Assembly (NCBI RefSeq): GCF_014204975.1
Contig: NZ_JACHMM010000001.1
Location: forward strand, 5,952,037-6,016,036
Direction of reading: 5' to 3'
DNA from: Jiangella mangrovi
GTDB taxonomy: Bacteria; Actinomycetota; Actinomycetes; Jiangellales; Jiangellaceae
DNA length: 64,000 nucleotides
A model generated the notes under the pieces. It saw nothing but the letters and a program-made list of their open reading frames with translations, was not told where the DNA came from and made no database searches. Each line of letters opens with the position of its first letter. The first letter of the stretch is position 1. The position numbers and the translations under genes were made by a program. This document shows positions 1-64,000 of the stretch, in pieces.

Positions 1-110
1 AACGGCTTCAGCGCCGACGTCACCATGACGTACAGCGGGATCAGCGTGAACAGCGCCAGCGGGACCAGCACCACCCACCGGAAGATCCGGAACGACAACT
101 GCTCACGCAT
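1..110 (-). CDS. Sugar ABC transporter permease, MalG type (5' end only)
   Basis: Only the first 36 codons lie in the window; the gene runs off the left edge. The ATG at 110 opens a peptide with a short basic head (MREQLSFRIFRW) and then a hydrophobic first membrane segment ending in a VMVTSALKP-like stretch, which is typical of MalG-type inner-membrane permeases. The start overlaps the end of the upstream permease by 8 bases (ATGCGTGA), so translation is probably coupled. It is the expected second permease of the importer whose other parts lie at 103-2510. The substrate cannot be told from this piece. Confidence 0.75.
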   Translation of the reverse strand, partial: MREQLSFRIFRWVVLVPLALFTLIPLYVMVTSALKP

Positions 111-1188
111 CGCGGCGCACCTTCCTGTTCCACAGCGCCCACACGCCGGCCACCACGACGAGGAACAACATGAGCAGCACGGACATCGCCGAGCCCAGCC
201 CGAAGTTCCACTGGATGAACGAGTTGGTGTAGATGTGCACGGTCAGCAGGTTCGCGGAGTCCGGCGGCACGTCCCCGAAGAGCACGAACGGGGTGTTGAA
301 CTCGCGGAACGTCCACAGGAACAGCAGCAGGAGCAGCACCGAGTTGACCGGGCGCATCATGCCGAGCGTGATGTAGCGGGTCTGCTGCCAGATGCCGGCG
401 CCGTCGATGGAGGCCGCCTGGTACACGTCGTCGGGGATCGCCTGCATGCCGGCCATGGTCATGAGGAACGCGAACGGCCACTGCTGCCAGATCGAGACGA
501 TGACCACGGACAGGAACGCGTTGCCACCGATCAGCCAGAACGGCGGATTGTCGACCACCCCGAGCGTGTTCACCAGGAACTCGTTGAGCAGGCCGTTGTC
601 GCGCTGGAGGATGAACTTCCAGGTGATGATGCCCGCGTACGCCGGCAGCGCGTACGGCACCAGGAACAGCGTGCGCAGGGCGCCGCGGCCGCGCATGTAC
701 TTCTGCAGCACCAGCGACGCGCTCATGCCGAAGACGAACGAGATGCCGACCACCAGGATCGTGAACACCAGCGTGATGCCGAACGACTGCAGCAGCTGCC
801 GGCCCAGCGGGTTGTCGAAGTCCAGCGCGACGGCGTAGTTGCCGAAGCCGGCGAACGGCGCGGCGCCCCAGTTGGTGATGAAGAACTGCGTCAGCCGGAT
901 GAAGCTCATCCAGATGCCGACGCCCATGGGGACCACGTGGATCAGCAGCTCGAGCAGGATGGCGGGCAGGATCAGCAGGTACGGCGTGATGCGCGCCCAG
1001 CTCCACCGCCCGTCCGGGCCGCGCAGCCGCCGGGCCACCCACGACCCGGAGCCGCGGCGGCCGTCGCCACCGTTGCCGACGCCGCTCCGGCGGCCCGCGT
1101 CGGTACGCGGGCCGCCGGGCGTTGCCGGGGCACCGGCCGACGGGATGCCCCCCGCCGGCCGGGCCTCGCTCGTCCGGGCCTCGGTCAA
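103..1188 (-). CDS. Sugar ABC transporter permease, MalF type
   Basis: This 361-residue inner-membrane permease would form the channel of a carbohydrate importer with the MalG-type protein at the left edge. A long charged, low-complexity head (about 75 residues) precedes the first membrane helix (ITPYLLILPAILLELL). Six helices follow, with the EAA-type loop near the end of the domain (DDVYQAASIDGAGIWQQ), which contacts the ATPase. I chose the TTG at 1188 because it overlaps the stop of the binding-protein gene (TTGA) and so allows coupling. A GTG just before VARRLRGPDG is an alternative that would remove most of the head. No ATPase gene is visible; such systems often share a MsiK-like ATPase encoded elsewhere. 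Confidence 0.85.
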   Translation of the reverse strand: MTEARTSEARPAGGIPSAGAPATPGGPRTDAGRRSGVGNGGDGRRGSGSWVARRLRGPDGRWSWARITPYLLILPAILLELLIHVVPMGVGIWMSFIRLTQFFITNWGAAPFAGFGNYAVALDFDNPLGRQLLQSFGITLVFTILVVGISFVFGMSASLVLQKYMRGRGALRTLFLVPYALPAYAGIITWKFILQRDNGLLNEFLVNTLGVVDNPPFWLIGGNAFLSVVIVSIWQQWPFAFLMTMAGMQAIPDDVYQAASIDGAGIWQQTRYITLGMMRPVNSVLLLLLFLWTFREFNTPFVLFGDVPPDSANLLTVHIYTNSFIQWNFGLGSAMSVLLMLFLVVVAGVWALWNRKVRRDA

Positions 1189-2510
1189 GACGTCGCGCCC
1201 ATCTTCTGCTGCGCCTCGTCGAGGGCCGCGCGCACGTCGTCCTCGCTGACCGTGCCGCCCGACGCCGCCTTGGCGATCAGGGACACGACCGCCTCGCCGA
1301 CGTTGGCCTGGAACGCCTGGATCTCCGGCACCAGCGGCAGCGGCTTCGCGTAGTCGGCGACGATGGTCGCCCACGTCTCGAGCTGGTCCGGCTCGGCCTC
1401 GAAGGTCGGCTGCAGGCCCTCGATGACCGGCAGCGACGTGTACGCCTCGTTCAGGATCTGCTGCTCCTCGTCGCTGGTCATGAACTCCACGAACTGCAGG
1501 GCGGCGTCGAGGTTGTCGGTGTTCTCGAAGATCGAGATGTTCGTGCCGGCGACGAAGCTGCCGATCTGGTCGCCGCCCTGGGGCGACGGGATCGGGACGA
1601 TGCCGTACTGGTCCGGCGTCATGCCGTTCTCGCGCAGCACGTTCATCGACGCCGTCTGCGCCATGAGCATCGCGGCGTTGCCCTGGGCGAACTCGCCGGC
1701 CGCCTGCGGGCCCTCGGTGAACTGCGCGACGCTCGGGTTGACCACGTGGTACTCGCTGAGCAGGTCGACGTAGCGCTTGACGCCGGCGACCATGCCGTCG
1801 GACGTGAAGGTCGGCTTGCCGTCGTCGTCGAACGCCGAGCCGCCGTCCTGCTCGCTGAGGATGAAGGCCATGTGCATGCTCGCGTTGACGACACCACCGG
1901 GCAGGACGATGCCGTAGCGGCCGGCGTCGGCGTCGGTCAGCGCCTGGGCGGCAGACACCAGGTCCTCCCAGGTGGCCGGCGGCTCGAGGCCGGCGTCGGC
2001 GAACTGCTGCTTGTTGTAGTAGAGCGCGTAGACCTGGCTGTAGAGCGGGATCGACGTGGGCGGCTGGCCCTCGGCGCCGGCCGTCCCCAGAGCGGAGTCG
2101 ACGAACCGGTCCTCGCCGCCGAGCTGCTCGAAGTCCTCGTCGCTGAACTCGTGGAACGCGCCGGTCGACTGGAACGTGACGGCGTTGGTGTTGCCGATGT
2201 TGATGACGTCAGGGCCCTGGCCGCTGACGGCGGCGGCCAGCGTGTTGTTGGTGAGATCGGACCACGGCACGACCTCGACGTCGACCTGGATCCCGGTCTG
2301 CTCCTCGAACTTCTCGATCTCGGGAGTCAGGATCTCCATGTCGTTGTCGAGGCTGGCGCCCTGGTTGCTCGCCCAGTAGGTGAGGGTCCCGCCCCCACCG
2401 CCGCCGTCGCCACCGGAGCCTTCCGTCTCGTCACCGCCGCCGCCACACGCGGCGAGAGCGGCGGCCAGCACCAGCGCCGAGGCGCCCGACGTCAGGATTC
2501 GCGTCTTCAT
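1185..2510 (-). CDS. Sugar ABC transporter solute-binding lipoprotein
   Basis: A 441-residue extracellular binding protein (SBP_bac_1, COG1653 type). The start MKTRILTSG opens a signal peptide that ends in a lipobox (LAAALAACGGG), so the mature protein should be lipid-anchored at the Cys. A Gly/Asp/Glu-rich linker follows, then the family pattern: a beta strand with the TYW motif, PDVINIG near residue 90, and GNAAMLM in the C-terminal lobe. The ATG at 2510 has a good ribosome site (AGGGAGA). It is the first gene of a three-gene importer operon whose promoter can be read at 2575-2603. The sugar is unknown. Confidence 0.9.
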   Translation of the reverse strand: MKTRILTSGASALVLAAALAACGGGGDETEGSGGDGGGGGGTLTYWASNQGASLDNDMEILTPEIEKFEEQTGIQVDVEVVPWSDLTNNTLAAAVSGQGPDVINIGNTNAVTFQSTGAFHEFSDEDFEQLGGEDRFVDSALGTAGAEGQPPTSIPLYSQVYALYYNKQQFADAGLEPPATWEDLVSAAQALTDADAGRYGIVLPGGVVNASMHMAFILSEQDGGSAFDDDGKPTFTSDGMVAGVKRYVDLLSEYHVVNPSVAQFTEGPQAAGEFAQGNAAMLMAQTASMNVLRENGMTPDQYGIVPIPSPQGGDQIGSFVAGTNISIFENTDNLDAALQFVEFMTSDEEQQILNEAYTSLPVIEGLQPTFEAEPDQLETWATIVADYAKPLPLVPEIQAFQANVGEAVVSLIAKAASGGTVSEDDVRAALDEAQQKMGATS

Positions 2511-2574
2511 TGAACGTCTCCCTGTGAGGTTCTGTACACGGCAGCCGCAGGAACGCGCCCCGTCGAATGTCGCC

Positions 2575-2620
2575 ATTGAAGTCCTCGTCGAGGTTGGTGT
2601 CAAGATAACATCTTCTGTTA
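2575..2620 (-). promoter_or_regulatory. Putative promoter with an upstream inverted repeat, sugar importer operon
   Basis: On the minus strand a perfect TTGACA (2603-2598) is followed after 17 bases by TTCAAT (2580-2575, 4 of 6 to the consensus), about 65 bases upstream of the binding-protein ATG. Immediately upstream lies a perfect inverted repeat TAACA-N5-TGTTA (2606-2620) in a locally AT-rich patch that stands out in this GC-rich DNA. I infer an operator for a sugar-responsive repressor or activator; the regulator itself is not in the window. Nothing else is recognisable between 2621 and 2763. Confidence 0.5.
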
Positions 2621-2763
2621 ATTCAGCACCGTCTCATGTGTCGACTCCATCACCGTAGCGCTGAAACGTCCCAGCAGGGCGCCGCGTGTTCGATTCGAGA
2701 CCGAAATGAGGGAATCCGCACACTTGGGGTGCGGCGAGGGTGCAGCGAGGGCGCTGCCGCGGC

Positions 2764-3978
2764 TCAGAGCCGGTCGCGGACGAGGTCCCAGACGACGTGG
2801 GCGAGCGCGGACTTGGGGCCGTTCTCGACGGCGACGGAGCCGCCGTCGGCGCTCAGGATGACGGCGGCGTTGTCCTCGGACTCGAAGCCGCGGTCGGCGC
2901 CCACCTCGTTGACCACCAGCAGGTCGCAGCCCTTGGAGGCCAGCTTGGCCCGGCCGTGGTCGAGGACGCTGCCGGAGGCGTCGCCGGTCTCGGCGGCGAA
3001 CCCGACCACCACCTGCGCGGGGCTGGGCCGGTGCGCGGCCAGGTGGGCCAGGATGTCGGCGGTGCGTTCCAGCTCGATGACCGGCGACGAGCCGTCGGCC
3101 GACTTCTTGATCTTCGTGTCGGTGTACGCGGCCGGCCGGAAGTCGGCGACGGCGGCGGCCATGACCACGGCGTCGGCGTCGGCCGCCGCGGCCACCATGG
3201 CGTCGAAGAGCTGCGCGGCCGACCCGACGCGGACGAGGTCGACGCCGGCGGGGTCGGGCAGCGCCACGTTGGCCGCGACCAGCGTGACCCGGGCGCCGCG
3301 CGCGGCCGCGGCCCGGGCCAGCGCGTAGCCCTGCCGCCCGGACGAGCGGTTGCCCAGGAACCGGACGGGGTCGAGGTGCTCGCGGGTGCCGCCCGCGGAG
3401 ACGACGACGTGCCGGCCGGTGAGGTCCGGTCCGGCGCCGCCGCGGCCCAGCACGTCGGTGACGTAGGCGACGATGTCGGCGGGCTCGGGCAGCCGGCCCT
3501 TGCCGGTGTCGGCGCCGGTGAGCCGGCCCACCGCGGGCTCGACGACGAGCGCGCCGCGCTTGCGCAGCGTCTCGACGTTGGCGACGGTGGCCGGGTGCTC
3601 CCACATCTCGGTGTGCATGGCCGGCACGAAGATGACCGGCCCACGCGCCGTGAGCAGGGTGGACGTCAGGAGGTCGTCGGCCATGCCGGCCACCGCGCGG
3701 GCCATGAGGTCCGCCGTCGCCGGCGCCACCAGCACCAGATCGGCGTGTCGGCCGATGCGCACGTGCGGCACCTCGTGCACGTCGTCGAAGACCTCGGTGT
3801 GCACCGGACGGCCCGACAACGCGGCCCAGGTCGGCTCTCCGACGAAACGGAGGGCCGACCTGGTGGGAACCACGGTGACGCCGTGGCCGGACTCGGTGAG
3901 CCGGCGCAGCACCTCGGCGATCTTGTAGGCGGCGATGCCACCCCCGACGCCGAGGACGATTTCAATCTGCCGGGTCAT
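2764..3978 (-). CDS. coaBC: Phosphopantothenoylcysteine decarboxylase / phosphopantothenate-cysteine ligase
   Basis: The bifunctional coenzyme A enzyme (404 residues, normal length). The N-terminal CoaC flavoprotein half shows LGVGGGIAAYK and a substrate loop PAMHTEMWEHPAT. The C-terminal CoaB half shows VVSAGGTREHLDPVR, the NRSSGRQG loop and AVADFRPA. The loop reads PAMH where E. coli has PAMN; I believe the His form is common in actinobacteria, so this is not taken as damage. It lies 123 bases after rpoZ with a hairpin between, in the usual actinobacterial order gmk-rpoZ-coaBC. The expected next gene, metK, is absent and a sugar importer follows instead. Confidence 0.95.
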   Translation of the reverse strand: MTRQIEIVLGVGGGIAAYKIAEVLRRLTESGHGVTVVPTRSALRFVGEPTWAALSGRPVHTEVFDDVHEVPHVRIGRHADLVLVAPATADLMARAVAGMADDLLTSTLLTARGPVIFVPAMHTEMWEHPATVANVETLRKRGALVVEPAVGRLTGADTGKGRLPEPADIVAYVTDVLGRGGAGPDLTGRHVVVSAGGTREHLDPVRFLGNRSSGRQGYALARAAAARGARVTLVAANVALPDPAGVDLVRVGSAAQLFDAMVAAAADADAVVMAAAVADFRPAAYTDTKIKKSADGSSPVIELERTADILAHLAAHRPSPAQVVVGFAAETGDASGSVLDHGRAKLASKGCDLLVVNEVGADRGFESEDNAAVILSADGGSVAVENGPKSALAHVVWDLVRDRL

Positions 3979-4015
3979 GCGACGCTTCCGACCTTTCGAA
4001 ATCTCTCAGCGACGG

Positions 4016-4058
4016 ATCGATGGTTGGGAGGACCTCCGGCCCTTCACACACCATCGAT
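4016..4058. terminator. Hairpin between rpoZ and coaBC
   Basis: A 9-bp perfect stem (ATCGATGGT at 4016-4024 with ACCATCGAT at 4050-4058) encloses a second small stem GGAGG-A-CCTCC (4027-4037). No T-run follows on the minus strand. It may be a partial terminator or an RNA-processing site that lowers coaBC expression relative to rpoZ; the role is inferred. Confidence 0.4.
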
Positions 4059-4101
4059 GTCGCCTGACCCGGCGGGTTCCGCCATGTCGCCGGCTACGTC
4101 G

Positions 4102-4443
4102 TCAGCTCTGCTCGGCCGCGGGCTCGTCCGCCTTGGCCGTCGCGGGCGCGACCGGGATCTCGGCGTCGATGTCGTTCGGGTCGATGTGCTCGGCCGTCAG
4201 CAGGCCCGCGTCGATCTCGCGCAGCGCGATGGACAGCGGCTTCTCCTGGACGTGCGTCTCGACGAGCGGGCCGACGTACTCGAGCAGGCCCTCGCCCAGC
4301 TGCGAGTAGTAGGCGTTGATCTGCCGCGCGCGCTTGGCCGCGTAGATGACCAGACCGTACTTGGAGTCGGTCTTGGCCAGCAGGTCGTCGATGGGGGGAT
4401 AGGTGATGCCCTCGGCAACGCCTTGGGTACCGGACACGCTCAT
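4102..4443 (-). CDS. rpoZ: RNA polymerase omega subunit
   Basis: A 113-residue omega subunit that helps assemble RNA polymerase by binding the beta' subunit. The core pattern [32 protein letters not shown] is clear (residues about 15-47) and is followed by the [10 protein letters not shown] region typical of omega. The C-terminus is an acidic, Ala-rich tail, as in other actinobacteria. The ATG at 4443 overlaps the gmk stop (ATGA), so the two are translationally coupled. Longer readings in this frame run into gmk and are not real. Confidence 0.95.
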
Positions 4444-5042
4444 GCCTCCGGGCTTGTCAAGTGGGGTGTACGCATCAAGGCTACCAACTCTTCGCAAACC
4501 GTCTCGACGTCCGTGTTGACGAGCGTGACGTCGAACTCGGCCTCCGATGCCAGCTCCTCGCGGGCCGTGGCCAGGCGCCGGTCGCGCTCGGCCTCGGTCT
4601 CGGTGCCGCGCCCGATGAGCCGGCGGACCAGCTCGTCCCAGCTCGGCGGTGCGAGGAACACGAACAGCGCGTCGTGGATGGTCTCCCTGACCTGCCGCGC
4701 ACCCTGCAGGTCGATCTCGAGCAGCACCGAGTGACCGTTGCCGAGCGCACGCTCGACCGGCCCCCGCGGCGTGCCGTACTTCGCCCGCTTGTGGACCACG
4801 GCCCACTCGAGGAACTCGCCCTGCTCGATCATCTTGTCGAACGTGGCGTCGTCGACGAAGTGGTAGTGCTCACCGTCGATCTCGCGCGGCCGCGGCGGCC
4901 GGGTGGTCGTGGACACCGAGATCCACAACTCCGGGTGGGCGGCGCGCAGCTTCTTGACGACGGTCGTCTTTCCGACCGCAGTCGGCCCCGACAGGACGAT
5001 GACCCGCGGGGCCGACTGCGGATGGGACGCGTGCAGGCTCAA
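4440..5042 (-). CDS. gmk: Guanylate kinase
   Basis: A 200-residue cytosolic enzyme that converts GMP to GDP with ATP. The P-loop [10 protein letters not shown] lies near residue 20, followed by the GMP-binding segment with [19 protein letters not shown], and [12 protein letters not shown] in the nucleotide-binding core. The start used is a TTG at 5042 that overlaps the mihF stop (TTGA); no ATG lies between it and the P-loop, so it is the most reasonable start. It sits between mihF and rpoZ with 4-base overlaps on both sides, the usual actinobacterial arrangement. Confidence 0.93.
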
Positions 5043-5353
5043 CCGCCGAAACGCTCGATCAGCGCCGCCGACTGGTTGGCGCCCAGGCCACGCACGCGAC
5101 GGGTCTCGGCGATGCCGATCTCCTCCATGATCTGCTTGGCGCGGACCTTACCGACGCCGGGCATCGACTCGAGGAGGGCGGAAACCTTCATCTTGCCGAT
5201 GACCTCATTCTTCTCGCCTTCCTTGAGCACGTCACCGAGACGGGCTCCAGCGTTCTTCAGGCGGTTCTTGACCTCCGCACGCTCCCGGCGAGCTTCGGCA
5301 GCCTTCTCGAGAGCGGCCGCGCGCTGTTCGGGAGTCAGGTTAGGGAGCGCCAC
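5039..5353 (-). CDS. mihF: Integration host factor, actinobacterial type
   Basis: A 104-residue nucleoid-associated protein of the mIHF family, a DNA-bending protein found in actinobacteria and unrelated to HU-type IHF. After [18 protein letters not shown] comes a long basic helix ([22 protein letters not shown]) and then a helix-two-turn-helix motif with [17 protein letters not shown]. The GTG at 5353 follows a good ribosome site (AGAGGTGA) and gives the family length. Its leader holds a likely promoter at 5426-5455, so mihF-gmk-rpoZ may be expressed independently of the pyr genes. Confidence 0.93.
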
Positions 5354-5425
5354 GAGCGGGTCACCTCTGTTGTGTCGTTGTGTGGATGTGGGTCCGACCA
5401 CCGTGAACGATGGCCTTGTTTTAGG

Positions 5426-5455
5426 AACCTAGCGAGTGAAGCACCAGGTCAGCAA
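5426..5455 (-). promoter_or_regulatory. Putative promoter for mihF-gmk-rpoZ-coaBC
   Basis: On the minus strand TTGCTG (5455-5450) and TAGGTT (5431-5426) are separated by 18 bases, in a locally AT-richer gap between pyrF and mihF. The fit to the sigma-70-type consensus is moderate. It implies a leader of roughly 65 bases before the mihF GTG. Confidence 0.4.
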
Positions 5456-5538
5456 CGCAATCCACCGTACCTGTCCATATGAATCCGCGGTGCAAGGTCC
5501 CCCGCGTGTCGCGCCGGAAGTCGCGGGATCGACGCCGG

Positions 5539-6399
5539 TCAGGCTCCTGCCGAGGCACGAATCAGCAGGTCACGGACGTCGTCGATGGTTCGGCGGGCGG
5601 CTCGGCGAAGCGCTTCGGGGTCCGGCCCGGCGCCCAGGACCTCGCGGGACGCGGACGGTACCACCTGCGCCAATGCCGGCCCGAACACCGTCGCGAGGTC
5701 CTCGACGGTGGCGCCCTGGGCCCCGATGCCGGGCGCCAGCAGCGGCCCGCCGACGGCCAGATCCTCGCCGTTCCCGCCGGTCGTGGCCCCGACGACGACC
5801 CCGACGCTGCCGAGCGGGTCGCCGTCGGCCAGGGCGGCGGCGTTGGCGGCCCGGACGTGGCCGAGCATGGTCCCGGCGACGGTGCGGCCGTCGGGGCGGA
5901 CGGCGTGCTGCACCTCGGGGCCCTCGGGGTTGGACGTCAGCGCGAGCACGAAGACGCCGTTGCCGTGCGCCAGCGCGGTGTCGAGCACCGGACGCAGCGA
6001 CTCGAAGCCCAGGTACGGCGAGACGGTGACCGCGTCGGCGCACAGCGGCGAGGCGGGGTCGCAGTAGGCGTCGGCGTAGGCCTGCATGGTCGAGCCGATG
6101 TCGCCGCGCTTGACGTCGAGCAGCACCAGCGCGCCGACCGCCCGGGCGTCGGCGATGACCCGCTCGAGCACCGCGACGCCGCGCGACCCGTGCCGCTCGA
6201 AGAACGCCGACTGCGGCTTGAGCAGCGCGACGGTGTCGCCGAGCGCCTCCACGGCCGTGCGCGAGAACCGCTCTAACCCGGCGGCATCGTCGTCGAGCCC
6301 CCAGGCCGCCAGCAGGCCCGGGTGCGGGTCGACGCCGGCGCAGAACGGCCCGCGCTCCCCCATGGCCGCGTGCAGCCGCCGCCCGAACGTCTGGGTCAC
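5539..6399 (-). CDS. pyrF: Orotidine 5'-phosphate decarboxylase
   Basis: The last step of UMP synthesis: OMP to UMP plus CO2. The 286-residue length and layout are those of the longer type-2 (actinobacterial) enzymes. The catalytic Lys-Asp segment is LLDVKRGDIGST (about residues 93-104); CAGVDPHP near the start and LAPGIGAQG near the end contact the phosphate. The GTG at 6399 has a strong ribosome site (GAGGAGGA) and begins 9 bases after the pyrD stop. It is the last pyrimidine gene before mihF. Confidence 0.95.
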   Translation of the reverse strand: MTQTFGRRLHAAMGERGPFCAGVDPHPGLLAAWGLDDDAAGLERFSRTAVEALGDTVALLKPQSAFFERHGSRGVAVLERVIADARAVGALVLLDVKRGDIGSTMQAYADAYCDPASPLCADAVTVSPYLGFESLRPVLDTALAHGNGVFVLALTSNPEGPEVQHAVRPDGRTVAGTMLGHVRAANAAALADGDPLGSVGVVVGATTGGNGEDLAVGGPLLAPGIGAQGATVEDLATVFGPALAQVVPSASREVLGAGPDPEALRRAARRTIDDVRDLLIRASAGA

Positions 6400-6408
6400 G
6401 GGTCCTCC

Positions 6409-10774
<4,366 letters not shown>

Positions 10775-10775
<1 letters not shown>

Positions 10776-11929
10776 CAGGCCTCCTTCTGGGGCTGCGAGG
10801 CCGCAGCTGCCGCCGTCATGACGTCGGTGAACCGGTCGAACAGGTAGGCGGCGTCGTGCGGGCCGGCCGCGGCCTCCGGGTGGTACTGGACGGAGAAGCC
10901 CTTGAGCCGGCCGTCGCCGCCGCGCAGGGCCAGGCCCTCGACGACGTCGTCGTTGAGGCAGACGTGGCTGACCTCGGCGGTGCCGTACGGCGTCTCCGTC
11001 GTCCCGTCGAGCGGGGCGTCGACCGCGAAGCCATGGTTGTGCGCCGTCACCTCGACCTTGCCGGTGCCGCGGTCCTGGACCGGCTGGTTGATGCCGCGGT
11101 GGCCGTAGCCGAGCTTGTAGGTGCCGAAGCCGAGCGCGCGGCCGAACACCTGGTTGCCGAAGCAGATGCCGAAGAACGGCAGGTCGCGCTCGAGCGCCTG
11201 CTGGACGACGTGCATCGGGCCGTCGGCCGTCGCGGGGTCGCCCGGGCCGTTGGACAGGAACAGGCCGTCGGGCTCGTGCGCGAGGACGTCGTCGATGCTC
11301 GCCGTGGCGGGGAGCACGTGCACCTCGATGCCGCGCTCGGCCATGCGCCGCGGCGTCATGGTCTTGATGCCGAGGTCGAGGGCGACGACGGTGAACCGCC
11401 GCTCGCCGTCGGCCGGCACGACGTAGGGCTCCTGGGTGCTGACCTCGGCCGCGAGGTCGGCGCCGAGCATCTCGGGGCTGTCGAGCACCCGCTGCCGCAG
11501 CGCGTCGGGGTCGGTCTCGACGGTGGAGATGCCGACCCGCATGGCGCCGCGTTCGCGCAGGTGACGGGTGAGCGCGCGGGTGTCGATGCCGCTGATGCCG
11601 ACGACGCCCTGGGCGGCGAGCTCCTCGTCGAGGCTGCGCTCGCTGCGCCACGACGACGCGCGGCGGGCGGGGTCGCGGACCACGTAGCCGGCGACCCAGA
11701 TGCGGCCGGACTCGGGGTCGTCGTCGTTGACCCCGGTGTTGCCGATGTGCGGCGCCGTCTGCACCACGACCTGGCGGTGGTAGGACGGGTCGGTGAGCGT
11801 CTCCTGGTAGCCGGTCATGCCGGTGGAGAAGACGGCCTCGCCGAACGTCTCGCCGTCGGCGCCGTAGGCATGGCCGCGGAAGGCCCGGCCGTCCTCGAGC
11901 ACGAGCAGCGCCGGTGCGCGGGTCGTCAT
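10775..11929 (-). CDS. carA: Carbamoyl-phosphate synthase, small (glutaminase) subunit
   Basis: A 384-residue class I glutamine amidotransferase that supplies ammonia to CarB. The N-terminal CPSase domain ([22 protein letters not shown]) precedes the amidotransferase domain. The nucleophile elbow reads FFGICFGNQ (Cys) where many enzymes have GICLGHQ, and the His-Glu pair is in YHPEA. The ATG at 11929 overlaps the pyrC stop (ATGA). It sits between pyrC and carB, as in other actinobacterial pyr operons. Confidence 0.96.
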
Positions 11930-13242
11930 GCGTGTCCCCCTGTGGTTCCTGCGGTGATCGAGTGCGTGGGCCGGCCGCGCAGGAACGTCGCGACGACGGT
12001 CCCCGGCAGCTTCATGCCCTCGTACGGCGTGTTCCGCGACAGCGACGCTGACGTCGACGGGTCGATGGTGGTCGTGGTGCTGGGGTCGACCAGGGTGAGG
12101 TTGGCCGGCTCGCCGGCGGCGACGGGGCGCCCGTGCGGGACGTCGCCGGTGTCGCAGCGGCCGATGCGGGCCGGCGCGAACGAGAGGCGGTCGGCGACCC
12201 CGGCCCAGTCGAGCAGCCCGGTGTCGACCATGGTGTGCTGCACGACCGACAGCGCGGTCTCGAGGCCGAGCATGCCGAACGCGGCGGCGTCCCACTCGCA
12301 GTCCTTGGCCTCGACCGGGTGCGGTGCGTGGTCGGTGGCGACGATGTCGATGGTGCCGTCGGCCAGCGCCTCGCGCAGCGCCGCGACGTCCTCGGCGGTG
12401 CGCAGCGGCGGGTTGACCTTGTAGCGCGGGTCGTAGCCGGCCACCAGCTCGTCGGTGAGCAGCAGGTGGTGCGGCGTGACCTCGGCCGTCACCGGCAGCC
12501 CGCGCTCCTTGGCCAGCCGGACGATCTCGACCGAGCCCTTCGTGGACAGGTGGCAGATGTGCACCCGCGAGCCGACGTGCGCGGCCAGCAGGACGTCGCG
12601 GGCGACGATCGCCTCCTCGGCGACGCACGGCCAGCCGCGCAGCCCGAGGCGGCCGGACAGCTCGCCCTCGTTCATCTGGGCGCCCTCGGTGAGCCTCGGC
12701 TCCTGGGCGTGCTGGGCGATGACGCCGTCGAACGCCTTGACGTACTCGAGCGCGCGGCGCATGAGCTGGGCGTCGTGGACGCACAGGCCGTCGTCGGAGA
12801 AGACCCGCACGCCCGCGGCGGACTCGGCCATGGCGCCGAGCTCGGCCAGCCGCTCGCCCTTCAGCCCGATGGTGACGGCGCCGACCGGGCGCACGTCGGC
12901 GTGCCCGGCCTCGCGCCCGAGCCGCCACACCTGTTCGACGACGCCGGCGGTGTCGGCGACGGGGTCGGTGTTGGCCATGGCGTGGACGGCGGTGAACCCG
13001 CCCCGAGCGGCCGCCTTCGTGCCGGTCTCGACGGTCTCGGCGTCCTCGCGGCCGGGCTCGCGCAGGTGGGTGTGCAGGTCGACGAGGCCGGGCAGGGCGA
13101 TGAGGCCGGTGGCGTCGACGCTGCTGTGCTCCCCCTCGGGACGTAACCCGGCGCCCAGGGCGACGATGACGCCGTCGTCGATGAGGATGTCCTGCGGGTC
13201 GCCGCCGAGGACGCGCGCGTTCTGGATCAGGATCGGGGTCAC
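11926..13242 (-). CDS. pyrC: Dihydroorotase
   Basis: A 438-residue zinc amidohydrolase that closes carbamoyl-aspartate to dihydroorotate. The metal-binding signature [10 protein letters not shown] is present near residue 60, with further ligands in VIAQHAQEP and HICHLS, and ATDHAPHP near residue 310 for the catalytic Asp. This is the class I (PyrC/AllB-like) type common in Gram-positive bacteria. The GTG at 13242 overlaps the pyrB stop by 4 bases. Placement directly after pyrB, as in other actinobacteria, argues for dihydroorotase rather than allantoinase. Confidence 0.95.
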
Positions 13243-14177
13243 GCTTCCTCCGTCGTGTTCGTGCCCGCCAGCATCAGGTAGAGGACCGCCATGCGGACGT
13301 AGACGCCGTTGGTGACCTGCTCGACGATGACCGAGCGGGCGCTGTCGGCGACCTCGGCGGTGATCTCCATGCCGCGGTTCATCGGGCCGGGGTGCAGGAC
13401 CAGCGCCTCGGGCGGCATGAGCGCCTGGCGGCGGGAGTCGAGGCCGTAGCGGCGGCTGTACTCGCGGGCCGACGGGAAGAACGCGGCGTTCATGCGCTCG
13501 TTCTGGACGCGGAGCATCATGACGGCGTCGGCGCCGGCCAGGGCGTCGTCGAGGTCGTAGCTGGTGGCGCACGGCCAGGCGTCGACGCCGTTGGGCAGCA
13601 GCGTGGGCGGCGCGACCAGCGTGACCTTCGCGCCGAGCGTCGCCAGCAGCAGGACGTTGCTGCGCGCCACGCGGCTGTGCAGCACGTCGCCGACGATGAC
13701 GATCTTCTTGCCGGCCAGCTCGCCCAGGTGGCGGCGCATGGTGAACGCGTCGAGCAGGGCCTGGGTGGGATGCTCGTGGGTGCCGTCGCCGGCGTTGACC
13801 ACGCAGGCGTTGATCCAGCCCGACGTCGCCAGCCGGTACGGCGCGCCACTCGACGAGTGCCGGACGACGACGCCGTCGGCGCCCATGGCCTCGAGCGTCA
13901 GCGCGGTGTCCTTGAGGCTCTCGCCCTTCGACAGGCTGGACCCCTTGGCCGAGAAGTTCACGACGTCGGCCGACAACCGCTTCGCCGCGAGCTCGAACGA
14001 CGTGCGGGTGCGGGTGGAGTCCTCGAAGAAGAGGTTCACCACCGTCCGGCCGCGCAGGGTCGGCAGCTTCTTGACGGCGCGGCCTTCGGTCAGGCGGGCC
14101 ATCTCGTCGGCGGTGTCGAGCACCAGCGTGGCGTCCTCGAGGGAGAGGTCGCCGGCGGAGAGCAGGTGGCGGATCAC
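13239..14177 (-). CDS. pyrB: Aspartate carbamoyltransferase, catalytic subunit
   Basis: A 312-residue enzyme that joins carbamoyl phosphate and aspartate, the committed step of pyrimidine synthesis. The carbamoyl-phosphate loop [15 protein letters not shown] is clear near residue 50, HPTQALLD lies near residue 130, and [13 protein letters not shown] near the end completes the active site. The GTG at 14177 overlaps the pyrR stop (GTGA). No pyrI regulatory-subunit gene is present, as expected in this lineage. Confidence 0.97.
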
Positions 14178-14800
14178 GGGGCGACCTCGCTTCCTGCCGC
14201 CTCGGCGGATTCGGCGGATTCGGCGGATTCGGCCGGTTCGCCGGGCTCGCGGGCGGGTTTGTCGAGGAGGACGCCGTCGTGGCCGTCGGACTCGGTGAGC
14301 CGCACCTTCACGCTCTCGGCCAGGCTGGTCGGGATGTTCTTGCCGACGTGGTCGGCGCGGATGGGCAGCTGGCGGTGGCCGCGGTCGACGAGGACGACCA
14401 GCCGGACCGCGCGCGGCCGCCCGATGTCCTCGAGCGCCGTCAGCGCCGCCCGGATGGTGCGCCCCGAGAACAGGACGTCGTCGACCAGCACCACGATGCG
14501 GTCGTCGACCCCGCCGGGCGGGATCTCGGTGTGCTCGAGCGCCCGGGCCGGCCGCAGCCGCAGATCGTCGCGGTACATGGTGACGTCGAGTGCCCCGACG
14601 GGGACCTCGATGCCCTCGACCGCGGAGATCCGCTGGGCCAGCCGGTGCGCGAGCGGGACGCCGCGCTTCGGGATGCCGAGGAGGACGAGGTCGGTGGCGC
14701 CCTTGTTGCGCTCCACCACCTCGTGGGCGATACGCGTCAAGGCCCGGGCGACGTCGTCGCCGTCGAGTACCTCGCGCGCGCCGGTCAGGTCGCGAGACAT
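14174..14800 (-). CDS. pyrR: Pyrimidine operon regulator / uracil phosphoribosyltransferase
   Basis: PyrR binds pyr leader RNA in response to UMP and also has uracil phosphoribosyltransferase activity. The PRPP loop [17 protein letters not shown] lies near residues 93-109, and the basic segments [11 protein letters not shown] and [13 protein letters not shown] are those that contact RNA in the family. At 208 residues it is longer than the usual 180-195 because of an Ala-Glu-Ser tail encoded by a 9-base tandem repeat. The ATG at 14800 follows a full AAGGAGGT ribosome site that forms part of its own putative PyrR-binding leader. It is the first gene of the pyr operon. Confidence 0.95.
14202..14228. 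repeat. 9-base tandem repeat in the pyrR tail
   Basis: Three perfect copies of TCGGCGGAT lie in a row in the 3' end of pyrR, followed by a degenerate fourth. They keep the frame and encode a repeated Glu-Ser-Ala unit ([11 protein letters not shown]). The tail length is likely variable between strains through slippage. Confidence 0.85.
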
Positions 14801-14810
14801 GCTTCGCAGG

Positions 14811-14842
14811 ACCTCCTTCCCCGCCTCACGGGACGGGACTTA
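14811..14842 (-). promoter_or_regulatory. Putative PyrR-binding RNA element overlapping the pyrR ribosome site
   Basis: Read on the minus strand, the leader just before pyrR folds as a short hairpin CCCG-TGAGG-CGGG directly joined to the ribosome binding site AAGGAGGT (14818-14811). A GTGAGG loop on a C/G stem is, from memory, the hallmark of actinobacterial PyrR-binding loops. Because the element runs into the ribosome site, PyrR bound with UMP would block translation of pyrR and, through coupling, of the downstream genes. A possible -10 (GATACT, 14870-14865) lies upstream; no clear -35 is seen. Confidence 0.65.
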
Positions 14843-14913
14843 AAGGATGTCGGTCAGTTGCGAGAGTATCAGCGGGGCCTGCGTCGTTCCGGCCCGGCAC
14901 GCTGTCGGTCCTG

Positions 14914-15321
14914 TCACACCTCCTCGTGGCTGACCGGTGCGACGACGCGGAGGCCGACGGCCCGGGCGGCGTCCGCCTGCCGGAGGTCGTAGGCGACCAG
15001 CTCGACCGCCTCGACCCGGATCGCGACGGCGACATGCAGGGCGTCCAGGCTCCGAAGCTGTTGCCCGGGCAGCAGCCCGGCCTCGACGAAGGTGGCGCGA
15101 TCGGGCTCGTAGAGGTCGAAGCGTTCCAGCACCTCGGTGACCCGGCCCTGGTCCAGTCCGACTCGCGTGGCGAGCCGGCGCAGCTCGGTCTCGAGCAGCA
15201 TGCTCGACACCAGCGGCAGCCCTGCGTCCTGGCGGGCATCGAGGTAGTCGGCGAGCGCCCCCGACTCCGGCTCCTCGATCAGCAGCTTCGCCGCGGCGGA
15301 CGTCTCGACGTAGACGTTCAT
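14914..15321 (-). CDS. PIN-domain ribonuclease toxin, VapC family
   Basis: A 135-residue PIN-domain protein, the expected size of a VapC RNase toxin. The acidic metal-binding residues are spread as usual: YVETSAAAKLL at the start (Glu where many have Asp), LLETELRR in the middle, and SLDALHVAVAI plus AYDLRQADAARAVGL toward the end. I chose the ATG at 15321 with GGTGAG upstream; a GTG at 15339 that overlaps the antitoxin stop is also possible. It is paired with the antitoxin gene immediately upstream, which supports a toxin-antitoxin operon. RNA target unknown. Confidence 0.85.
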   Translation of the reverse strand: MNVYVETSAAAKLLIEEPESGALADYLDARQDAGLPLVSSMLLETELRRLATRVGLDQGRVTEVLERFDLYEPDRATFVEAGLLPGQQLRSLDALHVAVAIRVEAVELVAYDLRQADAARAVGLRVVAPVSHEEV

Positions 15322-15335
15322 CGAGCGCTCACCGC

Positions 15336-15587
15336 TCACCGCTCGCCGCGGAGGTCGTCGAGGAGCTCCCGTACCGGCGTGTCGAGCCGGACCCGTTCGA
15401 GTCCGGCCAGGCCGCCGCGGACCCGGGCCTCACGCACCCGCAGACTAGACCGGCGACTGGCCGGCGGCACCAGGATCGCCACGATCTCGCCGTGGTTGCT
15501 GATCGCGATGCTCTCGCCCGCCTGCACGTCGCGCAGGACGGCGCTGCTGTTGTTGCGCAGCTCGCGATGCGGGATGGTTCGCGCCAT
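15336..15587 (-). CDS. Antitoxin, Phd/YefM (prevent-host-death) family
   Basis: An 83-residue protein whose first half has the Phd/YefM dimer and DNA-binding pattern: MARTIPHRELRNNSSAVLRDVQAGESIAISNHGEIVAILVP. The C-terminal part (RLDTPVRELLDDLRGER) would be the toxin-binding segment. A strong ribosome site (GGAGGTGG) precedes the ATG at 15587. It lies just upstream of the PIN toxin gene; such antitoxins usually repress their own operon and neutralise the toxin. Confidence 0.85.
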   Translation of the reverse strand: MARTIPHRELRNNSSAVLRDVQAGESIAISNHGEIVAILVPPASRRSSLRVREARVRGGLAGLERVRLDTPVRELLDDLRGER

Positions 15588-15625
15588 CGGCCCCACCTCC
15601 TCGAGGTGTAGCAAACGTAGCACCA

Positions 15626-15736
15626 TCAGCTCTCGTCGTCCTCCTCGTCGTCCTCCTCGGGGTCGTACGCCTCGCGTAGTTCGTCGCGTACCTCGGCCTC
15701 GGCCGACGGCTCGGTCTCTCGGCTGTGCGTCTGCAT
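15626..15736 (-). CDS. Small acidic protein (36 residues), unknown
   Basis: A short reading frame missed by length-limited gene calls. The ATG at 15736 follows a strong ribosome site (GGGAGGAG) at ideal spacing. The product starts MQTHSRETEPSAEAEVRDEL, and its last 12 residues are almost all Asp and Glu, so it is extremely acidic. It ends 38 bases before the antitoxin start. I recognise no family and it lacks the Gln/Glu C-terminus of Pup. It could be a leader or a DNA-mimic-like partner of the toxin-antitoxin pair, but this is speculation. Confidence 0.45.
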   Translation of the reverse strand: MQTHSRETEPSAEAEVRDELREAYDPEEDDEEDDES

Positions 15737-15879
15737 GTCGGCTCCTCCCATGCGGCCGGCTGGTCGGCCACTCACTACCTATGGGTGGTTTCCGGAGCCG
15801 GAATGTGACAGCGCGACCGAGATCTCTTCCCGATTGGTTCCCTTGGCACGCCTGACTGCCGGAATGGTTCGATGACGCT

Positions 15880-16215
15880 GTGAGCATCTCGAGCGGGCAG
15901 TTGATCGACCACCTCCGCGCGCTGACCGACCGCGACGTCCCCTCGCGCCGGCTCGCGGCGGACGTGATCACCGACGTGTACGACGCGTTCGACGTGACCG
16001 AGGTGCTGGTCGTCTCGTACGTGCTGGTCAGCCTCGCAGCGGTGGAGACCGAGGAGAACTGCCTGGAGGCCCAGCTGAACGCGCTGGGCGCCATGACCGA
16101 GCGGCACCTCCTCCCCGAGGCGACGCTGAACCGGCTCGAGTCCATCGGCCGCGACTCACTGCCGCAGCACCTCGCCGAGTACTACGACGGCCTGGTGGAG
16201 CAGCGCGACTGGTAG
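15880..16215 (+). CDS. Conserved small protein, unknown function
   Basis: A 111-residue protein, probably all-helical, starting at GTG 15880 (an ATG nearby is followed at once by a stop). It has no signal peptide or membrane segment; charged and aliphatic residues alternate as in a helical bundle (DVITDVYDAFDVTEVLVVSYVLVSLAAVE). The C-terminal half (LNRLESIGRDSLPQHLAEYYDGLVEQ) resembles HEAT-like or immunity-type small proteins in composition only. The ribosome site is weak. It is divergent from the small acidic gene, separated by 143 bases. Function not assigned. Confidence 0.6.
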   Translation: MSISSGQLIDHLRALTDRDVPSRRLAADVITDVYDAFDVTEVLVVSYVLVSLAAVETEENCLEAQLNALGAMTERHLLPEATLNRLESIGRDSLPQHLAEYYDGLVEQRDW

Positions 16216-16244
16216 GCACCGCCCCCGCTGCCCGCCTACGACGG

Positions 16245-16336
16245 AACGGTGTGGGATCGCTGCAGCGACGGTGTGGCATAGGTGTTGCCAGGACGACAGC
16301 TATGCCACCCGGTCGGCGCAGCGATCCCACACCGTT
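16245..16336. repeat. Large interrupted palindrome (19-bp and 9-bp perfect arms)
   Basis: The outer arms 16245-16263 and 16318-16336 are perfectly complementary over 19 bases (core GTGTGGGATCGCTGC). Inside, GTGGCATAG (16273-16281) pairs perfectly with CTATGCCAC (16300-16308). The two stems are separated by unpaired bulges of about 9 bases. It lies between two plus-strand genes (stop at 16215, start at 16400). It could be a mobile or REP-like palindromic element, or a strong RNA structure; no T-run follows. Confidence 0.85.
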
Positions 16337-16399
16337 GGCGAACAGGGCCCGCGAAATCGGGGTGCGGCCGCCGGGCCGGGGCACCTACGGTGACCACCC

Positions 16400-16951
16400 A
16401 TGGAGCTGCGCCTCGAACGACCCGCCGACCACGACGCCGTCCACGACCTGCATCGGCAGGCGTTCGGAGGCGAGCACGGGGAGCTGGTCGCGACCCTCAC
16501 CCGCGAGCTCCGCGCCCTGCTCGAACCCGAGCGCGGGCTCTCGCTCGTCGCCGTCGAGGGCGACGGCGCCGGGCAACAGATCGTGGGGCACGTGCTCCTG
16601 ACCCACTCCATCCTCGACGCGCCCGAGCGACTGGTCGACGTGCTGGTGCTGAGCCCGGTCGGGGTGCTGCCGACGCACCAGAAGCAGGGCGCCGGCAGCG
16701 CGCTCATCACCCGCGCCCTCGAGCTCGCCGACGAGCAACACGCCCCCGCCGTCTTCCTCGAGGGCTCGCCGACCTACTACCCGCGCCTCGGGTTCGAGCC
16801 CGGCGAGCCGCTCGGGTTCCGCAAGCCGTCGCTGCGCATCCCCGACGCCGCGTTCCAGGTCCGGCGTCTCAGCGCCTACGACCCGCGAATGACCGGCACG
16901 CTCGTCTACTCGGAGATCTTCTGGCGCCACGACGCCGTCGGCCTCCGCTGA
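16400..16951 (+). CDS. GNAT-family N-acetyltransferase
   Basis: A 183-residue acyltransferase. The acetyl-CoA signature is VLPTHQKQGAGSALITRAL (motif A, residues about 93-111), preceded by the beta strand VDVLVLSPVGV and followed by YYPRLGFEPGEPLGFRKP (motif B). This matches the COG3153-like group of small-molecule N-acetyltransferases. The ATG at 16400 has no strong ribosome site, so the message may be nearly leaderless. The substrate cannot be predicted. Confidence 0.85.
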   Translation: MELRLERPADHDAVHDLHRQAFGGEHGELVATLTRELRALLEPERGLSLVAVEGDGAGQQIVGHVLLTHSILDAPERLVDVLVLSPVGVLPTHQKQGAGSALITRALELADEQHAPAVFLEGSPTYYPRLGFEPGEPLGFRKPSLRIPDAAFQVRRLSAYDPRMTGTLVYSEIFWRHDAVGLR

Positions 16952-16966
16952 CGAGACGTCGACGGC

Positions 16967-17368
16967 TCACCGCCCGGCGAACTTGCCCCATCCGTGCCAC
17001 CGGTCGACCTCGATCCAGGCGCTGATGCGCCCGCGGTCGCGCCGTCCGTATTCGTGGCCGGTGTAGTGCCGCGACAGCCGGTCGATGTCGGCCAGGCCCT
17101 CGTCGTCGAAGAGGTCGACGACGCGGCCCTGGACGCTGACGTGGGTGTACCAGTCCTCGGCGAGCGCGGTGAGGCTGACCCGCGGGTCGGCCCGCAGGTG
17201 CTCGACCCGCTTGCGCGACTCGTCGAGGTTGATGAGGATGCGCCCGTCCTCCCAGAAGTACCAGGTCGCGACGGTGACCGGGCCGCTCGGGCCAATGGTC
17301 CCCATGACCGCGGGGTTGGGCTGGGCGAGGAACGCGCTGATGTCGTCAGGAAGCGGGGGCTTCGGCAT
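16967..17368 (-). CDS. PPOX-class flavin/F420-binding protein
   Basis: A 133-residue split-barrel protein of the pyridoxamine-phosphate-oxidase-like superfamily. The pattern FLAQPNPAVMGTIGPSGPVTVATWYFWEDGRILINLDESRKRVEHLRADPRVSL is the usual core, which binds FMN or coenzyme F420. Many actinobacterial members reduce small substrates with F420H2, but the cofactor cannot be told from the sequence. The ATG at 17368 lies inside the upstream SnoaL-like gene (23-base overlap), so the two are probably co-translated. Confidence 0.85.
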   Translation of the reverse strand: MPKPPLPDDISAFLAQPNPAVMGTIGPSGPVTVATWYFWEDGRILINLDESRKRVEHLRADPRVSLTALAEDWYTHVSVQGRVVDLFDDEGLADIDRLSRHYTGHEYGRRDRGRISAWIEVDRWHGWGKFAGR

Positions 17369-17747
17369 CCCCCGATCCAACCACAGCCGCCTGCGCCGCC
17401 CGCGCCGCCTGGAACGGCAGGCGGTCGAACACGAACCAGCTGTGCGCGATCCTCCCATCGACGACGGTGACGCATTCGGCTCCGGGGGCCTGGGCCACCA
17501 GCCGGGTCGCGGAGTCGTACATGACGACGGCTGTCGAGTCGTCGCCGAACGCGCCCAGCAGGGTGACGCCGAGCAGCTGCGACACGTACGGCTCCATGAA
17601 GGCGCGGTACGCGTCGACCCCCTCCAGCCGGCCGGGCGGCGCCTCGCAGACGACGTCCACGGCGATGTACTCCAGCGCCGCGTCGAGGTCACCGCCCGCC
17701 CAGGCCCGGTGGTACGCAAGCGCGACGTCCAGGGCTGCACTACTCAT
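17346..17747 (-). CDS. SnoaL-like (NTF2-fold) protein
   Basis: A 133-residue NTF2-fold protein. ALAYHRAWAGGDLDAALEYIAVDVVCEAPPGRLEGVDAYRAFMEPYV is the typical start of SnoaL/ketosteroid-isomerase-like domains, and VVDGRIAHSWFVFDRLPF matches the C-terminal strands. The start is ATG 17747 with GGAAGGA upstream. It is divergent from an ECF sigma gene whose protein carries a similar fold at its C-terminus, so the two may be functionally related. Enzyme or binding role unknown. Confidence 0.75.
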   Translation of the reverse strand: MSSAALDVALAYHRAWAGGDLDAALEYIAVDVVCEAPPGRLEGVDAYRAFMEPYVSQLLGVTLLGAFGDDSTAVVMYDSATRLVAQAPGAECVTVVDGRIAHSWFVFDRLPFQAARAAQAAVVGSGDAEAPAS

Positions 17748-17818
17748 GATCAACGGTCCTTCCGAGGTGAGTTCATACCGACAGCAGTGCTGACACCGTC
17801 GGCCCCCGGAACGGAACG

Positions 17819-17854
17819 GTCGTGGGACGACTCGTGGGACGTCTCGTGGGACGA
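17819..17854. repeat. 12-base tandem repeat ahead of the ECF sigma gene
   Basis: Three copies of TCGTGGGACGNN (N is AC, TC or AT) lie end to end, eight bases before the GTG start at 17862. Translated in the sigma frame they would give a Ser-Trp-Asp-Asp repeat. I regard them as leader sequence, possibly with a regulatory role, because a GTG lies directly after them. Confidence 0.8.
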
Positions 17855-17861
17855 TTCGGGC

Positions 17862-18875
17862 GTGACGTCCCCGCTCCTCGACCGCGCCCGGGCCGGTGAC
17901 CACGACGCGTTCGCCGAGCTGGTCGAGCCGTACCGCCGTGAGCTGCAGCTGCACTGCTACCGGCTGCTCGGCCGCCTCGCCGACGCCGAGGACGCGGTGC
18001 AGGAGACGCTGCTCGCGGCGTGGCGCGGGCTGCCGGAGTTCGAGGGCCGGGCGTCGGTGCGGAGTTGGCTGTACCGCATCGCGACGCACCGCTGTCTCAA
18101 CGCGATCCGCGACGGTGGACGAAGGCCGCCGCCGTCGCCCGTCCCGCCGTTCGAGGCACCCGAGCCCACCACGCACACCGAGGTCCCCTGGCTGCAGCCG
18201 TACCCCGACGTCCTGCTGCCCGAGTCGGCCTACCTGCACCGCGAGCAGGTCGAGCTGGCCTTCGTCGAGGCGCTGCAGCAGCTGCCGCCGCGGCAGACCG
18301 CCGCCCTCGTGGTGTGCGACGTGCTCGGCTTCCCGCTGGCCGAGGCGGCGGCCATGCTCGACACGACGGCGACGGCGGTCAAGGGGGCGCTGCAGCGGGC
18401 CCGGTCGACGCTGCGATCGAGCACCACCCGGCCGCCGGCGCACGGCTCGGCCGAGGAGCGCCGCCTCAGCAAGGAGTTCGCCACCGCGTTCGTCGCCGAC
18501 GACGTCGACGCCGTCGTCGCGCTGCTCACCGACGACGCCTGGCTGGCCATGCCGCCGGCGCCGCACCAGTACGTCGGGGCGGCGGCGATCGCCGGGTTCC
18601 TCCGCGCCAGCGCGGGCTGGCGGGCGGGCCGGCTCTACTCACTGCTCCCCACCCGGGCCAACGCCCAGCCCGCGTTCGGCCTCTACCTCGACGCGGCCCC
18701 CGCCGGGCTCGTCGTGCTCGCCCTCGACGGCGACCGGGTCGCCCGGATCACGCGCTTCATGGACGACACCCTGTTCCCCGCGTTCGGCCTGCCCAGGGCG
18801 TTCAGCCGATCCCCCGCATCTGCAGCACCTTCAGGGCCAGCGCCAGATCCAGCCGCAGCTCCGGATCGGTGGTGA
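17862..18875 (+). CDS. ECF sigma factor with C-terminal SnoaL-like domain
   Basis: A 337-residue group IV sigma factor. Region 2 is FAELVEPYRRELQLHCYRLLGRLADAEDAVQETLLAAWR (residues about 13-51) with the SVRSWLYRIATHRCLNAIR tail. Region 4 is LPPRQTAALVVCDVLGFPLAEAAAMLDTTATAVKGALQRARS. Residues from about 205 on form an NTF2/SnoaL-like domain (FATAFVADDVDAVVALLTDDAWLAMPP), a known intramolecular control module in this class (SigG/SigX5-like). No anti-sigma gene is adjacent. The last 74 bases overlap the convergent pucR gene. A paralog lies at 32749-33705. Confidence 0.9.
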   Translation: MTSPLLDRARAGDHDAFAELVEPYRRELQLHCYRLLGRLADAEDAVQETLLAAWRGLPEFEGRASVRSWLYRIATHRCLNAIRDGGRRPPPSPVPPFEAPEPTTHTEVPWLQPYPDVLLPESAYLHREQVELAFVEALQQLPPRQTAALVVCDVLGFPLAEAAAMLDTTATAVKGALQRARSTLRSSTTRPPAHGSAEERRLSKEFATAFVADDVDAVVALLTDDAWLAMPPAPHQYVGAAAIAGFLRASAGWRAGRLYSLLPTRANAQPAFGLYLDAAPAGLVVLALDGDRVARITRFMDDTLFPAFGLPRAFSRSPASAAPSGPAPDPAAAPDRW

Positions 18876-20514
18876 ACGGGCCGAGGATCCGCTCGAGCTT
18901 GCTGATGCGGTAGCGCAGCGTGTTGTAGTGGAAGTGCAGCTGCCGCGCCGCCTCGGCGACGTTGAGGTTGGTGTCGAGCAGGACCTTCAGCGTGTGCCGC
19001 AGGTCCTCCATCTCGGGGTCGTCCTCGGCGGCGAGGCCGTGCAGGGTCTCGCGGACGAAGCCGCGCAGCTCCTCACGGTCCTCGATCTGGCTGAGCAGCC
19101 GGAACGAGCCGAGGCTGTCGAAATGTGCCAGGGATCCGCGGCCGTTCATCTGCCGTCCGACGTCGACGGCGCGGCGGGCCTGCTCGTAGCCGACGGGCAG
19201 CCGCTCGGGGTCGTCGACGAGCCGGCTCACGCCGGTGGAGAACGACCGCCGGCCGCCACCGCCGTCGCCGGAGACCTGCCGGACCGCCTCGCGCACGGCC
19301 GACTCCGCGTCCTGGCGCGGCCCGACCGGCAGCAGGGCCACCACCTCCTGCGCGAACCCGACGACGGCGGCCCGCGGGTCGCGCCGGCCGACGACCGACT
19401 GCCAGGCGACGGTGAACCGCTCCTGGACGGGGCGCAGCTGCAGCCCGGCCGACCCGGCCGTCCCGTTCTCGGGATCCAGCTCGGCCACGACGACGACGAG
19501 CTCGCGGCCGACGTCCCAGCCCAGCGACTCGCAGTGCGCCACGATGCGCTCGCGGTCGCCGGCCCGCCCGGACAGCACGTCGCGGAGGAAGTCGCCGCGG
19601 TACTTGCTCTCGACGGCGGTGACGGCGAGCTGCTTGTTCACGGCCAGCGCGGCGACGGTGGCGGCCCGCTCCAGCACGGTGACGTCGGCGACGTCGAGGC
19701 TGCGGTGCCGGGCGAACGCGACGATGCGCCCGTGGTCGACGCGGCCGGCCACGATCGACACGACGGCGTGCCAGCCGGGCACGTCGACGTGCGAGTGGAC
19801 GCCGCCGGGCTCGTACTCGGTCCGGAACCGGCCGGAGGTGTCGAAGCACGGCGTGTGCCGCCACGACGCGAGGTCGTCGACGTTGCCGCCCTCGGCGAGG
19901 ATGCGCCCGTCCGCCGTCGTCACCATGACCGGCACCCCGAGCACGGCGGACGTCTTCGTGACCAGCTCCGTCAGCCCGCCGCCCTCGAGCACCACCGACA
20001 GCAGCGCGTGGTGCACCTCCCAGGACCTCTCCAGCGCGGCGGCCTGCTTGTTCAGCACGCCGGTGAGGACCTGGTTGAGGATGTCGTCGAAGCCGACGGC
20101 GTCGGGCAGGAGCAGCAGCGGCAGCCCGAGCCGGTCCGCCTCGTGGATCATCTCGTCCGGCAGGGCATCGAGGTAGCGGTGCAGTTTGACGCCCAGCGCG
20201 GCCAGCCCGCGCGCGTCCAGTTCGGCGACGAGGCCCGGCAGGCCCTGCGGGGTGTTGCGCAGCGGGTACCCGGTGGTCAGCAGCAGCTCGTTCGGCTTGA
20301 CCCACGGCAGGATGTCGGGGACCTCCATGATGTTGGCCCGCTGGACCACGCGGTCGAGCCCGGACTCACCCGCCAGCAGCCGCGCTCCGGCGAGCGCGGG
20401 GATCTCCATCGCCTTGCGCACCGTCAGGCCCGGCATGGCGTGCGCCGGCCAGTTGGCAGCGTCGGCTGGCAACTCCGGCGAACCCTGGGCCCGATCGTTG
20501 GCAAGTTTGCCCAT
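18802..20514 (-). CDS. PucR-family transcriptional regulator
   Basis: A 570-residue activator-type regulator. The N-terminal PucR domain is recognisable (LTVRKAMEIPALAGARLLAGESGLDRVVQRANIMEVPDILPWVKPNELLLTTGYPL), a GGDEF-like middle (CdaR_GGDEF) follows, and the C-terminal PucR helix-turn-helix is NLNVAEAARQLHFHYNTLRYRISKLERILG. The family often governs purine and ureide catabolism, and this gene is divergent from the allH-fdrA-allG set with 77 bases between, so I infer it controls that set. The start is uncertain: ATG 20514, or ATG 20436 which lies just before the domain. Confidence 0.88.
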   Translation of the reverse strand: MGKLANDRAQGSPELPADAANWPAHAMPGLTVRKAMEIPALAGARLLAGESGLDRVVQRANIMEVPDILPWVKPNELLLTTGYPLRNTPQGLPGLVAELDARGLAALGVKLHRYLDALPDEMIHEADRLGLPLLLLPDAVGFDDILNQVLTGVLNKQAAALERSWEVHHALLSVVLEGGGLTELVTKTSAVLGVPVMVTTADGRILAEGGNVDDLASWRHTPCFDTSGRFRTEYEPGGVHSHVDVPGWHAVVSIVAGRVDHGRIVAFARHRSLDVADVTVLERAATVAALAVNKQLAVTAVESKYRGDFLRDVLSGRAGDRERIVAHCESLGWDVGRELVVVVAELDPENGTAGSAGLQLRPVQERFTVAWQSVVGRRDPRAAVVGFAQEVVALLPVGPRQDAESAVREAVRQVSGDGGGGRRSFSTGVSRLVDDPERLPVGYEQARRAVDVGRQMNGRGSLAHFDSLGSFRLLSQIEDREELRGFVRETLHGLAAEDDPEMEDLRHTLKVLLDTNLNVAEAARQLHFHYNTLRYRISKLERILGPFTTDPELRLDLALALKVLQMRGIG

Positions 20515-20591
20515 GCGATGACGGTATCCCTCCCGGCTAGTTTCGTGGCAGTCCCAGTTCAGGTGATCTTGGGCGGAAACGGAGGTCGCGA

Positions 20592-21461
20592 GTGCCGGTA
20601 CCGACGGTTCCGACCGGGGTCCGGGCCGCCCGGCCATGGCCGGGCGCCGCGTCACGGCAGGTCCTGCCGGGCGCCGCGAGCACCGTCGTCGCCGCTCTCG
20701 TCGGGGGTCCACGGCTCACCGGGGAGGTCGTGGCCGCCACCCGCACGCTGACCGCCGTCCTGGTCGACCACGGAACCGGGCCGGTGCTCCTGTGCATCAC
20801 CGGCCCGGCTGCCGTGCGCCTCCCGTGCGCCGTCGTCACGCCCTGGCCGGTGTCGGGGCTGCGACCCGGCCAGCGGGCGGTCGTCGGCGACGGCGAGCTG
20901 AGCATCGGCGATCCGGGGGCCGACGGCGTCCTCGTGTCGGTCGCGCGGTGGTGGCGGGTGCGCCCGGCGACCATCGGCGACGTCGCGCTCGCGCGCTCGC
21001 GCACGGCGGGCCTCGCGGACGGCGCGGGGCTCGACGGCGGCATCGTGGCGGCCTCGGGGCGGCTCGGGCTGGCGCTGCTCTGTGGCGACGACGACGAGCT
21101 GGCGGACGCCGTCGACGGCCTGCTCGGTCTCGGGCCCGGCCTGACGCCCGCCGGCGACGACGTGCTGGCCGGCGCGCTGGTCGTCGCGGCCGCGCTCGGC
21201 CGGGCGGCGCGGCTGGCATCCGCCGTCGGGGCCGCCGTCCCGTTCGCGCGCACCACCGCCGTCTCCGCCGGTCTGCTCCCCCACGCCGCCCACGGCCTGG
21301 CCGCCCCGCAGCTCGCCGCGTACCTGGCCGCGCTGGGCGCCGCCCGCGGCGACGTCGACGCGGCCGAACGGCGGCTGCTCGACGTCGGCCACACCTCCGG
21401 CGCCGCGCTGCGGCTGGGCGCCGTGGTCGCCCTGGCCGCGCTCGCCGGCGGTCCGCGGTGA
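20592..21461 (+). CDS. allH: DUF2877 protein, AllH/YlbF-like
   Basis: A 289-residue protein of the DUF2877 family. The signature LLGLGPGLTPAGDDVLAGAL (residues about 178-197) is characteristic, with HTSGAALRLGAVVAL near the end. In E. coli the relative YlbF sits beside FdrA and YlbE in the allantoin cluster; from memory these three have been reported to form an oxamate carbamoyltransferase (AllFGH). Here the same three families are fused into one operon by overlaps. The start is GTG 20592 after GGAGGTCGCGA. The function here is inferred from neighbours. Confidence 0.8.
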   Translation: MPVPTVPTGVRAARPWPGAASRQVLPGAASTVVAALVGGPRLTGEVVAATRTLTAVLVDHGTGPVLLCITGPAAVRLPCAVVTPWPVSGLRPGQRAVVGDGELSIGDPGADGVLVSVARWWRVRPATIGDVALARSRTAGLADGAGLDGGIVAASGRLGLALLCGDDDELADAVDGLLGLGPGLTPAGDDVLAGALVVAAALGRAARLASAVGAAVPFARTTAVSAGLLPHAAHGLAAPQLAAYLAALGAARGDVDAAERRLLDVGHTSGAALRLGAVVALAALAGGPR

Positions 21462-22954
21462 TCCGCCACATCGAGGTGCGCACCGGCACCTACCACGACT
21501 CCGTCACGTTGATGCAGGTCAGCCAGGCGGTCCAGGGCGAGGACGGGGTCGGGGCGGCACTCGTCGCCATGGCCACCCAGCTGAACCTCGACCTCCTGGC
21601 CGGCATGGGCTTCGAGCCGCCGTCCGCCGGCCCCAACGACCTCGTCGTCGGGATCACCGCGGACGACGACGCCGCGCTCGGCCGGGCGCTGGTGCGGCTC
21701 GAGGCGGCGCTGTCGGCGGGGGGTTCCGGCGGCGGATCCGAGGGCGGCGGGTTCGACGCCGCTCCCCCGCGGTCCGTCGGGTCGGCCGCCCGGCGCGACG
21801 GCGCCACCGTCGCGTTCGTCTCCACGCCCGGCCCGTACGCGTTCGTCGACGCCATGGACGCGCTGCAGCACGGCCTGCAGGTCGTCGTGTTCTCCGACAA
21901 CGTCCCCGTCGAGCAGGAGGTCCGGCTCAAGCGCGAGGCCGCCGAGCGCGGACTGCTGGTCATGGGTCCCGACTGCGGCACCGCGGTGGTCGGCGGCGTC
22001 GGGTTCGGGTTCGCCAACGTGGTGCGGCCCGGCCCGGTCGGCGTCGTCGCGGCGTCCGGCACCGGCGCACAGCAGCTGCTCGCCTTGATCGACGGCGCAG
22101 GCGTCGGCATCAGCCACTGCCTCGGGGTCGGCGGCCGCGACCTGTCCGCCGAGGTGGGCGGCGCGTCCACGCTGGCCGCGCTCGACCTGCTGGCCGACGA
22201 CGACGCGACCGAGGTCGTCGTGGTCGTCAGCAAGCCGCCCGCGCCCGAGGTCGCCGACGCCGTCCGCGAGCGCACCGAGAAGCTCGGCAAGCCCGTCGTC
22301 CTCGCGCTGCTCGGCCCCGGCCGGCCCGACCTCACCGCCGTCGCCGAGACCGTCGTCACCACCGCCGGCGCCGAGTGGGCGCCGCCGCGGTCCTGGCCGT
22401 CGACGGCGCCAGGTGCCGGTCCGTACCCGTTCGTGCGCGGGCTCTATGCCGGCGGGACGCTCTGCGACGAGGCGATGCTGCTGGTCAGCGCGGAGTTCGG
22501 ACCTGTGCGGTCGAACATCCCGCTGGCGCCGGCCTGGGCGCTCGAGCCGGACCTGCGCGCCGACGGGCACACGATGATCGACTTCGGCGACGACACCCTG
22601 ACCCGCGGCCGGCCGCACCCGATGATCGACAACTCGCTGCGCATCGAGCGCCTGCTCGCCGAGGCACGCGACCCGTCCTGCGGTGTGGTGCTGCTCGACG
22701 TCGTCCTCGGGCACGGCGCGCACCCGGACCCGGCCGGCGAACTGGCGCCGGCGATCGTGCGGGCCCGCAACGTGGCCGGCTCGCGCGGCCGCGACCTCGC
22801 CGTCGTCGTCGCCCTCATCGGGACCGACGCCGACCCGCAGCGGCTGGACGACCAGGCCCGGGCGCTGCGCGACGCCGGCGCGTCCGTGCAGCTGTCCAAC
22901 GCCGCGGCGGCCCGCGAGGCGGTCGCGCTGGTCCGGGACGGTGCCGATGGCTGA
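21458..22954 (+). CDS. fdrA: FdrA/AllF-type acyl-CoA-synthetase-like protein
   Basis: A 498-residue member of the succinyl-CoA-synthetase-like family that includes E. coli FdrA. It has a Rossmann-type CoA-binding N-terminus, VMGPDCGTAVVGGVGFGFANVV (residues about 167-189), GVVAASGTGAQQLLALID and ISHCLGVGGRDLSAEVGG. The GTG at 21458 overlaps the allH stop (GTGA). A Gly-Ser-rich linker (GGSGGGSEGGG) near residue 90 is unusual for the family. It is thought to act with AllG and AllH on oxalurate or a related carbamoyl compound; the chemistry here is untested. Confidence 0.88.
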   Translation: MIRHIEVRTGTYHDSVTLMQVSQAVQGEDGVGAALVAMATQLNLDLLAGMGFEPPSAGPNDLVVGITADDDAALGRALVRLEAALSAGGSGGGSEGGGFDAAPPRSVGSAARRDGATVAFVSTPGPYAFVDAMDALQHGLQVVVFSDNVPVEQEVRLKREAAERGLLVMGPDCGTAVVGGVGFGFANVVRPGPVGVVAASGTGAQQLLALIDGAGVGISHCLGVGGRDLSAEVGGASTLAALDLLADDDATEVVVVVSKPPAPEVADAVRERTEKLGKPVVLALLGPGRPDLTAVAETVVTTAGAEWAPPRSWPSTAPGAGPYPFVRGLYAGGTLCDEAMLLVSAEFGPVRSNIPLAPAWALEPDLRADGHTMIDFGDDTLTRGRPHPMIDNSLRIERLLAEARDPSCGVVLLDVVLGHGAHPDPAGELAPAIVRARNVAGSRGRDLAVVVALIGTDADPQRLDDQARALRDAGASVQLSNAAAAREAVALVRDGADG

Positions 22955-24359
22955 CCTGCTCAACGACGAGCCGCGCGTGGTCAGTGCGGGCGTCGACCTG
23001 TTCGCGGCCGCACTGGTGGCCCAGGCCGTGCCGGTGACGACGGTCGACTGGCGGCCGCCGGTCGACGGGACGTCGGACGACCTGGTTCGTGTGCTGGCCG
23101 ACCCGCGGCGACCCGAGGCGAACGAGCTGGCATTGACGCGCATGCTCGAGGCCGGGGCCGAGCTCGTCGACGTCCGTCCGGCCCGCGAGGTGCTCGGGCT
23201 GGAGCCCGGGCAGTTCCTGCACGCCGGCCCGCCGGTCACGTGGGAGCGGGCGTCCGGGCCGCTGCGGGGCGCGCTGATCGGGGCGACGCTGTTCGAGGGC
23301 CTGGCCCCGACGGCGTCCGCTGCGGAATCGCTGCTGGCCGCAGGCTCGTCCGTCGAGTGGGGCCCGTGCCACGACCGTGGCGGCGTCGGCCCCATGGCCG
23401 GGGTCGTGTCGCCGTCGATGTGGCTGTTCGAGCTGGCCGATCCCGCGAGCGGGCGGACGGCGTGGTGCTCGCTGAACGAGGGCCTCGGGGCGGTTCTGCG
23501 CTACGGCGCGTACGGGCCGGAGGTGATCGAGCGGCTGCGCTGGATGGCCGACGTGCTGGGGCCGCTGCTGCAGGCCGCCGTGCGCCGGGGCGGACCGGTG
23601 GACGTCAAGGCGATCGTCGCGCAGATGGTCCAGATGGGCGACGAGGGCCACAACCGCAACCGCGCCGGCACGCTGATGCTGCTGCGCGACCTGCTGCCGG
23701 CCATGGTCGACAGCGGGGCGCCGTCGTCGGACGTCGCGGCGGCCGCGGCGTTCATCGGCGGCAACGACCACTTCTTCCTCAACCTCGTCATGCCGGCCGG
23801 GAAGCTGCAGACGGCGGCGGCCGCCGGCATCCCGGGGTCCAGCGTGGTGACGACCATGGCCCGCAACGGCACCGACTTCGGCATCCAGGTGTCCGGAACC
23901 GGGTCGGCCTGGTTCACCGCCCCCGCCAACACGCCGGTCGGGATGTACCTCGGGGCGTACGGTCCCGACGACGCCAACCCCGACATCGGCGACTCCGCGA
24001 TCACCGAGACCATCGGCCTCGGCGGGTTCGCCATGGCCGCCGCCCCCGCCATCGTCCGCTTCGTCGGCGGCTCTGTGCCCGACGCGCTGGCGACCAGCCG
24101 GCTCATGTACGAGATCACCGTCGGCGAGAACCCCGCCTATGCGTTCCCGATCCTCGAGTTCCGCGGCGCGCCCACCGGCATCGACATCACGCTGGTGGCG
24201 CGGACGGGCGTGTTGCCGCAGATCAACACCGGTATCGCCGGGCGCGTGGCCGGAACGGGTCAGGTCGGCGCCGGCCTGGTGCAGCCCCCGATGGACTGCT
24301 TCACCGCCGCCCTCTCCGCCCTCGCCGCCGCCGTCCCTCCGCCGCCCGCCCCGGAATGA
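22947..24359 (+). CDS. allG: DUF1116 protein, AllG/YlbE-like
   Basis: A 470-residue DUF1116 protein. The conserved parts are visible: the first Rossmann-like region (VVSAGVDLFAAALVAQAVPVTTVDWRPP), LIGATLFEGLAPTA, GGNDHFFLNLVMPAGK, ARNGTDFGIQVSG and the C-terminal RTGVLPQINTGIAGR. The ATG at 22947 overlaps the fdrA stop by 8 bases. It ends inside one arm of a long inverted repeat that also holds the end of the convergent MobA-like gene. No carbamate kinase gene, the usual partner for harvesting ATP, is seen in the window. Confidence 0.88.
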   Translation: MADLLNDEPRVVSAGVDLFAAALVAQAVPVTTVDWRPPVDGTSDDLVRVLADPRRPEANELALTRMLEAGAELVDVRPAREVLGLEPGQFLHAGPPVTWERASGPLRGALIGATLFEGLAPTASAAESLLAAGSSVEWGPCHDRGGVGPMAGVVSPSMWLFELADPASGRTAWCSLNEGLGAVLRYGAYGPEVIERLRWMADVLGPLLQAAVRRGGPVDVKAIVAQMVQMGDEGHNRNRAGTLMLLRDLLPAMVDSGAPSSDVAAAAAFIGGNDHFFLNLVMPAGKLQTAAAAGIPGSSVVTTMARNGTDFGIQVSGTGSAWFTAPANTPVGMYLGAYGPDDANPDIGDSAITETIGLGGFAMAAAPAIVRFVGGSVPDALATSRLMYEITVGENPAYAFPILEFRGAPTGIDITLVARTGVLPQINTGIAGRVAGTGQVGAGLVQPPMDCFTAALSALAAAVPPPPAPE

Positions 24360-24545
24360 TCACGTTCACCACCCGATTCCGTCCCACAGCAGGCCTGCAG
24401 CCCTCCTGATGCGCGGGCGATCCTCGGGATGAGTGGACCTGAACTCGGGAAAGCGATTGCCGCCCGCCTCACCAGGCCTGCCCGTGCGTCACGAGGGCTG
24501 CAGCCCTCGTGGAGCAGGGACTCGGGTGGTGAACGTGATCATTCC
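24353..24545. repeat. Inverted repeat joining two convergent gene ends, with a perfect 22-bp palindrome inside
   Basis: The segment 24353-24376 (starts GGAATGATCACGTTC) is repeated perfectly and inverted at 24522-24545; a weaker match extends the arms to about 68 bases each. The last codon and stop of allG lie in the left arm, and those of the MobA-like gene lie symmetrically in the right arm, so both genes end GAATGA. Within the right arm 24490-24511 is a perfect self-palindrome centred on CTGCAG. I infer a bidirectional transcription barrier or a relic of an inverted duplication. No other gene lies in this gap. Confidence 0.85.
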
Positions 24546-25108
24546 GAGGCGGGGAGGTCGGAGGGGGTGTCGACGTCGGCGGGGAGACCGGTGCCGGTGC
24601 AGTCGACCGGCGTGACCAGGGACGGGTTGGCCTGCATGAAGGGGCGGGCACCGACGTCGCCGACGGCGAGATCCGCGACCTCGGACCAGACGGCACGGGA
24701 CAGCAGGACCGGGTTGCCGCGCCGTCCGTCGTAGGTCGCCACCGCCACCTGCGTACCCGATGACCAGGCTGCGGCCAGACGGCGGACCGCTTCCACCCCC
24801 ACCCAGGGCTGGTCGACCAGCGCCACCACGACGGCGCCGGCAGCTGACGCCGTCAACGCGCGCAGGCCGGCCCGCAGCGACGAGCCCATGCCGCTCGCCC
24901 AGTCGGGGTTGTGCACGACGATCGCGCCCGGCACCGTCAGCGAGACCGCGCCGGACACCACGACGACCGGGTCGCAGCCCCCGGACGACAGCAACCGCGC
25001 CGCCCGGTCGACCAGCCGCGATCCCTCGTACTCGACCAGCGCCTTCGGCCCGCCGTACCGCGACCCGGACCCGGCCGCGAGGACGAGCCCCGCGACGTCA
25101 GAGGGCAT
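24539..25108 (-). CDS. MobA-like nucleotidyltransferase (molybdenum cofactor)
   Basis: A 189-residue NTP transferase of the MobA/MocA type. VAGLVLAAGSGSRYGGPKALVEYEG is the nucleotide-binding signature, NPDWASGMGSSLRAGL the second motif and VALVDQPWVG the metal-binding loop. MocA-type enzymes load CMP onto molybdopterin for xanthine-oxidase-family enzymes, which fits the XdhC and MoxR/VWA neighbours. The ATG at 25108 overlaps the xdhC end by 11 bases. Confidence 0.85.
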   Translation of the reverse strand: MPSDVAGLVLAAGSGSRYGGPKALVEYEGSRLVDRAARLLSSGGCDPVVVVSGAVSLTVPGAIVVHNPDWASGMGSSLRAGLRALTASAAGAVVVALVDQPWVGVEAVRRLAAAWSSGTQVAVATYDGRRGNPVLLSRAVWSEVADLAVGDVGARPFMQANPSLVTPVDCTGTGLPADVDTPSDLPASE

Positions 25109-26216
25109 CCGACGCGAGCGGTTCACGGTGGATCGGCCCGCTGGTGTCGCGCAGCCGGCGGCCCGACCCGCCCCAGCGCGCCGCGATGATCTCGGCCGCG
25201 ATCGACACCGCGGTCTCCTCGGGCGTGCGGGCACCGATGTCGAGGCCGAGCGGCGACGCCAGCCGGGCCAGATCCGCCTCCGACACCCCTTCGGCACGCA
25301 GCCGCGCCAGTCGGTCGTCGTGAGTGCGCCGCGACCCCATGACCCCGATGTAGGCGGCCGGGGTGCGGACGGCCTCGGCCAGGAGCGGCACGTCGAACTT
25401 GGGGTCGTGGGTGAGCACGCAGATGACCGTCCGCGAGTCGACCTGCGTCGCCGCGAGGTAGTCGTGCGGCCACTTGACCACGACCTCGTCGGCGTCGGGG
25501 AACCGCCGTGGCGTCGCGAAGACGGGCCGGGCGTCGCACACCGTCACGTGGTAGCCGAGGAAGCGGCCGACCCGGACCAGCGCCGCGGCGAAGTCGATGG
25601 CGCCGAAGACCAGCATGCGCGGCGGCGGCGCGAACGACTGCACGAACACCTGCAGGTCGTCCAGGCGCCGCTCCCCCTCGGCGCCGTAACGCCGGATGCC
25701 GGTCATGCCCTGTTCGAGCATGCCGCGGGCGTCGTCGGCGACGGCGTCGTCGAGCCGCTCGCCGCCCAGCGACCCGGCCACACGGTCCGGCCAGACCACC
25801 AGGTGCGCCCCCACCGGCCCCGGCCCGGCGACGACGGTGGCGACGGCGACCGGCTCGGCCTCGTCGATGCTCGCCGCGACGTCGACCAGTCCCGGGAAGG
25901 TCGTGCGGTCGACCGCCTCGACGAACACGTCGATGATGCCGCCGCAGGTCAGCCCGACCGCGAACGCGTCGTCGTCGCTGACGCCGTAGCGCTGCAACAC
26001 GGGCGCGCGGCCGTCCATGACCTCTTGCGCGAGCTCGTACACCGCGCCCTCAATACAGCCGCCGGAGACGCTGCCGACGGCCTCGCCCGCTTGGGTGACG
26101 GCCATCGATGCGCCCGGTTGGCGGGGCGCGGACTTGAACGTGCTGACGACGGTGACCAGGCCGGCCCGCTCGCCGTCGCCGACGGCGCCCACCAGCTCAC
26201 GCATGACCTCTTGCAC
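25098..26216 (-). CDS. XdhC/CoxI-family molybdenum-cofactor insertion protein
   Basis: A 372-residue XdhC-type chaperone that binds and sulfurates the molybdenum cofactor before insertion into xanthine or CO dehydrogenase. The N-terminal XdhC_CoxI domain has TVVSTFKSAPRQPGASMAVTQAGEAVGSVSGGCIEGAVYE. The C-terminal Rossmann domain has RMLVFGAIDFAAALVRVGRFLGYHVTVCDARP and YIGVMGSRRTHDDR. The start is ambiguous between GTG 26216 and GTG 26222, both behind GGGAGGGAGGG. It overlaps the VWA gene upstream. No molybdo-enzyme gene is in the window. Confidence 0.88.
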   Translation of the reverse strand: MQEVMRELVGAVGDGERAGLVTVVSTFKSAPRQPGASMAVTQAGEAVGSVSGGCIEGAVYELAQEVMDGRAPVLQRYGVSDDDAFAVGLTCGGIIDVFVEAVDRTTFPGLVDVAASIDEAEPVAVATVVAGPGPVGAHLVVWPDRVAGSLGGERLDDAVADDARGMLEQGMTGIRRYGAEGERRLDDLQVFVQSFAPPPRMLVFGAIDFAAALVRVGRFLGYHVTVCDARPVFATPRRFPDADEVVVKWPHDYLAATQVDSRTVICVLTHDPKFDVPLLAEAVRTPAAYIGVMGSRRTHDDRLARLRAEGVSEADLARLASPLGLDIGARTPEETAVSIAAEIIAARWGGSGRRLRDTSGPIHREPLASDAL

Positions 26217-27369
26217 GGTCACCCTCCCTCCCGGACGAGTCGAGCAGCCCGGCCAGCTCCTGCATCGCCGCCAGCGAGTGCCCGGCGACCAGCCGGTCGA
26301 CGTACGGGAGCGCGGCCCGCATGCCACCCGTGCTCGGACTGTATCCAATATATCCGCGATGGGGATTCACCCATACGATACGCCTGGCCAGCCGCGACAG
26401 CCGCGCCATCTGCGTCGCGAGCTGCTCCGGCCCGCCGCGTTCCCAGCCGTCGCTGCCGATGACGACGACGGCGCCGCGGGCCGTCCCGCGCTGCCCCCAG
26501 CGGTCGAGGAACTCCTTCAGCTCGTCGCCCAGCCGGGTCCCGCCGCTCCAGTCATCGATGGTCGCCGATGCCGCCGCCAGAGCGGCCGCGGGATCGCGCC
26601 GTCGCAGCTCACGGGTGACACGGGTCAGCCGGGTCCCGACGGTGAACACCTCGGTGCCGGGGCGCACGCGGCAGGCAGCATGCGCGAAGCGGAGCAGCGT
26701 CTCGGCGTACGCGGCCATGGATCCACTGACGTCGATGAGGAAGACCAGCCGCCGCTGCCGCCGTCCGTGCGAGTGCCTCCGCAGCTCGACCGGCTCGCCC
26801 CCGTGGCGCAGCATGCTCCGCACGGTGCGGCGGGCGTCGACGGGGCCCGACGGCGACGGCTTGCGCCGGCGGGTGGTGCGGTCGGGGGCCGCCGGGAGCA
26901 GCGCGCTGACGTAGCGGTGCACCTCGGCGCGGTCGGCGGCGCTGAGCGTGGCCACGTCGCGGTGGCGGAGCACCTCGATGCGGCTGGCGGTGGCGATGCG
27001 CTGCTCGGGGGCGTCGCGGTCGTCGCCGTCGCCGCTCACGTCGGCGGGGTCGACCGGGACCGCGACGAGCCGCTGCACCGGCGGGACGGCGACCCGGTTC
27101 GGCGGGCGCGCCGGGCCGCCGCCGAAGTACGCGGCGAACACCCGGTCGTAGGTCTCGACGTCCTCGAGGGAGCCACACAGCGTCGTCCGCCCGGCCCAGT
27201 ACACCGGCCGCAGCTCGGCCGCGCCCAGGACGTCGAGCGCCTCGAGCATGGCGTGCACCCGCGTGGGCGGGACGTCGACCCCCGCCGCGGCGAGCCGCCG
27301 GGCGAACCCGAGGACCTGTGTGTCGACGGCGACGTCGACGGCGACCGGCGATGGCGCCCGCCCGCTCAT
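26197..27369 (-). CDS. VWA-domain protein, CoxE-like
   Basis: A 390-residue protein with a C-terminal von Willebrand A domain. The metal-ion-dependent adhesion site DVSGSMAAYAETLLRFA lies near residue 222, and VVIGSDGWERGGPE gives the second acidic cluster. The N-terminal half is the helical region typical of CoxE partners of MoxR ATPases. Together with the overlapping MoxR gene it would form a chaperone pair that remodels a molybdo-hydroxylase during maturation. The start is ATG 27369, overlapping the MoxR stop (ATGA). Confidence 0.87.
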   Translation of the reverse strand: MSGRAPSPVAVDVAVDTQVLGFARRLAAAGVDVPPTRVHAMLEALDVLGAAELRPVYWAGRTTLCGSLEDVETYDRVFAAYFGGGPARPPNRVAVPPVQRLVAVPVDPADVSGDGDDRDAPEQRIATASRIEVLRHRDVATLSAADRAEVHRYVSALLPAAPDRTTRRRKPSPSGPVDARRTVRSMLRHGGEPVELRRHSHGRRQRRLVFLIDVSGSMAAYAETLLRFAHAACRVRPGTEVFTVGTRLTRVTRELRRRDPAAALAAASATIDDWSGGTRLGDELKEFLDRWGQRGTARGAVVVIGSDGWERGGPEQLATQMARLSRLARRIVWVNPHRGYIGYSPSTGGMRAALPYVDRLVAGHSLAAMQELAGLLDSSGREGDRARGHA

Positions 27370-28250
27370 GGGCGGCCGACCAGCTCCGCCACCTCGCCGG
27401 TGACGCGCTCGGTGTCCTCCTGGTACTTGAGCACGGCGCCGAGCGTGCGGGTCGCGAGGTCGGCGGAGAGCTCCGTCGCGCCGAGCGCCGTCAGCGCCGT
27501 CACCCAGTCGATCGACTCGGCCAGCCCCGGCGGCTTCAGCAGGTCGGCGGCGCGCAGCCGCTGGACCGCGCGGGCGACGTCGTCGGCGAGCCGCTCGCTC
27601 ACGCCCGGCAGGTGCCGCCGGATGACCGCGACCTCGCGCTCGAACGTCGGGTGCGCGAGCCAGTGGTAGAGGCAGCGCCGCTTCAACGCGTCGTGCACCT
27701 CGCGGGTCCGGTTGCTGGTCACGACGACGACGGGTGGCGTCCCGGCGCGGACGGTGCCCAGCTCGGGGATCGAGATGGTGAACTCGGACAGCACCTCGAG
27801 CAGGAACGCCTCGAACTCGTCGTCGGCGCGGTCGATCTCGTCGACCAGCAGCACCGACGGCGTCGTCTCGAGCGCCCGCAGCAACGGCCGGGCCAGCAGG
27901 AACCGGCGGTCGTAGAGCTCGTGCTCGAGCCGCTCGACGTCGGTGACGCCGGCCGCCTCGGCGGCGCGCAGGTGCAGCAGCTGGCGCGGGAAGTCCCAGT
28001 CGTAGAGGGCCTGCGCGGCATCGACGCCCTCGTAGCACTGCAGCCGGATGAGCGGCGCGTCGAGCACCTCGGCGAGTGCCTGGGCGAGGGCGGTCTTGCC
28101 GACTCCGGCCTCGCCCTCGAGGAACAGCGGCCGGCCCATGCGCAACGCCAGGAACGCGGCCGTCGCGAGCCCTTCATCGGCCAGATACCCGGCGGTGTCC
28201 AGCCGCTGGGCCAGCTCGCCGGGCGTCGTCGCTCCCTCGGTGTCCGCCAT
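27366..28250 (-). CDS. MoxR-family AAA+ ATPase, CoxD-like
   Basis: A 294-residue AAA+ ATPase. Walker A is FLEGEAGVGKTALAQ (near residue 45), Walker B is VLLVDEIDRADDE, sensor 1 is PPVVVVTSNRTREV, and sensor 2/arginine-finger residues lie in ALKRRCLYHWLAHPTFERE. In CO-dehydrogenase operons such ATPases (CoxD) act with a VWA protein in cofactor assembly. It heads the run moxR-VWA-xdhC-mobA, with overlaps throughout, so the four are one operon. Confidence 0.9.
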   Translation of the reverse strand: MADTEGATTPGELAQRLDTAGYLADEGLATAAFLALRMGRPLFLEGEAGVGKTALAQALAEVLDAPLIRLQCYEGVDAAQALYDWDFPRQLLHLRAAEAAGVTDVERLEHELYDRRFLLARPLLRALETTPSVLLVDEIDRADDEFEAFLLEVLSEFTISIPELGTVRAGTPPVVVVTSNRTREVHDALKRRCLYHWLAHPTFEREVAVIRRHLPGVSERLADDVARAVQRLRAADLLKPPGLAESIDWVTALTALGATELSADLATRTLGAVLKYQEDTERVTGEVAELVGRP

Positions 28251-28310
28251 GACACCACGCTACGCCGCGCCGGCCGCTCCCCGCTCGCGCTCGCGCGCCG
28301 CCGGCACCGG

Positions 28311-28682
28311 TCAGCCGGCCAGGTACGGGTCGAGCGCGGCCGCCTCGCGCCGGAGCCGGTCGGCGGCGTCGGGACGCCCCAGGGCGTCGTAGCGGTCGGC
28401 CTCGGCGCGCCGCTCGGCCACCTGTTCCTCGATGATCGCCCGGACGTCGCCGGCGGTCAGCAGCAGCCGCTCGGCCTCGGCCGCGCCGAGCCCGACGTGC
28501 GCACCGGCCACGTGCTCGCTGGTCGCCTTGCCGGTGGGCCCGGCCGGGGCGACGGCCTCGGCGTTGTCGATAGCGGCGAGGGTGGTGCGCAGGGCGGTGA
28601 CGGCGTCCTTGCGGCGCTCCTTCATGGCGGCGACGAGGTCGGCGCGCAGCCGGGCGCGCACGGCCTGGACGTCGGCGGTCAT
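28311..28682 (-). CDS. GatB/YqeY-domain protein
   Basis: A 123-residue protein of the YqeY family, related to the C-terminal tRNA-binding domain of GatB amidotransferase subunits. LRADLVAAMKERRKDAVTALRTTLAAIDNAEAV is the family start, and the rest is helical (AADVRAIIEEQVAERRAEADRYDALGR-like). It is shorter than the usual 147-150 residues, in keeping with a reduced C-terminal lobe. The ATG at 28682 overlaps the stop of the upstream hydrolase gene. The cellular role of YqeY proteins is not settled. Confidence 0.75.
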   Translation of the reverse strand: MTADVQAVRARLRADLVAAMKERRKDAVTALRTTLAAIDNAEAVAPAGPTGKATSEHVAGAHVGLGAAEAERLLLTAGDVRAIIEEQVAERRAEADRYDALGRPDAADRLRREAAALDPYLAG

Positions 28683-29560
28683 GGTCGTGCTCCGTTCGTG
28701 AGGAAGTGGTGGACGTCGTCGGCGTAGCCCGCGGGGACGTGGCCGGCGCCGGGGTGCAGCACGACGGTGCCGCCGGGCACCAGGTCGCGGACCCGGCGGG
28801 CGGTGGCCCGCTGGTCGAACATGCGGTCCTTCGCCCCGGCGACGACCAGCAGCGGCATCGCGAGCCCGCGCAGCTGGTCGTCGGTGAAGACCGGCAGCGG
28901 GTCGCGGCGATACCGGAAGCCGCGCTGGATGAGCAGCAGGTACTCGTCGAGCGCGCGCAGGGCCGCGGCGTCACCGCTGGTGACGCCGTCGTCGATGCCG
29001 CGGGGGCCGAGCACGATCCGGCCGGCCGCCCGCCGCCCGCGGTCGCCGAACGGCAGCAGGAACGCCGACGCGAGGACCGCGGCGTAGCGCTGGCGTCCGA
29101 TGCCGCCGGGCACGAGCAGGGCGAGCCGCTCGACGCGCTCCGGCCGGCGCAGCGCGTAGTCGAGCGCCGTCCAGCCGCCGAGCGAGGTGCCGACGAACGC
29201 CGCTTGCGCGACCCCCAACCCGTCGAGCACGTCGTCGAGCCACTCCGCGTAGCCGTCCGACGTCAGTGGCAGCCGGGCCGGCGCGCTGAGCCCCGGCTCG
29301 CCGAGGAGGTCGACGGCGTACAGCCGGTGCGTCGTCGACCACGCCGCGACGTCGCCCGCCCACGCCACCGAGTTGAAGCCGGCGCCATGCAACAGGACGA
29401 CCGGCGGCGCGGTGTCGGGACCGGAGGCGAGTACGAACGTGTGGCCGTGCCGCGTGGGCAGCGTGACCTCGGTGGCCGGCACGGGCCAGCCGTCGAGGAA
29501 CGTCCGGTACCGCGCCTCGACCGCCCGGCGCGCCTCGGCCGACCGGTAGACGGCGCTCAC
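28679..29560 (-). CDS. Alpha/beta-hydrolase
   Basis: A 293-residue alpha/beta-hydrolase. The oxyanion motif is VVLLHGAGFNSVAW, the nucleophile elbow is FVGTSLGGWTALDYAL (Ser near residue 127), the acid lies in PLLVVAGAKDRMFD and the catalytic His in LHPGAGHVP. The start is GTG 29560, overlapping the stop of the DNA-binding gene upstream (GTGA). No signal peptide. Substrate unknown. Confidence 0.85.
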   Translation of the reverse strand: MSAVYRSAEARRAVEARYRTFLDGWPVPATEVTLPTRHGHTFVLASGPDTAPPVVLLHGAGFNSVAWAGDVAAWSTTHRLYAVDLLGEPGLSAPARLPLTSDGYAEWLDDVLDGLGVAQAAFVGTSLGGWTALDYALRRPERVERLALLVPGGIGRQRYAAVLASAFLLPFGDRGRRAAGRIVLGPRGIDDGVTSGDAAALRALDEYLLLIQRGFRYRRDPLPVFTDDQLRGLAMPLLVVAGAKDRMFDQRATARRVRDLVPGGTVVLHPGAGHVPAGYADDVHHFLTNGARP

Positions 29561-30009
29561 AGCTCGGACTCCGCGAACGTGCCGACGAGCCCGACGACCG
29601 CCGCGGTGTCCTCGGCGCCGCCGATGGCGACGATCTTCAGGCTCTGCCGCTGCGGGTCGTACACCGTCTCGAGGTGCAGCCGGGGGCCGTCGCCGGACCG
29701 GCCGCCCACGGCCGCCGTCACGAGGGTCGACAGGCGGCTCATGGCCGTCTGGTCGACGCCCTCGACCTGGACGACGGCGGTGACCTCGACCCTGCGCGCG
29801 GGCGCCGGCGCCTGTGGACGGACGGCGCTCGTCCGGCCGCCCGTCAGCGCGTCGACGTCCTCGGGAGCGATGCGGTACTGCTTCCCGATGCGCACGGCCG
29901 GCAGCCTCCCGTCGCGCACGTACGCGCGGACGGTGCGGACGTGCAGGCCGAGCAGCTCGGCGACGTCCTCGGCGGAGTAGAGGGTCCCTGCTGTCATGTC
30001 ATTCATCAT
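29557..30009 (-). CDS. Helix-turn-helix DNA-binding protein (excisionase/MerR-type)
   Basis: A 150-residue protein with an N-terminal winged helix of the excisionase family: LYSAEDVAELLGLHVRTVRAYVRDGRLPAVRIGKQYRIAPEDVDALTGG. The C-terminal half (VEVTAVVQVEGVDQTAMSRLSTLVTAAVGG) looks like a small ligand-binding or dimerisation domain and is specific to this subfamily. Starts at ATG 30009, 30006 or 29997 are all possible; the AGGGA upstream favours one of the later two. It is first in an operon with the hydrolase and yqeY, and an inverted repeat just upstream suggests self-regulation. Confidence 0.8.
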   Translation of the reverse strand: MMNDMTAGTLYSAEDVAELLGLHVRTVRAYVRDGRLPAVRIGKQYRIAPEDVDALTGGRTSAVRPQAPAPARRVEVTAVVQVEGVDQTAMSRLSTLVTAAVGGRSGDGPRLHLETVYDPQRQSLKIVAIGGAEDTAAVVGLVGTFAESEL

Positions 30010-30044
30010 TCCCTATACGACCGTCTGATGCAATCGAATAGGGA
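30010..30044. promoter_or_regulatory. Putative operator ahead of the HTH gene
   Basis: Inverted heptamers TCCCTAT (30010-30016) and ATAGGGA (30038-30044) flank 21 bases in the divergent gap before the DNA-binding gene. The spacing of 28 bases between arm centres is near three helical turns. I infer a self-repression site. Nothing else is clear in the rest of the gap up to 30180. Confidence 0.4.
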
Positions 30045-30180
30045 GTAATACAGATGTCTTGCGCAACATCGAGGATCGTCAGGAATCGTCACCGCCATCC
30101 CCGCTTCGACAGGTACCAGCAGAAGAGCGACCGCCCCGGACATATCACCTTGTCACCAGGTAGCCCGATGGCCCATCCTC

Positions 30181-31419
30181 GTGGGCGTGGTGACCGCGGC
30201 CGGACTGCTCAGACACGACGGCGCGTTCCGGACGCTGTTCGCGGCGCGGACCATCTCGTTCCTCGGCGACTCGCTGAGCCTGGTCGCGCTCATGCTCTAC
30301 GTCGCCGACACCGCCGGGCAGGCGCTGGCGGTCGCGCTGCTCCTGCTGGTCGGCGACCTCGCGCCGGCGCTGCTCAGCCCGCTGGCCGGCGCGGTGAGCG
30401 ACCGCTGGGACCGGCGCCGGGTGATGATCGCCTGCGAGCTGGTGCAGGCCGGGCTGCTCGCGGCGATCGCGCTCTCGCTGCCGCCGTTGCCGCTGCTGCT
30501 CGTGCTGGTGGGCACGCGGGCGATCGCCGGGCACGTGTTCCTGCCCGCGTCGCGGGCGGCCGTGGCGACGCTGGTCCGGCCGGGCGACCAGGCCGCCGCG
30601 AACTCCGCGCTCGGGCTGGCGACCAACGGCGGCGAGGCGGTCGGCCCGCTCGTCGCGGCGGTGCTGTTCCCGCTGGTCGGCGTCCGGGGCGTGCTGCTGG
30701 TCGACGCCGCGACGTTCCTGCTGTCGGCGCTGCTGCTCCTGCGGTTGCCGCAGCTGCCGCCGTCGGCACCCGATGGGGAGCCGGGGAACGACGGCGGCGG
30801 CTCGCTCCTGCGCGGGGCCCGCGAGGGGCTGGCGTACCTGTGGCGCGAGCCGGCGCTGCGGATCATCGGGCTCGGCTTCTGCGCGGTCGTCGCGTTCAAC
30901 GGGATCGACGACGTCGCGCTGGTGGTGTTGGCGACGGACACCTTCGACGCGGGCGACTCGGCGGCGGCGACGCTGCTGGCCGCCGTCGGCATCGGGCTGT
31001 TCGCCGGGTACGCGCTACTCGCCCGCTGGTCGGCACGGGCGTCGATGCTGTGGCTGCTGCTCGCCGGGTTCGCCGTCAGCAGCGTGGGCAATTTGCTCAC
31101 CGGGCTCGCGTGGGCGGTCGCCGCGGCGTTCACCCTGCAGGCGGTGCGCGGCCTGGGCATCGCCGCGATGGACGTCGCGACGAACACGCTGCTGCCGCGG
31201 CTGGTGCCGGACGCGATGCTCGGGCGGGTCTTCGGCAACCTCTACGGCGCGATCGGCCTCGCCGCCGGGGTGTCGTACGTGGCCGGCGGCCTGTTGCTCG
31301 ACGCGACGTCCGCGCCGGCGACCTTCGTCATCGCCGGCGTCGGGGGCACGCTCGCCACCGTCGCGGTCGCCGTCACGCTCCCCCGGGAACTTCGCCGAAA
31401 AAGATCGGCGGAAGTGTGA
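30181..31419 (+). CDS. MFS transporter (drug-exporter type)
   Basis: A 412-residue inner-membrane transporter with about 12 helices. The loop 2-3 signature is SPLAGAVSDRWDRRRVMIACELVQAG, and helix 5 carries GGEAVGPLVAAVLFPLVGVRG, as in the MFS_3/enterobactin-exporter group. A charged central loop (PPSAPDGEPGNDGGG) separates the halves. The start is GTG 30181; an in-frame GTG three codons on is possible. The stop codon lies inside the terminator hairpin at 31403-31439. Substrate unknown. Confidence 0.87.
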   Translation: MGVVTAAGLLRHDGAFRTLFAARTISFLGDSLSLVALMLYVADTAGQALAVALLLLVGDLAPALLSPLAGAVSDRWDRRRVMIACELVQAGLLAAIALSLPPLPLLLVLVGTRAIAGHVFLPASRAAVATLVRPGDQAAANSALGLATNGGEAVGPLVAAVLFPLVGVRGVLLVDAATFLLSALLLLRLPQLPPSAPDGEPGNDGGGSLLRGAREGLAYLWREPALRIIGLGFCAVVAFNGIDDVALVVLATDTFDAGDSAAATLLAAVGIGLFAGYALLARWSARASMLWLLLAGFAVSSVGNLLTGLAWAVAAAFTLQAVRGLGIAAMDVATNTLLPRLVPDAMLGRVFGNLYGAIGLAAGVSYVAGGLLLDATSAPATFVIAGVGGTLATVAVAVTLPRELRRKRSAEV

Positions 31420-31439
31420 ACCATTTCACTCCGCCGATC
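31403..31439 (-). terminator. Rho-independent terminator (minus-strand direction)
   Basis: GATCGGCGGAAGTG (31403-31416) pairs with CACTCCGCCGATC (31427-31439) with one bulged base and a 10-base loop. Read on the minus strand the stem is followed by TTTTTC, a true intrinsic terminator; on the plus strand there is no T-run. It therefore ends transcripts from the TerC-like gene or the small frame at 31441, and it also overlaps the MFS stop codon. Confidence 0.75.
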
Positions 31440-31440
31440 G

Positions 31441-31584
31441 TCATACAGTCACGGGCCGGTTCGGCGGAGGGTTGCTGACCCATGCGAGGTCTCGTGATCG
31501 TGCGGTGCTCCCGACGTTGGGCGGCTGCGGGCTCAACGAGCGGTAGCAGCACATAGTGACCGCCTGTGCGGCGCCGGTCACCAC
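31441..31584 (-). CDS. Possible 47-residue peptide before the terminator
   Basis: A short frame between the TerC-like gene and the terminator. GGAGGAGG lies 7 bases before the GTG at 31584. The product has MCCYRSLSPQ in the middle and a Pro/Asn-rich end (VSNPPPNRP). The stop is one base before the terminator stem. I recognise no family. The Cys pair recalls cysteine-leader peptides, but no sulfur gene follows on this strand. It may equally be non-coding trailer of the TerC transcript. Confidence 0.3.
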   Translation of the reverse strand: MVTGAAQAVTMCCYRSLSPQPPNVGSTARSRDLAWVSNPPPNRPVTV

Positions 31585-31652
31585 GATCACGCCTCCTCCG
31601 ACCGGCCCGGCCAGCCGCAGCCGGCCCCGTCGCTGCCGGCAGGCCGACGCCG

Positions 31653-32636
31653 TCAGCCCTCGGCTTCCTCTGCTCGCTCGAGCCGCGTCTTCAGCAGGCT
31701 CACCAGCGTCGTGACCAGCAGCGTCAGCGTGATGAAGCCGAGCGACGTCGCAATGCCGATCTCCGGCAGCGGGATGGAGCCGAGGTGGTCGACGTGCGAG
31801 CCGTGCAGCGCCTCGATGACCAGCTTGACGCCGATGAAGCCGAGGATCAGCGACAGCCCGACGTTGAGGTAGACGATCCGCTCGAGCAGCCCGCCGATGA
31901 GGAAGTACAGCTGCCGCAGCCCCATCAGCGCGAACGCGTTGGCCGTGAACACGATGTACGCGTCCTGCGTCAGGCCGAAGATCGCCGGGATCGAGTCCAG
32001 CGCGAAGATCACGTTCGCCATGCCGATGGCCGCGATGACGATGAACAACGGCGTCAGCATGCGGCGCCCGTCCGCCCGCGTGACGATGCGGCTGCCGTCG
32101 TACTCCGCGCGCAGCGGCAGCACCCTGCGCAGACCGCGCAGGACCGCGTTCTCCTGGAAGTCCGGCTCGCCGTCGTCCTTCTCGGTCGCCAGCCGGTACG
32201 CCGTGTAGATGAGGAACGCGCCGAACAGGTAGAACACCCAGCTCGCGGCCGCGATGGCCGCCGCGCCGGCCGCGATGAACGCCGCCCGCAGCACCAGCGA
32301 CGCCACGATGCCGATGTAGAGGACCTTGTCCTCGGCCAGCGGCGGGACCGCGAACCGAGCCATGATGATCACGAAGACGAAGAGGTTGTCGACGCTCAGG
32401 CTGTACTCGGTGACGTAGCCGGCCACGAACTCCGAGCCCTGGCTCGGCGAGCCGAAGACGAACAGCGCGCCGGCGAACAGCGCGGCCAGGCCGACGTAGA
32501 ACAGCACCCAGCGGGTCGCATCGCCGACGGTGACCTCGCGGTCGCGGCGGGCGATGACGGTGAGGTCGAGGACCACGATCGCCAGCAGCCCCACGACCGT
32601 CAGGACCCACACATAGCCCGGCACGGCCGAGACCAT
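31653..32636 (-). CDS. TerC/Alx-family integral membrane protein
   Basis: A 327-residue membrane protein with about nine helices, of the TerC family (Alx-like, linked to manganese export and tellurite resistance). The family signatures are FVAGYVTEYSLSVDNLFVFVIIM (acidic, probable metal site) and the second copy MANVIFALDSIPAIFGLTQDAYIVFTANAFALMGLRQLYFLIG. A cytosolic loop (ATEKDDGEPDFQENAVLRGLRRVLPL) links the halves. The start ATG has GAGAGGGGACGGGG upstream. No yybP-ykoY riboswitch is evident in the short upstream gap. Confidence 0.92.
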   Translation of the reverse strand: MVSAVPGYVWVLTVVGLLAIVVLDLTVIARRDREVTVGDATRWVLFYVGLAALFAGALFVFGSPSQGSEFVAGYVTEYSLSVDNLFVFVIIMARFAVPPLAEDKVLYIGIVASLVLRAAFIAAGAAAIAAASWVFYLFGAFLIYTAYRLATEKDDGEPDFQENAVLRGLRRVLPLRAEYDGSRIVTRADGRRMLTPLFIVIAAIGMANVIFALDSIPAIFGLTQDAYIVFTANAFALMGLRQLYFLIGGLLERIVYLNVGLSLILGFIGVKLVIEALHGSHVDHLGSIPLPEIGIATSLGFITLTLLVTTLVSLLKTRLERAEEAEG

Positions 32637-32748
32637 CCCCGTCCCCTCTCGTTCGGCGAAACCGTCGCGACGTTACTCTCCGACCCTGTGAGCCGTCTGT
32701 GCGCTGGCTCACAGCAAGTAGATTTTGGATACATTAGCGGAGTCGCGA

Positions 32749-33705
32749 GTGAGTGACGAGACGTTCGAGCGACTGGTCGCCCCGCACCGCCGCGAGCTGG
32801 CGGCGCACTGCTACCGCATGCTCGGCTCGGTGCAGGACGCCGAGGACGCCGTGCAGGAGACGCTGCTCGCGGCCTGGCGCGGACTGGACGGGTTCGAGGG
32901 GCGCAGCTCGGTGCGCACGTGGCTCTACCGCATCGCGACCCGCGTGTGCCTGCGGCAGGCGTCCAAGCGGCCGCCGCGGCTGCTCTCGCCCGACCACGGC
33001 CCGGCCTTCACCGACGTGTGGGACCTCGGCTCGCCCGTGGACGGCCCGGTGTGGCTGGAGCCGTGGCCGACGGGTGGTGGGGGTGACCCTGCCGACGAGT
33101 ACGTCTCGCGGGAGGGCGTCGAGCTCGCGTTCGTCGCGGCCCTGCAGCACCTGCCGGCGACCCAGCGGGCGGTGCTGATCCTGCGCGAGGTGCTGCAGTA
33201 CTCCGCGGCCGAGACGGCGTCGCTGCTCGACACCACGCCAGCGTCGGTGAACAGCGCCCTGCAGCGCGCCCGGGCCTCGGTCGGCGACCGGCTGCCCGCC
33301 GTCAGCCAGCGCGACGAGCTGTCAGCACTCGGGGCGTCGGGCCGGCGGGACCTGGTCCACGCGTTCGTGTCGGCCTGGGAGGCCGCCGACGTGCCGGCAC
33401 TGCTCTCGCTGCTGAGCGAGGACGCCCGGTTCACCATGCCGCCCCTCCCCGCCTGGTACTCCGGCCGGGTGGACGTCGGGCGCTTCCTGGCGGAGCGGGT
33501 GTTCGAGACGCCGTGGAAGCTGCGGCCGGCCTCGCTCAACGGCCAGCTCGGGTTCGCCTGCTACCAGCGCAATGTGGCCGACGGCGTGTTCCGGCTGAGC
33601 GGGGTCAACGTGCTGAGCGTGCGGGACGGCCTGGTGACCCACCTCAGCACGTTCATCGACCCGGCGCTGCTCCCCCACCTCGGCCTCCCCGCCACCCCAC
33701 CCTGA
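32749..33705 (+). CDS. ECF sigma factor with C-terminal SnoaL-like domain (second copy)
   Basis: A 318-residue paralog of the sigma factor at 17862. Region 2 (FERLVAPHRRELAAHCYRMLGSVQDAEDAVQETLLAAWRGL) and region 4 (LPATQRAVLILREVLQYSAAETASLLDTTPASVNSALQRARA) are intact. The C-terminal third is again an NTF2/SnoaL-like domain (HAFVSAWEAADVPALLSLLSEDARFTMPPLPAWYSG). I chose GTG 32749 because GCGGAG lies six bases before it; a TTG at 32725 would add eight residues. No anti-sigma gene is next to it. Confidence 0.9.
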   Translation: MSDETFERLVAPHRRELAAHCYRMLGSVQDAEDAVQETLLAAWRGLDGFEGRSSVRTWLYRIATRVCLRQASKRPPRLLSPDHGPAFTDVWDLGSPVDGPVWLEPWPTGGGGDPADEYVSREGVELAFVAALQHLPATQRAVLILREVLQYSAAETASLLDTTPASVNSALQRARASVGDRLPAVSQRDELSALGASGRRDLVHAFVSAWEAADVPALLSLLSEDARFTMPPLPAWYSGRVDVGRFLAERVFETPWKLRPASLNGQLGFACYQRNVADGVFRLSGVNVLSVRDGLVTHLSTFIDPALLPHLGLPATPP

Positions 33706-33715
33706 CCGCTCTCGA

Positions 33716-33771
33716 CCATGATCATCAATGATCCGACCCCCTATGGGTGGTTGGATCATTGATGATCATGG
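33716..33771. repeat. Perfect 19-bp inverted repeat, AT-rich arms
   Basis: CCATGATCATCAATGATCC (33716-33734) is exactly inverted at 33753-33771, around an 18-base loop that itself holds GACCC/GGGT. It begins 10 bases after the sigma stop codon and may terminate that transcript. Its ATGATCATC core recurs in the next hairpin, so the two may belong to one family of palindromic elements. Confidence 0.85.
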
Positions 33772-33889
33772 GCCGGCGGTGGCCACCAGCCGTGTGCTCA
33801 GTCGGACGAGGAAGGCGTCGGCCTCGTCGTTGACCTCATCTGGTCGATGCGACCCGCCCTCGATGATCGCGGATTCCGGTCTTGACCAT

Positions 33890-33937
33890 GATCATCGGCG
33901 ATCGCTGGTGCTATGACGCCAGTGATCGCCGATGATC
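33890..33937. repeat. Second palindromic element with a GATCATCGGCGATC core
   Basis: The segment 33890-33909 pairs with 33918-33937 over about 18 of 20 bases around a short loop. It shares the ATGATCATC start with the element 170 bases upstream. No gene is seen between 33706 and 34216; this stretch holds only palindromes and the SH3 gene leader. Confidence 0.75.
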
Positions 33938-33977
33938 TGCGGGGGTCGGCGCCGCGCCCGGAACGCGGACACAAAGA

Positions 33978-34016
33978 GGCCGCTCCGCCAGTTGGGGGGC
34001 AATTGGCGGAGCGGCC
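33978..34016. terminator. Strong GC hairpin upstream of the SH3-protein gene
   Basis: GGCCGCTCCGCCA (33978-33990) pairs perfectly with TGGCGGAGCGGCC (34004-34016) around a 13-base loop. Adjacent A and T bases (CAAAGA before, CTTGTG after) extend it weakly. It looks like a terminator that works in either direction without a strong T-run. Confidence 0.55.
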
Positions 34017-34216
34017 CTTGTGAGTTCCATGGTAGCGGAGCGTGACCACCTTGTCGCACTAAGTGACAGTACGTCCGCTGACCTGCGCCGATACGACCTA
34101 CACATCCCAGAGAATCTCCCCGGCCCATGCAACCGAGCACCAGGCTGAGGAGTGATTGATGGTGAGAGCCGATACCCGGTCGCACCGTCCGGGACGGCGA
34201 TGTCAGGAGGTCCACC

Positions 34217-34789
34217 ATGATCGTCCGGCAACGGGTCCGGCGGGCGGCCATCGCCCTCGCCACGGCCGTCATCGTGCCCATCGGCCTGCTCGCGACCAGT
34301 GTCGCCGCGGAGGCCGCGACCACCTACAAGGGCAAGGTCACCGAGGGCGTCAACGTCCGCAGCGCGCCGACCAGCTATGCCACGAAGGTCGGGTCGTACG
34401 CCAAGGGCGCGACCATCACGATCCAGTGCAAGGTGTTCGGGCCCACCGTCAGCGGCAACAGCCTCTGGTACAAGCTGGCGACCGGGCGCTGGGTGTCGGC
34501 GCGCTACGTCGCGAACGTCGGCGCCGCGCCGCGCTTCTGCGGCGACGGCAAGGAGTACGTCGGCCGGGTGTCGTCGTCGACGGCGCTCGCGGTGCGCAGC
34601 GGCCCGAACACGGCGAACCCCAAGGTCAGCTCCGCCCCGCGCGGCTCGAACCTGGCCATCGTCTGCAAGGTCGACTCGCAGACCATCGACGGCAACCGGC
34701 GCTGGTACCAGCTCACCGGCGACGGCGGCGGCCAGTGGGTGTCCGCGCGCTACGTGACGAACATCGGCGCGGCCCCGCCGTACTGCTAG
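34217..34789 (+). CDS. Secreted protein with two bacterial SH3 domains
   Basis: A 190-residue secreted protein. A Sec signal peptide (basic head, hydrophobic core, AEAATT cleavage region near residue 34) precedes two SH3b-like repeats: VNVRSAPTSYATKVGSYAKGATITIQCKV...WVSARYV and LAVRSGPNTANPKVSSAPRGSNLAIVCKV...WVSARYV. Each carries Cys residues that could form a disulfide. A strong ribosome site (CAGGAGGTCC) precedes the ATG. No catalytic domain is attached, so it probably binds cell-wall peptidoglycan. Confidence 0.87.
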   Translation: MIVRQRVRRAAIALATAVIVPIGLLATSVAAEAATTYKGKVTEGVNVRSAPTSYATKVGSYAKGATITIQCKVFGPTVSGNSLWYKLATGRWVSARYVANVGAAPRFCGDGKEYVGRVSSSTALAVRSGPNTANPKVSSAPRGSNLAIVCKVDSQTIDGNRRWYQLTGDGGGQWVSARYVTNIGAAPPYC

Positions 34790-34829
34790 AGACCCGCTCG
34801 AGCCCTCTCAGGGGAACGACGGCGCCGCC

Positions 34830-36080
34830 TCACATCCGGGGCGGCGCCGTCGCCGTTCGCGGCTTCACCCCGAGCAGTGCGAACGCCAGCGCCCCGGCCG
34901 CCGTCAGGGCCAGCAGCGTCAGCCCGACCCCGTAGCCGTCCAGCAGCACCTCGTACGTCGCCCCCATGACCAGCGGCGGGAAGAAGCCGCCCAGTCCGCC
35001 GGCCGCGCCGACGACGCCGGTCACCGTGCCGACCTTCTCGGGCGGCGCCAAGCGAGCCACCCACGCGAACACGCCGCCGGTCCCCAGCCCCAGGAAGAAC
35101 GCGAGCAGCACGAACTCGATGCCGGCGGGCACCTCGAGCGGCGGCTGGAACGCGACCAGGATCGCCATGACCGCCGTCCCGGCCAGCGAGATCGCGACCA
35201 CCGTCCGCGGCCCGATCCGGTCGGACAGCACGCCACCGACGGGCCGGGCGACGACGGCGGCCAGCGCGAAGCCGGCGGTGCGGGTGCCGGCCGCCGTCAG
35301 GTCGAAGTCGTAGATGTCGTTGAGGTAGGTCGGCAGGTAGGTCGAGAAGGCCACGAACCCGCCGAACGCCACCGCGTACAGGAACGACATCTGCCACGTC
35401 ACCGGCAGCCGGACCGCGTCGTTCAGCTTGGGCAGGACCGGTGCGGTGTTGGGCGACCAGGTCGGCGCGTCGCGCATCAGCAGCCAGCACACCCCGGCCG
35501 TCGCGACGAGCGCCACGGCCACGATCACGTGCGTCGCCACGTAGCCGAACCAGTCGACGAACCGGGGCGTGAAGAACGCCGAGAGCGCCGTCCCGCCCAT
35601 GCCCGCACCGAACACGCCGGTGGCGAAGCCGCGCCGCGACTGCTCGTACCAGGCGTTGACGAACGGGATGCCGACCGCGAACGTCGTGCCGGCGATGCCG
35701 AGGAAGAACCCGAACACCAGCAGCAGCGCGTACGACCCCGCCTCGCCGGCCACTGCCACCAGGACCACGAACGGCGCCGCCGCGACCATGAGGACGGGGA
35801 ACATCAGCCGGCCGCCGAACCGGTCGGTCAGGGCGCCGGCCAGGATTTGCTGGGTCTCCCAGGTGATGATTCCGTCCTTGACGTACACCTTCCAGGAGCA
35901 TGAGCCGGTGCAGTTGACGCCGTGGGTCGACCGGACGACCTCGTCGTGGCTCCACCGGTCCCGATAGAAGACGTCGCCCTGCCGGCCGCCCTCCCTGAAC
36001 ACCACCCGCCCGTCGGCGGACTCGTCCCAGCGGGTGAAGAACCGGCCCGCCTTCAGCAGCGCCTCCGACGCCGGCCCGTC
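34830..36080 (-). pseudogene. narG-narK deletion relic: NarG N-terminus joined in frame to NarK
   Basis: Upstream part: the frame reads [17 protein letters not shown] and then [38 protein letters not shown], the N-terminus of respiratory nitrate reductase alpha subunit (NarG). At about 35846 it passes without a stop into [14 protein letters not shown], a nitrate/nitrite MFS transporter (NarK) that lacks its first helices and about 70 residues. The rest of narG, narH, narJ, narI and the start of narK are missing. No ATG or GTG precedes the NarG part in this frame; an ATG exists only in another frame. A GTG at 36005 would give 391 residues. I treat it as a relic of one large deletion. Confidence 0.85.
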
Positions 36081-36357
36081 GACCCCGGCCGGTTCTCCTC
36101 GGGTCGCTCCTCGGACTGGTCCTCGCGCTGGGTCCCATCGGGCGACCTCGTTCCCGTGGTCGGCCGCCTCGCCCTCCCCTGCGCGAGGCGATGTTTCCGA
36201 GCATGGACATGATCACGAGAGCGAGACACGGATCACGCGAAACTCTCTTCACACAGGTCGCGGACGCCACGGACGCGCGGGCCGCCCCGAGTTGGACAGA
36301 GCACCCCGCGAGTTTGGTATGGTTACGCAGCCGCTGGCGCTCCACGAAGCGCAGCAA

Positions 36358-36442
36358 GTCCGGGTGGCGGAATAGGCAGACGCGCTAGCTTGAGGTGCTA
36401 GTCCCCGTCAAGGGGGTGGGGGTTCAAGTCCCCCCTCGGACA
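36358..36442 (+). tRNA. tRNA-Leu (anticodon GAG)
   Basis: The acceptor stem GTCCGGG pairs with CTCGGAC (one G-T pair) and A is the discriminator base. The anticodon arm is CTAGC-TTGAGGT-GCTAG, which puts GAG at positions 34-36. A long variable arm (CCCCGTCAAGGGGG) marks a class II tRNA, and the T-arm holds GGTTCAAGTCC. CCA is not encoded; CTC follows. Length 85 bases. Its 3' end is repeated at 57077, so it is a likely integration site. Confidence 0.95.
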
Positions 36443-36443
36443 C
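36429..36443 (+). other. Putative attachment site in the tRNA-Leu 3' end
   Basis: TCCCCCCTCGGACAC here matches TCCCTCCTCGGACAC at 57077-57091 in 14 of 15 positions and in the same orientation. The second copy lies at the 3' end of a recombinase remnant. I infer an attL/attR pair. From 36444 to 36629 nothing else is recognised. Confidence 0.5.
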
Positions 36444-36629
36444 TCTTCATTGTGCCCCTCATCAGCAGAGATGTTGGTGAGAGTTCACGTCATCGCGGCG
36501 TGCCCATGGCTACGTCACCGATTCGTCGGTCTCTGAAGGATCACGATGCAGGTGTGCCCGCGCAACCGTACCTGCGCGCCCCGAGGGCCGGCCGAGCCCA
36601 CCCTCCGTCCGGCCGAGGCGTCGGCGGTC

Positions 36630-37778
36630 TCACCACTCTGCGAGCGAGCCGTCGGGATGCCGCCAGATCGGCGCCCGCCAGCGATGACCGTCCTGGGCGA
36701 CTCGACGGACGGCCTTCTCGTCGATCTCCAGGCCGAGACCAGGCGCCATCGGCCGCTCGACATACCCGTCACGGACGGAGAAGCCGGCCGGATCGACGAG
36801 GTCGCCCAGGAGGCCGGCGGCCTTGCCGTCGTGCAGGCCGAGTGCCTGTTCCTGGATGAGGAAGTTGGGCGTGGCGAGGTCGACCTGCAGGCAGGCGGCC
36901 AATGCGATCGGGCCCAGTGGGCAGTGCGGTGCCAGAGACACGCCGTGGATCTCGGCCATGGCGGCGATCCGGCGGCATTCCGACACCCCGCCCGCATGGG
37001 AGAGATCTGGCTGGGCGACAGCGATTCCGCTGGCCAGGACGTCGCGAAAGTCCCAGCGGGAGTACAGCCGTTCCCCCGTCGCGATCGGCACCGAGGTCGT
37101 CGCGGCGATGCTCACCAGCTCGCTAGAGAGCTCCGGAACGACCGGTTCCTCGACGAACAGGGGGTGGAACTCCTCGAGCAGAGGCAGCACGCGGCGGGCC
37201 ATTGCCGGGGAGAACCGGCCGTGGAAGTCGATGGCGAGGTCGGCGTCCTGGCCGATCGCCGCGCGCACGGCCGCCACTCGTGCCACCACCGCGTCGATGC
37301 GTGCCGGCGTGTCGATGGTGGCGACCGGATCGTCCCACCCGTTGAACTTCACCGCCGTCAGCCCGGTCGCCATGGCCTCGGCCGCCTGGTCGGCCAGCTC
37401 CTCGGGCCCTGACCCGTGTACCCAGGCATAGATGCGCACCCGCTCCCGAACCGGTCCGCCGAGCAGCTCGTGCACGGACGCGCCTCGCGCCCGGCCGGCG
37501 ATGTCCCACAGTGCCTGATCGATGCCGGCGACTGCACTGGACAGCACCGGGCCGCCCCGGTAGAAGCCGGCCTTGGTCAGCACCTGCCAGTGGTCCTCGA
37601 TGCGCAGCGGATCGCGCCCGACGAGCTGGTCCGACAGCTCGTCGACGGTGGCGGCCACGGTCGCGGCCCGGCCCTCCAGCACCGGCTCGCCCCAGCCGAC
37701 CACACCGTCGTCGGTTTCGATGCGCAGGAACAGCCAACGCGGCGGGACGGTGAAGGTCTCGATTCGGGTGATCTTCAT
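36630..37778 (-). CDS. dgoD: D-galactonate dehydratase
   Basis: A 382-residue enolase-superfamily enzyme that dehydrates D-galactonate to 2-keto-3-deoxy-galactonate. It follows the E. coli DgoD pattern closely from memory: MKITRIETFTVPPRWLFLRIETDDGVVGWGEP at the start, AIDFHGRFSPAMA (metal Asp and catalytic His), LFVEEPV (metal Glu), IATGERLYSRWDF, QPDLSHAGGVSECR and LAPHCPLGPIALA (catalytic His). The start at ATG 37778 gives the family length. It is the last gene of the glycan-use operon. Kinase and aldolase for the product are not in the window. Confidence 0.93.
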   Translation of the reverse strand: MKITRIETFTVPPRWLFLRIETDDGVVGWGEPVLEGRAATVAATVDELSDQLVGRDPLRIEDHWQVLTKAGFYRGGPVLSSAVAGIDQALWDIAGRARGASVHELLGGPVRERVRIYAWVHGSGPEELADQAAEAMATGLTAVKFNGWDDPVATIDTPARIDAVVARVAAVRAAIGQDADLAIDFHGRFSPAMARRVLPLLEEFHPLFVEEPVVPELSSELVSIAATTSVPIATGERLYSRWDFRDVLASGIAVAQPDLSHAGGVSECRRIAAMAEIHGVSLAPHCPLGPIALAACLQVDLATPNFLIQEQALGLHDGKAAGLLGDLVDPAGFSVRDGYVERPMAPGLGLEIDEKAVRRVAQDGHRWRAPIWRHPDGSLAEW

Positions 37779-37794
37779 ATGGTGTCCGTTCCGG

Positions 37795-38559
37795 TCAGGT
37801 GGCGAAGCGGGCGCCCAGCCCGCCATCGACGTACAGCTCGGTGCCAGTCATGTACGTGGCCTCGGCGCTGGCGGCGAAGGCAACCACCGCCGCGATCTCG
37901 TCCGGCTCGGCCAGCCGGCCGAGGGGGCAGGACTCCGCCACCTCGCGCTCGGCCCGATCCGGGTCGCCGGTGGCGGCGAAGGCGGCCTCGACCGGCCCCG
38001 TACGGGTCCAGCCCGGGCAGACCGCGTTGACCCGGACGCCGTCCGGCCCGAGCTCCACCGCCATGCTGCGGGTCAGGCCGACGAGCCCGGCCTTGGCCGC
38101 GGCGTACGGGAACATCCCGCGTGTGGTCAGCTTGGCGTGCAGTGAGGAGACGTTCACGACGGCGCCACCGCCGGCCGTGCGCATGCCGGGGATGACGAAC
38201 TTGGCGCACAGCCACGCCGCTCGCAGGTCGATCGCCAGGAACCTGTCCCACTCACTGACCGTGAGGTCGGCGAGCTCGAAGTGTGCGTTGACGCCGGCGT
38301 TGTTGACCAGGACCGTCACGCCGCCGAACCGCGAGGAGACGGCTGCCACCGCGGCGGCGATCTGATCCTCGTCGGTGACGTCGGCGGGCACGAACAGGGC
38401 GGCCGGGCCGAGCTCGTCGGCGACGGCCCGGCCGCCCGCGTCGTCCACGTCGCAGAACCCCACGCGAGCACCCTCGGCCACCAGCCGGGCCACGATCGCC
38501 CGCCCGATGCCGTGCGCCGCGCCTGTCACGAACGCGACGGTCCCCGCATGTCGTCCCAT
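37795..38559 (-). CDS. SDR oxidoreductase, sugar-dehydrogenase type
   Basis: A 254-residue classical short-chain dehydrogenase. TGAAHGIG is the NAD(P)-binding glycine motif, VLVNNAGV the second motif, NVSSLHA and PYAAAK hold the catalytic Ser, Tyr and Lys, and CPGWTRTGPVE follows. In the operon it may oxidise galactose or fucose, or act on a keto-deoxy acid. It is 16 bases upstream of dgoD. Asp in DVDD after strand 2 suggests NAD rather than NADP. Confidence 0.85.
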   Translation of the reverse strand: MGRHAGTVAFVTGAAHGIGRAIVARLVAEGARVGFCDVDDAGGRAVADELGPAALFVPADVTDEDQIAAAVAAVSSRFGGVTVLVNNAGVNAHFELADLTVSEWDRFLAIDLRAAWLCAKFVIPGMRTAGGGAVVNVSSLHAKLTTRGMFPYAAAKAGLVGLTRSMAVELGPDGVRVNAVCPGWTRTGPVEAAFAATGDPDRAEREVAESCPLGRLAEPDEIAAVVAFAASAEATYMTGTELYVDGGLGARFAT

Positions 38560-38582
38560 GGATCAGCTCCTGTGTCGATGTC

Positions 38583-41500
38583 CTACGGCTCGACGACCAC
38601 GGTCACGGGCCGCGAGCGCACGGTGAGGCCGTTCAGCGTCACCGCCGCCCAGATGCGCGCCGTACCGGCGCCGCCCGCGTCGACCAGGTGGCCAGTCGGC
38701 CCGCCGGTCACGACCGTCGCGACGGCGGAGTTGTCGCTGCCGTAGGAGATGGAAGCGCCGGTGAGGTCGGCGAGCGTGCCGTCGCCGAGCAGGCCGCGGG
38801 TGATGACCGGCGTGGTGGCGCCGACGGTCAGCGTGGCTGCGCCGACCGCGGTGACCGCGTCCCACAGCTCGCCGGCGGTCGCGGTCTGGAACTGCGGGAC
38901 CCGGATGAACACGAGCTCGGACGGCATCACCGGCGTCGCCGTGCCGGGCTGGCTGAACGTGACGTGGTGACCGGCGCCGGCGTTGAACCGGTAGGTCCCC
39001 ACGTAGACCCCGAACCGGGTGTATTCGGGGTTGCGGCCGGTGCCTGACCACTCGCTGTAGACCGACATTGACTGTCCGTCGGCGTGCTCGACGAGGATCC
39101 GCAGCGCTTGCGGCGCCGTCGACGATGACCGGCGCGCGTAGACGCGGTAGGCGCCCTCCTGGCCGAACGTCGGCGAGTAGCGCGTCGTCTTCGTGTCGAC
39201 GGCGACCGGTGGGGCGGTCGTCGTGACGGCGGCCATGCTCGCCAGAACGGGAACAGTGGTGACGGCGCCCGGCCCGGCGTTGGCGGTGTCGATCGGCTGG
39301 AAGCCGACCGCAGCGTACGACGTCGAGCCGGGCACCGCGTTGACCGAGCCGACGTCCACCACCAGGGCCTGCCAAGCCGCGAACGTGCGCCGGCCGGGCT
39401 CGAACCACACGGCGGGGTCGCTCCACAGCACGTTCCGCTCGCTCTCGAGAACCGCCCGCGGGTTGGCCGTCAGCAGGTTCTGGAAGGCGAACACCGGGCT
39501 GAACAGGCGCACCGCCGGCTGCGTGGCCGCCGACGGGTCCGACAGGACGTTGCGGCGCATCCGGTTGTCGCGCATGTGCTCGTCGGTGTCGACGAACCAG
39601 ACCTGGTGCGGGTTCAGGAACTCGTTGCCGACCAGCGCGTTGAACTGCCCCGCGTGCACCAGCATGGGCAGCGACGCGCCCGTGACGCTGTTGCGTTCCC
39701 ACCAGACGTTGCTGGTGCTGTGGTCGGCGTAGAGACCGAACCCGAACGGCCGGCTGACACCGGTGCCCAGCCGGAGCATCCCGGGCGCGTCCACGATGAC
39801 GTTGTGCCGCACCAGCGACGGCGCGGACAGGTTGGTCATGGTCGCGATGTTGATGGCGCCGGCGTCCGCGGTCGACAGCACCACGTCCTGGATCCGGTTG
39901 TAGGCGATGATGTTGCCGCCCTGGTTCCGGAACGCGAACACGCCTTGCCGCGGCAGGTTCTCGATCAGGTTGCCGGCGACGAGGTTGCCGGCCGCGTAGA
40001 CGGTGCTCGGCGGCCGGCTGTCCAGGTTGATCCCGGCCGCGCAGAGCCACACCCGGCCGCCGTCGCGGATGGTGTTGCCGGTCAGCGCGTTGCGCAGTGG
40101 GGCGAAGTCCTCGACCTCGTCGCGGGCGTCGTACTCGTAGCCGTAGCCGAGCCGGGCGGACGTGAGCAGGATCCCGCCGGCCCCGATGTCGTCGATCAGG
40201 TTGCCGTCGACGACGTTGTCGCAGCTGTCCAGGTGCAGCCAGATGCCGTAGCCGTCGACGGCGGTGACGTGGCAGCCCTCGATGCGGCTGTCCGAGGCGC
40301 AGTCCAGCACGACCGCCGCATCGGTGACGACCCGCGGCTCGGGGTAGGACTCCGCGGTGGCGCAGTGGGTGAACGTGAAGTCGCGCAACGTCAGCCAGCG
40401 CACCCGGGCGCCGGTCACGCCGTCGCCGGCCAGGACGACCAGCCGGTTCAGCACCGGGACGACGAACTCCTGGGTGGCCGGGTCCTGCCCCGCGGGAGGC
40501 AGGTAGTCCAGCCGCTCGTCCGCGGTCGACAGGTACCACTGACCCGGCACCTTCAGCTCGGTGCGCACGCCGCGGACGGTGAACGGGCTGGCCGGTTCCA
40601 GCCGCCCGGTGGTGGGCGCCGCCAACTGGATCTCCCCGGTCGAGGTGTCCACCGAGTCGATGTCGCGGCGTTCGTTGAAGTACTGGAAGCCGCTCACGAC
40701 CTCGACGAACGCCTCAGGGTCGTCCGCCCAGGGCTGCCGGGCGAACTCCGCCTTCAGGGTCTGGTGGTTGTTCGGGTCCCAGCCGGTCACGGCGATGCGC
40801 TGGAACTCGATCGAGCTGTAGCCGGCCACGTAGTCGACGGCGTCCACCACGACGCGCTGCTCGCCCACGGCTGGGGCCGGCAGGATCTCGCCGTCGGGCT
40901 GGGCCATGGCCGAATTGGTGGTGAACACGAGTGCGTCGAGGTGCACCCGGCCCTCTGCCGCGGTGCGGATGTTGGACACCCGGACGGTGTGGGTGCCCGC
41001 GGTCAGCGACTGCCCGGTGAGCACCCGGCTGTACCGGACGACGCGGAAGTCGTCGTCGCTCTTGGCAATGGTGCCGGGGGTCAGCGTCGGCCCGCCGTCG
41101 ATGCGCAGCCGCAGCCAGGTCTGGCTGTTCTCGTACCCGGTCGACACACCGAGCCAGAGGTCGTAGGTCCCGGTCACGGGGGCGTCGACGGTGTAGTCGA
41201 CGTAGTCGCCACTGCGGGCGAGGCCGGCCAGGATCAGGTTCGGGTACTGCCCGCCGTGGTAGAGGTTCCCGGTCGCGGGGTACCGCACCAGCGGGGCGCG
41301 CACGCCGTCCACGAACAGCGTCCGGAACCGCCCGGCGCCCGGCACGCTCAGGCTGCGAATGCCGTCGGCGTCCGGCGCGCCCCAGGTGCCGGACAGCACC
41401 CGGCCACCGCTGAGCACGGCGGCGCCCGGCACCTCGGAGCGCCACACCACGGGGCTGGCGGCGTCGGCGCCGGAGTCCTGCGGGCCGAAGGTCAGCGGCG

Positions 41501-41801
41501 CGTCCAGGTAGTAGGTGCCCGGCCGGACGACCACCTCGATGCCGCCGGCCGGTAGCGCATGGGAGTTCAACCAGGTGCGCACGGCGTTCAGGGCGCCCTG
41601 CGGGCTCCGCAGCGGGCCGGTGGTCGCGCCCGGCTGCGGGCTCGGGTGTTCGCCGGTCCAGCCGTCGTCGCCGTCGGTGGCGACGTAGAACGTCTTGCCC
41701 GCGGCGTGGGCGGGCAGGGCTCCCAGGCCCAGCAGCCCGCTGCCCACGGCGACCGCACCCACCCCGCGCAGCAGGGTCCGGCGGCTCAGTTCGGTTGTCA
41801 T
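38583..41801 (-). CDS. Secreted beta-helix glycosidase-like protein (GH141-like)
   Basis: A 1072-residue exported protein. A twin-arginine signal (SRRTLLRGVGAVAVG) is followed by FYVATDGDDGWTGE and the start of a right-handed beta-helix. Between about residues 175 and 300 an inserted jelly-roll-like module (YDLWLGVSTGYENSQTWLRLRIDGG) may bind carbohydrate. The helix resumes with short Asn-rich turns (SRIEGCHVTAVDGYGIWLHLD, GNLIDDIGAGGILL). The C-terminal end is an Ig-like (Big2-type) domain. The order resembles GH141, a family that includes an alpha-L-fucosidase; this is from memory. A 1419-residue relative lies in the same operon. Confidence 0.75.
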   Translation of the reverse strand: MTTELSRRTLLRGVGAVAVGSGLLGLGALPAHAAGKTFYVATDGDDGWTGEHPSPQPGATTGPLRSPQGALNAVRTWLNSHALPAGGIEVVVRPGTYYLDAPLTFGPQDSGADAASPVVWRSEVPGAAVLSGGRVLSGTWGAPDADGIRSLSVPGAGRFRTLFVDGVRAPLVRYPATGNLYHGGQYPNLILAGLARSGDYVDYTVDAPVTGTYDLWLGVSTGYENSQTWLRLRIDGGPTLTPGTIAKSDDDFRVVRYSRVLTGQSLTAGTHTVRVSNIRTAAEGRVHLDALVFTTNSAMAQPDGEILPAPAVGEQRVVVDAVDYVAGYSSIEFQRIAVTGWDPNNHQTLKAEFARQPWADDPEAFVEVVSGFQYFNERRDIDSVDTSTGEIQLAAPTTGRLEPASPFTVRGVRTELKVPGQWYLSTADERLDYLPPAGQDPATQEFVVPVLNRLVVLAGDGVTGARVRWLTLRDFTFTHCATAESYPEPRVVTDAAVVLDCASDSRIEGCHVTAVDGYGIWLHLDSCDNVVDGNLIDDIGAGGILLTSARLGYGYEYDARDEVEDFAPLRNALTGNTIRDGGRVWLCAAGINLDSRPPSTVYAAGNLVAGNLIENLPRQGVFAFRNQGGNIIAYNRIQDVVLSTADAGAINIATMTNLSAPSLVRHNVIVDAPGMLRLGTGVSRPFGFGLYADHSTSNVWWERNSVTGASLPMLVHAGQFNALVGNEFLNPHQVWFVDTDEHMRDNRMRRNVLSDPSAATQPAVRLFSPVFAFQNLLTANPRAVLESERNVLWSDPAVWFEPGRRTFAAWQALVVDVGSVNAVPGSTSYAAVGFQPIDTANAGPGAVTTVPVLASMAAVTTTAPPVAVDTKTTRYSPTFGQEGAYRVYARRSSSTAPQALRILVEHADGQSMSVYSEWSGTGRNPEYTRFGVYVGTYRFNAGAGHHVTFSQPGTATPVMPSELVFIRVPQFQTATAGELWDAVTAVGAATLTVGATTPVITRGLLGDGTLADLTGASISYGSDNSAVATVVTGGPTGHLVDAGGAGTARIWAAVTLNGLTVRSRPVTVVVEP

Positions 41802-41826
41802 GGCACTGCCTCCTCGACGTTGAGCA

Positions 41827-43101
41827 TCAGGTCAGGCCGTTCGAATCCCCCGTCGTGCGATAGCGGGTGAACCGGACGTCGTCCGGCTCGAGCCGGACGA
41901 GGAGCTCCTCGTCCGGAGTCCGTCCGAGCCCCAGCGCCCCGAGAGGAACGGTCCGCAGGAGCGCCTCGGTGGTGCGGTTGAAGACGCCCACCCAGCCCGA
42001 ACCCGGGTCGTCGCGGCGCGGCGTCGCCCAGACCTCGATGCCGTCCGCGGCGTAGCGCAGCCGGCCGACCACGCCGTTGCCCTGGCAGGCCAGCAGCTCC
42101 GGGTCGGTGACGAGGTCGAAGGTGGCGTCGTCGGTGAGTACCAGGTCGCCGCCGAGGATGAGCGGCGCGGCTGCCATGGCACGCAGCGTCACGAACGTGC
42201 GCTGCTGCGACGGTGTCAGCCGGCAGTCGCGATCGCGGCCCTTGCCGTGGCGGGCCGCCATCAGGTCGTCGTCGATGTCAGCGGCGTCGGCCGGGACCCG
42301 GACGCGCAGCCGGCCGAGGCAGAGCATGTCGAGGTCGGGCCAGAAGCCGTCACCGCAGGGCCAGGCGTACCAGGCGCGGAACGCCCGATCGAGGTCGTCG
42401 CGGGTGTCCCAGATGTCGCTGGTCGTGCGGACCAGGTCGGCCCGCCGATAGGCGCCGGCGTAGCGGTGGTCGGTGTCGTTGCCGGGCGACAGGCTCAGGA
42501 CCATCGGCCGGCCGCTGCGCTGGATCGCCGTGGCCAGTGCATCGATCTCGGCGGGGAACCGGGTGATGTCGTCGGCCTTGATGAAGTCGACGCCCCAGGA
42601 GGCGAGCAACGCCACCCAGGAGTCGTAGTACTCCTGGGCACCGGGCCGGCTCATGTCGACGCCTACGTTGTAGTCGCACCAGCGGCAGCCGCTGGACGGG
42701 TCGGCGACGTCTGCCGCGGTGTACGGCGTGCCGAGCACGGGCAGGCGCCGCTCGACCGCGACGCGCGGGATCCCGCGCATGACGTGCACGCCGAACCTCA
42801 CCCCCAGCTCGTGCGCCTGAGCGGCCAGCGCGGCCAGGCCGCTCGGGAAGTACGTGCGCGACGGGAGGTACCGGCCGTACTCGTCGACGCGGAAGCCCGA
42901 CGGGGCCGAGCGCGCCGGCACCAGCGAGCCGGGCAACAGGTCGTACTCGCAGTACCAGCCGATGTCGAGCACGAAGTAGTCGTAGCCGTGCGGGCGCAAC
43001 CGCTGCGCGAACCGCTCGAGGTTGGCGCGCGCGGCGACCTCGTCGATGAACCCGCCGTAGCTGTCGAAGCTGTTCCAGCCGCGGGGTGCGCTGTTCGTCA
43101 T
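41827..43101 (-). CDS. GH27-like alpha-galactosidase
   Basis: A 424-residue TIM-barrel glycosidase without a signal peptide, hence probably cytosolic. The start PRGWNSFDSYG and YDYFVLDIGWYCE are typical of clan GH-D. VDFIKADDITRFPAE holds the likely nucleophile Asp, and VRTTSDIWDTRDDL the likely acid/base Asp. A C-terminal beta-sandwich (RLRYAADGIEVWATPRRDD, VGVFNRTTEALLRTVPLG) completes the fold. It would hydrolyse imported alpha-galactosides or related sugars. The ATG at 43101 overlaps the amidohydrolase stop (ATGA). Confidence 0.83.
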   Translation of the reverse strand: MTNSAPRGWNSFDSYGGFIDEVAARANLERFAQRLRPHGYDYFVLDIGWYCEYDLLPGSLVPARSAPSGFRVDEYGRYLPSRTYFPSGLAALAAQAHELGVRFGVHVMRGIPRVAVERRLPVLGTPYTAADVADPSSGCRWCDYNVGVDMSRPGAQEYYDSWVALLASWGVDFIKADDITRFPAEIDALATAIQRSGRPMVLSLSPGNDTDHRYAGAYRRADLVRTTSDIWDTRDDLDRAFRAWYAWPCGDGFWPDLDMLCLGRLRVRVPADAADIDDDLMAARHGKGRDRDCRLTPSQQRTFVTLRAMAAAPLILGGDLVLTDDATFDLVTDPELLACQGNGVVGRLRYAADGIEVWATPRRDDPGSGWVGVFNRTTEALLRTVPLGALGLGRTPDEELLVRLEPDDVRFTRYRTTGDSNGLT

Positions 43102-43940
43102 CGCAGTCCGTAGACGCGCTCGGCCGTGCCGCCGCGCACCGCCGCCAGCTCCGCAGCGGACAGCTCGGGCAGCGCCGCCTCGTGGAAGTCCCAGGTCTCG
43201 CGGTAGCTCGCCGCGCGCAGGCAGTTCGGCCAGTCGGCGGCCAGCATGAGCCGGTTCGGGCCGAACAGCTCGACCGCCGCCGCGACGAACGGCGCTGCGG
43301 TCTCGGCACCCGCACCCGGCAGCGTCACGAGGCCGGACACCTTCGCGACGGCGTTCGGGCACGCGGCCAGCGGCATGACCAGCGCCCGCCACCCCGCCAG
43401 GCCGGACGCCCCGCCGTCGAGCGGCAGGTGGGCGAGATGGTCGAGCACGAACGTCAGCTCCGGCAGCGCCGCCACCGCCCGTGCCGCGGCCGGAAGCTGC
43501 TCGTGCCGGACGACGAGGTCGAAGGTGAGCCCCGCCGCCGCCACGGCGGCCAGGCCGCGGCGCACCTCGGGCCGGTCGAAGTAGTCCGCGTCGGGGCGGT
43601 GCGTCGCATGCGCCCGCACACCGGACAGGAACCGCCCGCCCGGCAGCGACCGGTAGCGGGCCAGTGCGTCGGCGAGGTCCGGCCGGGCCGGGTCGACCCA
43701 ACCGACCACTCCCCCGATCTCCGGGGTCTTCTCGGCGACCGCCAGGAACTCCTCGACCTCGACCTCGCGGCCGAGCCCGGACTCGACCAGCACCGTCCTC
43801 TCGACGTCCGACGAGGCCAGCGCCGCCCGCAGCTCCGGCACCCAGAACGGGCGGCGCAGCGCGGTCATGGCCGGTCCCTCGAGCCAGCGGTAGCCGCGGC
43901 CGGCGTCGAGCCACAGGTGGTGATGGGCGTCGACGATCAC
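43098..43940 (-). CDS. Amidohydrolase-family sugar lactonase (fuconolactonase-like)
   Basis: A 280-residue TIM-barrel hydrolase of the COG3618 type. VDAHHHLWLDAGRGYRWLEGP is the metal-binding start found in L-fucono-1,5-lactonases, with LTFDLVVRHEQLP, FVLDHLAHLPL and LMLAADWPNC giving the other active-site residues. In this operon it would open the lactone formed by the aldo/keto reductase or SDR and yield the aldonic acid used by the dehydratase. The GTG at 43940 overlaps the aldo/keto reductase stop (GTGA). Confidence 0.82.
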   Translation of the reverse strand: MIVDAHHHLWLDAGRGYRWLEGPAMTALRRPFWVPELRAALASSDVERTVLVESGLGREVEVEEFLAVAEKTPEIGGVVGWVDPARPDLADALARYRSLPGGRFLSGVRAHATHRPDADYFDRPEVRRGLAAVAAAGLTFDLVVRHEQLPAAARAVAALPELTFVLDHLAHLPLDGGASGLAGWRALVMPLAACPNAVAKVSGLVTLPGAGAETAAPFVAAAVELFGPNRLMLAADWPNCLRAASYRETWDFHEAALPELSAAELAAVRGGTAERVYGLR

Positions 43941-44833
43941 GGCGTGGGCACCTCCTCGGGCAGCAGCCTCTCGGCCACCAGCTCCGCCCACAGCTCCCCC
44001 GGTACCTCCAGGCTCTCGAGACGGACGTCGTCGGCGATCTCCGCCGGGGTGCCCGCGCCGACGACGACGCTGCGCACCGCCGGGTGACCGAACGGGAACC
44101 GCAGCGCCGCGGCCGCCAGCGGCACGCCGTGGCGGGCGCAGACGGCCGCCAGCCGCTTGGCCCGGCCGACCAGCTCCGGCGGCGCCGGCACGTAGGCGTA
44201 CGGCGCGCCGTCGGCGGGGTCGGCGAGCAGGCCGGAGCCGAACACGCCGGCCGCGATGACTGCGACGCCGCGCTGGTGGCACAACGGCAGCAGCGACGTC
44301 AGCGCCGACTGGTCGAGCAGCGTGTAGCGCAGCGCGATCAGCAGGCAGTCGAGGTCGGCGGCCCGGACGAACCGGGCCGCGGCCGGGCCGTCGTTGAACC
44401 CGGCGCCGATGCGGCCCACCACGCCCTCGTCGCGCAGCCGCGCGGCGGCCCGGTAGGCGCCGGCCAGCGCGGCGTCGTGATGCTCGGCCGGGTCGTGGAC
44501 GTGCAGGACGTCCAGCCGGTCCATGTCGAGCAGGCGCAGGCTCTCGGCCACCGAGCGCAGCGTCGCGTCGTAGGAGAAGTCGGCGACCCTGGCGCCGTCG
44601 TCGAGCATGATCCAGCCGCTCTTGGTGGCGACGGCGAACGAGCCCCGAGGCCGCCCGCGCAGGGCCGCGCCCAGCCGATGCTCGGCCCGCCGCGACGGGC
44701 CGTACAGCGGTGCGGTGTCGAAGAAGCGCACGCCGGCGTCCCAGGCGGTGTCGACGGTCTCCCTCCAGGGCGCGTCCGGGTCCTTGCCCAGCGGTGCCAG
44801 TCCGAGACCGAACGACGGCAGCGGTTCAGCCAT
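43937..44833 (-). CDS. Aldo/keto reductase, D-threo-aldose (L-fucose) dehydrogenase-like
   Basis: A 298-residue aldo/keto reductase. FGLGLAPLG at the start, WDAGVRFFDTAPLYG (catalytic Asp and Tyr), VATKSGW (Lys), DVLHVHDPAEHHD (His) and the C-terminal VVVGAGTPAEIADD cofactor site are all present. The TAPLYGPSRRAEHRLGAALRGRPR variant is typical of the dehydrogenases that oxidise L-fucose, D-arabinose or L-galactose at C1. Next to a lactonase this supports a non-phosphorylating oxidative route. The ATG at 44833 follows GGAGTGA. Confidence 0.82.
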   Translation of the reverse strand: MAEPLPSFGLGLAPLGKDPDAPWRETVDTAWDAGVRFFDTAPLYGPSRRAEHRLGAALRGRPRGSFAVATKSGWIMLDDGARVADFSYDATLRSVAESLRLLDMDRLDVLHVHDPAEHHDAALAGAYRAAARLRDEGVVGRIGAGFNDGPAAARFVRAADLDCLLIALRYTLLDQSALTSLLPLCHQRGVAVIAAGVFGSGLLADPADGAPYAYVPAPPELVGRAKRLAAVCARHGVPLAAAALRFPFGHPAVRSVVVGAGTPAEIADDVRLESLEVPGELWAELVAERLLPEEVPTP

Positions 44834-44835
44834 GG

Positions 44836-45159
44836 TCACTCCTTGAGCGTCAGGTACACCTGGGCGTGCAGGTGTGCCTCGCCCTGCTCGGGGTGTGCGG
44901 CCAGCCGCAGCCACCCTCCGAACTGGGTGACGCCGACGGTGTACAGCCCGGGTGCGTCGAACCGCACCGCCTCACCGTGGGGGCACCAGTGGTGTCCGTC
45001 GGGCGAGATCTCCGTCTGGACCACCCACATCCCGGTGGCCGACGCGACCCGGAGGAACCACCGCGCCTCACCGGCCCAGCCGGCCTCATAGGGCTCGGTG
45101 GCGAAGTGGGTGTCGAAGCGCCCGTTGCGTTCGATGACAGCCGTATGGGAAACCCTCAT
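44836..45159 (-). CDS. Small conserved protein of the glycan operon, unknown
   Basis: A 107-residue protein without a signal peptide. Its beta-rich sequence (RFDTHFATEPYEAGWAGEARWFLRVASATGMWVVQTEISPDGHHWCPHG) suggests a single compact beta-sandwich, perhaps a carbohydrate-binding fold. It starts at ATG 45159, three bases after the stop of the next upstream unknown gene, so they form a pair. I do not recognise the family. A role in sugar recognition is inferred only from the operon. Confidence 0.65.
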   Translation of the reverse strand: MRVSHTAVIERNGRFDTHFATEPYEAGWAGEARWFLRVASATGMWVVQTEISPDGHHWCPHGEAVRFDAPGLYTVGVTQFGGWLRLAAHPEQGEAHLHAQVYLTLKE

Positions 45160-45162
45160 GCC

Positions 45163-46047
45163 TCACCAGTCCGCCGAGATGACACAGGAATCGAGAAACA
45201 GGAAATTGCGCACGTCGCGGTGCGTCCGGACGTCCAGCAGCAGGTTGAACAGCCCGCGCAGGCCGGTGTAGGGGTGTGGGTAGACCGGGACGTCGATGTC
45301 GCGCAGGTCCATCACCCGGTCGTTGACCTGCAGCTCCACGTTGCGCCCCGCCTTGGTGTCGACCTGCCAGCGCAGGTAGTGCCAGTTGACCTTGGTGGGC
45401 ACCTCGTTGAAGCACAGCGGCCCCTGCCCGCCCGGCACCGGCTGCCAGTCGTCGTCGGACAGTGTGTGGAAGTCGCCGTTCGGGATCTGGCCGACCAGCT
45501 GCATCTTGGTGGTCGGCTGGAGGCTGGTCTTGTAGTACCAGCCCTGCACCAGCCGGCCGTCGACGCTGGTGTTCTGGTAGCGCAGCGCGCAGTGGTAGCG
45601 GCTGCCGTCGAACCGGCCGATGTCGTTGCTCAGGGTGAAGGCGCCGAGGTCGTACTCGCTCGGGTCCTCGTTGCCGTCCCAGCCGCGGTCGGCGTAGACG
45701 CCGTTGCCCTGCCGGGCCTCGGGCTTGGCGGCGAAGTACGTCTCGAACTGCACCAGCGCCTCGTCGGCCAGCGTGAGCCGCTTGATGAGGCAGGCCGTGT
45801 GCCCGGCGCGCGGGCGGGTGGCCAGCTTCAGCGCGTACGTCCCGGTCATGGCGCCGTGCGAGCCGATGTCGAAGAAGGGGACGGTGGACAGCTGCGGCGG
45901 GCGGAGGTCGCCGAACGACGGCCGGACGGTGTCGAGGTCGCCGTCGTGGTTGCCGCACAGCTCGCACCACCCGTTGACCCCGCGGTCGAAGTCGTCGTAC
46001 GACAGCACCCGGCGCAGCGGGTTGTACCTGGCCAGTTCGATGGTCAT
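45163..46047 (-). CDS. Conserved protein of the glycan operon (possibly DUF6772)
   Basis: A 294-residue soluble protein that is probably beta-rich. Distinctive stretches are YDDFDRGVNGWCELCGNHDGDLDTVRP, HGAMTGTYALKLATRPRAGHTACLIKRL and TKVNWHYLRWQVDTKAGRNVELQVNDRV. The second half resembles a LamG/concanavalin-type jelly roll. I think related proteins are annotated DUF6772, but I am not sure. It is translated by overlap (ATGA) with the upstream ABC permease gene, so it is made with the importer. It could bind or process the imported oligosaccharide. Confidence 0.7.
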   Translation of the reverse strand: MTIELARYNPLRRVLSYDDFDRGVNGWCELCGNHDGDLDTVRPSFGDLRPPQLSTVPFFDIGSHGAMTGTYALKLATRPRAGHTACLIKRLTLADEALVQFETYFAAKPEARQGNGVYADRGWDGNEDPSEYDLGAFTLSNDIGRFDGSRYHCALRYQNTSVDGRLVQGWYYKTSLQPTTKMQLVGQIPNGDFHTLSDDDWQPVPGGQGPLCFNEVPTKVNWHYLRWQVDTKAGRNVELQVNDRVMDLRDIDVPVYPHPYTGLRGLFNLLLDVRTHRDVRNFLFLDSCVISADW

Positions 46048-46895
46048 CCCTTGACGCTCCCTGCGGTGAGGCCCGCGATCACATGACGTTGCGCGGCCAC
46101 GAAGACCACGAGGACGGCCAGGATGGACAGCGTCGTCGCCGCCATCTGCACGTTCCACAACTGGGTGCCGTACGCGTCCTCGATCTCGGTGAGCACGAGC
46201 GGCAGCGTGAAGTTCTCCGGCGTGCGCAGGAAGATCAGCGGTTCGAGGAACATGTTCCAGCTGTTGTAGACGGAGAGGATCACCACAACGGCCACGGTCG
46301 GGCGCACCAGTGGCACCGCGACCCGCCAGTAGGTGCCCCAGCGGCCCAGTCCGTCCAACCGGGCCGCGTCCTCCAGCTCCTTGGGCAGCGACAGGAACGC
46401 CTGACGCATGATGAAGGTCGCGATGACGCCGCCTCCGGAGAAGATCGGCAGCACGATCAGCGGCCAGTGGGTGTCGATCAGCCCGAGGGAGTTGACGATG
46501 CGGTACAGCGGTACCACCGTCACCTCTTCGGGGATCAGGATCCCACTGATGAGCAGCAGGAAGATCCCGTTGCGGCCGCGGAACCGGAACCGCGCCAGCG
46601 CGTAGCCGGCCATCGTCGACACCAGGACCGTGCCGGCGGTCGCCAGTACGGCGATGTACAGGCTGTTGAGGTACTGCCGGGCGAACGGCTGCACCTCGAA
46701 CACCGTCCGGTAGTTCTCCCAGTTCCACTGCGTGGGGAAGAACCGCGGCGGATAGGAGAACACCGCGTCGTTGGAGTTCAGCGACGCCGTCACCATCCAC
46801 AGCCCGGGCAGGACGAACAGCGCCGCCGCGAGCAGCAGCACCACATACAGCCCGGCCCGCGAGGCCAGCGCCTGCAAGGCCCTAGTCCGACTCAT
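46044..46895 (-). CDS. Sugar ABC transporter permease, MalG type
   Basis: A 283-residue inner-membrane permease with six helices. It has the typical start LYVVLLLAAALFVLPGLWMVTASL, the conserved PLYRIVNSLGLIDTHWPLIVLP segment, and the EAA loop ELEDAARLDGLGRWGTYWRVAVPLVRPT. It pairs with the MalF-type protein encoded just upstream and overlaps it by 14 bases. The final VIAGLTAGSVKG is the standard end of this family. No ATPase gene lies in the operon. Confidence 0.93.
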   Translation of the reverse strand: MSRTRALQALASRAGLYVVLLLAAALFVLPGLWMVTASLNSNDAVFSYPPRFFPTQWNWENYRTVFEVQPFARQYLNSLYIAVLATAGTVLVSTMAGYALARFRFRGRNGIFLLLISGILIPEEVTVVPLYRIVNSLGLIDTHWPLIVLPIFSGGGVIATFIMRQAFLSLPKELEDAARLDGLGRWGTYWRVAVPLVRPTVAVVVILSVYNSWNMFLEPLIFLRTPENFTLPLVLTEIEDAYGTQLWNVQMAATTLSILAVLVVFVAAQRHVIAGLTAGSVKG

Positions 46896-47841
46896 GGAAC
46901 ACCACCCGCTTGCGCGCGACCCACATGACGCCGGTGAGCACCACGAGCACCAGGAACAGCAGCACCGACAGCGCGCCGGCGTAGCCGAAGTCACCGTTGC
47001 CGAAGGCCTGCCGGTAGATGTAGTAGGCCAGGACGGTCGTCTCGTAGCCCGGCCCGCCCTCGGTGAGCAGCAGCACCTGCGCGAACACCTTGAGCGAGCC
47101 GATGGTCATCAGGATCGTGACCATGAGGATCTCCGGCGAGATCATCGGCACCGTGACGGAGCGGAACGTCCGCAGCCGGCCGGCCCCGTCGACCCGCGCG
47201 GCCTCCGTCAGCTCCTTCGGCACGCCCTGCAGCGCGGCCAGGAAGATCAGCATGTTGATGCCGACGCCCTTGAGTGCCTGCACGACGATGACGCAGACCA
47301 TCGCGGGCACCGGCTCACGCAGCCAGTTGGGGCCGTCGACCGAGATCATCCGCAGCAGCCCGTTGACGGCGCCGTCGGGCAGCAGCATGAACTGCCAGAC
47401 GATGACCCATGCGGCGACCGACACCAGCGCCGGGGCGAAGAAGATCGCCCGGAACACCTTGATGCCGGCGATCCGCTGGTTCACCAGGACCGCCAGGAAC
47501 AGCGCGAACGGCACGCCGAGGACGACCAGCCCGACCACGAAGATGCCGGTGGAGCGGAGCACCGTCGGCAGGTTCGGGTCGTCGAGCAGCCGCTGGTAGT
47601 TCTCGGTGCCCGCGAACTCGCTGCTCCCGGACAGCGCGCTGAACTCCTGGAAGCTGTACCAGAACAGCGCCACCATCGGGACCACGACCACCGCGAGGTA
47701 GCCGATGACCTGCGGCGAGGTGAACAGGTAGCCGGCGATGAGCTCGCGGCGAGCCTGGGTGAGCCGCGGCCGCCGCGCCGGTGGCCCCAAGGAGCCACCG
47801 GGCGGCGCCGGCCGACGACCGGTATCGGTCAGTTGCGTCAT
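46882..47841 (-). CDS. Sugar ABC transporter permease, MalF type
   Basis: A 319-residue inner-membrane permease. A 35-residue Pro/Arg-rich head is followed by LIAGYLFTSPQVIGYLAVVVVPMVALFWYSF and five more helices. The EAA loop is ELTEAARVDGAGRLRTFRSVTVPMISPEI, and LLLTEGGPGYETTVLAYYIYRQAF is the typical segment before the last helix. It lies 8 bases after the binding-protein gene and would form the importer channel with the MalG-type protein. Confidence 0.93.
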   Translation of the reverse strand: MTQLTDTGRRPAPPGGSLGPPARRPRLTQARRELIAGYLFTSPQVIGYLAVVVVPMVALFWYSFQEFSALSGSSEFAGTENYQRLLDDPNLPTVLRSTGIFVVGLVVLGVPFALFLAVLVNQRIAGIKVFRAIFFAPALVSVAAWVIVWQFMLLPDGAVNGLLRMISVDGPNWLREPVPAMVCVIVVQALKGVGINMLIFLAALQGVPKELTEAARVDGAGRLRTFRSVTVPMISPEILMVTILMTIGSLKVFAQVLLLTEGGPGYETTVLAYYIYRQAFGNGDFGYAGALSVLLFLVLVVLTGVMWVARKRVVFHESD

Positions 47842-47849
47842 CGTCCGTC

Positions 47850-49160
47850 CTACTCGGACAGCAGCGGGCCGATGCGGTCGCAGACCCCGGTCAGTGCGGC
47901 CTGGACGTCGGCGCCCGGCTGCCACAGCGTCTCGAGCCCGATGCGGCCCTCGGTCTGGATGTCGCCCATGTTCGTGTGCGTCGGCGCCAGCCGGCCGTGC
48001 GTGATGCCGTCGACGACGACCGACTGCAACTGCTCCGGGGTGAGGACGGGGTTCGCGGCGGCGAGGGTGTCGACGTCGATCAGCGGGGTCCGGATCGACG
48101 GGAAGAACTCGCTGAGCTTGCGGGAGTTCTCCTCGTTGGTCATGAAGGCGACGAACTCGGCGGCGAGGTCGGGATGGTCGCCCTCGGCGAAGGCCACGAC
48201 GGCGGACTGCCCGATGACCGCGGTCCGCCCATCGGAGGTCTCCGGCCCGCTCGGCAGCGGGACGAGGCCCCATTCGAACGGCGCGCTCTCCAGCGTGTTC
48301 GCCATGCTGATGAAGGTGTCGACCATGGCGGCGTTGCCGGCGGCGAAGTCGACCACCTCGCCCGGTGTGGGATAGGACCCGTCGGTGTAGATCATGTCGT
48401 GCAGCAGCGTGAAGGCCTCGACGTTGCCGGCGTCGTCGAACGTGCACTCGGTGCCGTCCTCGTCCCACGGCGCCCCGCCGTAGGCGTAGCTCACGTGGGA
48501 GAGGAACTGCCAGTTCTGGTCGAAGTTGAGGTACGGGCCGATGTAGAAGCCGGCCACCTGCTGCGAGTCGCTGATCGCCTTGGCCGCGGCGGCCAGGTTC
48601 TCCCAGGTCCACGTGCCGTCGGCCAGCATCTCGTCCGGGGCCGGGAGGCCAGCGGCAGCGAACATGTCGGCGTTGTAGAAGACGCCGGCCGGCGAGGTGG
48701 AGAACGGGATGCCGTAGACGGAGTCGCCGTCGCTCCACAGCTCCATCGCGCTCGGGGTGAGGTCGTCGAACGCGTAGCCCTCGTCCTCGTGCACGGTCGG
48801 CCCGAGGTCGACGAGGCCGTCCAGCGCGATGAAGTCGCGGGCGTCGACCTCGCTCAGCCAGCCAACGTCGGGGGCGTCGCCGCCGGAGATCTGGGTGGTG
48901 ACCACCGTCCGGTAGTTCTCGCCGGTCGGCGTGGTCTCGATCGCGACCGACGACACCTCGTCCGGGTGCGCCGCGACGAACTCGTCGGCGATCTCGTTGA
49001 GGATGGCGAGGTGCGCTTCGTTCGGGGTCCACGTCACCATGCGCAGCTCGACGGGGCCCGCGTCGGCGCCCGTCTCGTCGTCGCCGCCGCCGCAGGCGGT
49101 GAGGGTCAGGGCGACGGCCGCGGCGGCGGCGGTCGCGCGGGTCCAGCGGATCGTTCTCAT
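47850..49160 (-). CDS. Sugar ABC transporter solute-binding lipoprotein
   Basis: A 436-residue binding protein. The signal peptide MRTIRWTRATAAAAAVALTL ends in the lipobox LTACGGG, so it should be anchored in the outer leaflet. The mature part shows the SBP_bac_1 pattern: RMVTWTPNEAHLAILNEIADEF, APDVGWLSEVDARDF, SPAGVFYNADMFAAAGL and FAAGNAAMVDTF. It lies 31 bases after the larger beta-helix gene. It presumably binds the oligosaccharide freed outside the cell by the two beta-helix proteins. Confidence 0.92.
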   Translation of the reverse strand: MRTIRWTRATAAAAAVALTLTACGGGDDETGADAGPVELRMVTWTPNEAHLAILNEIADEFVAAHPDEVSSVAIETTPTGENYRTVVTTQISGGDAPDVGWLSEVDARDFIALDGLVDLGPTVHEDEGYAFDDLTPSAMELWSDGDSVYGIPFSTSPAGVFYNADMFAAAGLPAPDEMLADGTWTWENLAAAAKAISDSQQVAGFYIGPYLNFDQNWQFLSHVSYAYGGAPWDEDGTECTFDDAGNVEAFTLLHDMIYTDGSYPTPGEVVDFAAGNAAMVDTFISMANTLESAPFEWGLVPLPSGPETSDGRTAVIGQSAVVAFAEGDHPDLAAEFVAFMTNEENSRKLSEFFPSIRTPLIDVDTLAAANPVLTPEQLQSVVVDGITHGRLAPTHTNMGDIQTEGRIGLETLWQPGADVQAALTGVCDRIGPLLSE

Positions 49161-49191
49161 CGGTCTGTCTCCTCGAGCGTCGTGGGTCGGG

Positions 49192-52100
49192 TCAGGAGGT
49201 CCGCAGGTCGCGGCGCCGGAGCAGCTCCAGCTGGGTGGCGGGCAGCGCCAGCCCGTACATGCGGAAGGCGTCCAGCCGGGCCGGCGGGGTGCGGTCGGCG
49301 GGGGTAAGCGTGGTGGAGCCGAGCCGCAGCTCGGCACTCGGTGCGGGCGGCAGTGCGCCGTTGCCGGCGACGCGGCCGATCTCGGCGACGGCGGTGGTCC
49401 GGTTGCCGCGGTAGACCCGCAGGCCGGTGCCGTCGCCGACGACGGCGAGGAACTGCCAGTCCCGCGCGTCGAAGGCCGCCGGCCGCAGCCCCAGCGGGCC
49501 GGCCTGCAACAGCGTGGAGACCGCACCCGCCGTCGAGCCGGCCAGGACGTACCAGTCCAGCGCGCTGCCGCGGCCGAAGATCCGGTCGTTGGCGGCGGGG
49601 TCGGCGGTGAGCTTCAGCCAGAGCACCACGCTGAACTGCGCCAGCGCGTTCACCTTGGCCGAGCCGGCCACGCCGGGCGTGACGTAGGCGACGCCGCCAG
49701 CGGCGAGGTCCAGGGACGCGCCAGTCCCGAGCGGGGTGTCGGCGCTGCGCCGGGCGGCGCCGGCGAACGTGCCCGGGGCCGCCGGTGCGGCACCCGCGTC
49801 GGCGGCCGGTTCGGTGCCGGTGCTCGACTCGTCGAAGCCGTAGGACAGCAGCGGCGTCACCCGCGCGGCCACGGTGAGCGGCGTCGACGCGGTCAACGTG
49901 ACGCCGTGCTGCGTGACCGTCGCCGTGAGCACTGCGCTCCCCTCGGCGACGGCGGTGATCGTGCCGGTCGAGGGGTCGACGGCGGCGACGGCGGGCCGAT
50001 CGCTGGCGTACGCGACGACGGCGCCGGTGAATTCTGCGCTCGCGCCGGTGTCGGTGCGGCCGGACACCGTCAGGCGAGTGGTCTCGCCCACGCCCAGCAG
50101 CTCGGTCTCCGCGGCGACCCGGACCTCCCAGAGGAGGTCGCCGACGACGATGCGCACGGGCGGCGCAGACACCGGCCCGCTGGCGTGGTCGACGGTCGCC
50201 GTGACGTGCGCCTGGCCCGGTGCGACGGCGGTGACGAGGCCTGCGGCGTTGACCGTGGCGACATCGGGCGCGTCGCTGGCGAACGTGGTCGACCCGAGAC
50301 TGGTCCGCAGCGCCAGCCCGTCGGCCGTCCAGGCGTCGACCCGGATGCGGGTGCGACGGCCGATGGCGAGCTTCGGGGTCTCGGCCGACGCCGTCGCCTC
50401 CCAGAGGACGCCCGCAGCGGCGGTCGGCATGCGGGGCACGCGCAGCAGCACGACCTCGGCCGGGAACACCGGGGTGGCCGTGCCCGGCTGGAGCACCGTC
50501 ACCTCGGCCGGGCCGTCCGGCTCGAACGGGTGGGTGCCGGCGTACAGGCCGAAGCGCTGGGGTGGGTTGCGGCCCGCGTTGACGACCTCGTCGAGGACGA
50601 TCCGGCTCTCGCCCCGGGCGTGCCGGATGACGACGCTGAGGTGTTGCGGCGCCGTCGTACTGGCGTCGCGGCGCAGGTAGACCCGGTAGAGGCCGGCGTC
50701 GGCGATCTCGAGCCTGGCGCGCACGGTGGAGGCGTCGACGGCTGTCAGCGGTGCCGCGGCCCGGACTGCGGCCATGGTGCGGATCGCCGGCAGCTGCGCC
50801 TGCGCGCCGACCCCGGTGTTCGCGGTGTCAATGCTCCGGATCCCCAGCGCGAGGGCGGGCGACGACGGCAGCAGCCGGTAGTCGCCGGCCCCGGGGTCGG
50901 CGAACCCGGGGTCGGCCGCGACCGACGCCGCGTCGTTGCCGTGGTCCTGCCAGGACGCCAGCGAGCGGTGCGGCACCATCTCGACCGGGCGGCCGCCGTT
51001 GAACAGGACGTTGCGATCGGTCGCGACGACAGCGCGCGGGTCGGCCAGCACGACGTCGAGGAGCGGCGGCAGGACGTCGAGGCGGTAGAGGACGTCGTCA
51101 GCGGTGCGGACGTTCGCGATGACGCCACGCTCGATCCGGTTGCCGCGGGCGATGCCATCGGTGTCGGTGAACCAGAACTGCCCGGGATCAGCCAGGACGT
51201 TGTTGACGTAGCCGTTGAACTGCCCGCCGTTGGCCATGGCCGGGTACGACGCCCCGACGACGAGGTTGCCCTCGAACCAGAAGTGGCTCGCCGAGTGGTC
51301 CGCGTACAGGCCGAACCCGTACGGGAAGACCTCCTCAGCACCCAGCCGGAACAGCCCGCGGGCGCCGTCGACGACGTTGTGCATCACCAGGTTGGGCGCC
51401 ACCAGGTTGGTCATGACCGCGAGGTTGATCGCCCCGGTGTCGGCGGTCGAGGTGACCACGTCGGTGAACCGGTTGTACGCGATGACGTTCCCGCCCTGGT
51501 GACGGAAGCCGAACACGCCCTGGCGGGTCATGTCGTGGACGTCGTTGAACGCGATGAGGTTGCCGGCGGCGTAGGCCGTCGACGCGGGCCGGCTGCCCAG
51601 GTTGAACCCGGCCGCGAGGACGCGCACCCTGCCGCCGTGGTGGATGTGGTTGCGCAGGAACGCGTTGCGCAGCGGCGCGTACCCCTGCACCTCGGGGCGC
51701 GGGTCGAGGGTCATGCCGGGCGCGAGGTCGAGGTAGTCGAGCACCGGGCCGCTGAGCAGGACACCGCCGATGCCGATGTCGTCGATCTCGTTGCGCTGGA
51801 CGACGTTCTCGCAGCTGTCGAGGTGCAGCCAGAGGCCGTAGCCGTCGACGCCGGTGATGTGGCAGTCCTCGATGGTGCAGTGCCACGCGCAGTCGAGCTG
51901 GATGGCCGCGTCGGTCGGTGAGCGGTCGGAGAGGTAGCGGAGGCTGCCGCGGGTGTGGCTGAACGTGAGCCCGCGGAAGCTCACCCACTCGACCCGGGCG
52001 TCGCCGACGGCGTCGCCGCGCAGCGTGACGAGCCGCTCGAGGTACGGCGCGACGAAGTCCGACGTGTTCGGGTCGGCGCCGTCGCGCGGCAGGTAGTCCA

Positions 52101-53451
52101 GGCGCCCGCGGGTGCTGTCGACGTAGAACTCCCCCGGCGTGTCCAGCTCGGACCGCACACCGGAGACGAAGAAGTAGTTGCCGGCCTGCAGGGCGCCGGG
52201 GGCGGCCGGCCGGTCGACGGAGACGATGCCGCGAGCCGTGTCGATGGCGGTGATCGGCGCCAGCTCGTTCCAGTACTGCAGGACCGTGACGACGTCGACC
52301 AGAGCCTCGGGGTCGTCCTTCCAGGCGGCCTTCACCAGCGCCGGGTCGGCGTACAGGTCGGTGGCCGTGGCGGGAACGTCGGAAACGATGAACCGCTGGA
52401 ACCGGATGGAGCTGTAGCCGGCTACCCGGGCGTCCTCGTCCTCGGCCTGGATCACGACGCGGTGCTCGCCGGGCGCGGCCGGTGTCAGGCCCGGCCCGTC
52501 GGCGGCAACGCCGGGGTCGTCGGTGAACACCAGAGCGTCGAGGTGCACCCGGTGGTCTCCGCCGGGCGGGGTGGTGCTCTCGATGCGGATCCGGTGCTCG
52601 CCCGGCTCGAGCGCGATGCCCGTGCCGGCGCGGCTGTAGCGGATGGCGCGGTAGCCGCCGCTGCCGTCGATGACCGACAGCGCGATCGGCTCGCCGTCGA
52701 CGGTGACCGCGAGGAAGTCCTGGTTGTCGGCCTCGACGGTCGCGACCCCGATCCAGAGGTCGTACGTCGCCGCCGTCGTCACGTCGAACCGGTACTCGAC
52801 GAAGTCGCCGCCGCGAGCCAGCCCGGCCAGGATGAGGTTCGGGTTCTGGCCGCCGTGGTAGAGGTAGCTCCGGCCGGGGTGCTCGGGGTCGGGGTTCGGA
52901 TAGCGGGCCAGCGTCTCGCGCCGGCCGTCGGCGAACAGCGTCCGGAACGGCCAGCCGACGGGGATCGGTGTCGACCAGACGCCGTCGCTCCCCCGCGTCC
53001 AGGTGCCCTCGATGGGCCGCCCGCCGGAGATGACGACGTGCTCACCGTCGGCGGCCCGCCAGACGATCGGACACTCCTCGGTGCCGGAGTCCTCGGGCGT
53101 GAGCAGCAACGCCTCGGCGAGGTGGTGGGTGCCACCGCGGACGACGACGTGGACCGGGCGGGTGAGGCCGCTTTGCGCCTTCAGCCGGCGCACCGCGTCG
53201 CGGGCCTCGACCAGCGTCCGCAGCGGGCCATCGCTGCCGTCGGGCGCCGGGTCGGCGAGCCGTCCGGACCAGCGGTCGTCGCCCTGGAGCGAGACGTAGA
53301 CGTGGTCGGCGGCGGGGTCGTTGCGGGCCGGCTTGTTGCCGACCGGCGCCATCGCCGAGGCGAGGCCGGCCGGGAGAGCGGAGAGGACGCTCGACCCGAC
53401 GCCTACGGCGCCCAGGTCGCGGAGCAGTTCGCGACGCGATCTACGGACCAT
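49192..53451 (-). CDS. Secreted beta-helix glycosidase-like protein with Big and LamG-like modules (GH141-like)
   Basis: A 1419-residue exported protein, the first gene of the operon. A twin-arginine motif (SRRELLRDLGAVGVG) starts it; VYVSLQGDDRWSGRLADPAPDGSDGPLRT opens the GH141-like beta-helix. An inserted carbohydrate-binding-like module (YDLWIGVATVEADNQDFLAVTVDGE) lies near residues 220-320. Helix turns such as CTIEDCHITGVDGYGLWLHLDSC follow. After residue 970 come two Ig-like (Big2-type) repeats and a concanavalin/LamG-like domain (FSVVLWLKLTADPAANDRIFGRG). It shares its plan with the 1072-residue protein but adds the C-terminal modules. Confidence 0.77.
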   Translation of the reverse strand: MVRRSRRELLRDLGAVGVGSSVLSALPAGLASAMAPVGNKPARNDPAADHVYVSLQGDDRWSGRLADPAPDGSDGPLRTLVEARDAVRRLKAQSGLTRPVHVVVRGGTHHLAEALLLTPEDSGTEECPIVWRAADGEHVVISGGRPIEGTWTRGSDGVWSTPIPVGWPFRTLFADGRRETLARYPNPDPEHPGRSYLYHGGQNPNLILAGLARGGDFVEYRFDVTTAATYDLWIGVATVEADNQDFLAVTVDGEPIALSVIDGSGGYRAIRYSRAGTGIALEPGEHRIRIESTTPPGGDHRVHLDALVFTDDPGVAADGPGLTPAAPGEHRVVIQAEDEDARVAGYSSIRFQRFIVSDVPATATDLYADPALVKAAWKDDPEALVDVVTVLQYWNELAPITAIDTARGIVSVDRPAAPGALQAGNYFFVSGVRSELDTPGEFYVDSTRGRLDYLPRDGADPNTSDFVAPYLERLVTLRGDAVGDARVEWVSFRGLTFSHTRGSLRYLSDRSPTDAAIQLDCAWHCTIEDCHITGVDGYGLWLHLDSCENVVQRNEIDDIGIGGVLLSGPVLDYLDLAPGMTLDPRPEVQGYAPLRNAFLRNHIHHGGRVRVLAAGFNLGSRPASTAYAAGNLIAFNDVHDMTRQGVFGFRHQGGNVIAYNRFTDVVTSTADTGAINLAVMTNLVAPNLVMHNVVDGARGLFRLGAEEVFPYGFGLYADHSASHFWFEGNLVVGASYPAMANGGQFNGYVNNVLADPGQFWFTDTDGIARGNRIERGVIANVRTADDVLYRLDVLPPLLDVVLADPRAVVATDRNVLFNGGRPVEMVPHRSLASWQDHGNDAASVAADPGFADPGAGDYRLLPSSPALALGIRSIDTANTGVGAQAQLPAIRTMAAVRAAAPLTAVDASTVRARLEIADAGLYRVYLRRDASTTAPQHLSVVIRHARGESRIVLDEVVNAGRNPPQRFGLYAGTHPFEPDGPAEVTVLQPGTATPVFPAEVVLLRVPRMPTAAAGVLWEATASAETPKLAIGRRTRIRVDAWTADGLALRTSLGSTTFASDAPDVATVNAAGLVTAVAPGQAHVTATVDHASGPVSAPPVRIVVGDLLWEVRVAAETELLGVGETTRLTVSGRTDTGASAEFTGAVVAYASDRPAVAAVDPSTGTITAVAEGSAVLTATVTQHGVTLTASTPLTVAARVTPLLSYGFDESSTGTEPAADAGAAPAAPGTFAGAARRSADTPLGTGASLDLAAGGVAYVTPGVAGSAKVNALAQFSVVLWLKLTADPAANDRIFGRGSALDWYVLAGSTAGAVSTLLQAGPLGLRPAAFDARDWQFLAVVGDGTGLRVYRGNRTTAVAEIGRVAGNGALPPAPSAELRLGSTTLTPADRTPPARLDAFRMYGLALPATQLELLRRRDLRTS

Positions 53452-53486
53452 TCCGGAGACTCCTTCGTTTCCGTCGGGGTCCTCGA

Positions 53487-53515
53487 AAAGTAGAGGGAAC
53501 CTACGAATGAGTCAA
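53487..53515 (-). promoter_or_regulatory. Putative promoter of the 17-kb glycan operon
   Basis: On the minus strand TTGACT (53515-53510) and TACTTT (53492-53487) are separated by exactly 17 bases, about 35 bases before the ATG at 53451. A 16-bp IclR-type site lies just upstream. No other promoter-like gap exists inside the operon, whose genes overlap or are separated by at most 31 bases. Confidence 0.5.
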
Positions 53516-53528
53516 TAGGTCGACCTCT

Positions 53529-53544
53529 TGTCAATATGCTGACA
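53529..53544. promoter_or_regulatory. Putative IclR operator, copy 1
   Basis: TGTCAATATGCTGACA is an inverted repeat (TGTCA-N6-TGACA) centred about 22 bases upstream of the putative -35 of the glycan operon. It matches the three sites between iclR and its divergent neighbour. Position upstream of -35 would suit activation or looping. No gene lies between 53452 and 53592. Confidence 0.6.
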
Positions 53545-53592
53545 CGCGTGCCCAGCATCCGGCGCCCGCCCGGACGGGTGGACGACGGACCC

Positions 53593-54354
53593 TCAGCCCG
53601 CCGTCGCGCTCGCCACGTTGCGCAGCAGCTGCAGCATCTCGTCGACCTGACTGGGACCCATGGAGGCCTTGAGCGTCGAGCAGCTCACCCCATAGGGGCC
53701 CTCACCGGGAGCCAGGTCGGGGACCGCGACCGCGACGCCGTAGACGCCGAGGTAGGTCTCTTCGTCGTTGACGGCGTACCCGCGATCACGCGTGGCGCGG
53801 ATGTCGGCCAGCACCTCGTCGACGTCGGTCCTGCTGTGCGTCGTCATGGCCTGGAGCGGTGCGGCCGCCTCCACCCGGCGGCGGACCTCGTCGTCGTCGA
53901 ACTGGGCCAGCATGATCTTCCCGATGGCCGTGCAGTTCGCCGGCAGGTGCTGCCCGACGCGCGGCGCGACCGCGACCGAGTCGGTGCCGTAACTGCGGGC
54001 CACGTTCATCGAGTTCACGCCCTCGAGCGTGGCGAGGTGCAGCGTGTAGGAGTGCACCTCCTCGTGCATGCGGCAGTAGTCGTTGAACCGCTGGATCGGG
54101 TCGAACGCCGCCAGGTAGTAGCCGCTGAGCTCCACGAGCTTGTGCCCGAGGACGAAGCCGCGGTCGACCTCTTTGATCAGGCCGATCTCCGCCAGGGCGG
54201 CGCAGACGTTGGCGGCGGAGGAACGGGCGATGCCCAGGGCCGCGGCGATCTCCGGCAACCGCACCGGCCGCCGGCCGCCCGCGGCAATGAGGTCCAACGT
54301 CGCTCCGGCCCGCAGGACTGCGGGTGCCGGCGACACACTCGTCCAGGTCGACAT
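53593..54354 (-). CDS. IclR-family transcriptional regulator
   Basis: A 253-residue regulator. The N-terminal winged helix is APAVLRAGATLDLIAAGGRRPVRLPEIAAALGIARSSAANVCAALAEIGLI. The effector domain follows (VNSMNVARSYGTDSVAVAPRVGQHLPANCTAIGKIMLAQFDDDEVRRRVE) with the C-terminal GYAVNDEETYLGVYGVAVAVPD motif. I chose ATG 54354, since longer readings run through the operators and promoter. The message is probably leaderless: -10 TATGCT (54366-54361) lies six bases before the ATG, with -35 TCGACA at 54389-54384. It is flanked by the putative targets on both sides. Confidence 0.9.
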   Translation of the reverse strand: MSTWTSVSPAPAVLRAGATLDLIAAGGRRPVRLPEIAAALGIARSSAANVCAALAEIGLIKEVDRGFVLGHKLVELSGYYLAAFDPIQRFNDYCRMHEEVHSYTLHLATLEGVNSMNVARSYGTDSVAVAPRVGQHLPANCTAIGKIMLAQFDDDEVRRRVEAAAPLQAMTTHSRTDVDEVLADIRATRDRGYAVNDEETYLGVYGVAVAVPDLAPGEGPYGVSCSTLKASMGPSQVDEMLQLLRNVASATAG

Positions 54355-54356
54355 CG

Positions 54357-54418
54357 CGTCAGCATACTGACAGGGACGGCACCTGTCGATATATTGACAG
54401 GGCATCAGCATGTTGACG
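54357..54418. promoter_or_regulatory. Divergent promoters with three putative IclR operators
   Basis: Three 16-bp sites share one pattern: CGTCAGCATACTGACA (54357-54372), TGTCGATATATTGACA (54384-54399) and CATCAGCATGTTGACG (54403-54418). The first overlaps the -10 of iclR, the second its -35 (TCGACA, 54389-54384). The third overlaps TTGACG (54413-54418), the -35 for the plus-strand gene, whose -10 TAGAGT (54436-54441) follows after 17 bases and lies only 7 bases before the ATG at 54449. Both transcripts would be leaderless or nearly so. I infer autoregulation and joint control. Confidence 0.6.
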
Positions 54419-54448
54419 ACGAGGCAGGCTCGCCCTAGAGTCCCCGCC

Positions 54449-56239
54449 ATGAGGATCGTGGAGTCGACTGCGCCGCTCGGGCCTCCGCCATCGTGGGCGG
54501 TCCAGCAGCGTCGACTGCTCGACGACCTCGCGCCGGCGGCACGCGTGTTCGCTGCGAAGTATCTGCACGACGACGGCAGCCTGATCTGGCGCGACGAGCT
54601 GCCCGGCCGGGACGGCCTCGACGACGGCTACGAGTCCGTCTACGACTGGCCCCTGGCGTACCTGCTCGGAGCCGACGACGACCTGATGACGGTGGCAGCT
54701 CGGGCCTGGGCCGGCATCACCACCCAGTTCACCCGGTACGGGCAGGCGCTGGACGAGTACGAGCGCGGCTACGACTGGTTCCACCAGGGCGAGGGCAACC
54801 TGCTGCTCTACCACCTGTGCCTCGCCGACCCGGCGGCCTGGCGCGACCGCGTCGCCCGGTTCGCCGGCCTCTACACCGACCCCGCGCACGGCAACTACGA
54901 CCCCGTCCACCGGCTCATCCGCGCGGCACACACCGGCAGCGGCGGCCCCCGGTACGGCCCCTACCGCTACTCCCACCCGTTCACCGACGACGAGAACGTC
55001 TACGAGTGGAGCAGCCGGCACGAGCCGTACGGGTTGCCCTTCCGCGACCTGCCGGGCATCGACGCGTTCGCCGACCTGAAGGACCCGGCCAACGCCCGTC
55101 TGATGGGCGCGGCCATGCACGAGCGTCTGGCGCGCGGCGACACCGTCGTCAACCTCACCTCGACCGGGCTGGTCACGCTCGCGTACGCCACGACGGGCGA
55201 CGAGCGGCTGCGCGACTGGGTGATCGGCTACGTCGACGCCTGGCGTGAGCGGGCGGCTGCCAACGGCGGGCTGATCCCGGACAACGTGGGTCTGTCCGGC
55301 GAGGTCGGCGAGTATCTCGGCGGTCGCTGGTACGGCGGCCACTACGGCTGGTCGTGGCCGCACGGCCTGGAACCGATCGCCAGCGCGATCATGGTGGCGG
55401 CGTCGTCGGCGTATCTGCTGACCGCCGACCCGGGCCACCTCGAGCTCCCCCGCAGGCTGCTGCGCGGCGTGCTGGAACGCGGCCGCATCGACCACGGTCG
55501 ACTGGTCGTGCCGCACCGCCACGACGACTCCGGCTGGTTCGACTTCCGGCCGCTGCCGCCGCGGTTCGCCCTGGCGCTCTGGCATCTGTCCGGCGATCCC
55601 GCGGACCGCGCCCTGCTCGACGAGCTCGAGACCGGCGACCCCGACGACTGGACGGCGGTGCCGTCCGATCCGGGACGGTTCCGCGACGCCGGCACCCGGC
55701 CCTGGCTGACCTACCTGTCCGGCGCCAACGCCGACTACCCGCGGCGGGCCGCGGCCGAGGCTGCCGCCCAGGTCGCCCGGCAGACGCGGCTGGTCCGGGC
55801 CGACGACGCCGACCCCGCCACGTACGACCTGCACCACTGGCAGCAGCGCAACCCCGTCACCACCGAGGCGCTGGTCCAGCTCACCCTCGGCGGGCCGGCC
55901 CCGATCTACAACGGCGGACTGCTGCACGCGAGGCTGCGCTGGTTCACCGGCCTCGACGCACGGCGGCCGGGGCTGCCGCCGGACGTCGCTGCACTGGTCC
56001 ACCGTGTCGCGGCCGACGGCGTGAGCGTGCGGCTGGTCAACCTGCATCCGGCGGAGTCGCGCCAGCTCGTCGTCCAGGGCGGCGCGTTCGGCGAGTTCCG
56101 CATCGACGAGGTTCGCACGCCGTCGGCCTCCTGGCGGGTCGGGTCCGCCCGGTTCGCCGTCCGACTCGCCCCCGCCAGCATGCTCGACCTGGACCTGACC
56201 ACCACGCGCACACCGCTGCGCCCGACCACCGAAGGGTGA
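54449..56239 (+). CDS. Putative (alpha/alpha)-barrel carbohydrate-active protein, family not identified
   Basis: A 596-residue protein with no signal peptide. Its helical pattern with aromatic and His residues (GYESVYDWPLAYLLGADDDL, YERGYDWFHQGEGNLLLYHLCLADP, YGGHYGWSWPHGLEPIASAIMVAASSAYLLT) suggests an (alpha/alpha)6 toroid like those of many glycosidases and lyases; a small beta domain closes the C-terminus. I cannot name a family. ATG 54449 fits a leaderless start; an ATG at 54410 lies within an operator and is unlikely. It precedes an SDR gene by 4 bases and shares the IclR sites with the big operon. Confidence 0.7.
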   Translation: MRIVESTAPLGPPPSWAVQQRRLLDDLAPAARVFAAKYLHDDGSLIWRDELPGRDGLDDGYESVYDWPLAYLLGADDDLMTVAARAWAGITTQFTRYGQALDEYERGYDWFHQGEGNLLLYHLCLADPAAWRDRVARFAGLYTDPAHGNYDPVHRLIRAAHTGSGGPRYGPYRYSHPFTDDENVYEWSSRHEPYGLPFRDLPGIDAFADLKDPANARLMGAAMHERLARGDTVVNLTSTGLVTLAYATTGDERLRDWVIGYVDAWRERAAANGGLIPDNVGLSGEVGEYLGGRWYGGHYGWSWPHGLEPIASAIMVAASSAYLLTADPGHLELPRRLLRGVLERGRIDHGRLVVPHRHDDSGWFDFRPLPPRFALALWHLSGDPADRALLDELETGDPDDWTAVPSDPGRFRDAGTRPWLTYLSGANADYPRRAAAEAAAQVARQTRLVRADDADPATYDLHHWQQRNPVTTEALVQLTLGGPAPIYNGGLLHARLRWFTGLDARRPGLPPDVAALVHRVAADGVSVRLVNLHPAESRQLVVQGGAFGEFRIDEVRTPSASWRVGSARFAVRLAPASMLDLDLTTTRTPLRPTTEG

Positions 56240-56243
56240 GGAC

Positions 56244-56990
56244 ATGAGCGACTTCCAGGGACTGACGGCGGTGGTGACCGGCGGCGCGTCGGGCATCGGG
56301 CTGGCCACAGCGGAGCTGCTGGCCGCCTCCGGCGCGAACGTGGGGGTGCTGGACCGGACGATCGACGGGGTCGCGCCGGGCCTGTTCGCCGTCGAGTGCG
56401 ACGTCACCGACTCCGACGCCGTCACCACCGCCGTGAACGCCGTCGCCGAGCACTTCGGCGGCCTCGACATCGTCGTCAACAACGCCGGCATCGGCGCCGC
56501 CGGCACCATCGCCGACAACCCCGACACCGAATGGCACCACGTCTTCGACGTCAACGTCCTCGGCATGGTCCGCACCGCCCGCGCCGCCCTCCCCCACCTG
56601 CGCCGCTCCCAACACGCCGCCATCGTCAACGTCTGCTCCATCGCCGCCACCGCAGGCCTCCCCCAACGCGCCCTCTACTCCTCCACCAAAGGCGCCGTCC
56701 TCTCCCTCACCCAGGCCATGGCCGCCGACCACATCGGCGAGGGCATCCGCGTCAACGCCGTCAACCCCGGCACCGCCGACACCCCCTGGGTCACCCGCCT
56801 CCTCCACGCCGCCCCCGACCCCGCCGCCGAACGCGCCGCCCTCGAAGCCCGCCAACCCACCGGCCGCCTCGTCCCACCCGAAGACATCGCCCACGCCATC
56901 GCCCACCTCGCCGGCCCCCACTCCGGCTCCACCACCGGCACCACCCTCGCCGTCGACGGAGGCATGCAAGGCCTCCGCCTGCGCAAATAG
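56244..56990 (+). CDS. SDR oxidoreductase, possible L-fucose or keto-deoxy-fuconate dehydrogenase
   Basis: A 248-residue classical SDR. VVTGGASGIG is the NAD-binding motif, VVNNAGIGA follows, VCSIAAT and YSSTKG hold the catalytic Ser, Tyr and Lys, and VNPGTADTPWVTRLL matches SDRs of fucose and rhamnose oxidation. The start ATG follows the upstream stop by 4 bases with GGTGAGGAC. Codon use changes sharply after about position 56390: nearly every codon then ends in C, including a run of CCC, CAC and GCC codons. This suggests a recombined or transferred 3' part. Confidence 0.85.
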   Translation: MSDFQGLTAVVTGGASGIGLATAELLAASGANVGVLDRTIDGVAPGLFAVECDVTDSDAVTTAVNAVAEHFGGLDIVVNNAGIGAAGTIADNPDTEWHHVFDVNVLGMVRTARAALPHLRRSQHAAIVNVCSIAATAGLPQRALYSSTKGAVLSLTQAMAADHIGEGIRVNAVNPGTADTPWVTRLLHAAPDPAAERAALEARQPTGRLVPPEDIAHAIAHLAGPHSGSTTGTTLAVDGGMQGLRLRK

Positions 56991-57049
56991 GCCGCTCACA
57001 GCCCGACCACCACGCCCGCCCCGCGGCCGTCACGCCAGGTCCAGCGTCG

Positions 57050-57765
57050 TTCGGAGGGTGAGGCCAAGTGGGCGAATCCCTCCTCGGACACATCCATACC
57101 CCCCGCGCTTGGTCAACATCTACTGTGACCAGGCGCGGTTCTGGTTCATAGGTCAGGTTCAGCGCCAGCGCCTCGTAGATCTCGGCGCGCTCTTCCGCCG
57201 TCGCGTGCCTCAGCGCCTTCACGATGCCGCCGAGCTGGTCGATCAGCGTCGTGATGTCGGCCACAGTGAGTTCGTCCGTCGTCGTGAGGCGCTTGAGCTT
57301 GGCTGCCGCGTCGCCCCGCTCGCTCGTGCGCTGCGCCAGCTTCTTCGCCAGGATGGCGGCGCTCTCCGGAGCGTTCTCGATCGCGACGACAAGGTTCTCG
57401 ATCTTGCGGTCCAGCTCCTTGATCCGCCCATGCAGGGCCGCGGCGGCCGGGTTCTCACCGCCGGCTGCCTGCTGGCCGGCCGCCAGCCACTCCGCGTTCG
57501 TGAAGGAGGCGATCCACTCGTCCAGGCGCTCGAGGATCACGTCCTCGCGGACGTAGACGTTCTTGGGGTGGTCAGCGATATCCGTCGAGATCGACCGGTG
57601 CGTGCCGGGCCGGCAGCGGTAGCGATTCCAACCCAGCCCATCACCCGACCGAGAGGCGCGGTGCTGCGCCTCCATCTTGAACCCGCAGAGACCACAGTGC
57701 AGCAGCCCGGACAATGGGTAGGCCCGTTGAGCCTGTGCACGGCGCGTTATCCGCGGCCGCCGGCA
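57050..57765 (-). pseudogene. Serine recombinase remnant (C-terminal part)
   Basis: The minus-strand frame shows YPLSGLLHCGLCGFKMEAQ and NRYRCRPG, the zinc-ribbon of large serine recombinases. The coiled-coil region follows (LHGRIKELDRKIENLVVAIENAPESAAILAKKLAQRTSERGDAAAKLKRL) with EERAEIYEALALNLTYEPEPRLVTVDVD. The catalytic N-terminal domain and the recombinase domain are missing, and the frame has no proper stop near the family end; it runs on to 56791 antisense to the SDR. The putative attachment repeat 57077-57091 lies in the last codons. It is surely inactive. Confidence 0.85.
57077..57091 (+). other. Putative second attachment site
   Basis: TCCCTCCTCGGACAC matches the tRNA-Leu 3' end at 36429-36443 in 14 of 15 bases. 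The flanking CGAA before it also resembles the T-loop of a tRNA, so it may be the tRNA end of a donor genome. It sits at the 3' end of the recombinase remnant. Confidence 0.5.
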
Positions 57766-57778
57766 CCGAGGTGCCTGG

Positions 57779-58060
57779 TCATGTGCTGCGCAGGGCTTCG
57801 GTGGGCGGTACTGAGTCGGCCCGGAGTGCGGGGTACGACCGACGACGGAGCCGATGAGCAGCGAGTAGGCCAGGTCGAGTCCCACTGAGGCCCAGGTCAG
57901 TACGACGGCCTGGCCTTGCGTGGTGACGAAGACGTTGGTGACGAGCACGCCCAGGATCAGGCCTGTGATGCCGCCGACGACATCAACCTCGACACCACCT
58001 GTCCGCCCCGTGTCCCTGGCGCGACGAAGATCTGCTTGCGCGGTGCCTCATCGGTCTTCC
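57779..58060 (-). pseudogene. MacB/FtsX-type ABC permease remnant (C-terminus)
   Basis: Three minus-strand frames together spell the end of an FtsX-type permease: RKQIFVA, then VDVVGGITGLILGVLVTNVFVTTQGQAVVLTWASVGLDLAYSLLIGSVVG, then PALRADSVPPTEALRST and a stop at 57779. At least two frameshifts break it and the rest is absent. It abuts the recombinase remnant, so this is probably an insertion scar. Confidence 0.75.
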
Positions 58061-58080
58061 CGCAACACCTCGCGGGCCCC

Positions 58081-58914
58081 TCAGTGTTCGGTGCTGAAGA
58101 ACCGTAGCAACAGCGGGCCGACGGTCTGTGGGTCGACGACGTGATCCGGCCCCTCGAGGGTCTCCCGTTGAGCGTGGGGTAGTAGGTCTGCAAGCTCGTC
58201 GGCCGCGCGGTCGAAGAAGTCCGAGGGCAGGCCTGCCATGTAGGGGACCGTGATCGGTCCTCCGGTGGTGACCAGGACCGGTTGGGTGACCGTTGCCAGT
58301 CGATCGGCCGGCAATTGGTAGCGGTTGAGGAAGACGCTGTCGTGGACCAGCGTGGGCGCGAGGGCGACCGAATGCGCCCAATGCGCCGTCTGCTTGCCTG
58401 CCGCTTTCCTGGCCGCGATGTTGTCGTCGGAGGCGCCGGTCATGCGCATGAATAGTTCGAGAACCTCCTCGTCTCGCCCGGCGTCGAAGGCGCGTCGGGT
58501 GTCTGCGATGTACTCCTCGAATCGCGGGCGTATGTCGTCCCCGACCGCGTAGGGCACCTCCCAGACGGCGATCGTGTCGATGGCTGACCCGGCCGCGGCG
58601 GCTTCCAGCGCCAGCGCGCCGCCTGAGGACGTCCCGAACAGGTGTGCCGAGCCGCCCGCCTCCGCGATCAACGCATCCAGGTCCTCGATCTCCCTTTCCA
58701 CGGCGTAGGGCTCGGTGAAGCCGCTCGCGCCGCGTCCCCGACGGGCATAGTTGTAGACCGTGAAGTGCTCGGCGAGAGCTGGCGCCAAGGGAGCGTTCTC
58801 CACCCCCTCGTCGAGTGCTCCGCCCACCAGAATGACGGCCGGACCGCTTCCCTTCCGGTCGTAGGCGATGGTGGTGCCATCGTTTGATGTCACGCGAAAG
58901 GCCATCTCGTTCAT
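58081..58914 (-). CDS. Alpha/beta-hydrolase
   Basis: A 277-residue alpha/beta-hydrolase without a signal peptide. AVILVGGALDEG replaces the usual HG oxyanion motif (GG here), YARRGRGASG follows, the nucleophile elbow is LFGTSSGGALALEAA (Ser), and LEGPDHVVDP holds the catalytic His. This matches the common actinobacterial group of small esterase-like hydrolases next to DoxX and transporter genes. The ATG at 58914 has GGAGATGTGAG upstream. Substrate unknown. Confidence 0.83.
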   Translation of the reverse strand: MNEMAFRVTSNDGTTIAYDRKGSGPAVILVGGALDEGVENAPLAPALAEHFTVYNYARRGRGASGFTEPYAVEREIEDLDALIAEAGGSAHLFGTSSGGALALEAAAAGSAIDTIAVWEVPYAVGDDIRPRFEEYIADTRRAFDAGRDEEVLELFMRMTGASDDNIAARKAAGKQTAHWAHSVALAPTLVHDSVFLNRYQLPADRLATVTQPVLVTTGGPITVPYMAGLPSDFFDRAADELADLLPHAQRETLEGPDHVVDPQTVGPLLLRFFSTEH

Positions 58915-58941
58915 CTCACATCTCCGTTCGAGAGGTTTGTC

Positions 58942-59364
58942 TCAGCGCCTGAGCAGCGTGCCGACGACGGCCTTGGTGCGCGACCACCGCGCCCTTGCGA
59001 TCACGGCCGCCACGACGAGACAGGCGAGCGGCAGCCAAGGGCTCTGCTCGAGCACGAACTGATCGGTGATGACAGCACCGGTCAGCAATGCCGCCAACCC
59101 GAGACTGGCCAGGCCCGCCAGAGCCGGGATCAGAAGTCCAACCCCTCCCGCGACCTCCAGCGCTCCGACCAGGTACCGGAGCCACTGGCCAGCCCCGATG
59201 TCGGCGAACATGTCCACCATGACCGGGTCGCCGGCGAGCTTCGAGATTCCGCCGCCGGCGATTATCGTCGCCAGGACGACTTGCAGAATCCAGACGCCGA
59301 TGCTGCTCGCCCGCCCGGGCGTGTGCGCAACGGTTTCCGAGTTGTTCTTGGGGATGGTGCTCAT
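58942..59364 (-). CDS. DoxX-family membrane protein
   Basis: A 140-residue protein with four predicted membrane helices. The family core is VWILQVVLATIIAGGGISKLAGDPVMVDMFADIGAGQWLRYLVGALEVAGGVGLLIP. DoxX-like proteins are linked to quinone or redox reactions at the membrane, but most have no known role. The start is ATG 59364 with AAGAGAGA upstream. It lies between the hydrolase and the exporter genes on the same strand, with 27 and 103 bases between. Confidence 0.85.
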   Translation of the reverse strand: MSTIPKNNSETVAHTPGRASSIGVWILQVVLATIIAGGGISKLAGDPVMVDMFADIGAGQWLRYLVGALEVAGGVGLLIPALAGLASLGLAALLTGAVITDQFVLEQSPWLPLACLVVAAVIARARWSRTKAVVGTLLRR

Positions 59365-59467
59365 GCGTCTCTCTTTGTCGTGTCCGGGCCTGGTACCGGT
59401 GATGGCGTTGGCCGAGTGGGCCGGGTTGTCGGAGTTGATGTCGACCAAGTGCTCGCGGGAGCGGCAT

Positions 59468-60310
59468 CTACTTCTTGTTGCGGTAGAGGACCATGGTGAT
59501 GGGACCGAAGACCGCGACGAGAAGTACGGACGAGACGAGCACCCAGCCGATTTCCCCGGCGGGCACCGAGCCGTCCATCAGGCCGCGTACCACGGTCGCC
59601 AGGTGGGTGATCGGGTTGACCTCGACGACCGCCTGAAGCCATCCGGGCATCGTCTTCGGGTCCACGAAGATGTTGCTCACGAACGTCAGTGGGAACATCA
59701 CCATCATGCTGACTCCCGCCACCGAGTTCGGCGTGCGCAGGATCAGGCTGAGCATCGTCCACAGCCACGACAGGCAGAACGAGAACACCAGCAGCAGCGC
59801 GACCGACAGCACCACGCCGACGGCGCCACCCTCCGGCCGGAACCCTAGGACCAGGCCGAGCGTGATGACGATCGCCGACCCGATCGAGTAGCGCACCAGA
59901 TCGCCGAGCAGGGCGCCGACCAGCGGGGACGGTCGCCACACCGGGAGCGACCTGAACCTGTCGAAAACGCCTTTCTGGATGTCGGTGTTCAGCGTTATGC
60001 CGGTGTTCATGGTGATCATGACGTTCGCCTGCACCAGGATGCCGGGCAGCAGGAACTGCAGGTATTCCTGTGTCGACCCGGCGAGCGCGCCGCCGAACAG
60101 GTAGGTGAACATCAGCGTGAACATGATCGGGAACATGGTCACGTCGACGAGTTGCTCGGGCACGTGCTTGATCTTCAGGAGGGCGCGCCAGCCGAATGTC
60201 AACGAGGTGCTCACCGGACCGGGTCGGGGCGGGCGCTCGCCGGCCAGCACACTGCGCAGCGCGTCCTCGGTGACTGGCGGCGACGCCTGCTCCGCGGACG
60301 TGGCATTCAT
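59468..60310 (-). CDS. ABC-2 type exporter permease (DrrB-like)
   Basis: A 280-residue membrane protein with six helices, ABC-2 family. [70 protein letters not shown] and [39 protein letters not shown] are the typical DrrB segments. The ATG at 60310 overlaps the ATPase stop (ATGA). With the ATPase it should form a drug or lipid exporter. Confidence 0.92.
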
Positions 60311-61272
60311 GCGGCATCCTCCTTGGGTGTCTCCTCGGCGGCGTGTCCGGTCAGGGCGAGGAACACCTCGTCCAGGCTCGGCTGACCGAGCGCGAACTCG
60401 GTGACGTCGATGCCGCCGCGGGATAGCTCGGCCAGGGCGCGGGCGACCCGCTCGGGGTCGGAGATCCGCGCGGACAGCGCGACCGGGTCGGCGGACGGCT
60501 CGGCCGGCACGTCGAGAGCGGCGGCGAGGACCCGCTCGGCCTCGGCCCGCTGCTCGGGACTACGGAGGCGTACGTGCAGCGAGCCGGCGCCGACCGATGC
60601 CTTGAGCTGGCCGCTAGAGCCCTCGGCGATGACCTTCCCGTGGTCGATCACCGCGATGCGGTCGGCCAGCTGGTCGGCCTCGTCGAGGTACTGCGTGGTC
60701 AGCAACACGGTGGCGCCCTCGGCGACCATGCCCCTGACGATCTCCCAGACCTGGTTCCTGCTGCGCGGGTCGAGCCCGGTCGTGGGCTCGTCGAGGAAGA
60801 TCAGTTCGGGGGTGACGACCAGGCTCGCCGCGATGTCGATGCGCCGGCGCATCCCGCCGGAGTACTTCTTCACCTGCCGGTCGGCCGCGTCGGCAAGACC
60901 GAACGCGTCGAGCAGGTCGGTCGCCCGCTCCCTGCCTCGGCGGCGCGAGTAGCCGAGCAGCCTGGCGAGCAGCAATAGGTTCTCCGCCCCGGTGAGGTCC
61001 TCGTCGACCGACGCGAACTGCCCGGTAAGGCTCACCCGGGTCCGTACCGAACGCGCATCACGCACGACGTCGTAGCCGAGCACTTGCGCCTCTCCGGTGT
61101 CGGGGCGCAGGAGCGTGGCGAGCATGCGGATCGTGGTGGTCTTGCCCGCCCCGTTCGGGCCGAGCACGCCGTACACGCCCCCGGCGCTCACGGCCAGGTC
61201 CACGCCGGCGACCGCGTGGGTCTTGCCGAAGCTCTTCTTCAACCCTCTCGTCTCGATCGCGAACTTTCCCAT
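60307..61272 (-). CDS. ABC exporter ATPase (DrrA-like)
   Basis: A 321-residue ATPase. Walker A is [17 protein letters not shown], the Q-loop is [15 protein letters not shown], the signature is [16 protein letters not shown], Walker B is [16 protein letters not shown], and the H-loop lies just after [18 protein letters not shown]. The C-terminal DUF4162-like part ([20 protein letters not shown]) is the DrrA type. The start is ATG 61272 with GAAGGA upstream. Its promoter overlaps two PadR-type sites. Confidence 0.95.
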
Positions 61273-61316
61273 GGCTTCGATTCCTTCTCTCGGTGTTGCG
61301 AACGGATTGATTGAAC

Positions 61317-61377
61317 TAGTCAAGTTTGACTACTTGGCCAAAGTACGCGAGGGGGAACAACTAGTCAAGGTTGATTA
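61317..61377 (-). promoter_or_regulatory. Exporter promoter with two PadR-type operators
   Basis: On the minus strand TTGACT (61368-61363) and TACTTT (61345-61340) are spaced by 17 bases. A perfect inverted repeat TAGTCAAGTTTGACTA (61317-61332; arms TAGTCAA/TTGACTA) covers the expected transcription start, and a near copy TAGTCAAGGTTGATTA (61362-61377) covers the -35. The second copy also contains the padR stop codon. This arrangement fits repression of the exporter by the PadR protein. Confidence 0.65.
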
Positions 61378-61968
61378 GAAGCGCATCTTGAGGGGATCGG
61401 GGACCGTTCGCCACGAACCCGGATCATCGGCCATGGTGTAGGCGCCCTCAGACAGTCGTTTGCTCAGGCTCTTCGCCCACTCCAGTTCGGTGCGTGCGTG
61501 TCCCGCCCACAGTTCGGCCTGATCGCGGACGTGTTCGGGAATGTCGGGGTTCGGGTTCTCCCGCCACTTGGCCTGCTCTACGAGCTCCGCTTCCAGGCGC
61601 GCGACCCGCTCGTTAACGTGCGCGATGGCATCTGTCCTGGTCAGCATGGGCAACATGGCGATGGACGCGTCGAGCATGGTGGGGTCATGGGTGCGCCGCA
61701 GACCGTCGCGGACCAGTTCGACTATCTCGTCACGTCCCCGAGCTGTCGCGCGGTACAAAACGCGCTCCGGCCCGGAATTGCCCGGCTCGGCGTGTTCGGT
61801 GAGGAGGCCATCAGCCGCCGCCTTCTTCAGCGCGTGATAAATCGAGCCGGGCTTGATCTTGGCCCAAATCTCCGCACCCCAGCTCTGCAGTTCGGACCGC
61901 ACCTGGTAGCCATGCGCGCCGCCGGAGAGGTGCACGATACCGAGTACCAGGAGCTTCGTCGCCGACAT
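61375..61968 (-). CDS. PadR-family transcriptional regulator
   Basis: A 197-residue PadR repressor. The winged helix is LLVLGIVHLSGGAHGYQVRSELQSWGAEIWAKIKPGSIYHALKKAAADGLLTEHAE, and ERVLYRATARGRDEIVELV forms the wing. The C-terminal half is the long helical dimerisation region (VNERVARLEAELVEQAKWREN). The ATG at 61968 follows GGAGGTGGGCGT. It lies just upstream of the exporter it probably controls; the ligand is unknown. Confidence 0.9.
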   Translation of the reverse strand: MSATKLLVLGIVHLSGGAHGYQVRSELQSWGAEIWAKIKPGSIYHALKKAAADGLLTEHAEPGNSGPERVLYRATARGRDEIVELVRDGLRRTHDPTMLDASIAMLPMLTRTDAIAHVNERVARLEAELVEQAKWRENPNPDIPEHVRDQAELWAGHARTELEWAKSLSKRLSEGAYTMADDPGSWRTVPDPLKMRF

Positions 61969-62309
61969 ACGCCCACCTCCGCTCAACCTGCTCGGACTCG
62001 CTCCGCTTGCGCGCCCGCCAGGGTGGTGTCAACTCCCACCAACACTAGGGTGCTCTCCTGGTCCGGGTGGTGTCAGCACTGACCTACAAACGGTGCTGGT
62101 GGAGACCTCCAAAGCCACGATGACCGTCGGCGGACCTTGATGAGGGCCTGCGGTGACCTCGATCTGTTCACAGCACCCAGCGCCCACGACAGTCACTCCC
62201 AAGACCAGCCGCGGACGCCGACCACCGTCAACGAGAGGTAGCGGCGGCGCAAGAGGCGGCCGGTCCGCCCGATCGTCCTGGCAACGGCTGGCGCGGCGAG
62301 CAGCAGTGC
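61969..62309. other. Gap without a recognisable gene
   Basis: About 340 bases between padR and the TrmO-like gene. Reading all frames I see no coherent domain; the composition is less GC-biased at the third position and the frames are short. It may be decayed coding DNA like the segments on either side of the region. Confidence 0.5.
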
Positions 62310-62795
62310 TCAGCGCTCTCCCGGCATCGCGTAATAGTCGGCCAGCATGGTCGACGGCCACGTCGGCTCGCGCACGTCACCGCGCGGTCCCATGACCGCA
62401 AACCAGGGCTTGACGTCCAGGACCGGCGTCCCGTCGACGGCGTCCAGATCCTCCACGTGCAGGTCGAGGCCGTCGATGTAGATGAGCCGGCAGCGCGAGA
62501 CGCCGAGCCAGTTCAACCGCCGCATGTTGCGGTGCCCGAAGATGCCGACCTCGGGCCAGTCCGGGTTGTCCCGGGGCCGGCGCGCACCCGTGTTCAGATC
62601 CGCGGGGTCGGTCAGGTGGAAGCGGAAGACGACCTCGAGGTGCGAGAAGTCGTCAAGCCCCTTCACCGCGTCAGGGGTGAAGCGCTCCCCGTCGACGCGG
62701 ATGATCGATCGCGTGCCGCCCCAGTAGTCATCGGTCGGCTCCGCCCGGCCACCAACAACGTGCGCTACCGGCACGACCTCATACGACTCCGCCAT
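62310..62795 (-). CDS. TrmO-like SAM-dependent methyltransferase
   Basis: A 161-residue protein of the TrmO/TsaA-like beta-barrel family, which methylates N6-threonylcarbamoyl-adenosine 37 of some tRNAs. The family signatures are GLDDFSHLEVVFRFHLTD, HRNMRRLNWLGVSRCRLIYIDG and DAVDGTPVLDVKPWF. The N-terminal VVPVAHVVGGRAEPTDDYWGG is typical of the actinobacterial subgroup. The start ATG follows GGGAGGGTG. tRNA specificity is not shown by the sequence. Confidence 0.83.
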   Translation of the reverse strand: MAESYEVVPVAHVVGGRAEPTDDYWGGTRSIIRVDGERFTPDAVKGLDDFSHLEVVFRFHLTDPADLNTGARRPRDNPDWPEVGIFGHRNMRRLNWLGVSRCRLIYIDGLDLHVEDLDAVDGTPVLDVKPWFAVMGPRGDVREPTWPSTMLADYYAMPGER

Positions 62796-62850
62796 CGACA
62801 CCCTCCCCGAGTCACAGAAACGGAGCGCCGAGCTCGCTGGCGCCTGGCGA

Positions 62851-63464
62851 TCAGTGAGCCGCCGAGGCAACCGTATCGAGGTACGCCGTCGCTCGAGCAT
62901 CCAGCTCGAGCGCGGCCGGCAGGCGGTCGCGCCGGAACGGAGCCAGCGACGTCCGCATGTCGAGGACGACCTGCGAGTCCGACCAGAACTCACGCCGCGC
63001 ATGGCGTCTAGCGCCGTGGACCAAGTGCCACATGCCGCGACGACCTCACCTCGACGCAGCTGTACCGAACCCAGGTAGCCGAGTGTGACGGCGTGAGTGC
63101 GGGTGAAAGTGCTGGCCTTCCGGGTCTGCACGCTGCGGGCGAACTGCCTCTCGGCGCCGCCCAAATCACCGAGGTCGCGCAGCGTGCAGGCGGTCTCGTG
63201 GGCCAGGCTCGCCTCGCCGAAGAAGAACACACGCGCCGGCTCCTCGTCACCGGGCCTGGCGGCAGCCAGATCGTCCTCGGTTCGGTTCAGCGCGGCGGCG
63301 GCCTCGGCGTCCCGCCCGGCACTCGCGAGGGCCCTGGCGTGCACGACTCCGAGAAGCGCACGCTCCCGAGGTGCCGCCAGGTTGTAGCGGTCGCCGTCGA
63401 CGGATGCGTCCGCCAGCTCGAGCGCCCGACCAGGTTGACCGAGGCCGACCGACTGGTGCGCCAT
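62851..63464 (-). pseudogene. TPR-type regulator remnant (frameshifted)
   Basis: The frame from 63464 reads MAHQSVGLGQPGRALELADASV and DLGDLGGAERQFARSVQTRKASTFTRTHAVTLGYLGSVQLRRGEVVAACGTWSTALDAM, the tetratricopeptide C-terminus of actinobacterial XRE-TPR regulators. Near 62975 the frame slips: the expected end (VVLDMRTSLAPFRRDRLPAALELDARATAYL) continues in another frame to a stop at 62851. An in-frame TAG lies just before 63464 and the DNA-binding N-terminus is missing. It is therefore a decayed gene. Confidence 0.75.
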
Positions 63465-64000
63465 CGCGCGCAGGCCGTCCAGACCCTACCTTCGGGCGAG
63501 GTCTTCCTGGCGCAGAGGATCGGCCACGACACCGCAAGGACCCGGTACGCCGTCCAGAGACCAGCATCGGCACGGATGAGCCTGGCACCCACGCCGATTC
63601 GCTGCGCGGCACCGATCAGGGCGGACACGGGCGCCGCCACGCCCTCGCGGGTCAGCCACCGCACGAAGGCCGTCAGTTGCGAGGCTCCAGGCCAGGGCCA
63701 CCACTTGTACAGCGCGACCTTGCTCGATCCCGCTTCCTTGGCGACGCGATCGAATGTCACCTGCCGCGGCGAGCACGTCCACGCGGACCTCCGCGGCCTG
63801 TTGGCCAGCCCAGGGCTGCGCTGCGAGTAGGCCACCACGGGTTCCTTACTTAGCCGTGCTCTTCAAACGGTAGGCAGTCAATGAGGTGATCTCAGCACGA
63901 TCGGCTTGATGTAAACGGTTCTGCTTGTGTCCGTGGGGATGGCAGGCCTCATCGGCGTGATTCGGCCCCGCCTGGAGGCTTGACAGGAGCGCTACCCGGT
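63465..64000. other. Decayed region with a TetR-like helix-turn-helix scrap
   Basis: No intact gene is seen. On the minus strand 63690-63760 encodes FDRVAKEAGSSKVALYKWWP, which matches the recognition helices of TetR regulators, but it then loses the frame. The stretch 63840-64000 is slightly AT-richer and shows no gene, RNA or repeat I can name. Confidence 0.55.

Follow-up and report, generated by a model that had tools for sequence, protein, structure and literature searches.

The NarG-NarK open frame of Jiangella mangrovi is very probably the remnant of a young deletion in a nitrate-respiration locus

In the window, the 64,000 nt stretch of the Jiangella mangrovi genome analyzed here, the minus strand from 36080 to 34830 forms a single open frame that begins as NarG and continues as NarK. 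Does this frame encode a transporter with a piece of a redox enzyme at its head, or is it what remains of a lost nitrate-respiration locus? The first 78 residues of the hybrid come from the NarG N-terminus, and the rest runs from NarK residue 66 (G003 numbering) to the end. Residues 8–79 match the narG family TIGR01580 (profile 3–75 of 1235, E 1.5e-23) and residues 79–365 the NarK family TIGR00886 (profile 55–368, E 5.3e-44) in NCBIfam. In BLAST against intact loci, the narG side extended at most from 36083 to 35848 and the narK side from 35846 to 34830. The in-frame junction described in the sequence-only reading was thus confirmed by both methods, and the 391-residue frame that it placed at 34830–36005, starting at GTG 36005, exists as claimed. 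The NarG head is 88.6% identical in DNA to genome G004 over 36083–35848 and matched E. coli NarG chains in the PDB; an aligner forced it onto NarK TM1-2. The features of the frame are as follows.

36136–36138, minus strand: ATG aligned to the start codon of narG in relatives, out of frame with the NarG head
35848–36083, minus strand: narG remnant of about 78 recognizable N-terminal codons, ending in ITWETQQ (TIGR01580, identity to G004, PDB matches)
35846–35848, minus strand: deletion junction, with base 35847 (A) ambiguous (eight intact loci compared)
34830–35846, minus strand: narK remnant from the codons past the TM2 arginine to the stop, with no frameshift or premature stop (profile, BLAST, omega 0.043)
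34830–36005, minus strand: 391-codon open frame across the join with a GTG start and no clear ribosome site upstream, judged not to be a functional gene

We compared this place among 12 Jiangella genomes, including that of the window. The narG, narH, narJ and narI genes score above the family cut-offs in the same six genomes; the remaining six, the window's genome among them, have none of the four above the cut-offs. All six intact genomes carry narGHJI followed by narK on the same strand and then an SH3_3 gene, which in G010 comes after about 1.7 kb of other DNA. A tRNA-Leu gene lies on the other side, so that both neighbors flank the locus in five of the six; the exception is G004, where the contig begins inside narG and the matching tRNA flank is on another contig. 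In the window, the same two neighbors flank the hybrid alone.

36358–36443, plus strand: tRNA-Leu (GAG), the left-hand neighbor, found by ARAGORN and adjacent to narG in every intact locus but that of G004
34217–34789, plus strand: gene for an SH3_3-domain protein, the right-hand neighbor (Pfam PF08239; synteny)

The stretch missing from the window amounts to 6,588–6,717 bp relative to the six congeners, or 6,585–6,938 bp when two outgroup loci are added. A profile search of the window's own genome gave no match to narH, narJ or narI, and the only narG match besides the head was a weak one below the cut-off (18.7 bits, C1:3709770). The intact ancestral locus thus stands at the same place in close relatives, as expected for a deletion pseudogene. 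The single narG-to-narK deletion proposed earlier, with narH, narJ and narI lost in between, agrees with all of this, and comparison establishes the deletion and its ends and shows that no other part of the assembly carries the genes. We propose that a deletion of about 6.6 kb joined narG codon ~88 to narK codon 66 (G003 numbering) and destroyed the narGHJI-narK locus in the lineage of this Jiangella species.

Base 35847, an A, is assignable to neither side of the join, leaving 0–1 bp of microhomology against the eight intact loci; at the corresponding place, the six congeners have G on both sides, and the narK side reads C in one of the two outgroup loci. No repeat or insertion was seen in about 46 bases on either side. 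Such scant microhomology, together with the lack of a visible insertion, points most naturally to end joining without homology as the way in which the deletion may have arisen. The reading frame across the join would then have been preserved by chance, a one-in-three event.

The site exists in further states within the genus. In an rpoB tree (607 codons), G011 is the sister of the window's genome with a support of 100, several other nodes being weak (22–78). In G008, rpoB occurs in two equal-scoring copies and a broken third near the contig ends (C1:5669-8974, 7705135-7708440, 7712455-7715763), perhaps an untrimmed overlap of a circular contig. At the tRNA-Leu/SH3 site of G011 (L150, G011:C136:22500-28500), two separate narG scraps remain at about 2715–3050, and only the last ten or so codons of narK are left. 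The window holds most of narK and is without the second narG scrap that G011 keeps. A deletion shared by the two was rejected, as each retains pieces lost in the other; since neither set of deletions can be derived from the other, the nar locus is eroded separately in the window's species and in at least one other, its sister G011. In G008 and G009, the tRNA-flank and SH3-flank matches lie 26 and 23 bp apart, respectively, with the last few narK codons included in the SH3 flank and no further nar match between the flanks. The two flanks are far apart in G002 and G005, neither of which has narG, narH, narJ or narI above the cut-offs. G008, G009 and G011 have the tRNA-Leu stretch at their empty or scrap-bearing sites and share the SH3_3 gene with the six intact loci.

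A hairpin marks the narK end of the site.

34818–34851: hairpin with an outer stem of 12 bp, between narK and the convergent SH3 gene (fold z -2.61)

The right-hand edges of the erased stretches in G008, G009 and G011 fall at 34850, 34858 and 34862, at the hairpin or within about 11 bp of it. A terminator scan did not list this hairpin; it may have been retained for the sake of the convergent SH3 gene, as a terminator shared with narK. At 33716–33771 of the window lies a separate near-perfect palindrome of ~56 bp (hairpin z-score -7.95). It occurs at no fewer than 25 places in the genome, its own included (42 matches on both strands, with 40 of 92 candidates scored), and recurs in several congeners, which makes it a dispersed palindromic repeat family.

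In five relatives (all but G004), the narG ATG is located 30 bases before the GAC codon of a conserved VDGPAS stretch. The aligned ATG of the window, at 36138, sits 58 bases before that codon and is therefore in another frame, which suggests that a separate change near the narG start moved it out of frame. Reading from this ATG runs through 450 codons of the wrong frame with no stop, so an open frame alone proves little in such GC-rich DNA. In the frame of the head, GTG 36005 is the first ATG, GTG or TTG after the last stop, and the bases upstream of it (gacgggcgg), inspected by eye, show no clear ribosome site. The start codon of narK itself, preceded by a GGAGG-like site in several relatives, is deleted. 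A promoter scan of 34700–36700 returned 0 sigma-70 sites against a mean of 0.1 in shuffled sequences, a result that says little for an actinobacterium. The hybrid is most likely not expressed.

The sister genome bears on the origin of this frame shift. In G011, the ATG equivalent to 36138 is in frame with its own head scrap. Barring a sequencing error, which is conceivable in this GC-rich stretch, only the window's species therefore seems to have the shift. The window and G011 share variant bases after the ATG, a form of the narG start that is absent from the others, and an earlier change in the start region may have been common to both.

A product of the frame would also be deprived of residues on which both parent proteins depend. 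In the alignment to E. coli NarK, R65 of G003 NarK corresponds to position 92 of chain 4jr9 and to 89 in 4u4t numbering (the alignments start at 38 and 35, respectively). Hybrid residues 79–416 are the C-terminal part of a NarK of the nitrate/nitrite porter family, to which these E. coli structures belong, but lack residues 1–65, that is, TM1 and TM2 through R89. The R89 equivalent is the last residue lost, the retained part opening at the very next codon, and the F49 equivalent, among the residues before it, is gone as well. R89 and R305, in TM2 and TM8, are described as the nitrate-binding arginines of NarK (PMC4432589, PMC3445494); nitrate is bound by R89 through a salt bridge, and with R89K complementation was lost at all but the highest induction (PMC4432589). 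The hybrid thus retains no counterpart of the first of the two arginines. By alignment alone, it also falls short of the 12 transmembrane helices of NarK, the residues up to R89 being absent, and it scores 150.8 bits on TIGR00886 against a cut-off of 311.7 (profile 55–368 of 368; intact relatives unscored). The transporter had been called otherwise unbroken; this holds downstream of the join only, since the first 65 residues of NarK (G003 numbering) are missing, TM1 and the TM2 arginine among them.

On the NarG side, His63, Cys67 and Cys71 (G003 numbering) are kept, and Cys106 lies beyond residue 88, the last one kept, so that the fourth of the four cluster ligands is lost. The E. coli set, His49, Cys53, Cys57 and Cys92/93, we take to be the ligands of the FS0 cluster. 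These residues are tabled together under the label 'Mo ion coordination' in PMC5338063 (Table 3), and the FS0 assignment is in line with the Arg94 row of the same paper and with a passage of PMC5123574. The match to positions 3–75 of the 1235 in TIGR01580 leaves the head short of a full-length molybdenum-binding domain. Because the fourth ligand is lost, a redox head would not be expected on the hybrid. The functional 391-residue transporter with a redox-enzyme head envisaged in the sequence-only reading is not supported: the ATG of narG leads out of frame, a ribosome site is not evident at GTG 36005, the start of NarK is deleted, and the fourth ligand, TM1 and R89 are lost.

If the remnant were an old relic, its NarK part should have decayed. 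For 328 codons of the NarK tail, taken from the window and six congeners, we compared codon models that allow one or two omegas. Omega was 0.043 on the window branch and 0.059 elsewhere, with no significant difference (lnL -2643.45 vs -2643.92); the data rejected an omega of 1 for the window branch (lnL -2697.14; 2dlnL 107), and a value of 0.1 was already disfavored (2dlnL 8.5). A neighboring MFS gene at 30181–31416 (384 codons), used as a control, gave the same picture, with 0.045 on the branch and 0.075 in the background. The window's NarK tail has seven private changes, none of them at a position where 80% or more of 99 outgroup matches agree; the six congeners each have 0–1 changes at such positions. 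In the head, residue 47 is E (K47E), where 97 homologous matches have K (93), R (3) or T (1) and never E; beyond this change, pairwise dN and dS over the 78 codons gave no clear sign either way. On the NarG side, K47E and the broken start could point to relaxed selection; the tail offers no such sign. These results speak against an old, freely decaying relic, since the expected decay of the NarK tail is absent. The earlier view of the frame as a relic stands in that it is a deletion remnant and needs qualifying in that the NarK part, with its window-branch omega of 0.043, is constrained as in relatives.

An undamaged tail means either that the deletion is recent or that the tail is still used, and the omega values suit both equally well. 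Most of the window branch would have passed under normal NarK constraint. We prefer a recent deletion, since a product would lack its substrate site and its start, and the deletion is probably young. Continued production and selection of the hybrid or of its NarK part, for instance as a truncated membrane protein from GTG 36005 or an internal start, is unlikely, even with an open 391-codon frame, a tail under the constraint seen in relatives and a region upstream of narG that is still partly similar to intact loci. Such a protein would have to do without the equivalents of TM1, F49 and R89 and to be translated without the native start or a clear ribosome site; moreover, the sister G011 has lost the tail, the out-of-frame reading of 450 codons is just as open over the same DNA, and none of 117 other genomes or 154 other loci holds such a protein. 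Marginally less likely still, the truncated NarK part, with or without the head, may have been retained as a working membrane protein whose new role depends on neither nitrate reductase nor the R89 site, which would explain why it is constrained as in relatives. Set beside these, a young deletion pseudogene, formed by the loss of about 6.6 kb and yielding no nitrate reductase and, in all likelihood, no transporter of nitrate, is the reading in which we have high confidence.

Both the join and the start shift are seen in a single assembly, and an assembly error in a strain with an intact nar locus could produce the same picture. This is very improbable, as the genome is a single 7.16-Mb contig that is 99.99% complete, contains no narH, narJ or narI match and no second narG above the cut-off, and shows no repeat in the ~46 bases on either side of the join; the sister species has lost the locus as well. 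When the hybrid was searched against its own genome (E <= 0.001), only its own place and one weak MFS match (2376057) were found.

We then looked for the same composition elsewhere. Among at most 15 scored candidates in each of 117 other genomes, no match reaching into the NarK part started ahead of query residue 60; a few began at residues 60–70 by local extension. Of 156 loci inspected, only L001 and L120, both the window's own place, have a tail that comes straight after the head on the same strand. The other 154 comprise 48 with narK and then narG adjacent, 23 with narG and then narK at a distance, 20 with the two on opposite strands, 24 with the tail only, 16 with the head only and 23 with neither. 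Both parts are thus present in at least 91 of the 154, many of which repeat one genomic place (e.g. L003–L008, L112–L117). A conserved protein of this composition in close relatives, which would have spoken against a relic, was found in none of the 117 genomes or 154 loci, and a conserved NarG-NarK fusion was rejected. In a Propionibacteriaceae MAG (L036:4192-6825), a narG of about 570 codons, containing a frame change, leads into mid-narK; head and tail are 1.5 kb apart, not ~6.6 kb, and not in one frame, and this place is a second narG-to-narK collapse or an assembly error. A literature search on Jiangella nitrate reduction or narG and on actinobacterial narGHJI loss, by title and abstract start, returned nothing on this locus.

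A fused nar protein is known from mycobacteria, where narX has narK2 in its neighborhood. NarX, the 'fused nitrate reductase' of M. tuberculosis and M. bovis, resembles the NarGHI subunits and is expressed, and the review in question assigns nitrate reductase activity to NarG only, not to NarX (PMC7759655). The hybrid would likewise be one protein similar to separate nar subunits; unlike NarX, it joins NarG to a transporter, is present in one genome only and has a broken start. A conserved and selected NarG-NarK architecture after the manner of NarX, which does show that fused nar genes can be expressed (PMC7759655), is hardly credible for a frame seen at the window's own place only.

Another parallel is Corynebacterium pseudotuberculosis, in which the respiratory nitrate reductase is present or absent between the closely related biovars Equi and Ovis (PMC5338063). 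In Jiangella, as in these biovars, one group has the nitrate reductase and a close one lacks it. The difference is that in Jiangella the scar itself is preserved, in frame by chance.

These results point to an ordinary gene loss of a known kind with a neat scar, and no new enzyme or transporter is indicated. Automatic annotation could label the frame as an MFS transporter, which would imply a capacity for nitrate transport that the species probably does not have. The window's own genome has a nirB nitrite reductase gene above the family cut-off (C1:2380766-2383114), as have 11 of the 12 genus genomes, and near it, at 2376057, lies the MFS transporter weakly similar to NarK. As nirB and this MFS gene are kept, nitrogen-oxide assimilation may persist even where nitrate respiration has been lost. 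A respiratory operon has been caught after its loss, probably soon after, with intact, half-eroded and empty versions of one site within a single genus, a series that is useful for dating gene loss.
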